Below are positions 1 to 53,817 of a stretch of DNA of 53,817 nt, one piece after another. Location: contig JAJZWS010000016.1 of assembly GCA_021846565.1 (NCBI GenBank), positions 1 to 53,817 of the forward strand. The letters are read 5' to 3'. The translations under genes and the position numbers were made by a program. A model generated the notes under the pieces. That model saw nothing but the letters and a program-made list of their open reading frames with translations. It was not told where the DNA came from and did not search any database. Source of the stretch: Bacillota bacterium. GTDB taxonomy: Bacteria; Bacillota; Sulfobacillia; Sulfobacillales; JAIMBI01. Within the stretch, counting starts at the first letter, position 1, and each line of letters begins with the position of its first letter.

Positions 1-579
1 GGTCTGGTGGAAACGCATCATGGCAAAGGGACGTATGTCCGAAACGACGTGGTCACGATGGAGATGGGGGCGCTGCAGGGGTTCTATGGCGCGTTGCGGC
101 GGAGCGGCGCCGCCGTGACCGCTGAACTGCTCACCTGCGACCTCGTGCCCGCCTCGCGCGACGTGGCCCAGGTGCTGCACATCGCGGCCCGAGCGGAGAT
201 TCGGCGGCTGCAGCGGTTGTATCGCGTGAATCAGCGGCCGATGGCCCTCACCACCAGCTATCTCTGGACCAACCTGACCCTCGAGTTTTCTCAGGCGGCG
301 TCAACCACCGTCTACGGATTGTTGGCTGCCACCATCTCGGCACCCCTCCAGGAAGCGCGCTGGACCGTTTCGGCCGAAGCCGCCTCGGCCCGCCAGGCAG
401 CCGCCTTGGACGTGTCGGCCGGATTTCCCTTGTTGGTGCTGTCGCGCACGACGCTTTCCAGCGACGGCGTGCCGCGAGAGCACACCGTGCACCACGTCGT
501 CTCCAGCCTTTACCATCTTTACGTCTCGGTCCATCGCGATGAACGGCCGCTCGAGGAAGACTTCCTGATTCGAACCTAA
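1..579 (+). CDS. GntR family transcriptional regulator, UTRA effector domain (5' partial)
   Basis: The gene enters the window already in frame. The first residues, GLVETHHGKGTYV, are the end of a GntR-type winged helix (the family wing reads G-x-V-x-x-x-x-G-x-G-T-Y/F-V), so most of the DNA-binding domain lies upstream. From about residue 25 the protein is a UTRA-type ligand-binding domain: YGALRRSG followed by a strand reading IRRLQRLYRVNQRPMALTTSYL, the usual UTRA core. Such proteins repress catabolic or uptake genes and release DNA when a small metabolite binds. The stop codon overlaps the stop of the convergent acylase gene by a few bases. The target is unknown; the neighbouring acylase is a candidate, but it is transcribed towards this gene. 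The family call is firm, the ligand is not. Confidence 0.85.
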   Translation, partial: GLVETHHGKGTYVRNDVVTMEMGALQGFYGALRRSGAAVTAELLTCDLVPASRDVAQVLHIAARAEIRRLQRLYRVNQRPMALTTSYLWTNLTLEFSQAASTTVYGLLAATISAPLQEARWTVSAEAASARQAAALDVSAGFPLLVLSRTTLSSDGVPREHTVHHVVSSLYHLYVSVHRDERPLEEDFLIRT

Positions 580-2780
580 CCCGGCGGGCTGGGACGCGTG
601 CCGAATCTCGGCGAGGCGCTGGAGGGGTTGTTTCCCATTGGCGCACCCCCAGTCCCTGTCGGCGCCCCGAGCTCCCAGCAGGTCGTGATGTGGGGCTTCA
701 GAGCGTCCTCGCTGTACCACATAGGCAGGAGCGTACCGGCCGCCCAGGCGTCCAGCTGGTTCAGCGCCGTCGGGCCGACCTCGGCGGTGCCGCCCGGCAC
801 CACCCACCGCGACTGGTCCCAGGCCCCCACGTCAAACACGTAGCGAGCTACCGAGGCGCCGGTCACCTGAAAACTGCCCGGCCCATACGACGCGGCCCGC
901 ACCGTATCGCCGTCCCCGGGGAGTCCCACGTCCAGCCGGGGCCAGGGCCCGGAGCCACCGGCCGCCCGGGGGTGTGCGGCCTGCACCCGGTGCGCCGCGT
1001 CCCAGCGCCACCGAGACAAGTCCGGTCCCCAACGCGCCCCCAGCTGGGCCACCGCCTCGTGAAACGCGTCGGTCGCTGCCTCGGCGGGCAGGTCCGGGAG
1101 CAGGTCTACCACGCGGGCCCGCAGGCGGGCCAGCGTGGCGACGGCGCCGGCGTGAGCCCCGGTGGCGGCCTCGCGGGCCAGATCTTCCCCGACCACATCG
1201 GCCAGGGCCCGCTTGGCCACCCGCTCCCGCCAGGTGTTGTACACCAGGGGCAGGGCACTCTCCGCATCCAACGATCCATCCCACCCGACGAGGCGCTGCA
1301 GCACCACCGCCTCGAGCGGCGTGGCGGGAACCAAATCGCGGCTCCAGCGCGCAAAGGTGGCCGCGGGGCAAGACCGCACGTCCCGGTGCACCGCCGCCAT
1401 CGTGTCCGCCGTCCACCCGCGCGGGCGCTCCTGCAGCACGGACCAAATTCTCCGGGCGCGATGGTCAGCCGCAAACACCGGGGCGATCCGGTGGGGATAG
1501 TCTGGGCCCACCACGCGGTTGTTGGCGGTCACCACGAGGTCCCCCTCGGGATCCACCACAGACGGCCATGCGTCGAACGGGATGAAGCCCGTCCAGTGGT
1601 GGTCCGGCCCATCGCCCGGCACGGGGCCCAGCAGGTTCTCCACCGGGCGCAGGGGCACGCGGCCCCGCATCAAGTAGCCGATGTGCCCCTCCGTGTCCGC
1701 CGCCAGCAGGTTGTTCACCGGGTCGACCCAGCCTCGCTGCGCCGCAAACAGGGCCGGCACGCTGTCGGCGTGGAGCATGTCCCGCAGACACCGATACTGC
1801 GCCGGAACGGCGTCGAGCGCCGTGGCGCGCAGCACCAGGACGGCATCGCCGTCCCACCGCGCCACGACCGGTCCGAGGGTCGTGCGCTCACACACGACGG
1901 ACGCGTCCCCAGCACCACGCACGGGGATCGCCTCGACCCGCGCGTCGAGCACCTGCGCGGCGTTCTCCACGTAAAGATCCTGGGTGTCGGCGCCCGTGTG
2001 GGTGATGGCCCATGCCACCCGCGCGTTGTGGCCAAAGTGCGGCATCCCCGGCACGCCCGGGAAGGACAGCCCAATGGCGTCGAGGGCGCCGCCCGCTACA
2101 TGCACTGGATAGTACACATTGGGCAGCTCCACCCCACGGTGGGGATCGCCGGCCAACAGCGGGCGGCCCCCCTGCGTGCGTGACCCTGCCAGCACCCAGC
2201 TGTTGCTGCCCTGTTCACCCTCGACTGCGGGATCCGGGAGGATGACCGCGTCAAGATTCGCAGGCGGTCCCCAGGCCCTCCCTCCCGGGGGCACGATCAG
2301 GAGCGAGTCACCGGACAGCATCCGCACCAGGTCCGTGAGCGCGCGCATGCCGGCTCGCCGCGCCACGCGACTCCACCAGAGCTTGCGCTCGACCACGCCC
2401 ATCAGCAGATGGCGGGCTTTGAACACGGCCAGGCAGTCTTCACCCCGCCACGGCGCGGCCCCCTCGCGGTCCGAGGCCGCGAGCGCAGCATTTACGCCGG
2501 CGGTGTAGGCGTCCACCATGGTCCGGGTGGATTTGTCCAAGCCGCGATACTCGTCCGCCACCACTGACCTGAGCGCCAGCGGCCGCCAGAACTGGTCGGA
2601 CGCGAGCGCCGACGGTCCCCGCACGGCGGCCAGCTCCCCGTAAGCCTTGCGACGGTCGCCATCCATTTGGATCCAGCGATCCTGGACGTGCACCCATCCC
2701 TGCCCGTAGAAGGCGCCGCCCTCGTCCGGCGCCCGGATGTGGGCCACCCCCCATTCGTCTCGCCGCACCACGATGGACAC
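576..2780 (-). CDS. Penicillin acylase family N-terminal-nucleophile hydrolase
   Basis: Amide hydrolase of the penicillin/acyl-homoserine-lactone acylase family (S45), 734 aa. The N-terminal part (VRRDEWGVAHIRA, then a YGQGWVHVQDR motif) is the alpha-chain signature. The autocleavage site is visible as GSNSW at residues 191-195, followed by VLAGSRTQGGRPLLAGDPH. Ser192 would therefore become the free N-terminal nucleophile of the beta chain after self-processing. The C-terminus has the usual LNQLDAWAAG segment. No signal peptide is visible, whereas many homologues are exported, so either the protein acts in the cytoplasm or the true start differs. The GTG at 2780 is preceded by a G-rich stretch that could serve as ribosome binding site. 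The acylated amide or lactone substrate cannot be deduced. Confidence 0.88.
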   Translation of the reverse strand: MSIVVRRDEWGVAHIRAPDEGGAFYGQGWVHVQDRWIQMDGDRRKAYGELAAVRGPSALASDQFWRPLALRSVVADEYRGLDKSTRTMVDAYTAGVNAALAASDREGAAPWRGEDCLAVFKARHLLMGVVERKLWWSRVARRAGMRALTDLVRMLSGDSLLIVPPGGRAWGPPANLDAVILPDPAVEGEQGSNSWVLAGSRTQGGRPLLAGDPHRGVELPNVYYPVHVAGGALDAIGLSFPGVPGMPHFGHNARVAWAITHTGADTQDLYVENAAQVLDARVEAIPVRGAGDASVVCERTTLGPVVARWDGDAVLVLRATALDAVPAQYRCLRDMLHADSVPALFAAQRGWVDPVNNLLAADTEGHIGYLMRGRVPLRPVENLLGPVPGDGPDHHWTGFIPFDAWPSVVDPEGDLVVTANNRVVGPDYPHRIAPVFAADHRARRIWSVLQERPRGWTADTMAAVHRDVRSCPAATFARWSRDLVPATPLEAVVLQRLVGWDGSLDAESALPLVYNTWRERVAKRALADVVGEDLAREAATGAHAGAVATLARLRARVVDLLPDLPAEAATDAFHEAVAQLGARWGPDLSRWRWDAAHRVQAAHPRAAGGSGPWPRLDVGLPGDGDTVRAASYGPGSFQVTGASVARYVFDVGAWDQSRWVVPGGTAEVGPTALNQLDAWAAGTLLPMWYSEDALKPHITTCWELGAPTGTGGAPMGNNPSSASPRFGTRPSPPG

Positions 2781-2804
2781 GTTGCCCGCCCCCCGGTTCT
2801 GGCG

Positions 2805-2975
2805 CTATGAACCGATTCGCCAGTTGTTGTACCACTGATCGGTGGTGAGGGGATTGTACTGCGCCGTCACCCCGGGCACGGGGGGCAGCGTCACCTCGCC
2901 CGTGGTGGCCGTCGGCATGTACAACACCCGCCGGTTCTGGGCGGCAGACGGCTGGTACTGGTCCATAAGGCGGTG
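2805..2975 (-). pseudogene. 3' stub of an ABC transporter family 5 solute-binding protein
   Basis: About 50 codons before a stop read MDQYQPSAAQNRRVLYMP ... QYNPLTTDQWYNNWRIGS. This is the shape of the C-terminus of peptide/nickel-type solute-binding proteins. The complete one in this window (34125-35837) ends LPVLYMPYTPQ ... SYNPITGFYYPNDWTLGS. Everything upstream of the stub is missing and is replaced by an EAL remnant on the other strand, so this is the residue of a deletion or rearrangement. It lies just upstream of the acylase start; the full gene may once have delivered the acylase substrate, but that is speculation. Confidence 0.6.
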
Positions 2976-2989
2976 CCTCTCGGTGCGCA

Positions 2990-3288
2990 GCGTGGCGGCA
3001 TCGCCCTCCCAACGCACGGTCGCAACCACAGTGACCGACGTCTGTCGGCAACTGGGTGCCACAGTCGTGGCGGAGGGGGTGGAATCCCCCGATGACCTGT
3101 GCGCCCTACTGGACATCGGGGTAGAGCTGTTCCAAGGTTTTCTCTTTAGCCGGCCCCGGTTTGAGGGGCTGCCGCTGCCCAGCTGGCCTTGCGATGACCG
3201 TTCATTCGGTCGAGCACGCCAATCCTCCGGCCTATTTCGCCACGCCGTCAGGGCACAGGGACAAAGAGCCCGGCTAGTCAGCCGCTGA
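2990..3288 (+). pseudogene. 3' remnant of an EAL-domain (c-di-GMP phosphodiesterase) gene
   Basis: In frame up to the stop at 3288 the translation contains LGATVVAEGVES, then LDIGVELFQGFLFSRP. This is the final third of an EAL domain (AEGVE-T/S catalytic strand and the QGF-x-F-x-x-P end). No start or first two thirds of the domain is present; the frame simply continues into unrelated sequence, so this is a truncated fossil. An apparently complete EAL gene lies at 31932-33227. The tail after the domain (about 45 residues, Arg/Ser rich) is unremarkable. Confidence 0.6.
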
Positions 3289-3374
3289 CCCGCGCCAGTC
3301 GTCTCGGAGGGCATGCGCCTCCACCCCGACCTGCCCTTCTCCCTCGGGCATCCGGTGCTGGTTGTGCTACATTG

Positions 3375-3382
3375 ATGTACAT
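3375..3382. promoter_or_regulatory. Palindrome over the antitoxin start, possible autoregulatory operator
   Basis: The 8-bp perfect palindrome ATGTACAT covers the antitoxin translation start, directly after TACATTG. Phd/VapB-type antitoxins commonly autorepress by binding short palindromes at their own promoter. This is only a positional suggestion; the site is short and could be chance. Confidence 0.25.
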
Positions 3383-3650
3383 GAAGACCGTAGGGGTGGC
3401 GCAACTGCGCCAGCGTCTCAGTCACTATCTGGAGCTCGTGGCCCGGGGCGAGCGTCTCTTGGTCACGGATCGCAATCGGCCGGTGGCCGAGTTGGGGCCG
3501 CCCCCGGCGACTGGCAATGCCTTGGACCGGCTCATTGCCGAGGGACGGGTGACGCGGCCCCTGCGGCGGGTGTTGCCCGAACCCTTGGATGGACCGGGCG
3601 ATCCCTATACGCTCAGCCGGGCGCTGGACGAGGTGCGGCAAGAGCGGTGA
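3375..3650 (+). CDS. Phd/YefM-type antitoxin
   Basis: About 90 residues. The N-terminal part, MKTVGVAQLRQRLSHYLELVARGERLLVTDRNRPVAEL, is the Phd/YefM fold: a beta strand, a helix starting at V-A-x-L-R, and the strand with the conserved R-x-x-P-V-A-E-L. This half dimerises and binds DNA; the C-terminal half (PYTLSRALDEVRQER) would wrap around the toxin. ATG codons at 3375 and 3381 are both possible starts, and neither has a strong ribosome binding site. The TGA stop overlaps the toxin GTG start (GTGA), showing translational coupling. The next gene encodes a PIN-domain toxin, so the pair is a type II toxin-antitoxin module. Confidence 0.85.
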   Translation: MYMKTVGVAQLRQRLSHYLELVARGERLLVTDRNRPVAELGPPPATGNALDRLIAEGRVTRPLRRVLPEPLDGPGDPYTLSRALDEVRQER

Positions 3651-4099
3651 GCGACGGCCTCTATTATTTGGACACCTCGGCGCTGGTGAAGCTGGTCCGC
3701 CGGGAGCCCGAGACGCCTTCCCTGGTGCTTTTCATGCAAGCCGCCGAGTGGGTTTCCTCAGAGCTGACGCTGGTGGAGTTGCCCCGAGCCCTGCGGCGCG
3801 CCGCCGCCGGGGACTCGTCGCTCCCGTTGCCCGAGTGGTTGGAGCAGGCCAACGATGTGTTGGCCGCGATCGCCCTGGTGCCGGTCACCACGGCGCTCCT
3901 GCAGGCCGCCGGTGCCGTGCCAGAGCCTCGGTTGCGCTCCTTGGACGCCGTACACGTGGCATCGGCGCTGGAGATCACCGCTATCGCCCCACTGGACGGG
4001 TTCATCAGTTACGACTTGCGCCAAGCCGCGGCGGCGCGACTGTGCGGGTTGCAGACCTTCGCGCCAGGCACCGACGGCCCGCTGCCCGGGATCCCCTGA
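3647..4099 (+). CDS. vapC: VapC family PIN-domain ribonuclease toxin
   Basis: 150 residues from the GTG at 3647, which overlaps the antitoxin stop. The PIN-domain metal-binding acidic residues are all visible: Asp9 (YYLDTSALVK), Glu39 (SSELTLVE), Asp99 (SLDAVHVASA) and Asp122 (FISYD). PIN toxins cleave RNA, often tRNA or rRNA loops, when their labile antitoxin is degraded. An intact active site and the coupled antitoxin indicate a functional module. The specific RNA target cannot be inferred. Confidence 0.9.
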   Translation: MSDGLYYLDTSALVKLVRREPETPSLVLFMQAAEWVSSELTLVELPRALRRAAAGDSSLPLPEWLEQANDVLAAIALVPVTTALLQAAGAVPEPRLRSLDAVHVASALEITAIAPLDGFISYDLRQAAAARLCGLQTFAPGTDGPLPGIP

Positions 4100-4111
4100 G
4101 AGGACCGCACT

Positions 4112-6697
4112 TCAGGCTGGATCCGGCGCGGGAGCATCGGGTCGCCGCGCCCCCAAGAGCTCACCCTGGAGATGCAGATGGCGCGCTCCGTACGCCGTGT
4201 AGGAGTCGAGACCTTGGGCAGCTCGCTGGGCCGCCGCGCGAAACTCCTGCCGGCCCCCCCAGACGGCCTCCACCGCCTCCACAAACGCCGCGACGGTGTA
4301 CGCCGATGCCACCACTCCGGCGCCCGTTTCCTGCACGCGGTCGGCGGGAGCCCCAAACGGAGACACTACCGCCGGCAGATGGGCCAGCCACGCTTCGGAC
4401 AGCGTCAGGCTAAAGGTTTCGGCGTAGGCTGAGGGCAGCACCACCGCAAAGGGATTGACCGCCGCCAGGTGGCCATAAACCTGGCGGGGGGTGTACGGTC
4501 CCCCGAACGACACCCCGGCGAGGTTTTCCAGCGTCGGCCACTGATGGCCCGCGGTGCCCAGGAAATGCACCGCTACACCCCGGCGTAGCAGCGCGGGCAC
4601 CAGATCCAACAGGAGCGCCTGCCCCTTCTGTGCGCCCTGGTACCCCAGCACCACCACCACCCGATCCGGTTCGCGGGCGGGGGCGGCGCGGCGCGGAGGC
4701 TCGCGCCACGGTGGAATTACGACAGCGGGCGTATCGCCCAGCCTTCTTTCCACGTGGTGCTGCGCCGCCCGCGAGGGATATTCCACCCGATCGGCCATGG
4801 CTAGGAGCTCGCGGCTCGTGGCGCGCCAGCGCCGAATGTCCCCATGCTGCGGCGCACGGTCGTCCACAAGCTCGCTTTTGCCGGCCAGGCACGCCCGGCA
4901 GCCATCGGGATCGTCGGGCGCGCCGCAGTGGTGGCCGGCGGGACCCATCAAGGTGTAGTCCGGGCACAGCAGAGCGTAGTCATGCGCCGCCAGGAGCACC
5001 GGCAGGCCCAGCGTCTTCGCGGCCGCCACCGCGACCGGGGCGGCCCCCAGGGTATGCAGCGCATACACCGCGTCCACGCGGTAGCGGGTAAACATGTCGG
5101 CCCAGGCCGAAATCAGGTGCGGGTCGGCCACGAGACGCCCCCCGTCCCACGCGGCCGGGGGCAGCGGCCACGACGATCGCGGGAGGTGGCGCTCATCAAG
5201 ACGAGCGGCCGGCTCGTCCAAATACACCCGCCGCGCGTCCGTCCAACTCACCAGCACCTCGTACTGGGGCGACAGCAAGACCACCAGGGTGCGGCTCACA
5301 CTCTCCACGCCACCCGACCCGTGGTGCGGGTCGGTCCACACCTGCAGCCAGAGCCGCGGCCGCTGCTTGGGCCGGTAGATGCGAATCTGTCCCTCCCAGG
5401 CCTCGCGAATCGCCCGGACGTGGCCGGTCGCCAAAAAGCGGGCCACCGCCACCCTCAAGGCCGGGTAGCGCCGCAGCAGTTCCTCGTCCGCCGCCCGCTG
5501 GCCAACCGGCGTGTCCCGGACCACCCCGCGCTCGTCCATCGACCGATGGCCGTGGTGATACACAAACGTGCGGTCATCCAGCAGGTTCAGAAACCCGTGG
5601 GCGTGCGCCCGGCGGCAGAAGTCCACTTCTTCCCCATAGCCCAGCCCAAACGCTTCATCCAGAGGTCCGACGGACAGAACCGCCTCGCGGCGGATGTACA
5701 GGCAGAAGCCGACGCCCGACGGCACCTCGGGGAATGGCCGTCCCGATCCCGCGGGACGGCTCTCCAAAAACTGCGAGCACGCGGCGGCCAGGCGGAGCGA
5801 GCACGGAATGGACAGGTCCGCGGCCCAATTGGACAGCGGCGTCACGGTCGCCACCCCGGGACGACTCCACGCCGCCTCCGCCAATTTGGCCAGCCAGTGC
5901 GGCGTCACCACTGCATCGGAGTTGAGCAGCACCACGTCGCTGCCCGGTGGCCTGAGCGCCATGCCCTCGTTGGCCGTGGCGGGAAATCCGCGGTTCTCGT
6001 CATGCCGAATGAAGTGCGCGCCGGGCCACGTGGCGGCCAGCTCGGCAATGCGGGCGGCGGCGGGCGGGTCCGGGGTGGCATCGTCGATGATGGCCACCGA
6101 CAGCGGATGATGGGTGGTGGCCGCCCCAAGGGCTCCGAGGCACTCCTCGAGATACGCCACCGCGCCATACACAGGCACCACCACGTGCACGGGCCGAAGC
6201 CGGCGATACAGCGTGCGACCGCCTTCCGTCAGAGACTCCCCCGGCGTGAGCCCGGCCGTGAGACAGGCTGTCTCGACCTCCGGTCCGCCCCACACGAGTC
6301 CCAACGTGGGCAGGCGCGCGGCCCACTCCCCGAAGTCCGACGGCATGGCACCGCTGTCCAGCAGAATGGCGTCCACCGGGCTTTGGTCTTCATGGGGCCG
6401 CACGACCTCGAATCCCCGTGCTCGCCAGTACTGGGCCGACAGGCCGAGGTCCGGCTCAGACTCGCACACCAGAAGCCGCCGGCGCCAGCCAACCGCCGTC
6501 AGAAGGTCCAGCAGCGCCCGCCGATCCGGACCCTCGTCAAGGAACGCCCGCGCAGCCATCAGGGGGCGATCCGCTTCCTGGGGATCGAGCAGTCGTCGCT
6601 GCACACTCTCGGCCGTCTCGGCGCCGCCCAGCCACAGGGCGATCTGCTGCGCCACCGTGCGAACGTCGGCGGGGTCCACCCCCCGCCGCTCAAGCAT
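4112..6697 (-). CDS. Two-domain glycosyltransferase (GT2-GT4 fusion)
   Basis: 861 residues from the ATG at 6697, which overlaps the stop of the upstream glycosyltransferase by 8 bp. Residues about 75-165 form a small Rossmann-like region (LLVCESEPDLG ... VDAILLDSG). A GT2 (GT-A) domain follows from about 169 (VHVVVPVYGAVAYLEECL), with the IIDDATPD strand, the NRGFPATANEG motif and the DXD-like LLNSDAVV near 257-264. The C-terminal 400 residues are GT-B/GT4-like: RVVVVLGYQGAQKGQALLL, then VVLPSAYAETFSLTLSEA, the family's nucleotide-sugar-binding E-x7-E region. The protein could add two successive sugars to a surface glycan, S-layer or glycoprotein. No membrane segment is apparent. Donor and acceptor are unknown. 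Confidence 0.88.
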   Translation of the reverse strand: MLERRGVDPADVRTVAQQIALWLGGAETAESVQRRLLDPQEADRPLMAARAFLDEGPDRRALLDLLTAVGWRRRLLVCESEPDLGLSAQYWRARGFEVVRPHEDQSPVDAILLDSGAMPSDFGEWAARLPTLGLVWGGPEVETACLTAGLTPGESLTEGGRTLYRRLRPVHVVVPVYGAVAYLEECLGALGAATTHHPLSVAIIDDATPDPPAAARIAELAATWPGAHFIRHDENRGFPATANEGMALRPPGSDVVLLNSDAVVTPHWLAKLAEAAWSRPGVATVTPLSNWAADLSIPCSLRLAAACSQFLESRPAGSGRPFPEVPSGVGFCLYIRREAVLSVGPLDEAFGLGYGEEVDFCRRAHAHGFLNLLDDRTFVYHHGHRSMDERGVVRDTPVGQRAADEELLRRYPALRVAVARFLATGHVRAIREAWEGQIRIYRPKQRPRLWLQVWTDPHHGSGGVESVSRTLVVLLSPQYEVLVSWTDARRVYLDEPAARLDERHLPRSSWPLPPAAWDGGRLVADPHLISAWADMFTRYRVDAVYALHTLGAAPVAVAAAKTLGLPVLLAAHDYALLCPDYTLMGPAGHHCGAPDDPDGCRACLAGKSELVDDRAPQHGDIRRWRATSRELLAMADRVEYPSRAAQHHVERRLGDTPAVVIPPWREPPRRAAPAREPDRVVVVLGYQGAQKGQALLLDLVPALLRRGVAVHFLGTAGHQWPTLENLAGVSFGGPYTPRQVYGHLAAVNPFAVVLPSAYAETFSLTLSEAWLAHLPAVVSPFGAPADRVQETGAGVVASAYTVAAFVEAVEAVWGGRQEFRAAAQRAAQGLDSYTAYGARHLHLQGELLGARRPDAPAPDPA

Positions 6698-7898
6698 GAC
6701 TGGCCTCGATTTCGTTCCAGACCAGCGCCCATCCGCGTTCGCGGTCGGCCCCACCCGCGCCCACGACCGGGGTGCCCCACGGAGCCAGGCTCTGCTGGAA
6801 CCAGGGATCCATCGGCGCGCCGCCGAGCACGAGGGTGGAGCCTGGCACCGCCAGACGCGACAGGTATTGCGCGTACGGGTACGATTCCACGTGCAACGCA
6901 ACGTGGGGACCCCACGAGAGGCCCAGCGCCCCGGCGGCGTCAGCCAATTCGCGCCGAACCGCATCGGCATCCTCGAGCGCGGGGTCCAGCAAAACCACCC
7001 AGGGCCGGGCAACCCCGTACCGACCCACGGCATACGCCCAGGCGAGCGCCCGACGCGCCGGCGGCGCAAAATCCGACGCCATCCCCATCACCGCGGAGCC
7101 GGCGGGCCGGATAGCCGGGGCCAGTGGGAGGGAGATGGTGCTCGGATGAGCTGCGTTCTGGCGTCGCCACTTGCGTTGAAAGAGGCGGCCGTTGTGGCGC
7201 AGCAGGGTGCGGGTCCCGTCCAGGTCCTCTCCGAACGATACGCTGCCTACGTGGTGGACGTACACCCGGGTGCAGATGCCAAGTAGGTAGCCGGCCATCT
7301 GGGCCCGCACCCCCCAATCGTCATCTTCGAACATCCCCGGGCTGAACCGGGCATCCAATCCTCCAATGCGCTCCAGGACCTCGCGGCGCGCCATGAGACA
7401 AAATCCCACCAGACGCGGCACCGGCTTCACCGCGTGGCCGCCCTGGGAGCGCCAGAGCGCCGCATAGTCCAGGAACTCAGGCAGTGCATAGGGAGCCGAC
7501 CGCTGCTGCGGCCCGGTGACGCGGTTGGTCACCGGGCCGATGAGGCCCAGCTCGGGATGGGATTCAAAGGCCTCGACCAAATCACGGTCCCACTGCCGCG
7601 GCACCAGCACATCGTTGTTGAGCAACACCACGTAGTCGCCGTCCGCCAGCGCGAGCCCCTGATTGACCCCGGCCGGAAACCCCACGTTGACCAGGTTGTC
7701 GACGCGCTGCACGGTCACCATCCCCAACTGGCGGGGCAGGCGGTCCAAGAACGCGCGGGTCCCGTCGGTCGACGCATTATTGACAATGACCAGCTGGGTG
7801 GGCAGCGCGGCGTTCATCAAGACGTGCCCGACGGCCTCGGCCGTCATCTCCACGTGATTCCATGCCAGCATCACAATGGTGACGCGCGGTCCCATCAT
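6690..7898 (-). CDS. Family 2 glycosyltransferase
   Basis: 402 residues starting at ATGATG (7898), with ATGA overlapping the stop of the upstream GT4 gene. The GT-A fold is clear: VTIVMLAWNHVEMT, VIVNNASTDGTRAFLD, NVGFPAGVNQGL, the metal/nucleotide site LLNNDVLVP, and the acceptor-side GGLDARFSPGMFEDDDWG. About 130 further residues (RPWVVLLDPALEDADAVRREL ...) resemble the small Rossmann-like part that begins the next gene's protein, suggesting a shared accessory module. It is the middle gene of a three-gene operon and probably acts with its neighbours on one surface polysaccharide or glycoprotein. Confidence 0.9.
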   Translation of the reverse strand: MMGPRVTIVMLAWNHVEMTAEAVGHVLMNAALPTQLVIVNNASTDGTRAFLDRLPRQLGMVTVQRVDNLVNVGFPAGVNQGLALADGDYVVLLNNDVLVPRQWDRDLVEAFESHPELGLIGPVTNRVTGPQQRSAPYALPEFLDYAALWRSQGGHAVKPVPRLVGFCLMARREVLERIGGLDARFSPGMFEDDDWGVRAQMAGYLLGICTRVYVHHVGSVSFGEDLDGTRTLLRHNGRLFQRKWRRQNAAHPSTISLPLAPAIRPAGSAVMGMASDFAPPARRALAWAYAVGRYGVARPWVVLLDPALEDADAVRRELADAAGALGLSWGPHVALHVESYPYAQYLSRLAVPGSTLVLGGAPMDPWFQQSLAPWGTPVVGAGGADRERGWALVWNEIEASHA

Positions 7899-8989
7899 TG
7901 CGTCGTCGCGGACGGGAGGCCCAGCCGCTCCAACAGCCGCCCGGTCACCGCGGCGGCATTGGGGGGATGCCAGTCGGCCAGCCCGTGGTCCAGCGCCTGT
8001 TCCATCTGCGCCGTGGCGCGGGCCCAGGAGTGCTGGGCCGCCTCTTGGCGCGCCCGCTCCCGCATGGGCCGCGACGCGGCCTCGCCGTCGGCCAGCACGC
8101 GGGCCACGGCCCGCGCCGCCGCGTCCACATCCCGCGAGGGCACCACCCAGGCCGTGTCCCCATCCCGGGCGCATTCCTCCGTGCCCACCGGCTGGGTGAC
8201 CACCACGGTGCCCGCGGCCATCGCTTCCAGCACCGGTAGGGGATAACTTTCGGCCCACGACACCGACAGCACGACCTGCGCTCGCTGATAATGCTGTCGC
8301 AGCTCGTCGTGCGGCACCATCCCCAACCGGCGGATCCACGGCCGCTCGGGGATGCGGTCCGCATGGCCAAATACCTGCCACTGCACATCACGTGACGGCA
8401 GTGCCGCCCGCACCAGTTCCATCGTGGCGAACGCCTCGCGGGCCCCTTTCCACAGAAACGTTTGGGCGGAGCTCAGCACGACGCTCGGGCCCGTCGCCCA
8501 GTCGGTCAAGGGTCCCTCATCCGGTGCATCGACGCCGTTGTGCACCAGCACGGGACGCGAGCCATAGAGGCGCTCGTACTGCCGCTGCAGCCAGCGCGAG
8601 TTGGCCAGGCGATAAAGCGGCAGCCGAAAGCAGTAGCGGGCCGCCTCCACAAACGACCCCGGATCCGGTTCGTCCACGGCAAACAGTTCCTCCAGGTGCT
8701 GCATGAAATGCACCTTCAACCTCCCCGGCGCCTGCCCCACGATGGGCACGGTGGTGAAGTGCGTCGCCACCTGCACATCGGCCGGTGGGAGCCCGTCCGC
8801 GGTCAGAACCGCTATCGGCAGGTTGGCCACCGCCGCCGGCAGGACCGCCCGGATGTGGGGGTTGGGCGGCTTCATGGTGACCACCGCCACGTCATGGCCG
8901 GATCGGGCCAAGCCGTCCGCGTGTCGCAAGATCGAAAAGACGCCTCCGCTGGGACCCACCGAAGGCAGTAAGAATTGGATCCGTGCCAC
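7895..8989 (-). CDS. Family 4 glycosyltransferase
   Basis: Retaining GT-B glycosyltransferase of about 364 residues. The preferred start is GTG at 8989, with GAAAGGGG eight bases upstream; the frame stays open to 9031. The N-terminal domain begins RIQFLLPSVGPSGGVFSIL, a typical GT4 glycine-rich loop. The C-terminal domain contains SSAQTFLWKGAREA and SVSWAESYPLPVLEAMAAGTVVV, the conserved E-x7-E donor-binding signature. It is the first gene of the glycosyltransferase operon, coupled to the GT2 gene by an ATGA overlap. The sugar substrate is unknown. Confidence 0.9.
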   Translation of the reverse strand: MARIQFLLPSVGPSGGVFSILRHADGLARSGHDVAVVTMKPPNPHIRAVLPAAVANLPIAVLTADGLPPADVQVATHFTTVPIVGQAPGRLKVHFMQHLEELFAVDEPDPGSFVEAARYCFRLPLYRLANSRWLQRQYERLYGSRPVLVHNGVDAPDEGPLTDWATGPSVVLSSAQTFLWKGAREAFATMELVRAALPSRDVQWQVFGHADRIPERPWIRRLGMVPHDELRQHYQRAQVVLSVSWAESYPLPVLEAMAAGTVVVTQPVGTEECARDGDTAWVVPSRDVDAAARAVARVLADGEAASRPMRERARQEAAQHSWARATAQMEQALDHGLADWHPPNAAAVTGRLLERLGLPSATTQ

Positions 8990-9089
8990 CGCTGCCACCC
9001 CTTTCGGTGTGGCGCATCCGGCCACAGCCACCCAGACGGATCTTGCCGCTCGCGGTGGACGGCGTCCATCCTACGCGCGGTTTTGGCGC

Positions 9090-9995
9090 TTACGACCCCG
9101 TGGCCAGAAACTCCGCCCAGCGTTCTTCCAGGCGGTGCCGATCCGGCGCGAGCCCCTGCTGCGACGGCACCGTGATCCTCGCGCCCGCAAGCTCTTTTAA
9201 CCCGTGCTCCAGCATGGGTCCGTCCTGAATCGCGGCAATGTCGCGGCGAACGGCGACGACCAGGTCGGAACGGATGCCCACCAGATTCTGATCAAACGCC
9301 GCGTGGTGAATCTTGCACAGCGCGAGGCCGTTGGGCACCACGGCAAGCCCGCGTGGATGCGCATCCGGCAGAATGTGCGCCGCGTCCAACAGCGTAGGCA
9401 CCCCCAGTCGGCACATGGCGCACCGGTATTGATAGGCGTTCAGCACCTGGGCCCGAAAGCGCGCCTGATGCAGGCGCGCTTTGGTCACCCGGTCCACCCA
9501 GCCCCGCTGGTCCTCGGACAGGGATTGCCCCACGGGCACGAACAGCTGCTCCTCAAATGCCAGCACAAACCGGAGGGCGCGGGGCTCCTCACCCACCACC
9601 CATACCGGGTAGATAGGCAGGTACAGCGCCGGCGCCACCCCCAAAAACCAGATCAGCGGGAGCCCCGCCTCGTGGGCCATTCGGATGGCGCGGTTGGGGG
9701 CGGCGGCGGGGTCGGTTCCCCGGTACATGTAGCGCTGCAGACCCTCCTGCCCCGGCTCGTCCGCGTACGGCGGCGTCCCGCCCGGCGGCGTGAAAGCCGT
9801 GCGCATCGACAGAGCGGCCTCCAGCTGCCGCGGCTTCATGATGCCGCCCTGTTCGTTCATGAGGGCCACCGCTTGGCCGTCGACCGAAAAACCCCGGAGC
9901 GCCTCACGACGAAAGAGGCGGGCATGGGCGGGATCCAGGGCATCCAGCCACGCCATGGCGAGCCTTCGCACCCGCCGCTCATACTCGAGATTCAC
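9090..9995 (-). CDS. HNH endonuclease, possibly a modified-DNA (type IV-like) nuclease
   Basis: 301 residues. The C-terminal third carries a complete HNH motif: YQYRCAMC (Cys192, Cys195), LLDAAHILPDAHPRG (catalytic His207), VPNGLALCKIHHAAFD (Asn222, Cys227, His230/231). The first 150 residues (YRGTDPAAAPNRAIRMAHE, PLIWFLGVAPALYLPIYPV) match my memory of a recurrent N-terminal domain seen in stand-alone bacterial HNH proteins thought to sense modified bases; this link is inference. No methyltransferase partner is adjacent, which fits a type IV-style single-gene restriction enzyme. It ends upstream of the glycosyltransferase operon on the same strand. Confidence 0.82.
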   Translation of the reverse strand: MNLEYERRVRRLAMAWLDALDPAHARLFRREALRGFSVDGQAVALMNEQGGIMKPRQLEAALSMRTAFTPPGGTPPYADEPGQEGLQRYMYRGTDPAAAPNRAIRMAHEAGLPLIWFLGVAPALYLPIYPVWVVGEEPRALRFVLAFEEQLFVPVGQSLSEDQRGWVDRVTKARLHQARFRAQVLNAYQYRCAMCRLGVPTLLDAAHILPDAHPRGLAVVPNGLALCKIHHAAFDQNLVGIRSDLVVAVRRDIAAIQDGPMLEHGLKELAGARITVPSQQGLAPDRHRLEERWAEFLATGS

Positions 9996-10018
9996 ACGCC
10001 CGCCCTCCGCTCAGGCAC

Positions 10019-11842
10019 CTACGCGGACCGCAGCCGATTCATGGCCTCGGTGGTACGGCGGAGCCGCTCCGACACCACCCGCGCCAAGTCCAGCAGCACC
10101 GTCTGCGCCAACGCCGGTTCGTGCGCCGAGAGGCTTTGGAATCCCTCCCACGTGAGCTCCCGCACCCGACACGCCGTCCCGGCCCGAATCGAGGCGGACC
10201 GTGGCAGCCCGTCCAAAAACGCCTGCTCGCCAAACACCGAGCCGGCCACCATCTGCGTCAGCCGCTCTGCGTGGCCGTCCGCCGACGACACCAGCACATC
10301 CAGCTCGCCCGCCTCCAGCAGGTACACGGTCCGCTCCGCTGCCCCAGCCTCCACCAGCATGGCGCCGGCCGCCACCTCGCGCGTCGAGCCGTAGCTCCAC
10401 ACCCGATCCCCTTCGGACGGCCTGAGCGCCTCCAGGAACACGATGGGCGTGGTGTTGACCGGCACCCCAAAGATGGCCGTCTCGGACACGCGGGCAATGG
10501 GGAGAATCGCTCCACCGCCCTGGAACATGGGCACCGCGGCCAGCTCGGCGGCGCTGACCGCCGGCTCCTCGAAGCCCGGCGCCCGCACCCGCACGTCGGG
10601 CTTGGCCAGCTGACGCTGGCGCAGCGCGCCGGTGCTGCCAAAAAACGCCCACGCCCCGGCCACCGACACCACGATGAGCCCGCCCCACAGCACGTCGGGT
10701 GCCCCCCGCAGCAGCGTGGGACCCAGCGTCAGGCCCAAAAACATGGCGCTGGACTGTGCCATGCCCACGACGCTGAAATAAAGGGCCTCCCGGCCGGGTA
10801 GCGGCAGCTCACCCAGCAACTGATTTAGTTGGGTGGCCCACAAGATTTCGCCCAGGCCGTAGAGAACCATGGCCGCCACCCACAGGCCGACCGAGTTGGC
10901 CACCCCCCCGAGCCCCAGCGCAGCCGCCCCCAGCACCGCCCCGGCGAGAAACACCCGCGTGGGGCGAAATCGCCCCAGATACCTTCCGACTAGCGGCTGG
11001 AAAGCCAGCACCATCACACTGTCGATGGCCAGCAGGGGACCGAGCAGCTGCGAGCCGTTGGCAAAGTGCCGCGTGAGGTCCAAGGGCATCGTGGCGTTCA
11101 GCTGAGCCTCCACCAAGATGACGGCCAGCATGGCGGTCGCCCCCAGCATAAGGGCTCGGTCGCTCGTCAAGGTTGCCATCGCGGCGCCGAACCCCTTGTC
11201 GGCACCGGACTGGCCGTCCGTATCGCGGGTGGCGTGATCTCCCCCCGCAAACCCCACATAAATCGGCACCACCTGCAGCGCCAGCACGCCGGCCACCACA
11301 AAGAGGGGGGTGGCGCTGTGGCCAGCCGCCAGCACCTCGGCGGCTACCAACAGCCCCACCATCACGCCGGCATTGGACATCCAATACAGATAGTTTTGCA
11401 TCAGGCCACGATGCTCTGGCTTAGCGTTTTGGTTGGCCAGCGCATCGATGGCATTGCGGCCCACGGGCCGCAGTGCGCCAAATACAATGAGAATCACCGC
11501 CACGGGCAGGAACGCATGCACCAGCCCCAGGGCTGCCACGGTCACGGCCGTGAGCAAACCGCCCACGGCATAAGACCGGACCAGGCCGAGCCGGTCCACG
11601 AGATAGCCGCCCACGACCCCCAAGAGCCATCCGGAGAGAAACGGCAGCCCCGCGAGCAGGCCGGCCAGCGGCAGGGAAAACCCAAGCGCCACATGAAAAT
11701 AGATGGCCAAAAACGGCATCAGCATGTAGTTGGCTAGGACACGGAGGGCGTCCACCACCAGGAGCAGCGCCAATTTCGGGTTCAGCACCTCACTCATGCG
11801 GGGTGCCACGGGGCGGGGCGCGTCCAGCGCCGGTTGACTCAC
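10019..11842 (-). CDS. MFS transporter fused to a C-terminal cyclic-nucleotide-binding-like domain
   Basis: 607 residues. The frame is open to a TTG at 11866, but GTG at 11842 has AAGGAGG correctly placed upstream and is the likely start. Residues about 1-400 form an MFS transporter with many hydrophobic segments and the cytoplasmic loop GYLVDRLGLVRS (MFS motif A-like). After a linker, about 150 residues form a cNMP-binding beta-roll: GAMLVEAGAAERTVYLLEAGELDVLV, then SVFGEQAFLDGLPRSASIRA, matching the phosphate-binding cassette (F-G-E-x-A-x-x-x-x-x-x-R-x-A-x-V), and a C-terminal helix. In cNMP receptors the Arg and Glu of this cassette contact the nucleotide, and both are present. Transport may therefore be gated by a nucleotide or other ligand. 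The substrate is unknown. Confidence 0.87.
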   Translation of the reverse strand: MSQPALDAPRPVAPRMSEVLNPKLALLLVVDALRVLANYMLMPFLAIYFHVALGFSLPLAGLLAGLPFLSGWLLGVVGGYLVDRLGLVRSYAVGGLLTAVTVAALGLVHAFLPVAVILIVFGALRPVGRNAIDALANQNAKPEHRGLMQNYLYWMSNAGVMVGLLVAAEVLAAGHSATPLFVVAGVLALQVVPIYVGFAGGDHATRDTDGQSGADKGFGAAMATLTSDRALMLGATAMLAVILVEAQLNATMPLDLTRHFANGSQLLGPLLAIDSVMVLAFQPLVGRYLGRFRPTRVFLAGAVLGAAALGLGGVANSVGLWVAAMVLYGLGEILWATQLNQLLGELPLPGREALYFSVVGMAQSSAMFLGLTLGPTLLRGAPDVLWGGLIVVSVAGAWAFFGSTGALRQRQLAKPDVRVRAPGFEEPAVSAAELAAVPMFQGGGAILPIARVSETAIFGVPVNTTPIVFLEALRPSEGDRVWSYGSTREVAAGAMLVEAGAAERTVYLLEAGELDVLVSSADGHAERLTQMVAGSVFGEQAFLDGLPRSASIRAGTACRVRELTWEGFQSLSAHEPALAQTVLLDLARVVSERLRRTTEAMNRLRSA

Positions 11843-12039
11843 GAACGGTTGCCTCCTTGGCAGCAAGTAAACTTGTCCACCCCGAAGAAATCACCAGGTC
11901 ATTCGGCGCGCGCGGGCAAAACTCCTGCAGGTGTCGCGATGGCTCGCCACGCCGAGGCGCCGCGCTCCCGTCGACCACCCCTCATAGGTTCCCAGACGCG
12001 CCCCCCACATCGCGGGACGAAGCCGAGCCCCGGGTCCAA

Positions 12040-13236
12040 TCAGGACTGCGGAGCGCGAGGATACGGCGCACTTCCGGCCCATGCGCGCCGGTCGTGAAGC
12101 ACAAAGACTAAGATAGCCGCGACGTAAACGCCCGCCATGGCCAGATACAAGCGTGCAGGCGCACTGGCCACGAACAGCAGGCCCCCGGCCAGCGGGCCGA
12201 ACGCCCGCCCGATGGCACCCGCGCCCGCGATGACGCCCTGGTACAGTCCGCGGCGGCCTGGCGGCGCCAGCCGGTCCGCGGCGGCCGGCACGCCGGGCCA
12301 CACCAGCATCTCCCCCAAGGTGGCCAGGCCCATGGCCCCCACGTAGGCCGCGTACTGGTGGACGACCGCCAGACCCAGGTAGGCCGTCAGGAAGCCCGCA
12401 TTGCCCAGCAGGATCTGCCGCTTCACGGAGGGAACCTGCCGCGTCACCCACGAGATGAGGGGCTGGCCCAGCAGGACGAGGCCTCCGTTGACGGTCCACA
12501 AGAGACTGTAGAGCGGCAGGGGGAATCCTTCGGCGTGCATGAAATTGGGGGCGGTGGTCTGCCACTGCACGTAGGCCATCCAGTCCAGAGCCAGGCCGCC
12601 GGCCAGCATCAGGGTGGGGACACCCAGTGTGCCGCGGGCCCGCGGCGCCGACGGCGCGCGCGTTCTGGTCGGCTTCGTCTCCCACGCGGGTCCGCGGTAC
12701 ACCAGGAGAATGATGACGGCGAAGGCGCCGACCAACACGGCCGCAGCCAAAAACGTCCAGCGAAACCCCAGTGTCGCCACCAGGCCCCCCAGGAGCGATC
12801 CGAGTGCCACGCCAACGTTCTGGGCGACATAAATGGCATTGAACGCCCGACGGCCGCCTGCCGGCCACAAATGGGCCGCCAAGGCGTTGAGGCAGGGAAA
12901 CACGACCCCGACCGCCAGGGACGCCCCCGCAGTGGCGACGGCGTAAACGCCAAACGCATGATCCATGAGCAACGCGGCAAAGAGCGCCGTCGCCATTAGG
13001 GCGCTGACCAGCAGCGGGCCCCGAGCGCCATACCGGTCATAGAGGGATCCCCCCCAGACGGATCCCGCGAGCCCGGCGACCGACTGGACCATCAGCACCG
13101 TGCCCACGATGGGCATGGGTTCGGCCAGCACCTGATGGAGGTAGATCGCGGTCAGCGGCCACAGAAAGGCGAATCCCAGACTGTTCAGCACGACGCCGGC
13201 AATGAGCCACCAGAGCGTGCGGGGCAGCTTGTCCAT
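12040..13236 (-). CDS. MFS transporter
   Basis: 398-residue major facilitator protein. ATG at 13236 (MDKLPRTLWWLIAGVV) is chosen because the first transmembrane helix follows at once. No clear ribosome binding site precedes it; a TATCAT box 8 bases upstream raises the possibility of a leaderless mRNA. About twelve hydrophobic segments are seen, with the MFS loop GSLYDRYGARGP after helix 2 and an equivalent loop in the second half. The C-terminal tail is Arg/Pro rich. Drug efflux or solute export is most likely, but the substrate cannot be told. It is the middle of three consecutive MFS genes on this strand, with no overlaps between them. Confidence 0.85.
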   Translation of the reverse strand: MDKLPRTLWWLIAGVVLNSLGFAFLWPLTAIYLHQVLAEPMPIVGTVLMVQSVAGLAGSVWGGSLYDRYGARGPLLVSALMATALFAALLMDHAFGVYAVATAGASLAVGVVFPCLNALAAHLWPAGGRRAFNAIYVAQNVGVALGSLLGGLVATLGFRWTFLAAAVLVGAFAVIILLVYRGPAWETKPTRTRAPSAPRARGTLGVPTLMLAGGLALDWMAYVQWQTTAPNFMHAEGFPLPLYSLLWTVNGGLVLLGQPLISWVTRQVPSVKRQILLGNAGFLTAYLGLAVVHQYAAYVGAMGLATLGEMLVWPGVPAAADRLAPPGRRGLYQGVIAGAGAIGRAFGPLAGGLLFVASAPARLYLAMAGVYVAAILVFVLHDRRAWAGSAPYPRAPQS

Positions 13237-13406
13237 AATCGCATGATAACCGGTGTGGGCGCCAACCGGGGCGCCCGCGGCCAGGCCACCGGGCCACGGG
13301 AATGCACCCCCACGGCTCGGCATCCCCTGCGGCAGGATCCGCCTTCAGAACGAGGCGGTCTTTCCACCCCCGCGGTTTCACACGGTGGCGGGCGGCCGCA
13401 TCCTGC

Positions 13407-13438
13407 GTGGAGAGGGAGCCGAAAGGCTGCCTCTCCAC
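13407..13438. terminator. Strong hairpin, likely transcription terminator
   Basis: GTGGAGAGG and CCTCTCCAC pair perfectly. Inside them a G/G mismatch and AGCC/GGCT close a GAAA tetraloop. It lies just downstream of the MFS gene ending at 13471 (minus strand). There is no T-run, so intrinsic termination may be weak; a processing or mRNA-stabilising role is an alternative. Confidence 0.5.
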
Positions 13439-13470
13439 ACACCCCCTATGCCAACGCACCGCTGGAACAG

Positions 13471-14718
13471 CTACCGGGGAGTCGCCACCTCCGTAGGCGC
13501 CAGAACAACGTTGCTCTCCGTGACGGCCCGCGTCGCGAACGTCAGCAGCAGGGACAAGACGCTGGCGAGCCCCATGGTCACAAGCCCCGCCGTCACGAAG
13601 CCATGCGACAGCAGGGCGGCAAAAATCGGGCCACCCAGCAGCGCCCCCACGTTGAAGGCCAGAAACAGCCAGCCCGTGACGGTTCCCGCCAAGTTGTCAT
13701 CCACCGAGTCCTGTCCCAACGTACACACCAGATCCACATAGATGCCCCACCCAGCGCCGAACGCAAAGGTAAACACCGTGAGTGCCGCAATGCTCGGGGC
13801 GAACAGGAAGATGCCGAGGCTGCCGGCCGCAATGAGAAAGGCGGCCAAGCTCACAATGTTCTTGCGCCCAACCTTGTCGGCCAGATACCCGATGGGAAAC
13901 GCGCAGATGAGTCCGCCCAACCCCCCCATCGACGCAATCGTGGCGGCCTGGGCAGGCGGCAGCGAGAGCCCTTTCAGGAGAAAGTCCGAGTAATACCCCA
14001 GGTACCCGAACAGCACGATGCCGAAAAGAAAGATGGACCCCGAGAGCACAAACACGTTGCGGTTGAAGATGCCGCCAAAGCGCACGGTCCGCTTCTCGGT
14101 CTCCTTGTAGGTTTTCGGGATCACCAGGTAAAACACGACCATGACCAGCAGCGAGAAAATCCCGGACAGGACGAAGGGCGTCACGTAGTGCGGAAGAAAC
14201 GGCGTGATAAGATACGGGCTCACGAACAGGCCGCCTCCGAAAAACACGGCAAAGGCGGACACCGCCCGCCCCCGCGTTTCCCAGAAGATGTCGCCCAGCA
14301 GCGCCACGATCGCGGGCTGAAAGATTCCGATGCCCACGCCCACCATGAAGCGGGTGACAAAAAGCCACAGCGGACTCGCGGCCACCCCGGTCATCACCGT
14401 AAAAATGGCGAAGATGGCCACTGATAGCAACACGGTGTTCTTCACCGAGAAGGCATCAAACAAGTATCCCCCCACCAGGCTGAAGATGGCGATCCCGAGC
14501 GCAAACCCGGTGGCCACCGTACCCAAAAACGCCGCGCTGGCATGCACGTTGTGCACGATGAACGGCGACCCGAAGAAGTATAGATTGCTGTCGAATCCCT
14601 CCAGAAACGCTGGCAGCGCCGCCACCAGCACAATGAGGAGCAGCAGTCCCCGGCTCTTGCCCGCCATGGCACGCACCGTCACGGTTCCCGCGCCCCGGGC
14701 TCTGTCATCAGTCGACAC
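13471..14718 (-). CDS. MFS transporter, sugar/aromatic-acid porter-like
   Basis: About 415 residues, twelve hydrophobic segments. The cytoplasmic loops GGYLFDAFSVKNTV and GYLADKVGRKNIVSL (the latter a canonical MFS motif A, G-x-x-x-D-x-x-G-R-K) place it in the MFS. Helix 4-5 reads RFMVGVGIGIFQPAIVALLGD, as in metabolite/H+ symporters. Two starts are possible: GTG at 14718, with AAGGAGG 12 bases upstream, and TTG at 14727, only 3-4 bases after it; the GTG is preferred weakly. It is transcribed divergently from the oxidoreductase at 14991, and the 270-bp space between must hold both promoters. Uptake of an organic acid or sugar processed by that dehydrogenase is plausible but unproven. Confidence 0.85.
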   Translation of the reverse strand: MSTDDRARGAGTVTVRAMAGKSRGLLLLIVLVAALPAFLEGFDSNLYFFGSPFIVHNVHASAAFLGTVATGFALGIAIFSLVGGYLFDAFSVKNTVLLSVAIFAIFTVMTGVAASPLWLFVTRFMVGVGIGIFQPAIVALLGDIFWETRGRAVSAFAVFFGGGLFVSPYLITPFLPHYVTPFVLSGIFSLLVMVVFYLVIPKTYKETEKRTVRFGGIFNRNVFVLSGSIFLFGIVLFGYLGYYSDFLLKGLSLPPAQAATIASMGGLGGLICAFPIGYLADKVGRKNIVSLAAFLIAAGSLGIFLFAPSIAALTVFTFAFGAGWGIYVDLVCTLGQDSVDDNLAGTVTGWLFLAFNVGALLGGPIFAALLSHGFVTAGLVTMGLASVLSLLLTFATRAVTESNVVLAPTEVATPR

Positions 14719-14990
14719 GTTGCCCAACTCCCTCCTTGCTTCCTTGGGACAGATGCCAAGCGGCTTGCCCCCATATAGTTTGGTTCATTTTCGTGGTTGG
14801 TCCCGGTATCTAAGGAAACTTAGTCCAGGTTGGATTCCGTTTGGCGTACCACCCCGGCGACGGTCTGTCAAGGGCATGATGAATCGCCGCTGCCCGCGGT
14901 TCCGCCGGCTTGGGTGCTCCCCGTGCTAAACTTTGGCGTCACTGCGGCACCCGCACTCAAGGGACGTGGCGCTTGTTCAAGGAGGTCCTC

Positions 14991-15962
14991 ATGATTGTCC
15001 AAGTTCGGTGGGGCATCTTAGGGACCGCCAACATCGCGCGAGCGTCGTTTCTACCCGGGGTCCGGGCTGCGGGGGGACGCACCGTCGCGGTGGCCGGTCG
15101 GGATGCCGAGCGCACCCGGGTGTACGCCCAGCAGCACGGCATCGAGCGCGTGCATACCGGATACGAGGCACTCCTGGACGATCCCCTGGTTGACGCGGTG
15201 TACGTACCGTTACCCAACGCACTGCATCTGCCCTGGGTGCTGCGGGCGTTGGAGGCGGGCAAGCCGGTGCTGTGTGAGAAGCCCTTAGGCCTCACCGCCG
15301 CCGAAGTGGACACTATGATCGACGCCTCACGGAAGACCGGGGTCCCCCTCTGGGAAGCGTTCGTGTTTATGTTTCGACCGCACTTCGCGCAGATCCAAGC
15401 GTGGATCGCCGAAGGCGCCATCGGCACGCTGCAGGAGGTGGACTCGCGCTTTCGCTTTGCCCTCAGGTCGCGCGACAACATTCGTTTTCGGCCGGAGCTG
15501 GGTGGCGGAGCGTTGTATGACGTGGGCTGCTACCCAGTGCACCTGGCGACCCAGCTGTTTGGCGGCCCCGGCCTCCAGACCGCGGTCCTGGCAGACTGGG
15601 ATGCGACCGGCGTGGACGCCACGACGGCAGGGGTGGTGGCGTTTAAGACCGGCCACCTGCTGTTTGGCGCCAGCCTGGCCTCGGGGCGCGACACCTTCAC
15701 TCGCCTCGTGGGCAGCACAGGGGCCATCACCGCGTCCAATCCATTTCATCCCATCGACCGTGACACGTTGACCCTGTACCAAGGCGGCCGCGTCACGACC
15801 GTCCCGGCGGGTGACGGGACACCGTCGTTCACCGCCCAGATCGCGCATATCCAGCGGGCGATCCGCGGCGAGGAGGCGGCCCGTGGCACCGCGGCCACCA
15901 CGTCCCGAGCGACGGCCGCCACCCTGGACTTGATTCGTAAGACGGCGGCGCGGGAATCGTGA
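14991..15962 (+). CDS. Gfo/Idh/MocA family NAD(P)-dependent oxidoreductase
   Basis: 323 residues. The ATG at 14991 has AAGGAGG five bases upstream and is clearly the start. The N-terminal Rossmann fold opens VRWGILGTANIARASFLPG; the family's conserved E-K-P appears in KPVLCEKPLGLTAAEVD. The C-terminal alpha/beta domain starts VFMFRPHFAQIQAWI and includes GGGALYDVGCYPVHLA, where D and H are the usual proton-relay and substrate-binding positions. Members oxidise or reduce sugar or inositol derivatives or trans-dihydrodiols. The short form and GALYDVGCYP resemble dehydrogenases of the D-xylose/trans-dihydrodiol type. It is divergent from the MFS gene at 13471. Confidence 0.9.
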   Translation: MIVQVRWGILGTANIARASFLPGVRAAGGRTVAVAGRDAERTRVYAQQHGIERVHTGYEALLDDPLVDAVYVPLPNALHLPWVLRALEAGKPVLCEKPLGLTAAEVDTMIDASRKTGVPLWEAFVFMFRPHFAQIQAWIAEGAIGTLQEVDSRFRFALRSRDNIRFRPELGGGALYDVGCYPVHLATQLFGGPGLQTAVLADWDATGVDATTAGVVAFKTGHLLFGASLASGRDTFTRLVGSTGAITASNPFHPIDRDTLTLYQGGRVTTVPAGDGTPSFTAQIAHIQRAIRGEEAARGTAATTSRATAATLDLIRKTAARES

Positions 15963-16069
15963 CCCAGCGTCGTTGACCGCACGGGGCCCGCGTGCCATAC
16001 GGGGGGCTGACCGCGTGCAATTCGCAGCGGCTTCCCAGCCGGTGGGGGGAAGGGAGACAGGCGGCGCTC

Positions 16070-16260
16070 ATGGCCTATACATCCGAGGCCAAGGGGAGGG
16101 AGCTCACGACCGTCATCCGTGAGGCACTGAATGCCTTCGACGTCGTCGGGGCGGCGGCGGCCATTGTTCACCACGACGCCGTGCTGATATCCGACGGCTT
16201 GGGCGTGCGCGACCTCGACAGCGGCATGGCGGCCGACCAGGACACGCTTTATCAGATGGG
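16070..16260 (+). pseudogene. 5' part of a serine hydrolase (class C beta-lactamase fold) gene interrupted by a TnpB element
   Basis: From the ATG at 16070 the translation reads MAYTSEAKGRELTTVIRE, then AAAAIVHHDAVLISDGLGVRDL and DQDTLYQMG. This is the usual N-terminus of class C beta-lactamase-related hydrolases, leading up to the G-S-x-x-K active site. At that point the insertion sequence begins. The continuation SSTKTFTALSIAQLHEAG is found at 17745-17800 on the far side of the element. The gene is therefore split exactly before its catalytic serine and must be inactive. Confidence 0.75.
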
Positions 16261-16435
16261 GCGTAAAACCCCCGGATTTAGCCGTGGGGATATAAGCCCT
16301 TTGGCCCGCGAGGGCCAACATGTCCCCCCCAGCGCTGGCCAATTCGTCGCGAGAATGTGGCCCCCGGCCGGCCTCGGCATTAGAATGATGGCGGCGATCG
16401 ACCATATGTGCGCAAACAAGGGGGGGACGAGCGGC

Positions 16436-17607
16436 ATGGTCATCCGGCGCGGCTATCGGTTCCGGCTGGACCCCTCGCCCGAGGTGGACCGGCGGCTCAC
16501 CACGTTTGTGGGGCACGCCCGCTGCGTCTAGAATCAGGCGCTGGCCCTGAATCGGCGTCGCCTCGCGCAGGGGGGGCCCTTGCTGGGGTACGACGACTTG
16601 GCGGGGATGTTCCGGTTCTGGAAAGGCACCCATGAGCGCGGCTTCTTGGCCGACGCGCCGTCCCAACCGTTACAACAGCGGTTGAGGGATCTGGCCCGCG
16701 CATTCCATGAGGCTTTGACCCCACCCAGCCGCTGAAACACCTGCCCACCTTTAAGAAGCGGGGCCGCGATGACACGCTCCGGTTTCCCCAAGGCGTTGAG
16801 ATTGTCGGGAACCGCGTGCATCTGCCCAAACTTGGCTGGGTGAAGTTTTTCCAGGGCCGTCCGATTCCCGGCGTGCTCAAGAACACCACCGTCAGCCGGC
16901 ATGGCCGCCACTGGTTCGTGAGTTTTCAGACAGAACAGGTCGTGGCCGATCCCCTCCCCCAAGACCCGGCGGACTGTATCGCCGGGGACTTGGGAGTCAA
17001 ACATTTTCTGGTTCTCTCTGACGGGACGATCTACGACGCCCCCCGGGCGGCTTACGCGCACTTGCGCCAGCAGATCACCCGTGTTCAGCGGAAACTGGCG
17101 CGTCAAGTGAAGTTCTCGAAGAATTGGCAGAAGACCCAGCGGCGCCTTAATGTCCTGTACGCCCACGTGGCGGATCTCCGCCGGGACTTTGTGCAGAAAC
17201 TCAGCACCACCGTCAGCCAACACCACGCGACGGTGGCCTTAGAAAATCTGCGCATCGGTAATATGACGGCCTCGGCGAAGGGTACCGTGGAGCAACCGGG
17301 CACGCAGGGGCGTCAGAAAGCGGGGCTGAATCGCGCCATCCTGGAGATGGGCTGGGGACAATTCCTCACCGTGTTGGAGTACAAATTGGCGGCCCAGGGC
17401 GGTCAGTTGGTGTTGGTGCCGGCCGCCTATTGCTCGCAAGCCTGTCCGCAGTGTGGGTACACGGCAAAAGCCAACCGGCCGACTCGCGACCGGTTTTGTT
17501 GCCAGGCATGCGGGTACGCGAAGATGGCGGACGTGAAGGCGGCGGAGATGCTGGAAGATCGGGGGCGCCAGCGCTTGGGCGTCCCCTTGCGTCCCCATCC
17601 CGCCTGA
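16436..17607 (+). pseudogene. tnpB: TnpB RNA-guided nuclease, broken by a nonsense codon and a frameshift
   Basis: Start ATG at 16436 (MVIRRGYRFRLDPSPE). An in-frame TAG at 16529-16531 falls where homologues have the conserved Trp of V-W-N-x-A-L (here CV-stop-NQAL), so a TGG-to-TAG change is likely. The frame continues to about 16725. There a missing base before ACCCCACCCAG shifts reading into the frame that runs KHLPTFKKRGRDD ... to 17607. The RuvC-like residues are intact: Asp in AGDLGVKHF, Glu in VALENLRIG, Asp in MADVKAAEM. The zinc finger is also present (CSQACPQCGY ... CCQACGY). TnpB is an omega-RNA-guided DNA nuclease that promotes element retention; this copy is probably dead, or the lesions are sequencing errors. 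Confidence 0.85.
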
Positions 17608-17739
17608 TCGGTTTCCCCCGCCCGGGGGCACCGGGGGGCTGCCTGTGGAGGGATAGGGCGTTGGCCTCCCGATGAAGCAGGAACCGCGCCACGGCTCGGG
17701 GGAATCCCCCGGCTTCAGCCGTGGGGAGGATGTCAAGCC
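17608..17739 (+). ncRNA. Putative omega RNA / right-end structured RNA of the TnpB element
   Basis: The segment between the tnpB stop and the element's right boundary contains consecutive hairpins, including GGGGGAATCCCCC and CGGCTTCAGCCG, ending at GGATGTCAA. In IS605-group elements the 3' end of tnpB plus the right end is processed into the omega RNA, and the sequence just beyond the element acts as the guide. Here the guide would be the hydrolase sequence beginning near 17743. Assigned by position and structure only. Confidence 0.5.
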
Positions 17740-17742
17740 ATC

Positions 17743-17880
17743 GGGTCCTCCACCAAGACGTTCACCGCGCTGTCCATCGCGCAGCTGCACGAGGCGGGGT
17801 GCTGGATTGGGATACCCCCCATCATCTGATAAGCGTGGTTGGGGTGGATGACCTTGCCGCTGGCCAGGCAGCACAGGCCG
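17743..17880 (+). pseudogene. Continuation of the interrupted serine hydrolase, itself decayed
   Basis: The reading SSTKTFTALSIAQLHEAG restores the SxxK catalytic motif of class C beta-lactamase-type hydrolases. After HEAG a +1 shift is needed to continue as VLDWDTP, which resembles the family's K-L-x-L-D-x-P-V segment. Beyond about 17880 no family-like sequence (YxN or HxG motifs) is recognisable. The gene was thus frameshifted and truncated in addition to being interrupted. Confidence 0.6.
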
Positions 17881-18071
17881 TGACGCAGCCGTGAGCCATG
17901 CCCACACCCCCCTGCGGCCCAAGGTCCACTCCTCCTGATGCCTACCGGTGTCCAAAAAAGACGATGGTGGGTATCACGTCGCCACGCCGCCGCTGGACCA
18001 CGGGCTCCTGCCGTGGCCACGGTCCTCAGCATGCCGGGACGTTTGGCAGCCGACGCCTAGCCACCACGAGA

Positions 18072-20063
18072 CTAGAGTTCGCGGGCAAACCACTCGTTCA
18101 TGCGGCGCACGACATCCACCCGGAGACTGGGCGTGGGTCCAAACCAGAGCCCCACGTGGCTTTCCCGTGGATAGCGCACAAACGTGACGTCTTGGCCGAG
18201 TGCCTTAAGTGCCGCGTAAAACTCCTCGGTTTGCCCAATCGGGCAGCGGTCATCGCCTTCCGCATGGTACAAGAGGGTCTTGGTGTTCACGTGCTGGACG
18301 TACGCCAGCGGCGACATGGACCACAGATGCGGCATGTCCCCCCACACCGTGGCCGCATGCTGCAGCGGACCCCAGTACCACCCGATGTCCGAGGTGCCGT
18401 GAAAGCTGACCAGGTTGGTGACGGTGCCGCCCGGCGCGGCCGCCTTGAACCGGTTGGTGTGTCCAATCACCCACGTGCTCATGAACCCGCCGTAGCTGTA
18501 CCCGGTCACCCCAAGGCGAGCGGGATCCGCGATGCCGCGCTCCACCGCGGCATCGACCGCGGCCATCAGGTCCTGGTAGTCTTTGTGCCCCCAGTCGTTG
18601 ATGACAGCGTTGGCAAAATCTTTGCCGTAGGCATCGCTCCCGCGCGGATTGACATACAGCACCGCCAACCCCCGCGCCGCCATCGCTTGGACATCAAACT
18701 TGAAGCCGCACCCGAAGCTGCCGCGCGGGCCGCCGTGAATGTCCAGCACCAGCGGGCACGGGCCCGCGCCCACACCCGGCGGCCGCTGCAGAAAGCCCTC
18801 GACGGGCCATCCGTCGGCGCCGGTGAAGGCAAAGGGTTCCGCTGCTCGGAGGTCCCACGAGGCTCGCACCTCCTGATTCAACGTCGTGAGGGCGTGTTGC
18901 CGACCCGCGGGATCGAGCCAGTACAGCTCGTCGGGCGTGGTCGAATCGCTGGCCGTGAACAGGACCGAGCCGTTGTCGGCTGGGGCATACTGTCCCACGG
19001 CCTTTTGGTCCTCGGGGGTCACGGTGGTGAGCTCCCCCGACGCGGGGTCCACCTCGTAGAGACGCGACACCCCCCGGTCGGTGGCCAAGAACCGCACCCG
19101 GGTGCGGCCCGACGTGTACGACGGGCCCGACGCGCTCATCGCCGAGCGCAGGTCGCTGCCCTGACCCATGGCCGGGCGATCAAACTGGGGTACCAGGTCC
19201 TGGGCGGAGCCGCGGGCCAGATCTACCTCCCACACCGCCACCGTCCCGTCCGTCACCAGATCGTCCCGGGACGCCAGGACCACAATGTGCTGACTGTCAG
19301 GGGCGAACGACGGGAACATGGTCATGCCGCGTCCCACAAAGGCCGCACGGGTTTTTCCGCTCATGACGTCCGCGAGGAACAAGTCCTGGATGAACACCGA
19401 GGTTTCATCGGCGTGGGCCGCCGTGAACGCAAACTGGCGGCCGTCCGGCGACAGAGCGGAGGATGCGATGGCCCCGGCGTGGCTCAGGATCCGGCGCTGG
19501 GAAGCGCCGTCCACGGACACCTGCCATACCTCGGTGGTCACAGGGTCGACCATGCCCGACCCATCCGCCTTGAAGCGCGGGGACGTGTAGGCGCGAATGC
19601 CATCCGGCTGCTCGTGAACCTTCACCCGCGCCACCACCAGGGATTGCCCGTCGGGGGCCCAGTGCAGGACGCTGCCCAACGCCTTCTGCTCGAATAGATT
19701 TTCCCCGTCGTCCGCCGCGGAGGACTGCTCGCCTCCGGTAGCTCCGCGCGCCAGGATGTCGTCAAGGTGCGCCAGACGGACGTGGGCGAAATCCTTGCCC
19801 CCGGCGAGCCAGGCCACCCGGGTACCGTCCGGCGACAGGGCCAGAGTCCGGGCGTTCTCGCCGGCCTGCGCCAGGATCCCGGTTCGGTCGCTGACGAGCT
19901 CTCGCACATGAATCGCTCGACGGTAACGGTCGTGGCTTTCCTCGGCCTGCTCCACGAAGTACACGGCCAGCCGACCGTCCTGGCTGATCCTGGGCTCATG
20001 AATCGTCTTCAGCTGCCAGTAGTCTTCCGCCCGCACGGGGCGCGGCGAATGCTGTCCTGCCAC
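18072..20063 (-). CDS. S9 family prolyl oligopeptidase / acylaminoacyl-peptidase
   Basis: About 663 residues. GTG at 20063 is preferred because GAGGGG lies eight bases upstream; another GTG at 20072 would add three residues. Roughly the first 400 residues are WD/PD40-like beta-propeller blades (LALSPDGTRVAWLAGG, SALSPDGRQFAFTA), which gate access to the active site. The C-terminal alpha/beta hydrolase domain holds the triad: Ser in GVTGYSYGGFMS (residue 523), Asp in HAEGDDRCP (about 604) and His in YPRESHVGL (636). The oxyanion motif DIHGGPRGSFG is present. No signal peptide is seen, so cytoplasmic peptide trimming is likely. Length and motif order are normal for the family. Confidence 0.92.
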   Translation of the reverse strand: MAGQHSPRPVRAEDYWQLKTIHEPRISQDGRLAVYFVEQAEESHDRYRRAIHVRELVSDRTGILAQAGENARTLALSPDGTRVAWLAGGKDFAHVRLAHLDDILARGATGGEQSSAADDGENLFEQKALGSVLHWAPDGQSLVVARVKVHEQPDGIRAYTSPRFKADGSGMVDPVTTEVWQVSVDGASQRRILSHAGAIASSALSPDGRQFAFTAAHADETSVFIQDLFLADVMSGKTRAAFVGRGMTMFPSFAPDSQHIVVLASRDDLVTDGTVAVWEVDLARGSAQDLVPQFDRPAMGQGSDLRSAMSASGPSYTSGRTRVRFLATDRGVSRLYEVDPASGELTTVTPEDQKAVGQYAPADNGSVLFTASDSTTPDELYWLDPAGRQHALTTLNQEVRASWDLRAAEPFAFTGADGWPVEGFLQRPPGVGAGPCPLVLDIHGGPRGSFGCGFKFDVQAMAARGLAVLYVNPRGSDAYGKDFANAVINDWGHKDYQDLMAAVDAAVERGIADPARLGVTGYSYGGFMSTWVIGHTNRFKAAAPGGTVTNLVSFHGTSDIGWYWGPLQHAATVWGDMPHLWSMSPLAYVQHVNTKTLLYHAEGDDRCPIGQTEEFYAALKALGQDVTFVRYPRESHVGLWFGPTPSLRVDVVRRMNEWFAREL

Positions 20064-20256
20064 TATGGACACCCCTCTTTAGGGTCATTCGGGTCAGCGT
20101 CGGGCCATCCTTGGACCGAGGGTCCTGGTGGTCTTGGCGGCTTGGCCATGATGGATTCCGGCCTGCGGTGAAGGATTCCCTGCCATGGTATCAGAAGGGC
20201 GTCGCGTCCGTCGCGCCCCGTGGCGATAGCGTCGGCGATGCTTCGGCTTCGGTCTG

Positions 20257-20874
20257 TCAGACGCGCACCCTGACCGTGGCCAGGGCGGGGTCAAGCTCCC
20301 CGGTGACCACCGCGACGCGCGGGGCCTGCCCCAGTCCAAAGTGGACACGCGTCAGCACGGCGGCCCAGACGGCTCGTCCCGGGGCGTCCAGGTCCTTCGC
20401 GCCACCGACCACCAGCCATACGAGGGGATCCGGCAGGAGGCTCGCCGCCAGTAAGAGGCGCCGCATCTCACCCCCCGACAAGTGGCCGAGCCGCCGGCGA
20501 CGCAAAGGATCCAAGCCCCAGCGGGCGCTTTCCCGATCGATGGCGTCGCGCGACCGGACCCCCGTAAGGTTCCATAACAGGGCGGCGAGCCGCAGGGCGC
20601 CGCGCACCGAGAGGTGCCCCGCCTCCCAAGGCCGGTCGGGCACCAGAGTGGTGCGGCGCTGCCACCCCACCAAGTCGGCGGCGGCCGCCGGCCGGTCGTT
20701 CCACACACGCGTAACCCCGGCCGGCTGCACCACGCCAGCCAGGCACTCCAGGAGCGCCGGTGCCGATCCGCTGCCGTCGTCCACCACCCAGGTCACACCC
20801 GGACCGGCCCGAAAAGCCCGGGCATCTGCGCAATCGACAGTGTCCACCCCAATGCTGGCCAGCTCACGTGTCAT
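20257..20874 (-). CDS. Degenerate ABC transporter ATPase subunit (no Walker A/B, intact signature motif)
   Basis: 205 residues from the ATG at 20874 (ATGA overlap with the gene upstream). The ABC ATPase fold is recognisable from HLSGGEMRRLLLAASLL (residues 131-147), a perfect signature motif and following helix, and from the LD of the D-loop (162-163). The P-loop position reads DDGSGSAPALLECLAG: the Lys and Ser/Thr of G-x-x-G-x-G-K-S/T are gone. Walker B reads VWLVVGGAK, lacking the Asp and the catalytic Glu. The Q-loop Gln is Asp (LVPD) and the switch His is missing (VVTGELD). It cannot hydrolyse ATP alone but can lend its LSGGE to a partner. The ATPase at 24419 has exactly the opposite defects. 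Confidence 0.75.
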   Translation of the reverse strand: MTRELASIGVDTVDCADARAFRAGPGVTWVVDDGSGSAPALLECLAGVVQPAGVTRVWNDRPAAAADLVGWQRRTTLVPDRPWEAGHLSVRGALRLAALLWNLTGVRSRDAIDRESARWGLDPLRRRRLGHLSGGEMRRLLLAASLLPDPLVWLVVGGAKDLDAPGRAVWAAVLTRVHFGLGQAPRVAVVTGELDPALATVRVRV

Positions 20875-21737
20875 GCCGTCCGCTCCCCTCCGGCGCCACG
20901 GGCGCGCCAGAGACCAAACGCCAACACGGCCGCACCCAGCGGCCCCCAGACGGCCACCGGCGCCCTTAAGAGCGCCAGCACCGGAACCCACTCGGGTCGG
21001 CCCGCCGTCAAGGCGATCACCACCGCCAAGAAGTTGGCCACCCCCAGCGCGGTGAGCGCTCCGTTCAGCCGGCGCGGCGGTAGCAGGGCCGAGCCGGCCA
21101 GTCCCAGCGCCAACGACGCGCTGAATCCCACCCCGGCCTCGGCGGCCCAACGACCCAGCTGGGCCGTATCCGCCAGTCCCCCGTACCCGAGCGCAATCGC
21201 CAGCGCCACCACCCCCGTCAACGCCGCCCCTACCCAGCGGGCAGTGCGGGCGCGCGCCGCGGACAGCGGCGCGATTCGTGTCCACGCATCCACCACCCCA
21301 ACGACCTCCGCGCCGCCTCGGCCCACCGCCCAGAAACCCAGCCACGGCGCCATGATGGCCCATAAATCGAGACCGACGGGGCGGTGGGGCAGGAGCGTGG
21401 TAAAAAGCTCGCCGGCGATAAGTAGCAGGGCCGCCAGCGCGGGTGCTACCAGCCGACCGGGCTGGGCCACCACTTGCCACCATGCCAACCGGACCAGGGC
21501 ACCCCGGCGCGGCCCGGCTTCGAGGGGGAGCCGCCACCCCGAAGCCCGCTCAGCCTCGATGCGCGCCCACAGCGTGGTGGAATCCGGGTCCGGGCCGACT
21601 GCCGGCCACTCCTCGCGGTGCTTTGCCAAAAGCGCCTGGTCCTCCGCTGACAAGCCGAGCGCGGACCACTCCACCGTGCGAGCGCGGCGCCGTCCGTCCC
21701 CGGCATCGCGTCCCTCGGCGCCTGGCGGCTGGTTCAC
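20871..21737 (-). CDS. Polytopic membrane protein with N-terminal cytoplasmic domain (transporter half or anti-sigma candidate)
   Basis: 288 residues, start ATG at 21737 overlapping the sigma factor stop (ATGA). The first 95 residues are hydrophilic and charged (ALGLSAEDQALLAKHREEW, TTLWARIEAERASG). About six hydrophobic segments follow, including LVAPALAALLLIAGELF, MAPWLGFWAVG, WVGAALTGVVALAIALGYG, GFSASLALGLAGSALL, ALGVANFLAVVIAL and WGPLGAAVLAFGLW. I do not recognise the family. Position directly after an ECF sigma gene suggests an anti-sigma role for the cytoplasmic domain. Position directly before a degenerate ABC ATPase suggests a permease half. It could be both. Confidence 0.65.
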   Translation of the reverse strand: MNQPPGAEGRDAGDGRRRARTVEWSALGLSAEDQALLAKHREEWPAVGPDPDSTTLWARIEAERASGWRLPLEAGPRRGALVRLAWWQVVAQPGRLVAPALAALLLIAGELFTTLLPHRPVGLDLWAIMAPWLGFWAVGRGGAEVVGVVDAWTRIAPLSAARARTARWVGAALTGVVALAIALGYGGLADTAQLGRWAAEAGVGFSASLALGLAGSALLPPRRLNGALTALGVANFLAVVIALTAGRPEWVPVLALLRAPVAVWGPLGAAVLAFGLWRARGAGGERTA

Positions 21738-22306
21738 GATCCCTCCCCCTTTCGCAACTCGGCCAACAGCCGGGGATACGCCCGCGCCAGCCGCGTCTTG
21801 ACGGTGCCCACCGGCACCTCCAGCACCTCGGCCACCTGTTGGACGGGCAGATCCGCGAAGTAGTGCAGGGACACCGCCGTGCGCTGCTCCCGCGACAAAC
21901 TTTGCAAAGCCTGGTGGAGCGCGTCGGCGGTTTCCACCGCCTCCGTGAAGGGCGGGTCGGGAAAGCGGGCCCCGCGGGCCACGTCCCCGAGTGTCTGCTG
22001 TGCATCCACGACCGTCTCATAGCCCCGCTGGCGAAAGGCGTCGCGCACCCGGTTCATGGCGGCCCGGTAGAGATACGCGCGAAAGCGAAAAGAGGTCGAC
22101 CCCATCGGACCGCGTGTCATCACCGCGACAAACGCGTCTTGCACGACGTCCTCGGCTAAGAGTCTCTCGCCGCTCCACGCCACCAGAAACCGATACAGCC
22201 CGTCGCGGTGGCGCGCGTACAGCACTCCAAACGCCTCGGCACTCCCTTGCCGGGCCGCGCGGTACAGGGTGTCGTCCCCACCCCGTTCGTCTGCCGCGGT
22301 CGTCAT
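21734..22306 (-). CDS. ECF-type RNA polymerase sigma factor (sigma-70 family)
   Basis: 190 residues from the ATG at 22306. Region 2 is clear: EAFGVLYARHRDGLYRFLVAW, then LAEDVVQDAFVAVM (the D-V-V-Q-D-x-F core-binding segment), and FRFRAYLYRAAMNRVRDAFR (region 2.4). Region 4 reads LQSLSREQRTAVSLHYFADLPVQQVAEVLEVPVGTVKTRLARA, a standard -35-recognising helix-turn-helix. The start has no strong ribosome binding site. The gene lies inside an ABC transporter cluster, 85 bp after the permease and overlapping the membrane gene that follows. It probably transcribes this cluster or an envelope-stress regulon and is held by a membrane partner, likely the product of 20871-21737. Confidence 0.9.
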   Translation of the reverse strand: MTTAADERGGDDTLYRAARQGSAEAFGVLYARHRDGLYRFLVAWSGERLLAEDVVQDAFVAVMTRGPMGSTSFRFRAYLYRAAMNRVRDAFRQRGYETVVDAQQTLGDVARGARFPDPPFTEAVETADALHQALQSLSREQRTAVSLHYFADLPVQQVAEVLEVPVGTVKTRLARAYPRLLAELRKGEGS

Positions 22307-22391
22307 AGCCGTCGATTCCAACCCCCGAGCCGGTTCCGCCTTGTCCCTCACAGTAGCAGACCAACCGGAAATCGGTGGCCCAGCCCACTCG

Positions 22392-24422
22392 TCACGCATG
22401 CGGCGCCTCCCGGCGCGCCACGGCGTGCCACCGGGCCACTTGGCGGGCGGTGGGCCACTGCCCGTGCGCCGCGGCCGCGGCGAACTGTCGCCACAGCGGC
22501 TGCACCTGGGTCCGCGTGAGCCCCGCAAAACCGTTCACCTGGGTGGGAAACGGTCCGCCCACACCGCTGCCATCCACGCCCGCCAGGCCCGGCCAACGGT
22601 TTAAGAGCCAAAGCAGCACGCGATCCGCGGGCCGCTGGTTGACCGCCCACGGCCGGTCCAACGAGGCGAAGCGCGTCCAGTGGGGCGAGATGGCCGACCA
22701 CAACAGCGCCATCTGATCCACCGACCCGGTGAACGCGATGGATAGGGCGGGGTTGGCCGTGAAAGCTACGGACATGGCCGGCAGCCAAGGGGGCGTGCCC
22801 GAGAGGATCAAGGGGCCGACCGGGGCCGCAATGGGGTTGGGATTGTCCAAGGCCACCAGGCCATTGGGCACCGAACCAAACGTCACGTCCATGGCGTTTA
22901 AGCGGCGGACCGACACCCCGGCCGCTTCCGCGCGGAGGGCCCCGGCCGTCGGCTGATAGTCCTCCGCGTAGGGCAGGATCATGCCCATATGCCCGTAGGC
23001 CCGTTGGAAGGTCGCTTGCTCCGACGGACCCGCCCACAGCGTGATGCCATGCGTCACCACCGGGGCGAAGGTGCCGGCCACCAGCGTCACCCCCGTGGTG
23101 GCACGGCCCACCGCCCTGAGCCCTAGTCTCCCCAGGTTGCTTTCCACGACGGGCCAAGGCGCCCGGACCGACACCGTGTACCGGGCAACTGCTGGCGTGT
23201 TGACTTGGGTCGGGTCTGGGGGCACCACCGGGTACCAGCCGCCTGCGGGTAGGTACGCCCCCGCCCCTGAGGTGAACGCGGTAGTGACCGGGTTTCGGCC
23301 GTTGCCAGACCAGCCCCACTCATCCAAAAGCCCCCCGTAACGCACCACGACCGCGCCCGATCCGGCGCGGTGGCCCGCCACCCGAATGTAGCCTCCCGAC
23401 CGGAGAAACGGCACGGACCGCCCATTTACGCTCACCGCCGACACCTGGAGTGCCGGGTTGAGCCACAGGTCCGCCAGTGTCGATACCGGACGAATGGTCG
23501 CCGTGGCGGCCACGGTGCCGCCCCGGCGAACGGCGAGCGCAATGCGTTCGCTCGCGATGGCGGGTTGACGGGCCCCGCCTACGGGCGGAGTGGGCGACGG
23601 GGAGTGAGGACGCCACGCCGCCGCCAGCGTGATGGCCAGCAAGGCGAGGGTGACGAAGGCGCTGGGCCCCCTCATCTGCCACCGGCGGTCTGGCAGGTTC
23701 AGCCGCCGAAGGAGAGAGGCCCCCACCAACAGCACGGTGGCGGCGGCCATCAAGCCCATAACGGCGTGAAAAAGCCCGGTAAACCCGCCAAAGCCCCAGG
23801 TGTCGGACCCGGCGCCCGCCAGCACGGTCCATGGCGTCATGGCCGTGAGCCCGGTGCCTAGGATCCAACCGGGCGAGGCGCTTCTTACCAACAGGGTCGT
23901 GTTGGCCACGACGCCCGCCAGCGGCACGCCCACCACGACCGCCATGCCGGCGGGTCCCGGCCAAAAGCTGCCCACCCACGCGCCGAAACTCCACAACAGG
24001 GCAAAGTCCAGCCACAACATGGCGGCGAGGTCGCCGGCGTCGGCCCATCCCTGCAGAGCGTTCGCCGTCACGGCCACCACCCCACCAGTCAGGAGCAGCG
24101 CGGCAGCCCCGGTGACCACCCCGATTCCCCCCAACTCCGCCACCCAGGCGCCAGCGCCGGAGCTCAGCCACACGGACCGCAGCGTGCCGACATCCCCCGC
24201 CGCGCGCCGATAGCCCGTGTACGCCCACACCAGGCTGGTGGGCAGCATGCACAGGATGGGCGCCCACACCAGCCAGGGCAGCGGCCCCTCGCGCAGCGTG
24301 GCGACCGCCACCACACCCACCGGCGCGGCGACGGCCACCACCAGGACCCACCACAAGAGCCGGGTGTGTCGGAGCCAGCCCGCAAGCATGCGGATTTCCA
24401 AGCGGATGAGCCGCGCGGTCAT
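22392..24422 (-). CDS. ABC-2-type permease fused to a large extracytoplasmic M1-like beta domain
   Basis: 676 residues from the ATG at 24422 (ATGA overlap with the ATPase stop). Residues about 15-285 contain roughly seven hydrophobic segments (LLWWVLVVAVAAPVGVVAV through FVTLALLAITLAAAW), typical of an ABC-2 permease. The remaining 390 residues are outside the membrane. They begin with beta-sandwich-like strands: LQVSAVSVNGRSVPFL, AVVVRYGGLLDEWG, then GAYLPAGGWYPVVPP. That order resembles the N-terminal domain of M1 aminopeptidases, which occur fused to ABC permeases in some Bacillota. No HExxH zinc motif is present, so any peptidase activity is lost. Likely role: peptide or antibiotic export or sensing. 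Confidence 0.72.
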   Translation of the reverse strand: MTARLIRLEIRMLAGWLRHTRLLWWVLVVAVAAPVGVVAVATLREGPLPWLVWAPILCMLPTSLVWAYTGYRRAAGDVGTLRSVWLSSGAGAWVAELGGIGVVTGAAALLLTGGVVAVTANALQGWADAGDLAAMLWLDFALLWSFGAWVGSFWPGPAGMAVVVGVPLAGVVANTTLLVRSASPGWILGTGLTAMTPWTVLAGAGSDTWGFGGFTGLFHAVMGLMAAATVLLVGASLLRRLNLPDRRWQMRGPSAFVTLALLAITLAAAWRPHSPSPTPPVGGARQPAIASERIALAVRRGGTVAATATIRPVSTLADLWLNPALQVSAVSVNGRSVPFLRSGGYIRVAGHRAGSGAVVVRYGGLLDEWGWSGNGRNPVTTAFTSGAGAYLPAGGWYPVVPPDPTQVNTPAVARYTVSVRAPWPVVESNLGRLGLRAVGRATTGVTLVAGTFAPVVTHGITLWAGPSEQATFQRAYGHMGMILPYAEDYQPTAGALRAEAAGVSVRRLNAMDVTFGSVPNGLVALDNPNPIAAPVGPLILSGTPPWLPAMSVAFTANPALSIAFTGSVDQMALLWSAISPHWTRFASLDRPWAVNQRPADRVLLWLLNRWPGLAGVDGSGVGGPFPTQVNGFAGLTRTQVQPLWRQFAAAAAHGQWPTARQVARWHAVARREAPHA

Positions 24423-25336
24423 CGAGACACCACCCGTCGGCGTGCCAGCACCAACGCCTGGTGGCCGTCTTCGACTGTCGGAACCGCCAATTCCTCGGTC
24501 ACGTCCGGGGGCACCGGCACCGGGCCCACCACTCGCACCGCCACCCGGTCCTCGGCCGGGTAAATTGCCGTCGCCGCAGCTCCGGCGAGCGGCAGGGCCG
24601 CCAGCCATGACTCCCCCGCACGGTCCCAGAGATCGACGGGCCAGTGCGTCAGACGCACTTGGCCCGCGCCGGCAGCGGCAACGGCCTCGGGCGACCCGTC
24701 GGCCAGCACCGCGCCATCGGCGATGACCACCACGCGCCCGGCCCGCCCCATCACCGCGGGACCGACGTGCATCGCCACGATGACGGTGGCCGATTGGCTG
24801 CGTTCCAACAAGAGAGTGCCGAGCCGCTCCTGGTCTCGTGGGGGCAGGCGCTCGGTGGGCTCGTCCAAGATCCACACCGGCGGCGCGCCCAAAAGAGACT
24901 GCGCCACCAGGGCCCACTGCTGCACCCGTCCGGGGGCGCGAGTCAACGACACTGGGTCCTGCGCTGCGACCCCCAGCGTTTCCAACAAGTCTTCCGCCAC
25001 GCTGGCGGCCGCCCGCCACGATCCGAGTCCCCGCTGGACGGCGGCGGCCGCGACCCAGTCGCGGGCCGTCAAGTGATGATCTAAGTGGGCCCCCTGCGGG
25101 ACATAACCAACATTCGCCCGCAGGTGTGCCACGTCGCGCGGGAATTCCCAGCGGTCGAAGCCCACGCGTCCCTGGGTGGGCGTGAGCACCGTGGCCATGA
25201 TTTTCAACAGCGTGCTTTTGCCCGCGCCGTTGGCCCCCAGCACAACGTGCAGGCCGGGGCCAAACGCGAGCGTCACGTCCGCGAGCACCCGGTGCGTGCG
25301 AAAGCGCTGAGACACCTGCCGCACCCACACCTCCAC
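24419..25336 (-). CDS. ABC transporter ATP-binding protein with degenerate signature motif
   Basis: 305 residues, GTG start at 25336 with AAAGGA upstream. Walker A is intact (GANGAGKST, Lys40), as are the Q-loop (GYVPQ, Gln81), Walker B with catalytic Glu (VWILDEP, Asp158/Glu159) and the switch His (VAMHV, His190). The signature motif, expected between residues 132 and 140, reads TRAPGRVQQ instead of LSGGQxQR. The D-loop reads ERLPPRD without the usual LD. A homodimer would have two crippled sites; pairing with the LSGGE-containing but Walker-less subunit at 20257 would rebuild exactly one complete composite site. A C-terminal extension of about 90 residues follows the nucleotide-binding domain. 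It is the first gene of the cluster. Confidence 0.88.
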   Translation of the reverse strand: MEVWVRQVSQRFRTHRVLADVTLAFGPGLHVVLGANGAGKSTLLKIMATVLTPTQGRVGFDRWEFPRDVAHLRANVGYVPQGAHLDHHLTARDWVAAAAVQRGLGSWRAAASVAEDLLETLGVAAQDPVSLTRAPGRVQQWALVAQSLLGAPPVWILDEPTERLPPRDQERLGTLLLERSQSATVIVAMHVGPAVMGRAGRVVVIADGAVLADGSPEAVAAAGAGQVRLTHWPVDLWDRAGESWLAALPLAGAAATAIYPAEDRVAVRVVGPVPVPPDVTEELAVPTVEDGHQALVLARRRVVSR

Positions 25337-25457
25337 GGCATCCCGTTCCTTTCACGTGGTCGGCCCCGGCACCGGTCAGGCCGCACGGGCTTTTGGATGA
25401 GACGGGTGGCGCGCCGTTCTGGTTTCACCGATTTCGCCTGGCCCGGGCGAGCGTCGC

Positions 25458-25922
25458 TCACGAGTCCGGTGTCGGGTGAATGCCTCGCCGCTCGAGCGGC
25501 CGTTCGCTGGCGGTACCGGCCAGCAGGGCGGCCGCAATTTCCGCCCAACTGCCGCTGCCGGGCAACTTCAGAGCCATGAGCGCATACAGTTCCTGTTCCG
25601 TACGGTGAATGGCGTCGACGGCGGTGCGGCCGGCGGCGGTCACCCGAATCGCCAGGCGCCGACGGTCCTCGGGGTCCGGCGAACGCTCGAGGAGCCCTTT
25701 GGCCACCAAGGACGCCACCAGCCGTGAGGGACTGCCGGCCTCGCATACCAACAGGCCCCCCAGCCGCCGAAGATAGAGCGGGCCCCACGCGTCTACCACG
25801 GTCAGCACCTCCGCCTGAGCCGGAGTGACCCCCACCGGGCGGAGTTGGGCGGCTAACAGCCGGTTGCCCTCCCGCTGCACGGCCAGGATGGTGTACCTGA
25901 GCCATGCCTCTCGGCTAGGCAT
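25458..25922 (-). CDS. MarR family transcriptional regulator
   Basis: 154 residues from the ATG at 25922. The winged helix-turn-helix is clear: VTPAQAEVLTVVDAWG, LRRLGGLLVCEAGSPSRLVASLVAKGLLER (recognition helix), then SPDPEDRRRLAIRVTAAGRTAV, the MarR wing with its D-x-R motif. Flanking helices form the dimer interface. The start overlaps the stop of the upstream hydrolase pseudogene by 8 bp, so the two were one operon. Two GTGATA...TCAC dyads at 26593-26638, upstream of the hydrolase, are the likely operator. Ligands of such pairs are usually phenolics or electrophiles; none can be named here. Confidence 0.88.
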   Translation of the reverse strand: MPSREAWLRYTILAVQREGNRLLAAQLRPVGVTPAQAEVLTVVDAWGPLYLRRLGGLLVCEAGSPSRLVASLVAKGLLERSPDPEDRRRLAIRVTAAGRTAVDAIHRTEQELYALMALKLPGSGSWAEIAAALLAGTASERPLERRGIHPTPDS

Positions 25923-26578
25923 CGGCGAAGTGCCTCGCGACCAAAACCTCCTGCACCGCCGCGCCGCACAGCGCGGGGTGGCTGAAGCGAAACATGTGCC
26001 CCGTCTTCGGCAGGATGTTCCACCACCCCGGGGACAGGGCGCAAGGGGTGCACGGACGCCGGCGCAATGAGATGGTCGTCCTCGGGGGTCACCAGCAGCG
26101 TCGGCACCGCGATGCGCGCCAGGCCCGGGGTCAGGTCGCAGGTCACGGCGGCCTGAGCCCGGGTCCAGTAGGCGCTGGCGGAAGTATGGCGGCGAAACCA
26201 CGCCAGGGTGTCCTGGACCGTTCACGGCCGGTCACCGGCCAAGTCGTAGCGCGAGGCCAGCAGCCACCCGTGCAGGGGAAGCACCCCATGACGATCGGCC
26301 GCACCCGCCAAATGGAGCCCCGCCGCACCATCGTCCCCAAGGCACGCGCGCAGCGGGTTCATCGCCAAGCCGCCCGACGCCACCACGGCTTGGAGGCGGG
26401 GAACACCGGCCGCGGCCGCCGCCAGCGTGACGGCCCGCAGCCACGCCACGTGAGCCGCCGAGCCATCAAGCACGGGCAGCACCGGTGCCAGTGCGGGCCA
26501 CTCATGCAGCATGGGAAAGGCGCCGCGGTCCCAGGCGGCTCCGGAACAGCACGGCACGAGAACCAGCGTAGGCTTCAT
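25915..26578 (-). pseudogene. Alpha/beta hydrolase gene with one nonsense codon and one frameshift
   Basis: Starts ATG 26578 (MKPTLVLVPCCSGAAWDRGAF). The frame meets TGA at 26222-26224 after DLAGDRP but continues in the same frame as TVQDTLAWFRRHTSASAYW to TPEDDHLIAP (the acid residue of the triad). At a CCCCGGGG run near 26035 the frame shifts to GWWNILPKTGHMFRFSHPALC ... RHFADA (catalytic His in TGHM), stopping at 25915. All conserved pieces remain in order and the end still overlaps the MarR start, so decay is recent or the lesions are sequence errors. The nucleophile elbow is poorly conserved (VVASGGLA). The substrate is unknown. Confidence 0.7.
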
Positions 26579-26592
26579 AGCCAACCGCTTGC

Positions 26593-26604
26593 GTGATAGG
26601 TCAC
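26593..26604. promoter_or_regulatory. Dyad GTGAtaggTCAC, candidate MarR operator 1
   Basis: A short inverted repeat with 4-bp perfect arms, 18 bp from a larger dyad sharing GTGATA. It sits just upstream of the hydrolase start at 26578. The repeated half-site sequence supports a regulatory protein, most simply the MarR encoded two genes on. Confidence 0.5.
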
Positions 26605-26610
26605 TGCAAT

Positions 26611-26638
26611 CGTGATAGATCATTGATGATATGTCACG
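26611..26638. promoter_or_regulatory. 28-bp imperfect palindrome, candidate MarR operator 2
   Basis: The sequence running from CGTGATAGATCATT to GATATGTCACG matches its own reverse complement at 22 of 28 positions. It shares the GTGATA/TCAC arms with the dyad at 26593. It is AT-rich compared with its surroundings and lies where the promoter of the hydrolase-marR operon should be. Confidence 0.6.
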
Positions 26639-26743
26639 AATTTCGGCCCCGGGTGGCGAAGATTTCGGTCACCGCCCTGATCCGCAGCGGCTGGCACTCG
26701 ATGCCACATAGTGTCTGGGACCCACCTGGGCGGCGGCGGGCGC

Positions 26744-27181
26744 CTAGTCGGGAAACAGGGACAAGTACTCGCCGTAGCCCTCCGCCGCCAACTGGTCCTT
26801 CGGCACGAACCGCAGGGCCGCCGAATTGATGCAGTAGCGCAGACCCCCCTGATCGCGGGGCCCATCGTTGAAGACATGGCCCAGATGGGCCCCGGTGTCC
26901 GTGGAGGTGACCTCGGTGCGCACCATGCCGTGGCTCAGATCCACGTGCTTGCCAATCCGCTCCGTGCTCATGGGCTGCGAAAAGCTGGGCCACCCACAGT
27001 CGGAGTCAAACTTGTCCCGCGAGCAAAACAACGGCACACCCGAAATCACGTCGACGTACAAGCCTTCTTCATGATGGTCCCAGTACGGATTCTGAAACGG
27101 CGGCTCCGTGCCTTTTTCCTGCGTTACCTCAAATGCCAGCGGGCTGAGCCGCGCTCGCAGGGTTTCACGATCCGTCGCCAT
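26744..27181 (-). CDS. msrB: Peptide-methionine (R)-S-oxide reductase
   Basis: 145 residues. ATG at 27181 has GGAGGT six bases upstream. MsrB reduces the R epimer of methionine sulfoxide in proteins, with thioredoxin as reductant. Visible hallmarks are [22 protein letters not shown] and [11 protein letters not shown], where Cys117 is the catalytic nucleophile; Cys62 in DCGWPSF is a likely resolving Cys. The two CxxC pairs that bind zinc in many MsrBs are missing (YVDVISG and TSTDTG at those places), so this is the zinc-free type. It is a single-domain protein of normal length, transcribed alone; no msrA is nearby. Confidence 0.95.
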
Positions 27182-27239
27182 CGTCTCACCTCCGGGCTTT
27201 ATGGTACCAGTGCTGCGCCCCTCGGGCCCATGCGACGGG

Positions 27240-27957
27240 TCAGCACCGACGTGCGCGGATGCCGAGGACGGCCGGGCATTTGCGGTTCTGGGTCAGGCGC
27301 CCGGGCGACGCCTGCCACCCGGGCGCTGTCCCCGTCGGCTCCACCATCGCCTGAATCGCAAACCCGCCCGTCAAAAGCGCAGTGACCCACGTGCTCACCG
27401 TTCGATGCCACCGCACCACCACCAAGTCTCCCCGCTGGTCCCGCACGGGTCCCTCCTCTAGGTAGCGGTCGACGGGCCACGCCGCTTGGGGCGTGCCGTC
27501 ATCCAGCCAGCTGTCCCGACGACTGGCTGTCCCCAGGGGATGTTGCACCGTAAACGCGAACCAGCCATCGTGGACGAGCCATCGGTTCACACGCTCAACA
27601 ACCAGCGGCAGGTCTTCTACATACTGAAGCGCCATGCTGCTGAACACCCCGTCCACGCTTTCGGCGGGGAAATCGACATCCTCCATGCGGGTAACGGACG
27701 CGCGGGTGCTCCCGCGCCAGAGCCAACATGGCGCTCGACGCCTCAACGGCCGCGACCGACCGGGCTCCGACCTCGGCACATTCGCAGGCAAAGTCCCCCG
27801 CGCCGGCCCCCAGGTCCACCAACGCCAATCCCCCCACCGGGCCCATCAAGGCTCGCAAAGCGGGCTTTTCGATGTACTGGTTCACCGGGGATGACCCACG
27901 CACGGCCGCGACGTACTCGGCCACCGCCTCGGGATCGTGCCAAGCGTCCCGCTCCAC
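27240..27957 (-). pseudogene. Class I SAM-dependent methyltransferase, frameshifted
   Basis: GTG at 27957 follows GGAGGAGGAGG. The first frame gives YIEKPALRALMG and LALVDLGAGAGDFACECAE, the SAM-binding motif I, then VEASSAMLALAREHP (motif II). Near 27700 the homology moves to another frame: MEDVDFPAESVDGVFSSMALQYVEDL (motif III and post region), VNRWLVHDGWFAFTVQHPLG, ending VLGIRARRC at 27240. The two halves together make one normal Methyltransf_11-type enzyme of about 237 residues. A single-base indel separates them, so this is either a recent pseudogene or an assembly error. The acceptor is unknown. Confidence 0.72.
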
Positions 27958-28172
27958 CGGTCCTCCTCCTCCCGGGCCTGTCGAGGAGACGCGGTCTCCC
28001 CCTGGACCATCCTACTCGCCTGACGCTCCCTTCGATTGTATCCCCGTCAGTGTGAGGGGGATGGCAGGACACGCGGGCCGCGGCCGACGTCTGCGGTCCC
28101 CCACAGGACCGTCGCGGGCATTGCCCGGTCCCGCTACGTTGCCACGGACCGCGGACGCCTCCGTGCAGCCCC

Positions 28173-28922
28173 CTACTGCGCCGCGAGCGGCGCACCCGCC
28201 GAGGACTCCAACACCGTGACCTGCTGTCCTGCGGCCAGATGCGCCAGCCGCCCCGGTGGTCCCAGGAACGGCAGCGACGCCGTGTCCTTGCCGCCCACGG
28301 AGGCCACGATGGTGGAACCGCTCTTGCTCACCAGCGTGCCATGAACCGGCGTGGGCACCCCGGCCAGTCCCAGCAAGGCGGCGGGATGGGACCGGGTCGC
28401 CAGGATGGCCACGTGAGCTCCCACCCCGAGGGGTTGTCCCACGTCCACCGTGTCCCCGGAGGGATAGGTGCTCGGGAGGCTCACGCTCAGCGACTTGTGC
28501 TTGGCCGTCGTGACCACCAGGGTGCTGGAACTCGCTTGCTGAATGGTGCCGGTAGCCGTGGGGAGCAGCTCAAGCAACGACGGCGAGGCGGTCGTTCCCA
28601 CGACACGCACGCGCTCTCCCGCGTGCAGCCACCCCGTTGCGGGGATCCGCGCCCCCTCAAAGTACAGGGGCACGCTAGTGGACACGCTGATCGCGGTGTG
28701 GTGGCCCTGCTTGAGCGTAAGCGATGACGCGGCCACCCCCACGACCCGATACGCGGCCAGGCGGTGTGTTTTCCGCCGATGATGCGCATGGGTCTTGCCG
28801 GTAGGCGGCGATGTACTATTGGTCGCGGGGGGCGTGCTGGACGTAAAACCACAGGCACTCATCAGCACGGCGGCGGTCGCCGCCCCAATCACGCGGCTCC
28901 CAAGTTTCCGAACGCTGGTCAT
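28173..28922 (-). CDS. Secreted lipoprotein of unknown function, beta-repeat type
   Basis: 249 residues. ATG at 28922 has GAAGGAGG six bases upstream. The signal peptide ends in a lipobox LMSAC (lipidated Cys24), followed by a Ser/Thr/Pro-rich linker and a basic stretch HAHHRRKTHR. The rest contains repeated short beta-rich units of the form G-x-I-x-x-x-S-x-x-T-L-x-V (YRVVGVAASSLTLKQG, GTIQQASSSTLVVTT, GTLVSKSGSTIVAS), like DUF5666-type OB-fold repeats. It is probably anchored on the outer face of the membrane. I cannot assign a ligand. Transcribed alone and divergent from the ThDP enzyme. Confidence 0.75.
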   Translation of the reverse strand: MTSVRKLGSRVIGAATAAVLMSACGFTSSTPPATNSTSPPTGKTHAHHRRKTHRLAAYRVVGVAASSLTLKQGHHTAISVSTSVPLYFEGARIPATGWLHAGERVRVVGTTASPSLLELLPTATGTIQQASSSTLVVTTAKHKSLSVSLPSTYPSGDTVDVGQPLGVGAHVAILATRSHPAALLGLAGVPTPVHGTLVSKSGSTIVASVGGKDTASLPFLGPPGRLAHLAAGQQVTVLESSAGAPLAAQ

Positions 28923-28936
28923 GCAGCGCCTCCTTC

Positions 28937-28966
28937 AGTAGGCAACACTTGTCACGAGTAGGCAAC
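28937..28966. repeat. Direct repeat AGTAGGCAAC x2, 20-bp pitch
   Basis: Two identical 10-mers at 28937-28946 and 28957-28966 lie directly upstream of the lipoprotein start. The 20-bp centre-to-centre spacing puts them on the same face of the helix, as expected for a transcription-factor binding site or an ECF-type promoter element. Confidence 0.5.
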
Positions 28967-29240
28967 GGTCAGCAGCAAAAATTTCACAGCCCCGACGCGC
29001 CGGCGGCGGTCCTACCCCCGCCCTGTTGTCCGAAGCGCCATTCCCCACCCAGAATTACCAGAGACCTGTGGGAAAAAGATTAAGACGCGATCCCCGTCGT
29101 GTGCGAGATTTGTGCAGGGGGCAGCACCGCGCTCTCGGGGCGCGCACGCCGTCGCGCCGAGACAACCGCCCCGGGGAAATTTTTCGCGGGTCCAGCAGGA
29201 AAACGCAAGCGAGGCGCGAACCATCCGCCGCGCACTGGGG

Positions 29241-29267
29241 CGCCCCCTTGATCGCCGGAGGATCAGG
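29241..29267 (+). promoter_or_regulatory. Leader hairpin upstream of the ThDP-enzyme gene
   Basis: CCCCCTTGATC and GATCAGGGGG pair with one bulged T around a 6-7 nt loop, 47 bp before the start codon. It is followed by GC-rich sequence rather than a T-run, so it is more likely an mRNA leader structure than a terminator. No known riboswitch core was recognised in the 270-bp leader. Confidence 0.4.
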
Positions 29268-29313
29268 GGGTGCTGGCGCGGGTAAAAGTGTCGGAGACAG
29301 GGAGGCTCGCCGC

Positions 29314-31035
29314 ATGTCAACTACCTATAAGGGCACGGGCGCAGAGATTTTGGTGGAGGCGCTGGTAAGGGCCGGGGTGATGGTGCTGTTTGGCTTCCCG
29401 GGCGACACGGGGGTGGCCCTGTATGACGCCTTGGCCCGCCGCCAGGACCAGATCACGCACGTGCTGGCCCGGGATGAGCGGGCCGCCGCCAGCATGGCCG
29501 ACGGTTACGCACGCGCGAGCCGCCGCATTGGGGTGGTGGAGGCGTCGAGCGGCGGCGGTGCCACCTTTCTGGTGGGGGGGTTGGGCGAGCCGTTCGCGGC
29601 GTCCGTGCCCCTGTTGGTGATCACGTCGGACATTCATCGGTCCAGCCGTGGCACCTCCGCCATCACCGAAGTGGACCAGCAGAAGCTGTTTTCGGCTGTC
29701 ACCAAGGCCCAATGGGTGGTGGAGCGGGCCGATGACATGGCAGACCGCGTGATGGCGGCCGTGGCGCTGGCGTGGGACGGTCGACCGGGGCCGGTGAGCC
29801 TCATCATCCCCGAAGACGTTTTTGACGAACCGGGGACGGCCGACTTTGCGACGGTGGCTCCTGGATCGGGAAGGGACGCCCAAACGGTTCGGCAGCCCGC
29901 CTGGCCGAGTGCCGCCACGGCGGCTGCCCAGGCGTTGAGCCGTGCGCGGCGGCCGGCGTTGCTCTTGGGCTCAGGGGTGCACTGGAGCCAAACCTATTCG
30001 GTGGTGCGCGAGTTGGCGGAACACGCGGGAGCCGGCGTCGCCACCACGATTCATGGCAAGGGGGCGTTCGATGAATCCCACCCCTTAAGCCTCGGTGTCG
30101 TGGGTGCCAACGGCGCGCGGGACTACGCCAATCGCTTCCTAGCAGATGCCGACGTCGTGCTCATGGTCGGGACGCGCGCGAATTCGACGGACACCGATGG
30201 CTTCCAAAGCCCGCGCCGTGGCGAGCCCCGGGTGTTCCACCTGGACATCGACCCCACCCGGGCCGGCCGAAATTATCCCGGATCGACGCCGCTGGTGGGC
30301 GACGCCGCCGTGATCCTCCCGCACGTGCTGAAGAGCCTCCCCGAGGACTCCGCACGGCGGTCCGCCACCCAACGGGAGATCCTGGCGGAGCGCGCGCGCT
30401 TTGAACAGCAGCGCGCGCTGCCGCCGCAGAGTGGCCTGTCCCCACGTGATGTGGTCGAGGCCCTGCAGGCTGCCTACGGTCACCAGGCCGTGGTAGTGGG
30501 GGATGCAGGGACGCCCACGCCCTATCTCGCCGCGTATTGGCGCACCGAGGGCACCCGGCGCGAAGTCATCCTGCCCCGCGGCCATGGGGCCATGGGGTTT
30601 GCGCTGCCGACCGCGGTGGGACTGGCCTGGGCCGAACCCGAACGCCCGATCATTGCGCTCACAACCGACGGCAGCCTCGGCATGGCGTGTGGCGAGCTGG
30701 ACACGATCGCGCGGCTCGACAGCCCGGTGCTCATCCTGCATCTCAGCAACGGGTCGCTGGGGTGGATCAAGGCGCTGCAGCATTTCTATTTGGAGCGCCG
30801 CTACTTTGGGGTGGATCTGAAGCCCGTCGATGCCGTCAAGATCGCGGAGGGGTTCGGCATTCCCGCCATCCGCACGCCCACGCTGGCGGCGCTTCAGGAG
30901 GTTATCGCGCAGGCCAAGGCCGGCCTGGTTCCCCGCTTTGTCGATATTCCCGTCCCGGAGGAGTTTGACTACCTGCCGCCCGTGGCCCCGTGGGCGGCCA
31001 CCCTCGTTGGAGCGGCGGAGCGTCCCGTGTATTGA
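29314..31035 (+). CDS. Thiamine-diphosphate-dependent enzyme, acetolactate synthase large-subunit-like
   Basis: 573 residues from the ATG at 29314, which has GGAGG eight bases upstream. Three-domain ThDP fold. The N-terminal PYR domain has FGFPGDTGVALYDAL and ARDERAAASMADGYAR (Glu55 activates the cofactor). The central domain has ALLLGSGVHWS and DADVVLMVGTRANS. The C-terminal PP domain has VVVGDAGTPT and the diphosphate/Mg site TTDGSLGMACGELDTIARL ... LSNGSLGW, a variant of G-D-G-x(24-27)-N. No small regulatory subunit or other ilv gene is adjacent, so it may be a sulfopyruvate/benzoylformate/oxalyl-type relative rather than a valine-pathway enzyme. The substrate is uncertain. Confidence 0.85.
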   Translation: MSTTYKGTGAEILVEALVRAGVMVLFGFPGDTGVALYDALARRQDQITHVLARDERAAASMADGYARASRRIGVVEASSGGGATFLVGGLGEPFAASVPLLVITSDIHRSSRGTSAITEVDQQKLFSAVTKAQWVVERADDMADRVMAAVALAWDGRPGPVSLIIPEDVFDEPGTADFATVAPGSGRDAQTVRQPAWPSAATAAAQALSRARRPALLLGSGVHWSQTYSVVRELAEHAGAGVATTIHGKGAFDESHPLSLGVVGANGARDYANRFLADADVVLMVGTRANSTDTDGFQSPRRGEPRVFHLDIDPTRAGRNYPGSTPLVGDAAVILPHVLKSLPEDSARRSATQREILAERARFEQQRALPPQSGLSPRDVVEALQAAYGHQAVVVGDAGTPTPYLAAYWRTEGTRREVILPRGHGAMGFALPTAVGLAWAEPERPIIALTTDGSLGMACGELDTIARLDSPVLILHLSNGSLGWIKALQHFYLERRYFGVDLKPVDAVKIAEGFGIPAIRTPTLAALQEVIAQAKAGLVPRFVDIPVPEEFDYLPPVAPWAATLVGAAERPVY

Positions 31036-31091
31036 GCTCGGGCGGCGGCGGTATAGCACTCACGTCAGGCCGCCCAACACCTTTCAAACCG

Positions 31092-31115
31092 GGACTGTCA
31101 AGGGTGTTGTGTAAA
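31092..31115. repeat. Likely IS256-family terminal inverted repeat
   Basis: GACTGTCAAGGGTGTTGTGTAAAC is the kind of terminus found in IS256-family elements (G-x-x-T-G-T-C-A-A-G-G-x-x-x-T-G-T-G-T-A-A-A). It lies 30 bp outside the decayed IS256 transposase tail. The matching outer end was not found, so the element is truncated. Confidence 0.45.
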
Positions 31116-31143
31116 CTCCCCGGCGGTTAGGGCAGGTAGGGGG

Positions 31144-31470
31144 TCAGGCGGTCTCAAAAGAGATGACCAACTGGCCCAGGGTCTCGCCCCCGTTCGGCAG
31201 CCGCTTCGTCCAGTTCCGCTGGCCTCTTGGCCCGCGCGGAACAGCAGGGTCGTCAGCGCAGCGCCCGTCGTGGAGGCTCTGGCTCTGGGTCACCTGGCGC
31301 AGTTGCCGGTGGAACCCCTCCATCTGTTGCGAGGGTTGGTCGCGTAGATCGTCCGCCGCCACCCCTCGGGATACCGAACCGCGACACCCAGCTGGGGTCT
31401 CTACACATCCCCTACGCCTCCAGGCGGTGGGCGACCGCTCGAACGCGATGGACGAGGGGATCATCCACCC
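31144..31470 (-). pseudogene. 3' remnant of an IS256-family (mutator) transposase
   Basis: The terminal part reads QQMEGFHRQLRQVTQSQSL ... NWTKRLPNGGETLGQLVISFE and stops at 31144. This is the C-terminus of IS256 transposases (Y-T-T-N-x-I-E-x-x-H-R-x-L-R-K-V-T ... K-W-T ... N-W ... Q-L-x-I-x-F). The part just before, YPEGWRRTIYATNP, is in another frame, so at least one frameshift separates them. The DDE catalytic core and N-terminus are missing. Confidence 0.65.
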
Positions 31471-31931
31471 ATGGGCGTGGCCACCTGAGTGGATGAGCAC
31501 GCCATCGCCATGCCCATCATCAATGGGTGGGAGGCGCGGGCCGTGAAGTCGATGGGCGTCCTCCAGCACGGCGCCGTACGGGGTTTACGCCGATTGGGCC
31601 GACTGTCACGATCCGCATCACGTCTCGCCGGGCCGTCACGCGCTGGAACCAGCGCCCGACGCGACCTGCGCGCATCGGCGGGAACCCGCGCTGGTCGGCA
31701 CCCCGGCCAGCCAGCAACGCTTAGCCTCGTCATCTGCCCGCTCGCAAGCGCGTGGACCGCTGTCCATGGCGGCGTGACGCACGCGAAAGGCTGCAACCGC
31801 GCACCAGCGGCATCGGGGAAGCCCCACCCGTAAAGGCGGGAAGGTTCCCTCCCCGAGAAAAGAGGAGTCCACCCATCCCCCACGAAGTGGTGGCAACACG
31901 ACAGGATCCGCATCGGAGAGGAGACCCGAGC
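31471..31931. other. Region without a recognisable gene
   Basis: Between the IS256 remnant and the EAL-PAS gene. Open frames on both strands are short or run out of phase with any family I know. Probably insertion-sequence debris plus the promoter region of the EAL-PAS gene. Confidence 0.4.
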
Positions 31932-33227
31932 ATGGACCCGTTGGAGACCCTGTGGGTGGCCTGGCAACCCATCATCGACTTGGCCGCTGGCGCCGTGATG
32001 GGGTACGAGTCCCTCATCCGCGGACCCGAGGATACCGCCCTGGCCATGCCAGCCGCGCTGTTTGCCTGGGCGCATGACGCAGGGCGAGCCGCCGCGCTGG
32101 ACCACGCCTGCAAACGCCTAGCCTACGAGATCGCGCGGAATCGGTGGACCGACCCAGGCCACCGTGTGTTTCTCAATATTGACGCCCGCTGGGCGGTGTT
32201 GCCAGAGCCCTGGGAACAGGGGCGCGCCGGGGAGCTTCCGCTGGCGGTGGAGGTGTCCGAGGCGCGCTCGGTTCTCGAGGACGAGGCTCTGCTGGCCGCC
32301 CTGGCCCGCTGGCGCCGTTTTGGGCACCTAGTGGTGGTCGACGACTATGGGACGGGGTATGCGGGACCGGGGGAAGTGCTGGCGCTGCAACCCGACATCG
32401 TCAAATTGGATCGGATCCTGATCGCGGGGATTGATCACGATGTCCAAAGGCAGTCGCTGGTACGGGCAGTGCGCACCTGGACCGATGATCTGGGCATTGG
32501 CCTGCTGGCGGAAGGTGTGGAGACGGCGGAGGAATTGGCCACCGTGCGTCGGCTGGGGTGCGACTATGCCCAAGGGTTTTATCTGGGGCGACCGGCGGCC
32601 GCGCTACTCCCCACGGCCGCGAAGCCCGTGGGTGCCGACCCGGGGCGTCCGCGCCCGGGCGTGGTCCGCGAGTCCGTGCGCCCGGCCGCACACCCGGTTC
32701 TGGCATGGTATGCGCAGGCGGTGGCGGAAGCGCCCATCCCGAGCTACGTGGTGGGTCGGCGACGCGAGATCGTAGCGTGGAATCGGGCGGCAGAGGTGCT
32801 GCTGGGGTATCCGGCCAGCCAACTGGTGGGCCAACGGTGCATGCAGGGCCCCTTAGACCATCGTGATGCGGCAGGCCGGGCGCTCTGTCGGGGATTTTGT
32901 CCGCTGGTGCACAGCATGGCGGACCAAGCGGTTCACGCGGCAGTCGTCAGCGTGGCGCAGGCGGACGGGGCGCGCCAAGACTTGGAGGTCTGGGTGATTC
33001 CGTTAGTAGATGGGGCCTCCGGGCGGGTCGTCGGGGCGTTGGAGCAGTTTCGCCCGGTACGGGGTCCGGCAATGGCGCGCCCGGCGCGCGCCGGGGACAC
33101 GCCTGCCGGCCCCCCGGAGGGGCCGGGCCCACGCAGCGCCCCCGTGGCGAGAGGCGCACCGTTGCGGACGGGGAGGCCCAGCAAGGCAGGGACGCAACCT
33201 CCACAGGCAGGGACGGACTCGCTGTGA
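31932..33227 (+). CDS. EAL-PAS protein, putative c-di-GMP phosphodiesterase with C-terminal sensor
   Basis: 431 residues; ATG at 31932 with GGAGA eight bases upstream. Residues about 5-240 form an EAL domain. The name motif is ESL (MGYESLIRG, Glu26), a tolerated variant. Other catalytic positions are kept: Asn in VFLNIDAR, Glu in LAVEVSEARS, Asp-Asp in VVDDYGTGY, Lys in DIVKLDRILI, Glu in AEGVETAEE, and QGFYLGRP at the end. It is therefore probably active in cleaving c-di-GMP. Residues about 270-385 are a PAS domain (SYVVGRRREIVAWNRAAEVLLGYPASQLVG). That order, EAL before PAS, is less common than the reverse. The last 70 residues are Pro/Gly rich and disordered. No GGDEF domain and no membrane segment. 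Confidence 0.86.
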   Translation: MDPLETLWVAWQPIIDLAAGAVMGYESLIRGPEDTALAMPAALFAWAHDAGRAAALDHACKRLAYEIARNRWTDPGHRVFLNIDARWAVLPEPWEQGRAGELPLAVEVSEARSVLEDEALLAALARWRRFGHLVVVDDYGTGYAGPGEVLALQPDIVKLDRILIAGIDHDVQRQSLVRAVRTWTDDLGIGLLAEGVETAEELATVRRLGCDYAQGFYLGRPAAALLPTAAKPVGADPGRPRPGVVRESVRPAAHPVLAWYAQAVAEAPIPSYVVGRRREIVAWNRAAEVLLGYPASQLVGQRCMQGPLDHRDAAGRALCRGFCPLVHSMADQAVHAAVVSVAQADGARQDLEVWVIPLVDGASGRVVGALEQFRPVRGPAMARPARAGDTPAGPPEGPGPRSAPVARGAPLRTGRPSKAGTQPPQAGTDSL

Positions 33228-33599
33228 CGAGGTGGGCCCGGCGTGCCGGGCGAGCGCCAGGGTCTACCGGTCGCTTGGTGGGCATCGGTGCGCCGCCACA
33301 GTGCCAAACGAGCCGCTGCGCTGTTCGTGAGGCGCCTTGGGAGATCCCTGCGGCCGCGCGACCTTTACCACCACCCTACCGAGCAGCATCGAACATCACG
33401 GTGTGGCCCGAGCTGTACGGCGGGGGGCGTGGGTGCCGAAGGGCTCCGGTCCCCGTTCCCGTGAACCTTTCCCCGCTTGTGTTTGGAGGTTGTCCCCCAC
33501 TCGCGGCACCGGGCGGGCAACCACGTATTTTGACCGCAGGACCTGGGATCCCACTGGACATGCTGAGCCTGGATCTGACCCGCAACGATCCCACCAAGC
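33228..33599. other. Region without a recognisable gene
   Basis: No frame on either strand resembles a known family. The left part is the 3' flank of the EAL-PAS gene; the right part adjoins the truncated end of the GrpB remnant, so the junction of a deletion or insertion is probably here. No clear terminator was seen. Confidence 0.35.
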
Positions 33600-34049
33600 G
33601 GGAATCCTCGGCCAGCCCGTGACGCGCGCCAACACCGGCCCGAAGGGTACTGCACGGTGCGTCTCGGGGTGCGTGCGCCAATAGTCGCGGAAGCCAAGAT
33701 GCGCCATCGCTTGGGGATGGCTAGCCCCCAACAGGTACAGATGATGCGCCGGGTCACCCACGGGCGCGCGAAACGCTTCGCGCGCGACGATGCCCCGATC
33801 CCCTTCGGCCTCATAGCCCAGCCGCGTGAGCACCGCTCGTGCGGTGTCCCGCTGGGCAGTTTCGGCGACCAGCCCACCCACGTCGATGATGAGTGTTGCG
33901 GCCAAACCCGGGACCGCCGTGCTGCCCACCTGCTCTCTGGGGAAGTCCAGTCCCCCGACGCGCCCGACGTTCAGAACCCGCTCTCGCAGGCGGTCAAGCA
34001 GCTGCACCCACCGGGTGTCCTACAACAGCACCTCCAAGGCGTGCGACAT
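33600..34049 (-). pseudogene. GrpB/UPF0157 nucleotidyltransferase-like remnant
   Basis: ATG at 34049 follows GGGAGG, but codon 10 is TAG (34020-34022) where homologues have a Tyr or similar before D-x-x-W (here LL-stop-DTRWVQLLDRLRERV). Further on the family motifs are clear: QVGSTAVPGLAATLIIDV, GDRGIVAREAFR and HHLYLLGASHPQAMAHLGFRDYWRTHPE. After about 33600 the sequence no longer matches, so the last 30-40 residues of the fold are lost. GrpB proteins belong to the nucleotidyltransferase superfamily and have no established common substrate. Confidence 0.7.
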
Positions 34050-34078
34050 GTCGGCCTCCCTTTATCTCCAGGACTCGA

Positions 34079-34107
34079 GCAGGCCCGACCCGAAAGGTCG
34101 GGCCTGC
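34079..34107. terminator. Strong intrinsic-type terminator hairpin
   Basis: A perfect 12-bp inverted repeat, GCAGGCCCGACC and GGTCGGGCCTGC, with a 5-nt loop. It lies 18 bp downstream of the solute-binding protein stop (minus strand) and between that gene and the GrpB remnant. Confidence 0.8.
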
Positions 34108-34124
34108 TTCGATGGTGCCCGATC

Positions 34125-35837
34125 TCAGGAACCGAGGGTCCAGTCGTTCGGGTAGTAGAACCCGGTGATGGGGTTGTAGGATGCCCCGAACCCGGTGAGT
34201 GACTTGCCGGTCTCAAACAACTGCGGGGTGTACGGCATGTACAGCACGGGCAGCTGCTGCGCTTCGTACGACAGGAACGCATCGAAGCGCGACTTGAGTT
34301 GAGCGGGTGTGCCCGACACGTACGTTTGGTGGATCAAGTGGGTCATTTGGCTGCTGTTGTAACCCTCGTTGTTCGCGCCCGCGTTGGGCAGGTAGAACTC
34401 GCCACCGGTCGGGTAGAAGTCGGGGCCGTAGATCCAGCCGATGGTGTTGGCCATCGACCAGGTGCTGGGGCTGGACTGCGTGGCGGCCCCAAACACGGTG
34501 CCACCCGATTCGGCCCGCAGCGTCACCTTCACGCCCTCTTGGGCCCACGTCGTGGCCAGGTACTCCATCGCGTTCTGGAACGTGGTGGAGGCCGACGGAT
34601 ACAGCAAGGTGAACGCGAGCTGCATCGACCCCTTGGTCATCACCCCGGCACTGTTCAGCGACCATCCATGCGACAGCAAGAGCTGCTTGCCGCCCGTGGG
34701 GTTGTACGTGATGGCCGGCACGTTCGGGTCGTCAAACACCGTAGGCGGCTGCGACGGCACCTGGTCGTATTCCGGCGTCCCCAGTCCATGGTAGATAGAC
34801 TGGATCATGGCCTTTTGGTTAATGCCCATCTCCAGCGCCTGCCGCACGTAGGTGAGTCCGAACGCCCCCTTCACCCCAGGGGCGGACGCGCTTTCGTTGG
34901 GTGTGATGTAGCTGAACCCGTACGGGTAAATCACATGCAACTTGTCGGCCGTCAACTGGTTTCGCGCCGTGTACAGCGACATCGGGAGCGTACCCACCTG
35001 GATCTTGCTCCGCTTTAAGGCCGCAAACTCCGCGGGCGAGGATGCAAAGTACTGGAACACCACGCGACGGGTGGCTTTGTGTCCGTAGTACGTGGGGTTT
35101 GGCTTAAAGGTCCAAAACACGTTGTTGGACGTGGACTGGAACTCGTAGGGGCCGTCCACCGCCTTGTAGACCGCGTTGGTGGGCTGGCTCGCCACTTTCA
35201 GAATGAACTTTAACTCCTGGGTCATGTTGCTGGGATAGCGGTTCCACACGGATGCGGGCATCGGGAAGATCTGGCTGAGCCCGTTGTGCTCAAACCACTG
35301 CGGGTTGGAGGGCGTGTTGAGCGTCACCACGACCTCGTGGCTGCCGTTGGCCACGACGCTCGTCCATCGGGTCGGCACGCCGCCCATGCCGGCCGCGCCG
35401 TACGTCCACGGGGGAGCGGGCTTGCTTTGACTGGCCGCCGCCATCACGTTCCACGAAAACACGACGTCGCTGGCCGTCACCGGCTGGCCGTTCGACCACT
35501 TGAGATTGGGCTTCAGGTAAATTTTGTAGACGGTGCCGCTGCTGTTGGCCACGATCTTGTCCGCCACGGCCTGCCGAAAACTAATCGCGTTCGTGTGGCT
35601 CACGTTCACCAGGGGCAGGTACATCAGGTGGTTCATCTCACCGTTCAGTTCGGTGAAGTCGGGTGCCGAGTTCATCGGAAACCAGAAGTTGGGCGTTCCG
35701 CCCGTAATCGCCACCACCACGGCGCTCGTCGCGCTGGGGGGTGGGGCGGCCGCGGAACCACAGGCGGCCAGCAGCGCCGCCGCACCAGCCAGTGCGGTCG
35801 CGCGCGTCGCGACTGTCCGCACCAAGCGACTGTTCAT
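34125..35837 (-). CDS. ABC transporter substrate-binding lipoprotein, family 5 (peptide/nickel type)
   Basis: 570 residues; ATG at 35837 with AAGGAGG seven bases upstream. The signal peptide ends in the lipobox LLAAC (lipidated Cys26). The mature protein has the SBP_bac_5 layout: LKPNLKWSNGQPVTASDVVFSWNVM (the W-x-D/N-G-x-P-x-x-A-x-D-V-x-F-S hallmark), GPYEFQSTSNNVFWTFKPNPTYYG, and TYVRQALEMGINQKAMIQSIYHG. It would sit on the outer membrane face and hand oligopeptides or similar to a permease. No permease or ATPase genes are adjacent, so it must use components encoded elsewhere. It lies 45 bp downstream of a gamma-Glu-hydrolase-like gene, with a strong terminator after it, so the two form an operon. 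Confidence 0.92.
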   Translation of the reverse strand: MNSRLVRTVATRATALAGAAALLAACGSAAAPPPSATSAVVVAITGGTPNFWFPMNSAPDFTELNGEMNHLMYLPLVNVSHTNAISFRQAVADKIVANSSGTVYKIYLKPNLKWSNGQPVTASDVVFSWNVMAAASQSKPAPPWTYGAAGMGGVPTRWTSVVANGSHEVVVTLNTPSNPQWFEHNGLSQIFPMPASVWNRYPSNMTQELKFILKVASQPTNAVYKAVDGPYEFQSTSNNVFWTFKPNPTYYGHKATRRVVFQYFASSPAEFAALKRSKIQVGTLPMSLYTARNQLTADKLHVIYPYGFSYITPNESASAPGVKGAFGLTYVRQALEMGINQKAMIQSIYHGLGTPEYDQVPSQPPTVFDDPNVPAITYNPTGGKQLLLSHGWSLNSAGVMTKGSMQLAFTLLYPSASTTFQNAMEYLATTWAQEGVKVTLRAESGGTVFGAATQSSPSTWSMANTIGWIYGPDFYPTGGEFYLPNAGANNEGYNSSQMTHLIHQTYVSGTPAQLKSRFDAFLSYEAQQLPVLYMPYTPQLFETGKSLTGFGASYNPITGFYYPNDWTLGS

Positions 35838-35882
35838 AGCAACACCTCCTTCGTTTGTGAGGACCCTCACTCGTCTGGGCAC

Positions 35883-36617
35883 CTAGCCGGCTTCCTGGCT
35901 CCGCCGGCGCCGCCGGTACACCTCGGCCGCCTGGACCACCGCCGAAAACAGGCGGCGGGCATGCTCTTCGTTGCCGGTCAGGTTTTCGGGATGCCACTGC
36001 ACCCCGAGGCAGAACGGCCGACTCGGAAGCTCCAGGCCCTCTAAGAGCCCGTCGTCGGCCCACGCCACCGCGCGAAAGCCGTCCGGCAGGCGATCCACCG
36101 CCTGGTGGTGAAACGAGTTCACGCGGATGGCGGTGGCGCCCAGCGTCTGAGCCAGCTGGGAGCCCGGCTCTATATTGACGCCGTGCGTGCGGGCGTCCCG
36201 TCCCATCTCCTGTGCGTGGACCAGCTCACTGGGACGTAGGGTGGGCACATCTTGAATGAGAGTGCCGCCATACGCCACGGCCAAGGCCTGAATGCCCCGA
36301 CAGATGCCCAGGATGGGCAGGTCTGGCGGGGCCGCGCGCAAGAGCGCCAGTTCTGTCTGGTCCCGTTCGGCAGACACCCCCGCCATATGGGCTCCGCTGG
36401 GCGCCTGTCCAAACGAGGCCGGGTCAAAGTCGCCGCCCCCGGAAATCACGAGCGCGTCCAAGAGGCTTAACGCCGCGGCATCCCCGAGATTGGGCAGCAG
36501 CACGGGCAACCCGCCCGCATCCCGAATGGCCAGGATGTATGAGGAGGACAGCCGGTCATTGGGTAGAACGCTGTCGGCAACGTGTGATGTGGTAATTCCG
36601 ACAATAGGCTGGGTCAT
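35883..36617 (-). CDS. Gamma-glutamyl-gamma-aminobutyrate hydrolase-like class I glutamine amidotransferase
   Basis: 244 residues; ATG at 36617 with AGAGGAGG eight bases upstream. Peptidase C26 / PuuD type: the nucleophile elbow PILGICRGIQALAVAYGGTL (Cys106), GGGDFDPASFGQ near residue 60, and the HPE of GVQWHPENLTG (His209, Glu211) complete the triad. Family members split gamma-glutamyl amides such as gamma-Glu-GABA in putrescine breakdown, or act on other gamma-glutamyl peptides. Being first in an operon with a peptide-type binding protein supports use of an imported gamma-glutamyl compound or polyamine conjugate. No other puu genes are in view. Confidence 0.88.
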   Translation of the reverse strand: MTQPIVGITTSHVADSVLPNDRLSSSYILAIRDAGGLPVLLPNLGDAAALSLLDALVISGGGDFDPASFGQAPSGAHMAGVSAERDQTELALLRAAPPDLPILGICRGIQALAVAYGGTLIQDVPTLRPSELVHAQEMGRDARTHGVNIEPGSQLAQTLGATAIRVNSFHHQAVDRLPDGFRAVAWADDGLLEGLELPSRPFCLGVQWHPENLTGNEEHARRLFSAVVQAAEVYRRRRRSQEAG

Positions 36618-36750
36618 CAGGCGAACCTCCTCTGGATCGGGTAGACCAGTTTTTACGGGGGCTCCGAATCGTTTCACGAGTTTTTCGCCGGGGACGGCCG
36701 TCGAAGGCAACACCCTGGCGTGCCCAGGCTCGCGACACGCGTCATTCAGG

Positions 36751-36779
36751 GTTATGGTTTGGCGAAAACATTGTGTGCA
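36751..36779 (-). promoter_or_regulatory. Candidate sigma-A-type promoter
   Basis: On the minus strand TGCACA (36774-36779) and CATAAC (36751-36756) are separated by exactly 17 bp, each matching 4 of 6 consensus positions. The site is 134 bp upstream of the hydrolase start at 36617. The surrounding stretch is more AT-rich than its flanks. Confidence 0.35.
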
Positions 36780-37446
36780 GAGTAGCACAGAGGCCGTCCA
36801 CCGTATAGGAACGAAACTTCCAGCCCCCTTCGAGCGCTTCGGGGCAGCCCATCCGAGCGCGCGGGAACGGGCCGTCGGCTGCGAAGGGGACGTCGACACA
36901 GACTAGCCCGAACCGAACCGGCGCCGCACCCCGCCTTTCTAACTCTTGCCGGCGGCGTGTTTAGACAAAATTCCCCGCACCGTCCCCGAGTGGAGGCGCT
37001 TGTCGGAGAGCACGCGGTCGTTGGCACAGGCGGCCAGTTCTTTGCCCTCGGCGCTCATGCCCGCACGCGCCGCCTCCGGCGCGTGCGGGGTTTACCCCAA
37101 ACCGGGTCCGCTTGGTCAATCACGCAGGATCCCCGCACCGCGCGGTGCACGGCCAGCCCCCGTCCTCGACTTGCACCCAGGCCACCACGGGCCCTGCCTC
37201 CACCAGGCCGTACCCACTGGCGTCCTCGCCACCCAAAACCTCTTGGCTCGCCCACCCGGTCGCGCCCGGGCCACGCCCATCACCTTGAGGGCCTGGGTCG
37301 ACTGCGGGAGCCTCGTACATCTGGTGATGCGTCGGCGACCGATCCTGGTCATGCACGGCGACTTGTGCCCCCTCCTCCCGTGCATCCTCTGGGACGTGCC
37401 CCATCTCTCTGCGGCCTCGGGTCGTTTTATGGAATCCGAGCCGGGG
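36780..37446. other. Long region without a confident gene, containing a strong hairpin (37060-37089)
   Basis: No frame gives a convincing protein. A minus-strand frame (37120-37404) is open but unlike anything I recognise and may be decayed. CCCGCACGCGCC and GGCGCGTGCGGG at 37060-37089 form a perfect 12-bp stem with a 6-nt loop. No T-run follows on either strand, but it could terminate or insulate transcription. The 3' end of the 37447 gene reaches into the right edge. Confidence 0.4.
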
Positions 37447-39246
37447 TCACTTTGCTGCTGCCAGTGTTTCGGCCCACGCTCCGCCGTCCACCTCGGCCAC
37501 ATGGCTCACCGCGAGTTGCACCACGCGGCGAAGCCGATTCTCCAGCTGCGCCCGTGCCAGAGACGCCCCGGGGCGTTTGGCCTCCACCCAGATGATGGCG
37601 GGCGGGCTCTCCGCGTCGCCCGCGACCAGAATGACGCCATCCAGCTCGGCGCGCTCCTCGGACCCCGCGTACAGTACCGTTTGCCCGCCGTAGGCCAGGA
37701 CCGGACCGCGTGTGTGCAGTGCCTCGCACACGGCCGCCAGCACCCGTACCTCATGGAGAACGGAGGCGTGGACTGTGTCGGTCGCCGCATCAACCCACTG
37801 GCGGAGTGGCGGCGCCACGTCCAGGGCGCGCCGCCCCCAAAATACCGGCTCGGGGTGACCCCCCAGGGGGTCGGACCGCACCGCGGGCACGAGGCGATCG
37901 CCCAGCGCTGCGCGCAGCGCGTAGAGATAGAGGGCGCGCGCACTGGACGTGCCGGCACCTGCCGGGGCGGCCGGGTCCGTCGCGCGGTGAAGCACGGCCT
38001 GCCAGAATCCCGCCGCCACCCGGGCCCACTGATTCGCAGGGAGACCGGCAACCGGGGCAAATGCGATCCCCAGCGTTTGCGAACTCGCGTCCCAGTCGCA
38101 CGCCGCGCGAGACCGACGGTCGCTCTTATGTCCCATGGCCTCCTCCAAGGCGACCGTGTTGCGCCACACCGGCCGACGCTCGGCCAGGGTCAACTCCAGC
38201 GCCACCGTCCGGCGGGCGTCCACATCGGAGGCCGCCGCCGCCGCCAGCGTGCCGTGCAGCACGTCGCTCAGCTTGGAGCCTCGCTGGGGATAGATCGCCG
38301 AGACCCAACCGTCTGGCTGCAAAAGCTGGTCGCGGGCGCGGGTGATGCGGGTGACTCGCTCCCGGGTGATGGCCGCCATCGACAAGAGCGCCAGAGGAGA
38401 TTGGTACACTAGGCGCCGCATCACCTGGTTCAACTCCAGAAGCGCCATTTGAAACAGCGACGTGTCCAGCATGTACGCCTCGGGGTTGCGGACCAAATCG
38501 TCTTCCAAGGTGCCGAACTCGATCGAGAAGGGGGCTGGCGTGTAAAGCGTGTCCAGGGTCAGATACGCGATGCGGCGCACCTGCTGGCCCAACTTCTGAA
38601 ACCGTCCCCATTTCGGATTCTCGTCCGGCGCCAGCTGGTGCCACAACACCTGGCGGCCGTACTGCACCACCTGGGGATCCGCGTCAAAACTGTGCACCTG
38701 CTGGAGCCACAGCCACGCGAGGTACAAGTGGAGTCCGTAGGGGTCAAACTGCTGCAGTGCGATCCCAAACGCGGGCGCCGCGTCGCCCAGCAGGTGTTGA
38801 AAGGCCTGGCGCAGGTCCGGATCGCTAGCCAGCACGGCCAGTACCGCGCGCTCCCCCGCCAGCGTCTCCGGGAGATGTCCCACGTTGGCCAGCAACACCG
38901 CGGTTTGCAGGACGTCCACCCCGGTGGGGGGCTTCGCTCCCTCCCGTTTCGGCAGGTCCCGCACCCCTCCCGCCAGCCCGAGGGTGGGCTCGCTCACGCT
39001 TTTCGCCTTCGCGAGGCGGTCCAAGAGGTACCACTGCAACAGAAGATACTCATACCGCGTATGATGGGCCCCGGGATAGAAGTAGCGGAGGTTTCCCAGC
39101 TGGTCCGTCTGCTTGAGCCGTGTGATGAGCTGCCCCTCGGCTTCGAAAAGGTCTGCCAGCGCACGAGTGTAGCCGCCCACGTGAATGCTGAGCCGTCCAT
39201 GCTTAGGAAAATGATACAAAATCTCGTCCGGCATGCGTTGGTCCAT
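37447..39246 (-). CDS. Unrecognised protein: HD-like helical region without the HD dyad plus C-terminal PD-(D/E)XK motif
   Basis: 599 residues from the ATG at 39246 (GGGAGG ten bases upstream; a TTG six bases earlier is possible). Near residues 58-130 the arrangement HHTRYEYLLLQWYLLDRL ... VLLANVGHLPET mirrors HD phosphohydrolases (H-x-R-Y-E-H-S ... L-L-H-D-I-G-H), but the HD pair is AN, so phosphohydrolase activity would be lost. The middle is helical without a known motif. The C-terminus has ELDGVILVAG ... AIIWVEAKRPGA: Asp536, Glu555 and Lys557 in D-(X18)-E-A-K form a PD-(D/E)XK nuclease signature preceded by Glu534. Transcribed alone. A nuclease with a structural HD-like sensor, perhaps in defence, is one reading; function is unknown. 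Confidence 0.6.
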   Translation of the reverse strand: MDQRMPDEILYHFPKHGRLSIHVGGYTRALADLFEAEGQLITRLKQTDQLGNLRYFYPGAHHTRYEYLLLQWYLLDRLAKAKSVSEPTLGLAGGVRDLPKREGAKPPTGVDVLQTAVLLANVGHLPETLAGERAVLAVLASDPDLRQAFQHLLGDAAPAFGIALQQFDPYGLHLYLAWLWLQQVHSFDADPQVVQYGRQVLWHQLAPDENPKWGRFQKLGQQVRRIAYLTLDTLYTPAPFSIEFGTLEDDLVRNPEAYMLDTSLFQMALLELNQVMRRLVYQSPLALLSMAAITRERVTRITRARDQLLQPDGWVSAIYPQRGSKLSDVLHGTLAAAAASDVDARRTVALELTLAERRPVWRNTVALEEAMGHKSDRRSRAACDWDASSQTLGIAFAPVAGLPANQWARVAAGFWQAVLHRATDPAAPAGAGTSSARALYLYALRAALGDRLVPAVRSDPLGGHPEPVFWGRRALDVAPPLRQWVDAATDTVHASVLHEVRVLAAVCEALHTRGPVLAYGGQTVLYAGSEERAELDGVILVAGDAESPPAIIWVEAKRPGASLARAQLENRLRRVVQLAVSHVAEVDGGAWAETLAAAK

Positions 39247-39381
39247 GGCCAATGCGCCTCCCTCACGTGAAGCGGTCTAATTGTGCCACAATATTACACA
39301 CGCGGTCTTGCCAGCAGGGATTCTGGGATCGGGCAGCGAATATCGCCTGCCCACCGAGACATGACCCGGAGGAGGCGCATT

Positions 39382-39729
39382 ATGGCCACCTTGGTTCGAG
39401 AAGGCGAAACCCTGTGGCTCAGGCTGTCGACAGCGGAGAAATTGGAGAGCGTACACGGAGATCTCCACGCGCCAGTGGACAGCGTGGAAACTGCCACGGT
39501 GCTGGACGATGCCATACACGCGGTTCACGGCATGAAGCTGCCCGGATCGCACCTGCCTGGGGTCTTTGCCATGGGCACGTTTCTGGATGGCCACGAGCGC
39601 ACGTTTGCCATCGTGCACCACCACCCCACGGGGGGCGTCCGCGTCACCTTCCGCGGCGGCAGCAGCTATACCCAGTGGATCGTGACCGCAGACGACCCGG
39701 CGGCGGTGGTGGCGTCCCTCGGCCTCTAA
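39382..39729 (+). CDS. Small conserved-looking hypothetical protein
   Basis: 115 residues; ATG at 39382 with GGAGGAGG six bases upstream. The sequence runs LWLRLSTAEKLESVHGDLHAPVDSV, TVLDDAIHAVHGMKLPG, GVFAMGTFLDGHERTFAIVHHHP and FRGGSSYTQWIVTADDP. It resembles small actinobacterial-type hypotheticals with a PH-like beta pattern (x-x-V-H-G-D-x-x-V-P ... G-T). No membrane segment, no catalytic motif. Divergent from the 37447 gene, with about 135 bp between starts. I know no function. Confidence 0.7.
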   Translation: MATLVREGETLWLRLSTAEKLESVHGDLHAPVDSVETATVLDDAIHAVHGMKLPGSHLPGVFAMGTFLDGHERTFAIVHHHPTGGVRVTFRGGSSYTQWIVTADDPAAVVASLGL

Positions 39730-40179
39730 GGCCTGACGCGGATGCTTCACGCCGTTCGCCGTGTGGTCCATCCCCAAATCAGGTACTGCGGAACGCCGTC
39801 CGAATGACAGTTCCCGGGGGTCGCATGACGGTCGAAAAAGGCGGCCAGGCCCCCGGGGCCCGTGCGGGTCGCATAGGTCGTATAGGTCGTATAGGTCGTT
39901 ATAGATGCAACCGCTCGGCATCAGCGGCTCCAGTCGAGTGCGCGCGACGCCGCGCGACGCTCTTCGCCTTGGCGCTCCAGTGCGTGCCGCGCGCCGCAGG
40001 TGTGTGGCCGCGACCGCCGATCCCGAGGGGCCAGGGGAGCTTGACACGGGACAGGTCCGCATCAAACGAGCTGTATCCATGTGGTACCGAACAAGGTCAT
40101 CAGACGAAAACTTAAGGGGGGGGTCATGGTCACCGCAACCACCTGGCACGCCGTTCTGATCACCGTGGGGTTCGAAACA
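39730..40179. other. Intergenic region with a 9-bp tandem repeat
   Basis: About 450 bp between the small hypothetical and the stop of the response regulator. Apart from the repeat at 39873-39899 nothing is recognised: no RNA gene and no plausible coding frame. Confidence 0.4.
39873..39899. repeat. Three perfect tandem copies of ATAGGTCGT
   Basis: Copies at 39873-39881, 39882-39890 and 39891-39899, then a degenerate ATAGATGCA. The 9-bp unit is short and non-coding here; it could be slippage-prone or a cluster of protein half-sites. Confidence 0.8.
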
Positions 40180-40815
40180 TCAGGGCGGCGGCTTTAAGAT
40201 AGCACGGGCCTGCAGGGCGGCGGACGTACGATTTCCCACCTGCAACTTGCTCAAAACCGACGCCACGTGATTTTTTACGGTGTGCTCCGTGATGTGCAGC
40301 AACTCACCGATTCGCCGGTTGGAGCACCCCTCGGCCAAGAGGCGCAGCACGTCTTCCTCGCGCGGCGTCAGCGGGTCCATCGGCGGAGGGGGAGCGGCCG
40401 CCAGCCACTGCAGGTACTTCTGCGCCACGCTGGGCTGGATGAACGTGTCGCCCGCCGCAATGCGCCGGATGATGGCGGCCAGCTCATCCACGTCGACGTC
40501 TTTTAGGACGTAGCCGGACGCACCCGCCCTGAGGGCCGCCAGCACGTAATCCTCCACGTCAAAGGTGGTCACCACCAGCACCCGGCTCCAGCCATGGCCC
40601 GCCACCTGGCGCGTGACCGCGACGCCATCGGTATCGGGCAGCCGCATGTCCAAGAGGGTCACCGTCGGCCGGTGCTCCTCCGCTAGGCGCAGGGCTTCTT
40701 GGCCCGTGGCCGCTTCCGCCACGATCTGAAAGTCCGGCTCCAATCCGAGCACGGTGCGAAAGCCGTGTCGCACCAGCGCATGGTCCTCCACCACCAGAAT
40801 CGTGATCGGGGTCAT
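40180..40815 (-). CDS. NarL/LuxR-family response regulator
   Basis: 211 residues; ATG at 40815 overlaps the kinase stop (ATGA). Receiver domain: ILVVEDHALVR (Glu10, Asp11), phosphoacceptor Asp56 in VTLLDMRLPDTDG, Thr in LVVTTFD and Lys in GYVLKDVD. The C-terminal LuxR helix-turn-helix reads LTPREEDVLRLLAEGCSNRRIGELLHITEHTVKNHVASVLSKL. Last gene of the operon ATPase-permease-kinase-regulator (43610 to 40180). It most likely controls that ABC transporter, as in LiaRS- or BceRS-like cell-envelope stress circuits. Confidence 0.95.
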   Translation of the reverse strand: MTPITILVVEDHALVRHGFRTVLGLEPDFQIVAEAATGQEALRLAEEHRPTVTLLDMRLPDTDGVAVTRQVAGHGWSRVLVVTTFDVEDYVLAALRAGASGYVLKDVDVDELAAIIRRIAAGDTFIQPSVAQKYLQWLAAAPPPPMDPLTPREEDVLRLLAEGCSNRRIGELLHITEHTVKNHVASVLSKLQVGNRTSAALQARAILKPPP

Positions 40816-42023
40816 GCCCGCTTCCTCCCTCCGACGGGTACGGTGGCCACCAACTTGGTGCCCTGCCCCGGCTGACTCTCCACCGACAGCGTACCGCCAG
40901 CCCCTTCGATCCGCTCGCGCATGTTGACCAACCCCCAGTGCCCACCCGACGTGGGTGGATCCGCTGGCGTTGCGAATCCGTCGCCGTCGTCCTGCACCAC
41001 GGCCGTGACGGCACTGACCTCCGCTCGCACCATCACCGTCACGGTCTTGGCCTGGGCATGCCGCTCGGCGTTGGTGAGCGCCTCCCGCACTACGGGAACC
41101 ACCAGCGCGGCTTCGGGCGGCAGCACGTCGTCCAGCGCCAGCTCGAGGCGCCATCCGCTGCGCCGGGCCGCCTCGGTCGCCAGCCGCTCCAGCTGCCGTC
41201 GGGGGTGGTCCAACGTCGCGGGGCCCTGCCGCAGCCCGCCCACGAAGTCCCGCAAGTCCGCCATCGCCTGGCGGGCCACCGACTGGGCGGCGGCGGCGGC
41301 CGCCACGGCCTCGCCGGGTGAGCGAACGACCAGCCGGCGCACCGCCTCCAGTTCAATCGTGACGGCGGACAGCGAATGACCCAGCGTGTCGTGCAGGTCG
41401 CGCGCCATGGCGGTTCGGGTCCGGAGCTCCACCACTTCGTCGGCCTCTGCCGCATACCGCGCCAACTCGCGATTGGCCGCCTCCAGCTGCCTGATGGCTT
41501 CCTGCTGAGCCCGGCGGGTCACTTGGTTCAGATGATACGCATAGCCGAGCACCATCGGCCACAAGAGGTTTACCAAAACAGTGCCCGCCTCGCCCAGCGT
41601 AAGGTGGCGGGTGGAGGGATACAGGATGGCCGCCAGCGTCACCGCCACCACACCGGCAGCAAAGGCCTTGAACTGGCCTGGCGGCACCACCGTGCCGGCC
41701 ATCCCGAGCGTGATCATAAGGAACCCTTCTTGCAGCGGGAGGGTACGAGCCATGACGACCGCCGCGGCCCAGGCCACAGCCAGCGCCGCGTGACGAGCCT
41801 TGGGTACGGAAAACGCCAGCGTCGCGAGCAGCCAGACGGCGGCGGCGCCCAGCCGAAGGTGGCCGGCGGCGGTCGCGAGGTTTTCCCCATAGAGCGCGAG
41901 CGCCGCCACCCCCAAGCACAAGAGGTAGAAGGCGTGCGGAGCGCTGGACCACCCCGGTGCCCACCCGGACTGCCGCTCATCCGGCACCCCGTCCGATCCA
42001 CTCTCGCGCACCGGGATCCCCAT
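40812..42023 (-). CDS. NarX/LiaS-type sensor histidine kinase
   Basis: 403 residues; ATG at 42023 with GGAGGAG ten bases upstream, one base after the permease stop. Five or six N-terminal hydrophobic segments (residues about 30-160) with very short loops suggest intramembrane sensing rather than an external domain. The HisKA_3 helix holds the phosphoacceptor His211 in AMARDLHDTLGHSLSAV. The HATPase domain has REALTNAERHAQA (N box), DDGDGF (G1) and GHWGLVNMRERIEGAGG (G2). It phosphorylates the regulator at 40180. Intramembrane-sensing kinases placed with ABC exporters typically respond to antimicrobial or membrane stress. Confidence 0.94.
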   Translation of the reverse strand: MGIPVRESGSDGVPDERQSGWAPGWSSAPHAFYLLCLGVAALALYGENLATAAGHLRLGAAAVWLLATLAFSVPKARHAALAVAWAAAVVMARTLPLQEGFLMITLGMAGTVVPPGQFKAFAAGVVAVTLAAILYPSTRHLTLGEAGTVLVNLLWPMVLGYAYHLNQVTRRAQQEAIRQLEAANRELARYAAEADEVVELRTRTAMARDLHDTLGHSLSAVTIELEAVRRLVVRSPGEAVAAAAAAQSVARQAMADLRDFVGGLRQGPATLDHPRRQLERLATEAARRSGWRLELALDDVLPPEAALVVPVVREALTNAERHAQAKTVTVMVRAEVSAVTAVVQDDGDGFATPADPPTSGGHWGLVNMRERIEGAGGTLSVESQPGQGTKLVATVPVGGRKRA

Positions 42024-42024
42024 G

Positions 42025-42813
42025 CTATCGGTCTCCTCCCTCCCAGCGAAACGCGACCACGCCCACCACGCCGGTCACCACAATCCACGCCGTCAAGCCA
42101 GCGGCGTAATGCCATACGGTGGGCCCCCAGGATTGACCCTGCAGCGTCGGCACCAGCACCCCATCGGCCAGGCGCACCGGGGTCCACTCCGCCACATGTT
42201 GCCAAAACACGGGCCACACCTGCAGCCGAATGAACGTCCCATTCAAGAAGAATGACACGATGAGGACCAACCGGGCCAAGGCCGTCGCCGACTGTGCGCG
42301 CGCCGTGCGCGCCACGATCACCTGGGCCAGGGCCACCGCGGACAGTCCGCCCAGCGCCACCGCCCCCAGACCCCCAGTGACCGTCGCCACCGTCGGATGC
42401 ACATGGTAGGCCACCATGGCCACGGTGACCACCACCAGGAACTCGATGAGGATCGCCACGAGCGCCGCCATCCCGCGCACCACCAGGATAAGGCTGGCCG
42501 GCACCGGGGTGGTGCGCAGGCGGCGAAACACGCCACGCTCGCGATACCCCACCAAATCTGTGGAGTACCCCAAAAGCCCCAGGACAAAGGCCCCCATCAC
42601 GGCCGCCCAGGCCACAAATGACCACAGTTCCTGGGTAGGCGCCCGGCCGGATACCTGACTTACGTCCAAAACCAGTATGGCCACCGGCACCGCCGTGGTC
42701 CACAGGAGTGAACGCCGATTCTTCGCCATGCCCGCCAACTCGGCGGCGGCCAGCAGCGTGAAGGCCCGGCGCACAGATGGTGCGGGCCGCGGACCGGTGA
42801 ATGCCTCACTCAT
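42025..42813 (-). CDS. ABC-2-type transporter permease
   Basis: 262 residues; ATG at 42813 overlaps the ATPase stop (ATGA). Six hydrophobic helices typical of DrrB/NodJ-like ABC-2 permeases: the first around LLWTTAVPVAILVLDV, then FVAWAAVMGAFVLGLLGYS, with the conserved GYRERGVFRRLRTTPVPASLILV coupling segment (E-R-x-x-G-x-x-R-R-L-R-x-T-P), and WIVVTGVVGVVAF at the end. It pairs with the ATPase at 42810 and probably exports a drug, lipid or polysaccharide precursor. Confidence 0.92.
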   Translation of the reverse strand: MSEAFTGPRPAPSVRRAFTLLAAAELAGMAKNRRSLLWTTAVPVAILVLDVSQVSGRAPTQELWSFVAWAAVMGAFVLGLLGYSTDLVGYRERGVFRRLRTTPVPASLILVVRGMAALVAILIEFLVVVTVAMVAYHVHPTVATVTGGLGAVALGGLSAVALAQVIVARTARAQSATALARLVLIVSFFLNGTFIRLQVWPVFWQHVAEWTPVRLADGVLVPTLQGQSWGPTVWHYAAGLTAWIVVTGVVGVVAFRWEGGDR

Positions 42814-43610
42814 TGGGCACCTCCTGTCAGCGTCAGGAACACATCTTCCAGCGTGACCGGCCCTCGCGGGGAGCGCGCCCCCAGCGCATCGTCCTGGAAC
42901 TCCTGCACCAGACCTTCGGGCGTGCCGGTGGCTCTGACGCGCCCGCGGTGCATGATCACCAGGCGGTCTGCGAGCGCGGCCGCCTCCTCCATCGAGTGCG
43001 TGGTCAGCACCACCCCGGTTCCTTCACCCGCCAACCGTTCAATGCGATCCCACAGCTCGCGCCTGGACTGAGGATCCAACCCGGTCGTGGGCTCATCCAA
43101 GAGCGCCAGGGCAGGTTCATGGATGAGCGCCACCAATAGGGCGAGCCGCTGCTGCTGTCCCCCGGACAACTGACCAAAGCGTCGCCGGGCCTCACTGTGG
43201 AGGCCAACGCGCTCCAACCCCGCGATCGCTTCGGCGGGCCTCAACGCCATCCCCTGCAGGCCTCCATAGAGTCTTACCAGTTGGATGAGCGTGAGATCGG
43301 GTTGAAACGCGGTCTGCTGGAGCTGCACCCCCATCTGCGCACGGGCGGCCGCCGGATGCTGCCGTGCATCCACGCCCGCTACCGTCACCCGACCCGAACG
43401 GGCCGCCACCAGCCCCTCCACCACCGACAGCAGGCTGGTTTTGCCGGCGCCATTGGGGCCCAAGAGCCCCACGACCTCACCCGCAAACACCTGAAAGCTC
43501 ACCCCGTCCACCGCGCGCACAGGCCCGTAGTCCACCATCAGCTGGTCAACCTCGAGTACTGGCGGCGCCATGGCCGCCGAAGGGAGCTTGTTGAGACGGC
43601 CTCGATCCAT
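42810..43610 (-). CDS. ABC transporter ATP-binding protein
   Basis: 266 residues. ATG at 43610 is chosen because GAGGTGA lies six bases upstream; an inner ATG at 43571 has no ribosome binding site. All motifs are canonical: Walker A GPNGAGKT (51-58), Q-loop LQQ, signature QLSGGQQQRLAL (147-158), Walker B LALLDEPTTGLD (168-179), switch His in TTHSMEE. DrrA/CcmA-like. First gene of the exporter/two-component operon. It contrasts with the two degenerate ATPases at 20257 and 24419. Confidence 0.95.
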   Translation of the reverse strand: MDRGRLNKLPSAAMAPPVLEVDQLMVDYGPVRAVDGVSFQVFAGEVVGLLGPNGAGKTSLLSVVEGLVAARSGRVTVAGVDARQHPAAARAQMGVQLQQTAFQPDLTLIQLVRLYGGLQGMALRPAEAIAGLERVGLHSEARRRFGQLSGGQQQRLALLVALIHEPALALLDEPTTGLDPQSRRELWDRIERLAGEGTGVVLTTHSMEEAAALADRLVIMHRGRVRATGTPEGLVQEFQDDALGARSPRGPVTLEDVFLTLTGGAQ

Positions 43611-43779
43611 TTAGAATCACCTCATGCCGATTGTGGTGAATGGCCGTTTTGGGACCCAGAGTCGTCGGGCTGGTTTTCGGGGCGCTCCAACGAGCGGGGC
43701 GTGATGGGTCTAACGAGCGACATGGCGAGCCGAAACCCGGGCGGCCGCACCGACCGAGTGATCGCATGGCGAACGTAGC

Positions 43780-44236
43780 TGAACCACGAACGCGTGTCTG
43801 TCGAGACCCTTCAGCCACTGTTCCAAGCACCTCCAGCTCGCGGGTGATCAGGCGGGTGGCGTCGTGCCGGGTCCAGTTCCGCACAGAGGCCAGATTCCCC
43901 GCCGGCATCACGTGACTTCCGCCGAACATCCTTGGTTCAAAAAGGGGTCACGCCAAGCTGTCACCGGCGCATGCGGTACTGCGGGGGGTTGTGCGCCGTC
44001 GCCACCACCACGGCCGTGTCGGCAGGCAACGACATAAGCCGCTCCGCCACTTCGACCCCATTCTGGTCTGGCAGCCCCAAGTCCCACAGCACCACATCCA
44101 CCGTCCCGGTGGCCAGCACCCAAAACGCGTCGGCGGCCGTCCCCGCCTCGGCCGTAACGCATGTCCGGCTGTGCTCCAGAAGGGCACGGGTCCCCTCGCA
44201 AAGGGCGGGGGCATTCACCGACAGCACGCGAATCAC
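43780..44236 (-). pseudogene. Decayed NarL-type response regulator
   Basis: A GTG at 44236 opens a 91-codon frame, MIRVLSVNAPALCEGTRALL ... VVLWDLGLPDQNGVEVAERL ... VVVATAHNPPQ, ending at 43961. The phosphoacceptor Asp52 remains, but the N-terminal acidic pair is gone (LSVNAP) and the receiver stops short. Further along, in another frame, LITRELEVLGTVAEG (43807-43860) is the start of a LuxR-type helix-turn-helix without its second half. So a regulator gene has been shortened by deletion and frameshift. It follows the kinase remnant in the usual gene order. Confidence 0.6.
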
Positions 44237-44239
44237 GTG

Positions 44240-44420
44240 GGCTCGTCCCTTCGATCCTGGCCAGTTCATCTGGCGCGGGGGCCACCAATTCCACGGTCGT
44301 GCCCGCCCCCTCACCCGTCGCAAGGTTGAGGGTCCGCCCAACATGGCGGTCTTGGGGGATCGGGCCCGCATGATTCCCATCAGCTCGACCGCAGTGACCA
44401 CCGCCTTGGCGCTGCGAGAC
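44240..44420 (-). pseudogene. 3' remnant of a histidine kinase (HATPase end)
   Basis: VELMGIMRARSPKTAMLGG matches the G2 segment of NarX-type kinases (G-L-x-x-M-R-E-R-A-x-x-x-G-G). After a frameshift comes RTLNLATGEGAGTTVELVAPAPDELA, the closing strand (G-T-x-V-x-L-x-V/A-P). Nothing upstream is recognisable. With the regulator remnant it is the fossil of a complete two-component system lying between two intact ones. Confidence 0.5.
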
Positions 44421-45040
44421 GGCTTTCTTCCGCCCACGACCCCCAACCACCCGCTGCCAACGGAGTCGGTGGGGACGGACTTCGTCCAGAAACCCGGCCG
44501 ACACGCGGATTGGCGCTGCGCCTTCAGCCACTCGTTTGCCTTGGGCGGCCACACCGCTTGTCTCGCCCTGGGCCGGGCAAACACCGGGTGAGCATAAAGA
44601 ACGCGGTAATGTTCCGACGAGCCCGCAAACATCCGATTCGCGACAATGGCCCGGCGGTTCGCCACGTTCCTGGCCGCCCTGCTCCTGACAGCCCTCGTGG
44701 TTGGCGGGCCTGGCCCCCGGTCGAGCGGATTGCCGCCGTGTCGTTGGCGCGACCGGCGGTCAACCTGACCGAGTGGGCGGCGTCCGCCGCCGGGCGGCCC
44801 GAGCCGCGCAGAGGTGGGGCAGCGTGGTCGGGGCCTCTGGCTGATGCTGGTGGTGGCTTTGCTGTAAGGAATCGCCACCCCCGGAGCAGGCACCGCGCGG
44901 TCGGTAGCGATGGGGTTCTTTGTGAACCCTGCGTATCGATAACGCTCGGGGGGTTGAGCCTCCCTAAAAATTGGCCTCCCGACGTTCCTGCGCTACGCTG
45001 AATCAAATGGCGGGCGCAGCCGGCGAGAGGACGGGGTGAC
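44421..45040. other. Region without an intact gene; possible decayed secreted-protein frame
   Basis: On the plus strand at 44646 a frame MARRFATFLAALLLTALVVGG looks like a signal peptide. A shifted frame just after reads PVERIAAVSLARPAVNLTEWAA, but no family is recognised and stops follow. The last 60 bp must contain the promoter of the kinase at 45041. Confidence 0.35.
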
Positions 45041-46624
45041 GTGGACCCCCTGTGGCGGGTGGCCATTGTATGGGAGCCCGAGGACAATGCCGTCGAATGG
45101 GGCATTGCCCCCGGTGACGTTTTGCCGGGCCTCGGCGTGGTGTATCACGGCCCTCCACGGGGGCTGTGGAGTCTCTCGGACGAATCGGCTCCCCACGCGG
45201 TGGTGATGGCAGCCGAGGCTACTACCATTGCGCTGGCGCGCCGGCTCGCGCAGCGGTGGCCGGCCGCCCGCCTGTTGTGGGCGGTGCGGCCGGGGACCGA
45301 GCCCTCGGTGCTCACCGGTTTGCAGCGGGGGGTTCGGGGGGTGGTGCGCCTCCCCACGACCCCGGCGGATCTGTTGGCGGCGGTGGACACGGTGGTGCGC
45401 GGTGGCCTCTCCGTCGACGGTGGGCTGGTGGCCAACCTGCGGCATGAGCTGCAAGCCACGCCGCGTCTGCAGGCGGCGTTGGAACGGGACCAGGCCTTGC
45501 GTCAACGGCTGCAAGGACTCTTGACCGGACTCACCGTGGTGGCCGCCCACAAATCGGTCGACACCATGCTGCCCGCCGTGGTCGAGCTGGCTCAGACGCT
45601 GTGCCACGCCCAATATGCTGCCATGGCCATCTTGGACGCTGACGACCGCATCGAATACTTCATCACGCGTGGGCTCCCGGACGCCGACCGGCGAGCAATC
45701 GGCACCCTCCCGCACGGCCGGGGGCTGTTGGGCGAGGTGATTCACACCCGCCGAGCGCTGCGCGTGCCGTCGATCGAGCGTCATGCGTCCTCCAGCGGGT
45801 TTCCGCCCAACCATCCCCCGATGGACAGCTTTTTGGGCATGCCCATGCTGTTTCAGGACGAGGTGGTGGGCCACCTGTACTGCACCAATCGCGAGGGGGG
45901 GCCCTTCACCGGGGAAGACGAGGAACTTTTAGGCCTCCTGGCCCGCCACGCTGCCGTCTTGATTCACACCGCCCGACTCACCCAGGAGTTGAAGGACGCG
46001 GTGGTGGCCGGGGAGCGCCAGCGCATCAGCATGGAGCTGCACGACGGGACACTGCAGGCGCTGTACGGCATCGTGCTGAGTGTGGACAGCCTGTTGTCCC
46101 GCCAAGCCGATGGTGACAGCGACCGCCAGGCGCTGGCGACGTTTGCAGACCGCGTGACCAGCGTCATCACGTCGGTGCGACAGACCGTGCAAAACTTGCG
46201 CGCCCCCCCGCCTGATCTCCTGACGGCCCTCCAAGCCATGGTGGCCGACCTGTCTGCAGCGGAGCGGGTGCGGGTGCAGTCGGCCGACACCAAGTTCCGC
46301 CGCCTGTCCCCGGGGCAAACGGAGCAGGTGGTGGCTTGGGCGCGGGAGGCGGTCAGCAATGCCATTCGCCACGCCGACGCCGATCAGATTGATGTGACCT
46401 GGCACGGGGCGGCTGACGGCTTTCGGCTCGTAGTCACCGATGACGGCGTTGGCTTTGACGTCGACGCGGCGCGCCGCACGGACCACTTTGGCCTTGCGCA
46501 CCTGGACACCCGTGCGGACTGGCTGGGCGGCCGGGTGCTGTGGGACAGCACCCTCGGCCGCGGCACCACGGTCACCCTCGACGCCCCATGGACCCTCCCG
46601 GAAGGCGAGACCGCATCCCGGTGA
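45041..46624 (+). CDS. GAF-domain sensor histidine kinase with N-terminal receiver-like domain
   Basis: 527 residues from the GTG at 45041 (GAGAGG ten bases upstream). Residues about 5-130 look like a receiver fold (WRVAIVWEPED, GVRGVVRLPTTPADLLAAVDTVVRGG), but the phosphoacceptor strand is AVVMAAEA, without Asp, so this is a pseudo-receiver. A GAF domain spans about 170-315 (LCHAQYAAMAILDADDR, LGMPMLFQDEVVGHLYCTN). The HisKA_3 helix has His334 in ISMELHDGTLQALYG; HATPase motifs are REAVSNAIRHADA, DDGVGF and HFGLAHLDTRADWLGG. No membrane segments, so it senses a cytoplasmic signal, possibly redox or a small ligand. Followed by its regulator and the cytochrome genes. Confidence 0.92.
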   Translation: MDPLWRVAIVWEPEDNAVEWGIAPGDVLPGLGVVYHGPPRGLWSLSDESAPHAVVMAAEATTIALARRLAQRWPAARLLWAVRPGTEPSVLTGLQRGVRGVVRLPTTPADLLAAVDTVVRGGLSVDGGLVANLRHELQATPRLQAALERDQALRQRLQGLLTGLTVVAAHKSVDTMLPAVVELAQTLCHAQYAAMAILDADDRIEYFITRGLPDADRRAIGTLPHGRGLLGEVIHTRRALRVPSIERHASSSGFPPNHPPMDSFLGMPMLFQDEVVGHLYCTNREGGPFTGEDEELLGLLARHAAVLIHTARLTQELKDAVVAGERQRISMELHDGTLQALYGIVLSVDSLLSRQADGDSDRQALATFADRVTSVITSVRQTVQNLRAPPPDLLTALQAMVADLSAAERVRVQSADTKFRRLSPGQTEQVVAWAREAVSNAIRHADADQIDVTWHGAADGFRLVVTDDGVGFDVDAARRTDHFGLAHLDTRADWLGGRVLWDSTLGRGTTVTLDAPWTLPEGETASR

Positions 46625-46695
46625 TCCCTCCCGGTCCCGCGCGCACGCGACGCCGTGATACGATGGCGCCAAAGAGACAGAGTGGAGGAATCCCC

Positions 46696-47367
46696 ATGGT
46701 GGAGCCAGACCCCATTCGCGTGGCGCTGGTAGATGATCACGAACTGGTGCGGGTGGGCCTGGCCGACCTCCTCACGGGGCACGCCGACCTCACGGTCGTC
46801 GGCCAAGCCGCCTCTGTGGCCGAGGCGCTGGCCCTCATGGCCGAGACGCCCGTCGACGTGCTGCTGTTGGACGTGCGCCTGCCGGACGGCTCCGGCATCG
46901 ACGTGTGCACCGCCTGGCGGGATCAGCAGCCCGCGACCCGCATCATCATGCTGACGTCGTACTCGGACCCAGAAGAACTGTTTCGCGCACTCGGCACGGG
47001 TGCGGCGGGCTACCTGCTGAAAAGCACCCGCGGGCCGGACCTCCTGGCCGCCCTCCGCACGGTGCACGCCGGTGGCACGGCGCTGGACCCGTCGCTGGCG
47101 CCGTTGGTCATTGAGCGTGCGGCGCGCGGCGCCCCGCCGGATCCACTGCAGGCACTCTCTCCCCGCGAGCGCGCGGTGCTGGCCCTCATTGCCGATGGGT
47201 GCACCAACCGCGAGATTGCCGACCAATTGTCGCTGTCCGAAACGACCGTCAAGCACTACGTCAGCAACCTGCTGGGCAAAATGGGCTGGGCCCGGCGCGC
47301 CGAGGCGGCCGCCTTTCTGGCGCGACTGGCCCCGGATCACCGACCCGACGGGTCAGGCACCGTCTGA
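46696..47367 (+). CDS. NarL/LuxR-family response regulator
   Basis: 223 residues; ATG at 46696 with GGAGG seven bases upstream. Receiver: IRVALVDDHELVR (Asp13, Asp14), phosphoacceptor Asp59 in VLLLDVRLPDGSG, Thr in IIMLTSYSD, Lys in GYLLKSTRG. LuxR helix-turn-helix: LSPRERAVLALIADGCTNREIADQLSLSETTVKHYVSNLLGKM. Partner of the GAF kinase ending 71 bp upstream. The cytochrome b cluster begins 190 bp downstream on the same strand, so it probably regulates that respiratory module. Confidence 0.95.
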   Translation: MVEPDPIRVALVDDHELVRVGLADLLTGHADLTVVGQAASVAEALALMAETPVDVLLLDVRLPDGSGIDVCTAWRDQQPATRIIMLTSYSDPEELFRALGTGAAGYLLKSTRGPDLLAALRTVHAGGTALDPSLAPLVIERAARGAPPDPLQALSPRERAVLALIADGCTNREIADQLSLSETTVKHYVSNLLGKMGWARRAEAAAFLARLAPDHRPDGSGTV

Positions 47368-47462
47368 GGCCAGCCCGGTTGGGGTGGCGGCCGGAGCCCT
47401 GCGCCCTTCGTTCCCACCCACCGCGCCCGTCGGTCCTGCGCAAGTATGAACCGACGATCCTA

Positions 47463-47486
47463 CTGCCCGCCCTGCCTGCGGGGCAG
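47463..47486. promoter_or_regulatory. Hairpin between the response regulator and the cytochrome cluster
   Basis: CTGCCCGC and GCGGGGCAG pair with one bulge around a short loop. No T-run follows (AATAAC), so it may be an attenuator, processing site or weak terminator separating regulator and respiratory transcripts. Confidence 0.4.
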
Positions 47487-47556
47487 AATAACAGCAGAAC
47501 CGTTGGTGCGGGGAGTCAAGGCCTAAGCCCGACGGGTGGGAAAGGGGACGAGCGCG

Positions 47557-47643
47557 ATGATGGGAACCGCGAACATTTTGGTGGTGAGCCTGCTGCTGGG
47601 CGTGTTTGTTGCGGGACTGGTCATTCCGGTGCATCATAAGTAA
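47557..47643 (+). CDS. 28-aa single-span membrane peptide upstream of cytochrome b
   Basis: ATG at 47557 (a second ATG follows at once) is preceded by AAAGGGGAC at good spacing. The product, 28 residues, is one hydrophobic helix (NILVVSLLLGVFVAGLVI) flanked by a short polar N-terminus and a C-terminal VHHK. The stop lies 77 bp before the cytochrome b start. Small single-helix subunits (PetL, PetN, PetG types) are known in cytochrome b6f, and position here suggests an analogous accessory peptide. Too short for homology; supported by ribosome binding site, composition and location only. Confidence 0.55.
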   Translation: MMGTANILVVSLLLGVFVAGLVIPVHHK

Positions 47644-47720
47644 GGGCCAGCCGACGACTCGGACCCTCTTTTGTGGGAGACAGCGGTCGTTTCGGGCGGG
47701 CCAGCCGGAAGGAGGCTCGC

Positions 47721-48362
47721 ATGAACTGGACCGAATACGTGCGCGACAAGATGGGCGTGCTCCTGTCGGTGGACACTTGGTTGCCGCGTGACCTGCCGGA
47801 ATATGCATTTGGCCTGCTGTACACGCTGGGGTCGCTCACCGCGTCGAGCTTCGTGGTGCTGGTGGCATCCGGCATTTTGATGGCCGCCAACGGGCCCCAG
47901 TGGTGGACGGTGTCGCCCATCGGGTTTTTCGTCCGCGGCGTCCACTTCTGGGCGGTGCAAGCATTTTTCTTCTTCATGGTGCTGCATCTGTTGCGCGTGT
48001 ACTTCTCCGGTGCCTGGCGCGGGGGCCGCGAAAAGACGTGGCTGTTGGGCACGCTCTCTCTCCTCGTGGCCATTCCTACGGCCTTCACCGGCTACTTGAT
48101 GCGTGGGGACTTCTACTCGGAGTGGAACGCCGTCCAAGCCAAAGACGGTCTTAACGCCATGGGACTCGCCTGGTTCAACGTGCTGAACGCCGGGCAGATG
48201 TACGGGATGCACGTGGTGGTGCTGCCGCTCGTGCTGTCGGTCTTGATTGCGCTGCACATCACGCTCATCCGGGTCAAGGGCGTCGTGCCCCCTTACCCTG
48301 CGCGCGACGAAGATGAGGCGGCCCGCCGTCAGGAAGAGGGCGTAGCCCATGCACAATCCTAA
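47721..48362 (+). CDS. Cytochrome b6-type subunit of a quinol oxidoreductase
   Basis: 213 residues; ATG at 47721 with AAGGAGG five bases upstream. It matches the N-terminal four-helix half of cytochrome b. Haem ligands: His75 and His89 in VRGVHFWAVQ and FMVLHLLRVYFSGAW, and His164 and His179 in YGMHVVVLPL and LIALHITLIR. The second pair is 15 residues apart, the b6 spacing used by Bacillota and plastids. The segments GAWRGGREKTWLLG and AIPTAFTGYLMRGD are conserved cytochrome b loops. There is no Cys at all, so the covalent haem c-i found in b6f and Bacillus complexes cannot be attached. No Rieske gene is adjacent. The gene overlaps the next by 14 bp. Confidence 0.9.
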   Translation: MNWTEYVRDKMGVLLSVDTWLPRDLPEYAFGLLYTLGSLTASSFVVLVASGILMAANGPQWWTVSPIGFFVRGVHFWAVQAFFFFMVLHLLRVYFSGAWRGGREKTWLLGTLSLLVAIPTAFTGYLMRGDFYSEWNAVQAKDGLNAMGLAWFNVLNAGQMYGMHVVVLPLVLSVLIALHITLIRVKGVVPPYPARDEDEAARRQEEGVAHAQS

Positions 48363-49332
48363 GCAGGACCTCACCCATCGGTATAAGTATGTGCGGGCAG
48401 ACTTTTTGAAGCACCTGACCGGCACCACCGTGGTGGTGGCGGTGCTGGCCGTGGGCCTCTCCCTCTGGTTTCGTGAACCGGTGCGGCCCGCGCTGCACAT
48501 TCGCACGGTGGCCACCACCACCCCGCTCTTGTTTGAAAAGGTAGCCATCGGGGATCTCACCGGTACTGGCATCATCGCGACGTACGGCCCCCCGTACAAC
48601 GACGCGGTCGGCCATGTGCAGAGCCCTCTGCAGAAACTGGTGGGCGTGATTCATCCCGTCAACCCGGCCCAAGACTTCATCCTGAAGCCGCTGGGTATGG
48701 TGGCGGTTCTGAACCCCCAGGTCGCCTCGGCTATGACCGTATGGCAGGCGGCGTCGGTGGGCCAGCGGGAGATTTGGGCCGCAAACTATGCCCGCGCCCT
48801 GGCGCACGCGCGCGTCGTCGGCAAGAGCGTCGCGGTGCCGGCTGGCGCCTACGGCCCGGTCGCCCCCATGATGGCCGGTCTCTTGCGGCTGGGACAGAGC
48901 GGCCTCATGACCGGGGCCCTGAACCGCAGTCCGGCGGACTATCAGTTTGACAACCAAAACGCGCTCTTGTTCCTGCAGGGTGCGCCGCTGCATCAGGCCG
49001 CCAAGAAGCTGGAACTGCTGGGCAACCAGTGGGGCATCATTCACGAGGAGAACGCCCCATATCCCGGGCCGTGGTGGATGACCATCGTGACGGCCATTTA
49101 CCAAATTCCGTACATCGCCCACGCATCCGGCGGAGACGCTGTGGCCTTGTCGTTGGGCATGCTTTTGTTCATCGCCTTGATGGTCGGGCCATGGGTGCCG
49201 TTCATCAACGAAGTGCCGCGGCGGCTTCGGGTGTATCGCCTGATCTGGCGCGACTACTACGACCGCTACGAGCATCCTGACGGGCCGCCGCCGCCGAGCG
49301 CACCGCCGGACGATGGAGCGAGTAGCCCATGA
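48349..49332 (+). CDS. Membrane protein partner of cytochrome b with large extracytoplasmic domain
   Basis: 327 residues; ATG at 48349 inside the 3' end of the cytochrome b gene. One N-terminal helix (TGTTVVVAVLAVGLSLWF) is followed by about 190 residues outside the membrane (TPLLFEKVAIGDLTGTGIIATYGPP, then GVIHPVNPAQDFILKPL). Near the end come amphipathic and hydrophobic segments (MTIVTAIYQIPYIAHAS, AVALSLGMLLFIALMVGPWVPF) and a basic tail RRLRVYRLIWRDYYDRY. It sits where subunit IV should be but lacks the PEWY quinol-site motif and subunit IV helices. No CxxCH haem motif. I do not recognise the family. Gene position makes it a structural or electron-transfer partner. Confidence 0.72.
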   Translation: MHNPKQDLTHRYKYVRADFLKHLTGTTVVVAVLAVGLSLWFREPVRPALHIRTVATTTPLLFEKVAIGDLTGTGIIATYGPPYNDAVGHVQSPLQKLVGVIHPVNPAQDFILKPLGMVAVLNPQVASAMTVWQAASVGQREIWAANYARALAHARVVGKSVAVPAGAYGPVAPMMAGLLRLGQSGLMTGALNRSPADYQFDNQNALLFLQGAPLHQAAKKLELLGNQWGIIHEENAPYPGPWWMTIVTAIYQIPYIAHASGGDAVALSLGMLLFIALMVGPWVPFINEVPRRLRVYRLIWRDYYDRYEHPDGPPPPSAPPDDGASSP

Positions 49333-49550
49333 GCCGCCGAGCGACCCCTCGGGTGCCGCTCGGTGCGCGCCTGCGCTTCTCCGTGGGGGCGGCGCTGGGG
49401 ATTTTGGGGCTGGGCGCTATGGGCACGAGTGTGTTTCCCGTCGTGTGGAGTGCCCTCATTGGCGGCTTTTTGCTCCTGCTGCTGGGCTTGGCCGTGAGCA
49501 TCGGGACTATTGCACATCGCACGCCAGCTGAGTCGAAGAGCCACCCCTGA
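49329..49550 (+). CDS. Small two-helix membrane protein of the cytochrome cluster
   Basis: 73 residues; ATG at 49329 overlaps the upstream stop (ATGA), so it is translationally coupled. Two hydrophobic helices (FSVGAALGILGLGAMGTSVF and VVWSALIGGFLLLLLGLAVSIG) with a basic N-terminus (MSRRATPRVPLGARLR) and polar tail. Unknown family; likely a third subunit of the cytochrome b complex by location. Confidence 0.68.
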   Translation: MSRRATPRVPLGARLRFSVGAALGILGLGAMGTSVFPVVWSALIGGFLLLLLGLAVSIGTIAHRTPAESKSHP

Positions 49551-49701
49551 CGCGCGGTGCCGACCCGTCTCTGCGTCCCCCCGGTCGAAGGGCCCTTGCG
49601 AGAGGGAGCCAAATGGCCTAGCGAGAGGCGGTCTTGGTGTTATAGGGTGGGATTAAGCGGCGCCAACAGGCCATCGCACCATCGCGAAAGGGTGAGCCAG
49701 T

Positions 49702-50502
49702 GTGATTCAAGTGCACCCGGAACTGAACGACGACCGCATCCTCAAGCTCTTTGAGAAGGGCATCCACGGGCAGTGGGGCGAAGACGCCATTGCCTGGGAC
49801 CAGGCCACCGATGTGCCGGAGCGTGTGCGCCACGGACTGGCCCTCACGCTTACCCCGGTGTATCTGGGGGAGCAAACCGCGATGATGGGCATCGCCACCG
49901 TGATCCCCCTCCTGTTGCGCGGAGGTGAGACGGAGGCGGTGCTGTACCTGTCCAGCATGCAGCTGGATGAGGCCCGCCACTTCCGCAACCTGCACCGACT
50001 GTACGAGCTGTTCGAGGAGGACCCCTTGCCGGCCCGACGGCTGCCGGAGATGTGGCGGTATCACGCGCGGCTGCTGCACTCCCGCGACCCCTTGGACTGG
50101 GTGTGGGGCATTCTCATCTCTGACCTGTTTGCCCGCCGGTTCTACGGCGCGATCCGAGACATCGATCCCGAGGGTCTCCTGGGATCGCTGGCACGGCGAA
50201 CCCTGCAGGACGAGGCGCGGCATCAGGCGTTTTCGGATCGGTTTCTCGAGAACCGCATTCCCCAGCTCTCGCCCGAACGGCGCGCAGGCCTGTTGGGCTT
50301 GCGTGACGACCTGTTTCGTTCCATGGACGGACTTGCGGGCCGTTTGGCCGATGCGGCGACCGATGCAGGCCTCGACACGTCGTCGCTGCTGGACGGTTTG
50401 TGGCTCGACACCGAACGGTGGGTGGAGCGTCTCGGCATTGCCAGTACCCACAGCGCTCAGCGGCCGATGGCCCGGCAGCCCAAACCAAGCGCCGCGCTAT
50501 AG
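49702..50502 (+). CDS. R2-like (ribonucleotide reductase small-subunit-like) di-metal ferritin-fold protein
   Basis: 266 residues; GTG at 49702 with AAAGGGTGA six bases upstream. All-helical fold with two E-x-x-H pairs: LDEARHF (Glu90, His93) and QDEARHQAF (Glu171, His174), plus Glu57 in VYLGEQTAMM. In R2 and R2lox proteins a further Glu from the third helix completes the site; here that stretch reads ILISDLFARRF, offering only Asp141. It may be an R2lox-type oxidase that uses Mn/Fe, or a divergent member. No large reductase subunit (R1) is present. It follows the cytochrome cluster by 150 bp and its stop abuts the stop of convergent lysA. Confidence 0.8.
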   Translation: MIQVHPELNDDRILKLFEKGIHGQWGEDAIAWDQATDVPERVRHGLALTLTPVYLGEQTAMMGIATVIPLLLRGGETEAVLYLSSMQLDEARHFRNLHRLYELFEEDPLPARRLPEMWRYHARLLHSRDPLDWVWGILISDLFARRFYGAIRDIDPEGLLGSLARRTLQDEARHQAFSDRFLENRIPQLSPERRAGLLGLRDDLFRSMDGLAGRLADAATDAGLDTSSLLDGLWLDTERWVERLGIASTHSAQRPMARQPKPSAAL

Positions 50503-51795
50503 CGCCCAAGCCAGCGGAACGTCCTGGCGCCGCACATCGGCGAACGTTTCGCCACGGACCCATAGATGGGCTTCGCCGCGCCACACGGCCACCACCGGCG
50601 GGCGCGGCACCCGGTTGTAGTGGGACGCCATGCTGTGGGTGTAGGCTCCGGTGGTGTACACCACGACCAAGTCCCCGACCGCCACCGGCGGCAGGACGGC
50701 GTCCCGAATGATGAGGTCCCCCGTCTCGCAGTAGCGACCCGCAAGGGTTACGGTGGCGCGCCCCGGCCGTGGCGGACCCGCAACATCGGCGGTGTAGGGC
50801 GCGCCGTACAGGGCGGGGCGAATGTTGTCCCCCATGCCTCCATCCACCGCACAGTACGTGGGGCCGCCGGGCGTCTGTTTGACCACCTCTACGCGGTACA
50901 CCGTGAGACCGCTGTCGGCCACGATGGACCGGCCGGGTTCGAAGGCGACGCGGGGTCGGTCGAGCGACGGCGGCGTTGCCTCGGCCACCACCGCCACCAC
51001 CGCCTGGACCACCTGGGCGATGTCGGGGGCGTCGGCCCCCGGCTGATACGCCACGCCGACCCCCCCGCCCACATCCACCATCTGCGGCCAGAATCCCTGC
51101 TGTTGCCATACCTCCACCGCAAAGCGCATGAGACGCCGCGCCGTCTCCGCCATCGGTGCGGGATCCAGCACCTGCGACCCGATGTGCGCATGGTAGCCGG
51201 CAAGCGCGATGTGGGGCGAGGCAAGCGCTTCTGCCACGGCGGCGTGCGCCACCTCGCCGATAGGGAACCCAAACTTGCTTCCGTCGTGGCCCGTTTTGAT
51301 GTAGTCGTGCGTGTCGGGCTCAATCCCGGGCGTCACCCGGATCAGTACGGCAATAGGTCCGTTGTCTGGGCATCGGACGGCCGCGGCGGACAGCGCCCGC
51401 AACTCCTCCAGACTGTCCACAACCACCCTCAGCCCGGGCGCCGAGACGGCGGCCGCCAGTTCCGCGGCGGTTTTGACGTTGCCGTGAAACAGCAGGCGCT
51501 GGGGGGACATGCCGGCCCCCAGCGCCGTGGCCAGCTCGCCACCCGACACCACATCCACCCCCACGCCCAAGCGGTCCATGAGCTCAACCATGGCCGTGCA
51601 GAGAAAGGCTTTGCCGGCGTAGTAGACGGTGCCATGCGGGCTCACCTGCGCCATCCAGGTTTTTGCTCGGTTCACGATCGTTTCAACGTCCAACAGGTAC
51701 AGCGGCGTCCCATATTGCTCGGCCAAAACGGGAATAGAAATCCCACCAACAGACAACGCCCGGTCGTCGCCACGGGCGAGGGTGTCAGGCACCAC
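50497..51795 (-). CDS. lysA: Diaminopimelate decarboxylase
   Basis: About 432 residues. GTG at 51795 is preferred (GCAGGTGA seven bases upstream); the frame continues upstream to 51855. PLP-dependent fold III enzyme making L-lysine from meso-DAP, the last step of lysine biosynthesis. The PLP lysine is in VYYAGKAFLC (Lys62). The TIM barrel has HGNVKTAAEL, GSKFGFP, GYHAHIGSQ and DVGGGVGVAY; then EPGRSIVADSG. The C-terminal domain has the CETGD motif (catalytic Cys from the partner subunit) and GAYTHSMASHYN. Length and motifs are normal. A TATACT -10 box lies about 70 bp upstream. No other lysine genes are adjacent. Confidence 0.95.
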   Translation of the reverse strand: MVPDTLARGDDRALSVGGISIPVLAEQYGTPLYLLDVETIVNRAKTWMAQVSPHGTVYYAGKAFLCTAMVELMDRLGVGVDVVSGGELATALGAGMSPQRLLFHGNVKTAAELAAAVSAPGLRVVVDSLEELRALSAAAVRCPDNGPIAVLIRVTPGIEPDTHDYIKTGHDGSKFGFPIGEVAHAAVAEALASPHIALAGYHAHIGSQVLDPAPMAETARRLMRFAVEVWQQQGFWPQMVDVGGGVGVAYQPGADAPDIAQVVQAVVAVVAEATPPSLDRPRVAFEPGRSIVADSGLTVYRVEVVKQTPGGPTYCAVDGGMGDNIRPALYGAPYTADVAGPPRPGRATVTLAGRYCETGDLIIRDAVLPPVAVGDLVVVYTTGAYTHSMASHYNRVPRPPVVAVWRGEAHLWVRGETFADVRRQDVPLAWAL

Positions 51796-51866
51796 GGTCG
51801 AGTCACCTGCTTTCCTGAGGAGGTTCAACGCGGGCACGGAGCGGAGGATCAGCAACTAGTCGGCGA

Positions 51867-51872
51867 AGTATA
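51867..51872 (-). promoter_or_regulatory. -10 box (TATACT) of the lysA promoter
   Basis: On the minus strand TATACT is preceded directly by TG (AATGTATACTTCG), an extended -10-like arrangement. Its spacing leaves a leader of about 65 nt before the GTG at 51795. No good -35 box is present at 17 bp. Confidence 0.4.
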
Positions 51873-52511
51873 CATTGTCCGTGGGGCCCACGAGCCATTG
51901 TCAGAAGAGAGAGTCAGATACAGACTGTCCCGAGAGAGCGCGGTCAGGCGTTTTCCTGGGCAGCCGGGTGCTGGCGATACAGTGAATCCGGCCGATAGAG
52001 GCCGAGATTCCCGAGCCTGAAGAATGACCGTCGTGTAAGGACGGGGCAGCCGGCGACCACTCCTTGGCGCGTCGTCGCCGGCCCGCTGCAAGTAGCGGCC
52101 ACCGTACCACGAAGCATCGTCACAGCGGGCCGGGATGGCTTTCGCCCGGCCGTTCATCGGCGGCAGGGGCCGCGGACGCAGCGGGCTGCGGTCCTGACGC
52201 ACCCTGACGGCCGCCAGCGGGAACAATGTTCGGCTGGCCGCTCCAGCCGCCGGCCCCACCTGACCGCGTAGGGATCAACCCGCTGCCAACGCACGCGCCG
52301 CGCTATCGTGCCGCCTTCCGCGGGCATCTGCGATGCCCACCGCGCGAATCCTAAAATGGGTCGAACGGGGCAACTTCGTTCCCTGCGGCGTCGTTGTTTG
52401 GGACAGGGACGCCGGACCGCCACCTCGCGCCAACCTGATTGGGGCCCCTTAACGACCAAAATGCGCGTTCACTGCGCTGCGCATCCGCATCACAGGGGGA
52501 GGTGCCGGGCG
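51873..52511. other. Long intergenic region between lysA and the BNR lipoprotein, with a strong hairpin (52049-52082)
   Basis: No frame looks coding. GCCGGCGAC (52049-52057) and GTCGCCGGC (52074-52082) form a perfect 9-bp stem with a 16-nt loop; a second short stem (CCGTC/GACGG) is just beside it at 52029-52044. Read towards lysA this could be a leader RNA, but it is upstream of the best -10 box, and the lysine riboswitch core was not found. Promoter of the 52512 gene must be at the right edge. Confidence 0.4.
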
Positions 52512-53723
52512 ATGGAGAAGGACCGCCCTGTCGTTCCCGCGGTGGGCAACACGCCGAGCGCCGCCGTCCGGCGATGGACAGTCCTCAGCATCAGCACCGC
52601 ACTGATGCTGGCAGCCACGGGGTGTGGGACAACGCCTGTCGCCAAGGGCATCCCGCCCCGACCCACAACTGCCGAGGCACACACGCCAGTGGCGGTCGGC
52701 ACCATCCGGCGCATCGCGTTCGCGAATTCATCGAACGGGTGGATGGCCTTCACTCCCCCCGGCGCGCCCACAACCGTGGAGATTGCGTACACGGGGGACG
52801 GCGGAGCCGTGTGGGCCCAAACGAAGCGCTTGCAGGTTGGGAGGCCCGGCGGGTGGACCTGGGCTCCCCTCGGACGCCACACCCTGCTGGTCGTGGTCTC
52901 GTCCCCCTCGAACACGGGCAGCCTCAACAGTGTCCTCACCACCACCGACAGCGGTCAGACCTGGAGGGCCACGCAGTTCCACAGTGCCGTCGGTCCAGGG
53001 TATCTGGTCACCGCGAAGACAGGCAGTCGCGCGGCGTGCGCCTTGGTCGCCTCGGAGCCGAGCTTGGGCGGCGTGGCGGCCACCCTGTACTGCGGTCCTG
53101 TCGACGGCCGATGGCACCAGGTCGCCACGCGCTTTGGAAGCGGGCCCGCTGGGTTTCTCCCTGGGCTTTTCCCCAACGGGCTCACTATGGCAGGTGGTGC
53201 GGCGTGGATCACGGGACAAAACGTGTCGAGCGGTCCTGACCTGCTTTACGCCTCCCACGCTAGCGGCCGGTCCTTCCAACCGCTGTCGGTGCCGGTGCCC
53301 GCCGCCACCAATGCCGACACGTGGCCCGTGGTTGTGACACCGGGCGCCGCGCCCGCCCTGCCGGTCATCCTGTACGGTTCGACGGGTGCCACGTTTTTGG
53401 TGTACCACCAGACCGCCCACGGGGCGTGGCAGGCCGCGACTCCCCTGACCACGCAGGCGAATCCCGGGCCTCCCGGCGCACTCCTGTACAGCGCGGTCAG
53501 TACTCAGGTCATGTTTGTGCGCGGCCGACACACGCTGTACGCCACGGCCAACCGGGGCACGACGTGGACTGCGGTAAACCATGTGCCGAACGCATGGAGC
53601 CTGATGCAGTTTGCCACCGCAAACCAGGGCTGGGCCGTGGCCGCACCCGCGACCCTGCTGCACACCGCAGACGGCGGACGGACGTGGACGACGGAGCGGT
53701 ACCGTGTGTACCGCCCCCACTAG
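52512..53723 (+). CDS. Secreted BNR/YCF48-like beta-propeller lipoprotein
   Basis: 403 residues; ATG at 52512 with GGAGGTG seven bases upstream. Signal sequence with a lipobox-like AATGC (Cys38), then a Thr/Pro-rich linker. The body has repeated BNR (S/T-x-D-x-G-x-x-W) units of the sialidase/YCF48 kind: AYTGDGGAVWAQT, LTTTDSGQTWRAT, YASHASGRSFQPL, YATANRGTTWTAV and LHTADGGRTWTTE, each about one propeller blade. NSSNGWMAF and TANQGWAVA are the matching inner strands. No sialidase catalytic residues are seen. It is probably an extracellular binding or assembly protein. Confidence 0.83.
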   Translation: MEKDRPVVPAVGNTPSAAVRRWTVLSISTALMLAATGCGTTPVAKGIPPRPTTAEAHTPVAVGTIRRIAFANSSNGWMAFTPPGAPTTVEIAYTGDGGAVWAQTKRLQVGRPGGWTWAPLGRHTLLVVVSSPSNTGSLNSVLTTTDSGQTWRATQFHSAVGPGYLVTAKTGSRAACALVASEPSLGGVAATLYCGPVDGRWHQVATRFGSGPAGFLPGLFPNGLTMAGGAAWITGQNVSSGPDLLYASHASGRSFQPLSVPVPAATNADTWPVVVTPGAAPALPVILYGSTGATFLVYHQTAHGAWQAATPLTTQANPGPPGALLYSAVSTQVMFVRGRHTLYATANRGTTWTAVNHVPNAWSLMQFATANQGWAVAAPATLLHTADGGRTWTTERYRVYRPH

Positions 53724-53817
53724 GAGCCTTTTCGGAAATTCACCGGTGACCCGACGAACGCAAGGTGGAAAGCCCCGCCGGGGTGGTCGGCGGGCCGTGG
53801 CGGCGCCGTAGCGCGCG

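Follow-up and report, generated by a model that had tools for sequence, protein, structure and literature searches.

The window, the whole 53,817-nucleotide stretch of contig JAJZWS010000016.1 from a Bacillota bacterium (GCA_021846565.1), carries a five-gene operon in the order ATPase A, the membrane protein P0003, an ECF sigma factor, the membrane protein P0005 and ATPase B (Table 1). The first-pass annotation had placed an ECF sigma gene and a membrane protein between the two ATPases; both are there, but three genes intervene, a second membrane protein having been missed. Sigma-70 regions 2 and 4 of the sigma factor both score above cut-off, and the P0005 gene overlaps its neighbours on both sides. 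Upstream of ATPase A lies the element TGAAACC-N16-CGTCTCA, which we take to belong to the ECF promoter class. It is found 46–61 bases ahead of A in 4/4 congeneric genomes and is matched exactly nowhere else in these genomes, the pattern having been derived from these same four upstream regions; of 11 other loci, only 4 have a match to looser patterns ahead of A.

Table 1 Genes, ATPase motifs and promoter element of the operon, in window coordinates.
Feature	Coordinates	Strand	Description
ECF-like promoter	25398–25427	-	TGAAACC-N16-CGTCTCA; ends 61 bases ahead of A
ATPase A	24419–25336	-	305 aa, GTG start; PF00005 73.5 bits, above the cut-off of 25
A, Walker A	25211–25237	-	GANGAGKST, intact
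A, Q-loop	25091–25102	-	VPQG, Gln intact
A, signature	24917–24943	-	TRAPGRVQQ, degenerate; Ser to Pro135, second Gly to Arg137
A, Walker B	24857–24874	-	WILDEP, intact, with Asp and catalytic Glu
A, D-loop	24833–24853	-	ERLPPRD, degenerate; Asp to Pro
A, switch His	24761–24778	-	intact
P0003	22392–24422	-	Membrane protein, 676 aa; N-terminal hydrophobic segments, then an outer domain of ~400 aa
ECF sigma	21734–22306	-	190 aa from ATG 22306; PF08281 57.8 bits, PF04542 45.7 bits
P0005	20871–21737	-	Membrane protein, 288 aa; soluble N-terminus of ~85 aa, about 6 hydrophobic segments
ATPase B	20257–20874	-	205 aa; PF00005 24.1 bits, just under the cut-off of 25
B, Walker A	20749–20781	-	DDGSGSAPALL, wrecked; lacks Lys and all three consensus glycines
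B, signature	20467–20481	-	LSGGE, intact; LSGGE in 4/4 congeneric genomes
B, D-loop	20380–20397	-	LD, intact

The seven motif assignments proposed earlier for A and B are confirmed when both are aligned jointly with canonical relatives, three of eight canonical reference loci having passed selection. ATPase A keeps every tested residue that acts in cis, and its signature retains the first Gly next to Pro135 and Arg137, both identical in 4/4 congeneric genomes. ATPase B has the opposite pattern, with signature and D-loop preserved and the following losses: Walker A Lys to Ala, Q-loop Gln to Asp, Walker B Asp to Val, Walker B Glu to Gly, and switch His to Glu. In the ungapped register Asp32 replaces the first Walker A Gly of B and is identical in 4/4 congeneric genomes; profile alignment gives other registers for this segment.

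No misassigned or frameshifted motif was found. Misalignment of the A signature is ruled out, the helix that follows it aligning without gaps to canonical A proteins, and a frameshift or pseudogene is ruled out for both genes by conservation in four genomes, the state of the pair being repeated in three further congeneric genomes, and by dN/dS ratios near 0.2. Across six pairs of congeneric sequences the ratio is 0.18–0.29 for A and 0.16–0.28 for B, with dS up to 1.3 and hence partly saturated, and indicates purifying selection on both. The state of A and B is unusual for this genome, whose other ABC domains largely keep their motifs: signature Ser in 48/48 and second Gly in 47/48 aligned rows, Walker A Lys in 49/49, Walker B Asp in 46/47, catalytic Glu in 42/47 and switch His in 44/47. 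This survey comprised 56 matches, five of which were left out (four partial, one broken by two stops).

Because A retains its Walker motifs and switch His and has lost its own signature, an A homodimer should lack a canonical site; A needs a signature donor, and B is encoded in the same operon. If A and B pair, one composite site would be canonical and the other degenerate. The predicted active site would be built from Walker A, Walker B, the Q-loop and the switch His of A, closed by the LSGGE and D-loop of B. The second site would set the lost Walker motifs of B against the lost signature of A and would not hydrolyse ATP and probably not bind it. An A–B pairing with one canonical site is well supported by comparison, from which we infer the heterodimer. 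Overall, we consider it probable that A and B serve a single heteromeric ABC transporter as its nucleotide-binding domains (NBDs) and act as an obligate heterodimer that hydrolyses ATP at one site only; this reading includes the pairing with P0003 and P0005 and the link to the sigma factor.

Homologous pairs lie within one operon across related loci. Locus context was read for 14 loci and some further ones, with weaker matches left out. (i) In A, the cis residues Lys, Gln, Asp, Glu and His are retained in 18/18 rows of the joint alignment; outside the window's genus A is fully canonical (14/14 rows), and only the four congeneric genomes have lost its signature Ser, second Gly and D-loop Asp. 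(ii) All 16 B rows of the derived clade have the D-loop Asp as well as the signature Ser and its second Gly, and most cis residues are gone, as an A–B dimer predicts: Lys is present in 3/16, Gln in 0/16, Walker B Asp in 6/16, Glu in 2/16 and His in 0/16. The His column is a gap in 10 of these 16 rows, where inspection by eye finds no His after that strand. The 16 rows are nested, and the trees require only two independent losses of the lysine. (iii) The A tree and the B tree have most groupings in common, which shows co-inheritance. B_G093 was left out of these counts, and B_G055, an ABC reading frame outside an A–P0003 context, was dropped.

The complement of one canonical site is well supported, with cis residues kept in A and trans residues kept in B, but the expectation that the two degeneracies always occur together is rejected: in 8 of 11 paired loci that belong to this clade but not to the genus, B lacks the Walker A Lys next to an A whose signature is intact, a state that the first-pass annotation had itself named as refuting. 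There A is probably constrained in some other way, either through A–A dimers with X, a third membrane gene, or through structure. X is absent from the operon in the window's genus, where the A signature was lost. The loci range from near-canonical B homologues (G110, G091 and G093) through half-dead ones (G004, G006 and G008) to those without the Walker A lysine (G014, G011, G088 and others). Read directly, B_G093 has an intact Walker A and DEP, a signature YSTGQ, and Asp instead of the switch His. Judged from these sequences, the order of decay is B first, with loss of the A signature late and on the genus stem only. A B homologue occurring without A is not established: the A partner of the 16 derived-clade B proteins is on the same contig in 13 cases and on another contig of the genome in two (G004 and G021), and for the second G002 copy of B, on short contigs, no A was recovered.

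The same comparison bears on the suggestion that B acts in the sigma/P0005 signalling branch as a regulatory pseudo-ATPase, which docks on A or P0005, senses the state of the transporter and completes no catalytic site, while A works in another assembly. In loci readable throughout, the B gene directly follows a P0005-family gene, which directly follows the sigma gene, and the canonical A proteins outside the genus could form homodimers next to B proteins whose Walker decay is variable. A mere sensor, however, would not need the signature Ser and Gly and the D-loop Asp that B keeps in every row while its cis residues go, and the congeneric A proteins, having no intact signature, need a donor. 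We regard this explanation as unlikely.

Less likely still is that A binds nucleotide without hydrolysing it, so that ATP binding would gate or signal through P0005 and the sigma factor and no catalytic site would exist in vivo. Degenerate ABC pairs can in principle be nucleotide-gated, and a TAP D-loop mutant behaves in this way in the available text of one study (PMC7756269), whereas the catalytic Glu and switch His, retained in all 18 A rows, would be needless at a binding-only site. The donor could also be an unlinked ABC ATPase elsewhere in the genome, with B a relict, given that dozens of other NBDs in the genome have intact signatures. We think this very improbable: B belongs to the operon, whose genes overlap, is under the purifying selection described above and keeps LSGGE in the four congeneric genomes. 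A second A/B-type locus is present in G001 and G002, and none turned up in G000 (the window's genome) or G003.

A second complementary NBD pair is carried in the same genome by a sister operon (G000:C7) with the layout NBD1–NBD2–membrane protein–X-like gene. It resembles the A/B operon both in this pair and in an outer domain related to that of P0003 (hhalign probability 97%). The complementary partition occurs in 17 of 19 complete sister loci, which adds to the support for the one-site complement; the two that do not fit are G006, where NBD2 still has LSPG, and G026, where NBD1 also has VSCA. NBD1 keeps the signature Ser in 19/19 and the second Gly in 18/19 loci, and NBD2 has the Walker A Lys and the Walker B Asp and Glu in 20/20, with the signature Ser in 7/20 and the second Gly in 4/20. 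The two NBDs were sorted by the switch His, whose column is therefore complementary by construction. Compared with A and B, decay is milder, the Walker A Lys being present in both NBDs. Against a full partition, the D-loop Asp of NBD2 is present in 20/20 and the catalytic Glu of NBD1 in 10/19. In a tree with six of the loci, from which eight close rows were left out, the sister NBDs cluster in clades separate from A and B; the sister operon has taken a similar path on separate branches.

In the heteromeric transporter that we favour, A would drive P0003 and B would drive P0005, giving a 2+2 transporter. Pfam families, those of ABC-2 included, matched 0/11 members of the P0003 family, 0/9 of the P0005 family and 0/9 of the X family at E 0.05, so that hydropathy and gene order are the grounds for taking these proteins as permease halves; a distant relative in G091 has a sub-threshold match to PF12730 (17.8 bits against 27). 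Related solved structures were not found for the P0003 and P0005 families, and the X family gave two receptor matches only, at chance level (E about 0.7). Among P0003, X and P0005, the sole suggestive pair is P0003 with X (hhalign score 35.7, probability 22%). AlphaFold models from four-sequence alignments were unusable for both P0005 (mean pLDDT 41.9) and ATPase B (mean pLDDT 39.0).

Transcription of the operon would start at the ECF-like promoter, and the sigma factor that the operon encodes is the most likely one to direct it, which would imply autoregulation. P0005, directly after the sigma gene, is a candidate second permease half, a candidate anti-sigma factor, or both; no anti-sigma domain was matched in it in Pfam or NCBIfam. 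The sigma link and the single exact promoter match per genome suggest that the transporter may report its own state.

A more speculative extension, which we put forward tentatively and think rather doubtful, is a one-nucleotide ABC machine in the making. In the relatives, A would serve both an A–A engine with X and an A–B engine, which would keep the A signature alive even where the Walker site of B is dead. Loss of X in the genus would leave only A–B and release the A signature. The dead interface would then close with no nucleotide in it, perhaps through a salt bridge that joins Arg137 of A to Asp32 of B, residues absent from the other aligned derived loci, and P0005 and the ECF sigma factor would read out the ATPase state of A–B.

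A standing question is why so many ABC proteins retain an ATP site that is dead. The operon family offers a natural series, from near-canonical pairs through a half-dead B and a B without the lysine to the window's genus, where A too has lost its half, and these relatives show how a single-site pair may have arisen stepwise. A and B could form a working transporter engine jointly, and probably in no other way.

The sigY-yxlCDEFG operon of B. subtilis is laid out with an ECF sigma factor, sigma regulators and an ABC ATPase/permease pair with one ATPase, and resembles the window operon in joining an ECF sigma factor to ABC ATPase genes; it is not known to have a degenerate partner ATPase. The gene names sigY and yxlCDEFG appear in the available text of one report (PMC4326333). 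Among the literature matches listed, no bacterial operon of the A/B kind was recognisable by title or abstract opening, which is not proof of absence. In type I exporters the usual changes in the degenerate site affect the catalytic Glu and the signature, at times also the His, whereas A and B have lost nearly every motif of that site and are separate subunits. TM287/288, BmrCD, TAP1/2 and CFTR are, in the available part of one account, type I hetero- or pseudodimers that share with A and B the combination of one consensus and one degenerate site (PMC7756269). ABCG5/G8 is similar to A and B in that its dead site combines signature and Walker A changes, with Lys replaced by Arg, as far as the accessible text of two papers goes (PMC7756269, PMC8100176), but these are eukaryotic half-transporters and the change is milder.

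By analogy, the nearest precedent is Pdr5 of the yeast PDR subfamily. The asymmetry of A and B had been called more extreme than that of TAP or CFTR, which is right, but Pdr5 is a published near-equal in the portions of the two papers at hand (PMC8421411, PMC7756269): beside a canonical site it has a second one in which every motif except the D-loop is altered. As in A and B, the intact signature (VSGGE) belongs to the NBD whose Walker motifs are dead, and the NBD whose Walker motifs are live has a ruined one (LNVEQ), according to the same text (PMC8421411, PMC7756269). Pdr5 is one polypeptide, keeps its D-loop and was observed with ATP in the dead site, whereas the pair in the window is split between two genes, A has also lost the D-loop Asp, and the Walker A of B lacks the Lys and all three consensus glycines. 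The full-length NBD-TMD-NBD-TMD polypeptide of the PDR type is thus not the case here, and because A and B are encoded separately, site swaps and mixed dimers are directly testable, which is harder in fused pumps such as Pdr5. The complementary partition into dead and live halves is already known from yeast drug pumps; in the window it is encoded by a bacterial operon that also carries a sigma gene.

The window corresponds to contig 94 in a 3.4-Mb draft genome of 134 contigs and carries five tightly packed genes, with start/stop overlaps at every junction except ahead of the sigma gene. The first-pass annotation had placed one membrane gene and a sigma gene between the two ABC ATPases, A and B; its reading of the ATPase motifs stands as described, but two membrane genes, encoding P0003 and P0005, accompany the sigma gene. 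Upstream of the operon, at 26744-27181, lies a gene that presumably encodes a protein resembling methionine sulfoxide reductase. In the congener G001 the apparent end of its homologue is less than 250 bases from A, and the operon neighbourhood thus seems partly conserved.

Coordinates of the operon, its putative promoter and the sister operon
Feature	Position	Strand	Remark
ECF-like promoter TGAAACC-N16-CGTCTCA	25398-25427	minus	upstream of A, four congeneric genomes
A	25336-24419	minus	
P0003	24422-22392	minus	
ECF sigma	22306-21734	minus	
P0005	21737-20871	minus	
B	20874-20257	minus	
Sister operon	L149:2727-7455, G000:C7		adjacent NBD1 and NBD2, then membrane protein and X-like gene; surfaced in the motif control

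In a joint alignment of the window genome (G000) and its three congeners, A retains the Walker A Lys, Q-loop Gln, Walker B Asp and Glu and switch His (each 4/4) and has lost the signature Ser (to Pro), the second signature Gly (to Arg) and the D-loop Asp (to Pro or Ser). B shows the opposite state, with the signature Ser, both signature Gly and the D-loop Asp present in 4/4, and Lys, Gln, Asp, Glu and His in 0/4. PMC7756269 describes the Walker, Q-loop and H-loop residues as acting on a subunit's own ATP and the signature on the partner's, and locates the D-loop where the two subunits meet, not at the nucleotide. Purifying selection acts on A, B and the remaining operon genes; across six pairs of congeneric genomes per gene, dN/dS is 0.18-0.29 (A) and 0.16-0.28 (B). 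The other nucleotide-binding domain (NBD) rows of G000 keep the signature Ser (48/48), second Gly (47/48), Lys (49/49), Walker B Asp (46/47), Glu (42/47) and His (44/47), in a control that covers 51 of 56 matches (the other five being four partial ones and one with two internal stops) and in which some proteins contribute more than one row. NBDs lying close to one another, with an altered Walker B or signature, also occur on contigs 118, 63 and 122 of this genome (L099/L101, L008/L107, L110/L119); we take these to resemble ordinary heterodimeric ABC exporters.

Within the class, a P0003-family profile matched at least 15 of 154 genomes, G091 and G093 weakly, and in the wider phylum sample it matched at least 4 of 398 genomes (three from the class, one weak); because the best 7 and best 2 candidates per genome were scored, respectively, misses are possible. 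Strong matches were confined to one class among the genomes sampled. The commonest order in relatives is A - X - P0003 - sigma - P0005 - B, where X is a third membrane protein of about 240 residues; in G008, two tandem copies of X separate A from the P0003 homologue (L042:10181-11634, G008:C199). Two more distant genomes, G110 and G093, begin with sigma, followed by a membrane gene where P0005 would be, then B and A; in a third, G091, A is followed by membrane genes, sigma and B. Database searches with the P0003, P0005 and X families returned no Pfam match and no related solved structure. The P0003 homologue is broken across several frames in G014 (L043:3065-5168), a locus that may therefore be decaying or contain assembly errors, and has an in-frame TGA in G029; the P0005 homologue of G001:C44 contains a TAG.

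Outside the genus, A is canonical at nine of nine tested positions in 14/14 rows. Three B proteins are near-canonical: that of G110 has only the first signature Gly changed, that of G091 shares this change, lacks Gln and has Glu for the D-loop Asp, and that of G093 has His replaced by Asp and a YSTGQ signature. A further 16 rows form a derived clade (support 100/99) that includes the congeners. Here Gln and switch His are lost in 16/16 (10 rows have a gap in the His column, and inspection by eye shows no His after the corresponding strand), and Lys is kept in 3/16 (G004, G006, G008). All 16 rows retain the signature Ser, the second Gly and the D-loop Asp; the rows are nested, and the trees require at least two losses of Lys. 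Strict co-occurrence of the two degeneracies, implied by the first-pass annotation, breaks down, since 8 of the 11 paired derived-clade loci outside the genus have lost Lys in B and yet have a canonical A (pairing was made across contigs in G004 and G021). The first-pass annotation had listed this combination among the observations that would refute it, yet the division between kept and lost residues is the one predicted by a putative one-site A–B heterodimer. On these states, B's own site was the first to die, the Ser and Gly of its signature were never lost, and A's signature decayed once, on the genus stem, after the split from G014 (98/91 for the A grouping). Most groupings are common to the A and B trees; the second copy in G008 is discordant, falling with G088/G132 for A (93/83) and with G011/G021/G029 for B (91/71). 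AlphaFold models of B and P0005 were not usable.

Searching with an X profile gave nothing in G000 or G003; its sole match in G001, as in G002, is the X belonging to a separate second locus, so the orthologous operon of the four congeneric genomes lacks X. X is absent and A ruined at 4/4 congeneric loci; X is present and A canonical at 11/11 paired derived loci outside the genus. As this amounts to one evolutionary event, we offer the link as a hypothesis, in which A may additionally form A–A engines where X exists. The four congeneric genomes share Arg137 in A and Asp32 in B, two residues located in the same dead site, and one may speculate that a salt bridge between them could stand in for nucleotide. 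The joint alignment gives the other 12 derived B proteins Gly at the Walker A position of Asp32; a profile alignment places this stretch of the four B proteins in other registers.

The promoter pattern, whose class we take to be ECF-like, was derived from the four A upstream regions, so its occurrence in them, 46-61 bases upstream of A, follows from how the pattern was defined. A whole-genome search gave no further exact match in any of the four congeneric genomes; with one mismatch there were three additional matches over the four, against four for a reversed control. With at most one mismatch, 0.07 matches were expected in the window and two observed, the second with one mismatch at 13352-13380 (minus strand). 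Looser ECF-like patterns matched upstream of A in 4/11 outside-genus loci (G004, G014, G088 and the second copy of G001) and not in the other 7/11, for some of which the start of A is an estimate. P0005 matches no known family in Pfam or NCBIfam; its position directly 3' of sigma and its soluble N-terminus make it an anti-sigma candidate.

The sister operon contains a second complementary pair. In G000, NBD1 has an intact signature (FSGGM), with ETP replacing DEP and Thr the switch His, and NBD2 has intact Walker motifs (DEP) and His, with LSAS replacing LSGG. An hhalign comparison relates the outer domain of its membrane protein to the P0003 outer domain (probability 97%, E 1e-10, 216 columns), and the membrane protein was matched in 20 of 46 genomes. 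Of 20 loci read, 19 are complete (G018 yielded NBD2 only); NBD1 and NBD2 were assigned by the switch His, which is thus fixed by construction. NBD1 keeps Lys (19/19), Gln (12/19), Walker B Asp (15/19), Glu (10/19), signature Ser (19/19), second Gly (18/19) and D-loop Asp (19/19); in NBD2, Lys, Walker B Asp, Glu and D-loop Asp are present throughout (20/20) and Gln in 18/20, but the signature Ser in 7/20 and second Gly in 4/20. The pattern is complementary in 17/19 complete loci, the exceptions being G006, whose NBD2 retains Ser and second Gly (LSPG), and G026, where NBD1 as well as NBD2 has lost the second Gly (NBD1 reads VSCA). In a tree with six sister loci, NBD1 (100/99) and NBD2 (100/100) form clades separate from A (98/98) and B (100/99), and complementary decay therefore appears to have arisen on two or more occasions within this group of transporters.

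By analogy, the nearest relative in principle is Pdr5. As described in PMC8421411 and PMC7756269, every motif of its dead site is altered save the D-loop, and its live site receives VSGGE from NBD1 while NBD2 carries LNVEQ; PMC7756269 and PMC8100176 describe combined Walker A and signature changes in ABCG5/G8. Given these precedents, the asymmetry is not of a new kind. The present case is distinguished by two ATPases with a gene each, set in a bacterial operon that also encodes an ECF sigma factor and membrane proteins outside any named family. In addition, A has lost its D-loop Asp, B is unlikely to bind nucleotide given the extent of damage to its Walker A, and the intermediates form an ordered series.

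Follow-up and report, generated by a model that had tools for sequence, protein, structure and literature searches.

The window (the whole stretch of 53,817 nucleotides analysed) encodes a protein of an unnamed family in which a SAMHD1-like core that has lost its metal site is coupled to a predicted PD-(D/E)XK-type nuclease domain, and whose members recur beside several types of defence gene. We consider it probable (about 0.6) that the gene product is a nuclease of restriction or anti-phage defence whose activity the dead SAMHD1-like module gates. The gene is an intact open reading frame on the minus strand, with its ATG at 39246 and its stop codon at 37447-37449, and specifies 599 amino acids plus stop (Table 1). 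An earlier note on this DNA had interpreted it as an HD-like sensor joined to a nuclease in an antiphage context, an interpretation that is supported by residue conservation, the absent dyad, the fold model and the neighbours of relatives. The motifs on which that interpretation was built lie where they had been numbered: HHTRYEY at residues 61-67, LLANVGHLPE at residues 118-127 with Ala120-Asn121 at the position of the HD pair, and Asp536-X18-Glu555-Ala-Lys557 near the C-terminus.

Table 1. Positions of the gene and its features in the window.
Feature	Residues	Window position	Strand	Basis
Whole gene: dead SAMHD1-like core with PD-(D/E)XK-like C-terminus		37447..39246	-	Orthologues, dN/dS 0.15-0.23
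Ribosome-binding site AGGGAGG, 10 nt before ATG		39257-39263	-	From sequence
SAMHD1-like HD core, metal site lost	about 6-440	37927..39231	-	AF2 model, VIA, hhalign
RYEY: Arg64 (= SAMHD1 Arg164) kept, Tyr67 for ligand His167	64-67	39046..39057	-	Alignment
LLANVGH: Ala120-Asn121 for His206-Asp207, His124 (= His210) kept	118-124	38875..38895	-	Alignment
Arg224 for Asp311; Tyr228 and Asp232 at Tyr315/Asp319 positions	224-232	38551..38577	-	Global hhalign
C-terminal PD-(D/E)XK-type nuclease domain (predicted)	474-596	37459..37827	-	High-pLDDT element order, invariant residues
Helix-1 Glu	Glu499	37750..37752	-	Invariant
Asp in E534-x-D536-G	Asp536	37639..37641	-	Invariant
Glu-x-Lys	Glu555-x-Lys557	37576..37584	-	Invariant

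An AlphaFold2 (AF2) model built on a 13-row alignment of the family was confident (mean pLDDT 87.8, pTM 0.88); an earlier model from five sequences had a poor N-terminus and gave meaningless structure matches. In VIA comparisons, residues about 6-440 of the model match SAMHD1 and the bacterial YdhJ-type dNTPases (COG1078) with Z about 17 and rmsd 3.5-4.8 over aligned lengths of about 300-360 residues, a predicted likeness of fold that spans about 350 residues, and in a structure search with the whole model the list of matches was filled by SAMHD1. Searches with phmmer and profiles gave weak pointers to SAMHD1-type HD proteins, and profile-profile alignment by hhalign against real HD proteins gave a P value of 2e-9, placing RYEY onto RFEH and AN onto HD. 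Because of this P value and the Z of about 17 between model and SAMHD1, we take the HD resemblance, as judged from profiles and predicted structure, to be true homology.

The iron ligands of SAMHD1 are His167, His206, Asp207 and Asp311, while Arg164 and His210 contact phosphates (PMC7311409). By alignment, His167 is replaced by Tyr/Phe67 and His206 by Ala/Ser/Tyr120 in every member covering these positions, and Asp207 is replaced by a fixed Asn121 (12/12 members covering it). Asp311 corresponds to Arg224 in 13 of 14 rows, and the remaining row is a fragment that ends there because of an IS66 break; this assignment, from a global hhalign alignment with true HD proteins, relies on equal Tyr-Asp spacing and is less certain than that of Asn121. 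Since none of the four HD metal ligands is retained, the core is predicted to be no longer able to hydrolyse nucleotides. The absence of the HD dyad pointed out previously thus extends to every member covering it, but the loss is wider than was then described, since it takes in all four metal ligands and occurs in a SAMHD1-type dNTPase core. Conserved pocket residues could be taken to mean that hydrolysis persists by a metal-independent or different-metal route, but we judge this very improbable given that the position of His215 has been lost along with the four ligands.

Other features of the SAMHD1/YdhJ-type enzymes are retained, including the QLG and PGAxHTR motifs and the equivalents of Arg164, His210 and Asp319. 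Arg64 and His124, which correspond to the substrate-contact residues Arg164 and His210, are present in all 12 members covering them, as are Asn121 and Thr128, and Asp232 is kept in every member that covers its position (its equivalent is labelled Asp319 by counting on from Asp311; PMC7311409 writes Glu319). Unlike the SAMHD1/YdhJ-type enzymes, the family carries an extra C-terminal nuclease domain and apparently does not keep the allosteric Gln142 and His376 positions, where the window protein has Thr42 and Ser283, the His376 position lying in a low-confidence part of the alignment. Because several substrate-contact residues are kept, the dead pocket has probably not lost the ability to bind a ligand, either a nucleotide or a nucleic acid. 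The H206R/D207N variant of SAMHD1 does not hydrolyse but retains the capacity to bind dGTP, and has been used for that reason (PMC8497992); by analogy with this variant, and from the retained contact residues, we infer a ligand-binding pocket. That the ligand is a nucleotide is not assured, because some members lack Gln49 and the allosteric positions of His376 and Gln142 appear not to be retained.

The C-terminus is apparently a PD-(D/E)XK nuclease with its catalytic set intact. Residues 494-586 are modelled with high pLDDT in the alpha-beta-beta-beta-alpha-beta core order of this type: a helix at 494-510 (bearing Glu499), strands to 541 (Glu534-x-Asp536), a strand at 550-556 (Glu555-x-Lys557), a helix at 561-576 and a strand at 580-586. 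Glu499, Asp536, Glu555 and Lys557 are invariant in 13/13 C-terminal sequences, among which Glu534 is conserved save in the Peribacillus copy. The nuclease site proposed earlier is therefore conserved and more than a coincidental likeness, and the model fits a SAMHD1-type N-terminus as well as a C-terminus of PD-(D/E)XK order. The predicted core order and the E...D...ExK residues are shared with superfamily members such as HamA, Mrr and type II enzymes; in contrast to these, the domain is not recognisably related in sequence to any named family and is tethered to a dead SAMHD1 core. Profile searching of the PDB with this domain gave no match, and one C-terminus gave a weak Pfam match to HamA (E 0.032). 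A stand-alone 152-aa copy of the nuclease domain is found on the Priestia plasmid pBMG4 (L076:6204-7516), where it clusters with a DEAD helicase, an AAA ATPase and a DUF6602 protein.

The family, which was gathered by iterative profile searches, is unnamed, rare and mobile. In-depth searches covered the public genomes of one phylum together with plasmid, phage and viral collections. Orthologues occur in the three other genomes searched of the window's genus (73-87% identity) and one was found in a sister genus (33-34%), while distant members at 15-21% identity are present in other Bacillota classes (G267, G158, G524, G408, G514, G308 and G449). Their distribution is very sporadic, each class having one or two. 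The copy in G449 (25-34% identity; L051:9902-12239) is split by an insertion encoding IS66-like proteins, both halves remaining open. Further copies are carried by IMG/VR contigs and a Peribacillus plasmid; plasmid searches gave only this copy and the truncated Priestia copy, and tblastn of phages found nothing. No member matches any named family in Pfam, NCBIfam or PHROGs, weak matches to BacteriocIIc_cy, HTH_Mga and similar being judged chance, and PADLOC gave no match for the five members scanned (the window protein and four relatives). We found no description in the literature searched of an architecture combining a dead SAMHD1 core with a nuclease.

Within the window's genus the gene occupies a conserved locus in the genomes compared, the surrounding region is syntenic between congeners, and dN/dS values of 0.15-0.23 indicate purifying selection. 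The values are lowest in residues 1-310 (0.10-0.18), and therefore decay of the dead HD part is not indicated. G006 is a sister species of G004 in which about the first 48 codons of the orthologue are left (L013 / L024:9545-10572). The remnant is followed, at the same conserved site, by what looks, on our own reading, like a DUF1778-GNAT toxin-antitoxin pair.

Several distant relatives adjoin defence genes, as the earlier suggestion of defence islands would have it, although the window copy itself lies in no visible defence island and neither it nor the copies in G002 and G003 have an adjacent defence gene. These neighbourhoods are locus-by-locus readings rather than an enrichment over random genes. 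In G524 the order is DrmD, a further ORF, a DrmMI/IIG methylase, a DruE-like helicase and, 94 bp downstream on the same strand, the family gene. This locus (L048 and L058) combines DISARM-like (DrmD, DrmMI) and Druantia-like (DruE) proteins in one gene run and may represent an undescribed composite system. In G449 a type II methylase, HaeIII, Vsr, a Z1 helicase and DUF4420 precede the family gene, which is followed by SIR2 and HerA; a 549-aa ATPase-like gene ahead of these resembles MutL/paraMORC on our own reading. The gene lies between a phage integrase and HsdM and HsdS in G267, and follows a methylase and a T5orf172/ResIII/Eco57I protein (helicase-methylase) on an IMG/VR contig (L074). It is divergent from a Septu-like pair (PtuA-like ATPase and HNH) near an integrase in L075, precedes a Cas4/RNase H/Upf1-type helicase by 49 bp in G004, and is found between serine recombinases and a prophage end in G308. 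Some relatives thus have the gene neighbours of DISARM, Druantia or R-M loci, but the family protein matches no PADLOC model for such systems and its position resembles that of an accessory nuclease.

In the gated-nuclease reading that we favour, the nuclease would be released when the dead pocket gains or loses its ligand, or when the protein meets a partner helicase or methylase complex, and would then cut invading (or all) DNA. The family protein would be the cutting effector of restriction or anti-phage loci in several lineages, and the window's genus would hold a single-gene version. A more specific and more tentative form of this reading is that the protein is a naturally dead SAMHD1, having Asn at the Asp207 position as in the H206R/D207N mutant, whose dedicated role is to sense dNTPs or modified nucleic acid and to switch the fused PD-(D/E)XK nuclease; it would then be a new type of sensor-effector, acting both alone and as the exchangeable nuclease of several defence systems. 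The Clover system offers a partial parallel, in that a SAMHD1-type HD protein (CloA) acts in anti-phage defence, a role that the window family may share; CloA, however, is an active dGTPase, whereas the window family is dead at the metal site and has a nuclease as its putative effector. If the gated-nuclease reading is true, it would link animal-type dNTPase immunity to bacterial restriction, and the family permits a clear question, namely which ligand a SAMHD1 pocket devoid of metal binds and whether DNA cutting is under its control.

The main rival is gating by a helicase. Here the dead core would be a mere scaffold or a platform for binding DNA or protein, and the nuclease would be controlled by a partner helicase or by methylation state, with no small ligand; helicase gating is described for Hachiman HamAB (PMC12278908). 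In several distant lineages a helicase, a methylase or both lie next to the gene on its strand, which is in keeping with this, as are the weak HamA match of one C-terminus and the binding of oligonucleotides, including phosphorothioates, by SAMHD1 at its allosteric sites (PMC7854603), though the corresponding positions (Gln142, His376) appear not to be retained in this family. We nevertheless hold it to be the less likely explanation, since residues at the former substrate-contact positions are invariant, a constraint not needed in a mere scaffold, and since no helicase adjoins the gene in the window genus. Comparable doubt attaches to an abortive-infection toxin, whose nuclease would degrade the host chromosome or RNA when a phage alters the dNTP pool. 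SAMHD1-type proteins respond to dNTPs, raised dTTP activates CloA in Clover (PMC12265719), and the stand-alone copy does not itself carry any self/non-self mark, but several relatives sit with methylases, a better fit to restriction based on self/non-self discrimination.

Presence in all four window-genus genomes searched, together with purifying selection and a locus that is conserved among the genomes compared, might also be expected of a housekeeping nuclease of DNA repair or replication unrelated to phages. We regard this as improbable: the family is very sporadic elsewhere, a prophage, viral contigs and a plasmid carry copies, and in a sister species a toxin-antitoxin-like pair replaces the gene at the same site.

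The gene had also been described as standing beside insertion-sequence debris, which is unsupported, as the flank on its 3' side (36620-37447) occurs only once in the genome. We also dropped a suspected DUF885 remnant in the window, for which tblastn gave no match. Upstream of the gene, at 39280-39292, is the perfect palindrome ATTGTGCCACAAT, for which no occurrence is expected by chance in the window; it is a possible operator, and the orthologues in G002 and G003 have it upstream as well, with half of it kept in G001. A divergent gene encoding 115 amino acids lies at 39382-39729, and likewise adjoins the orthologue in G002 and G003.
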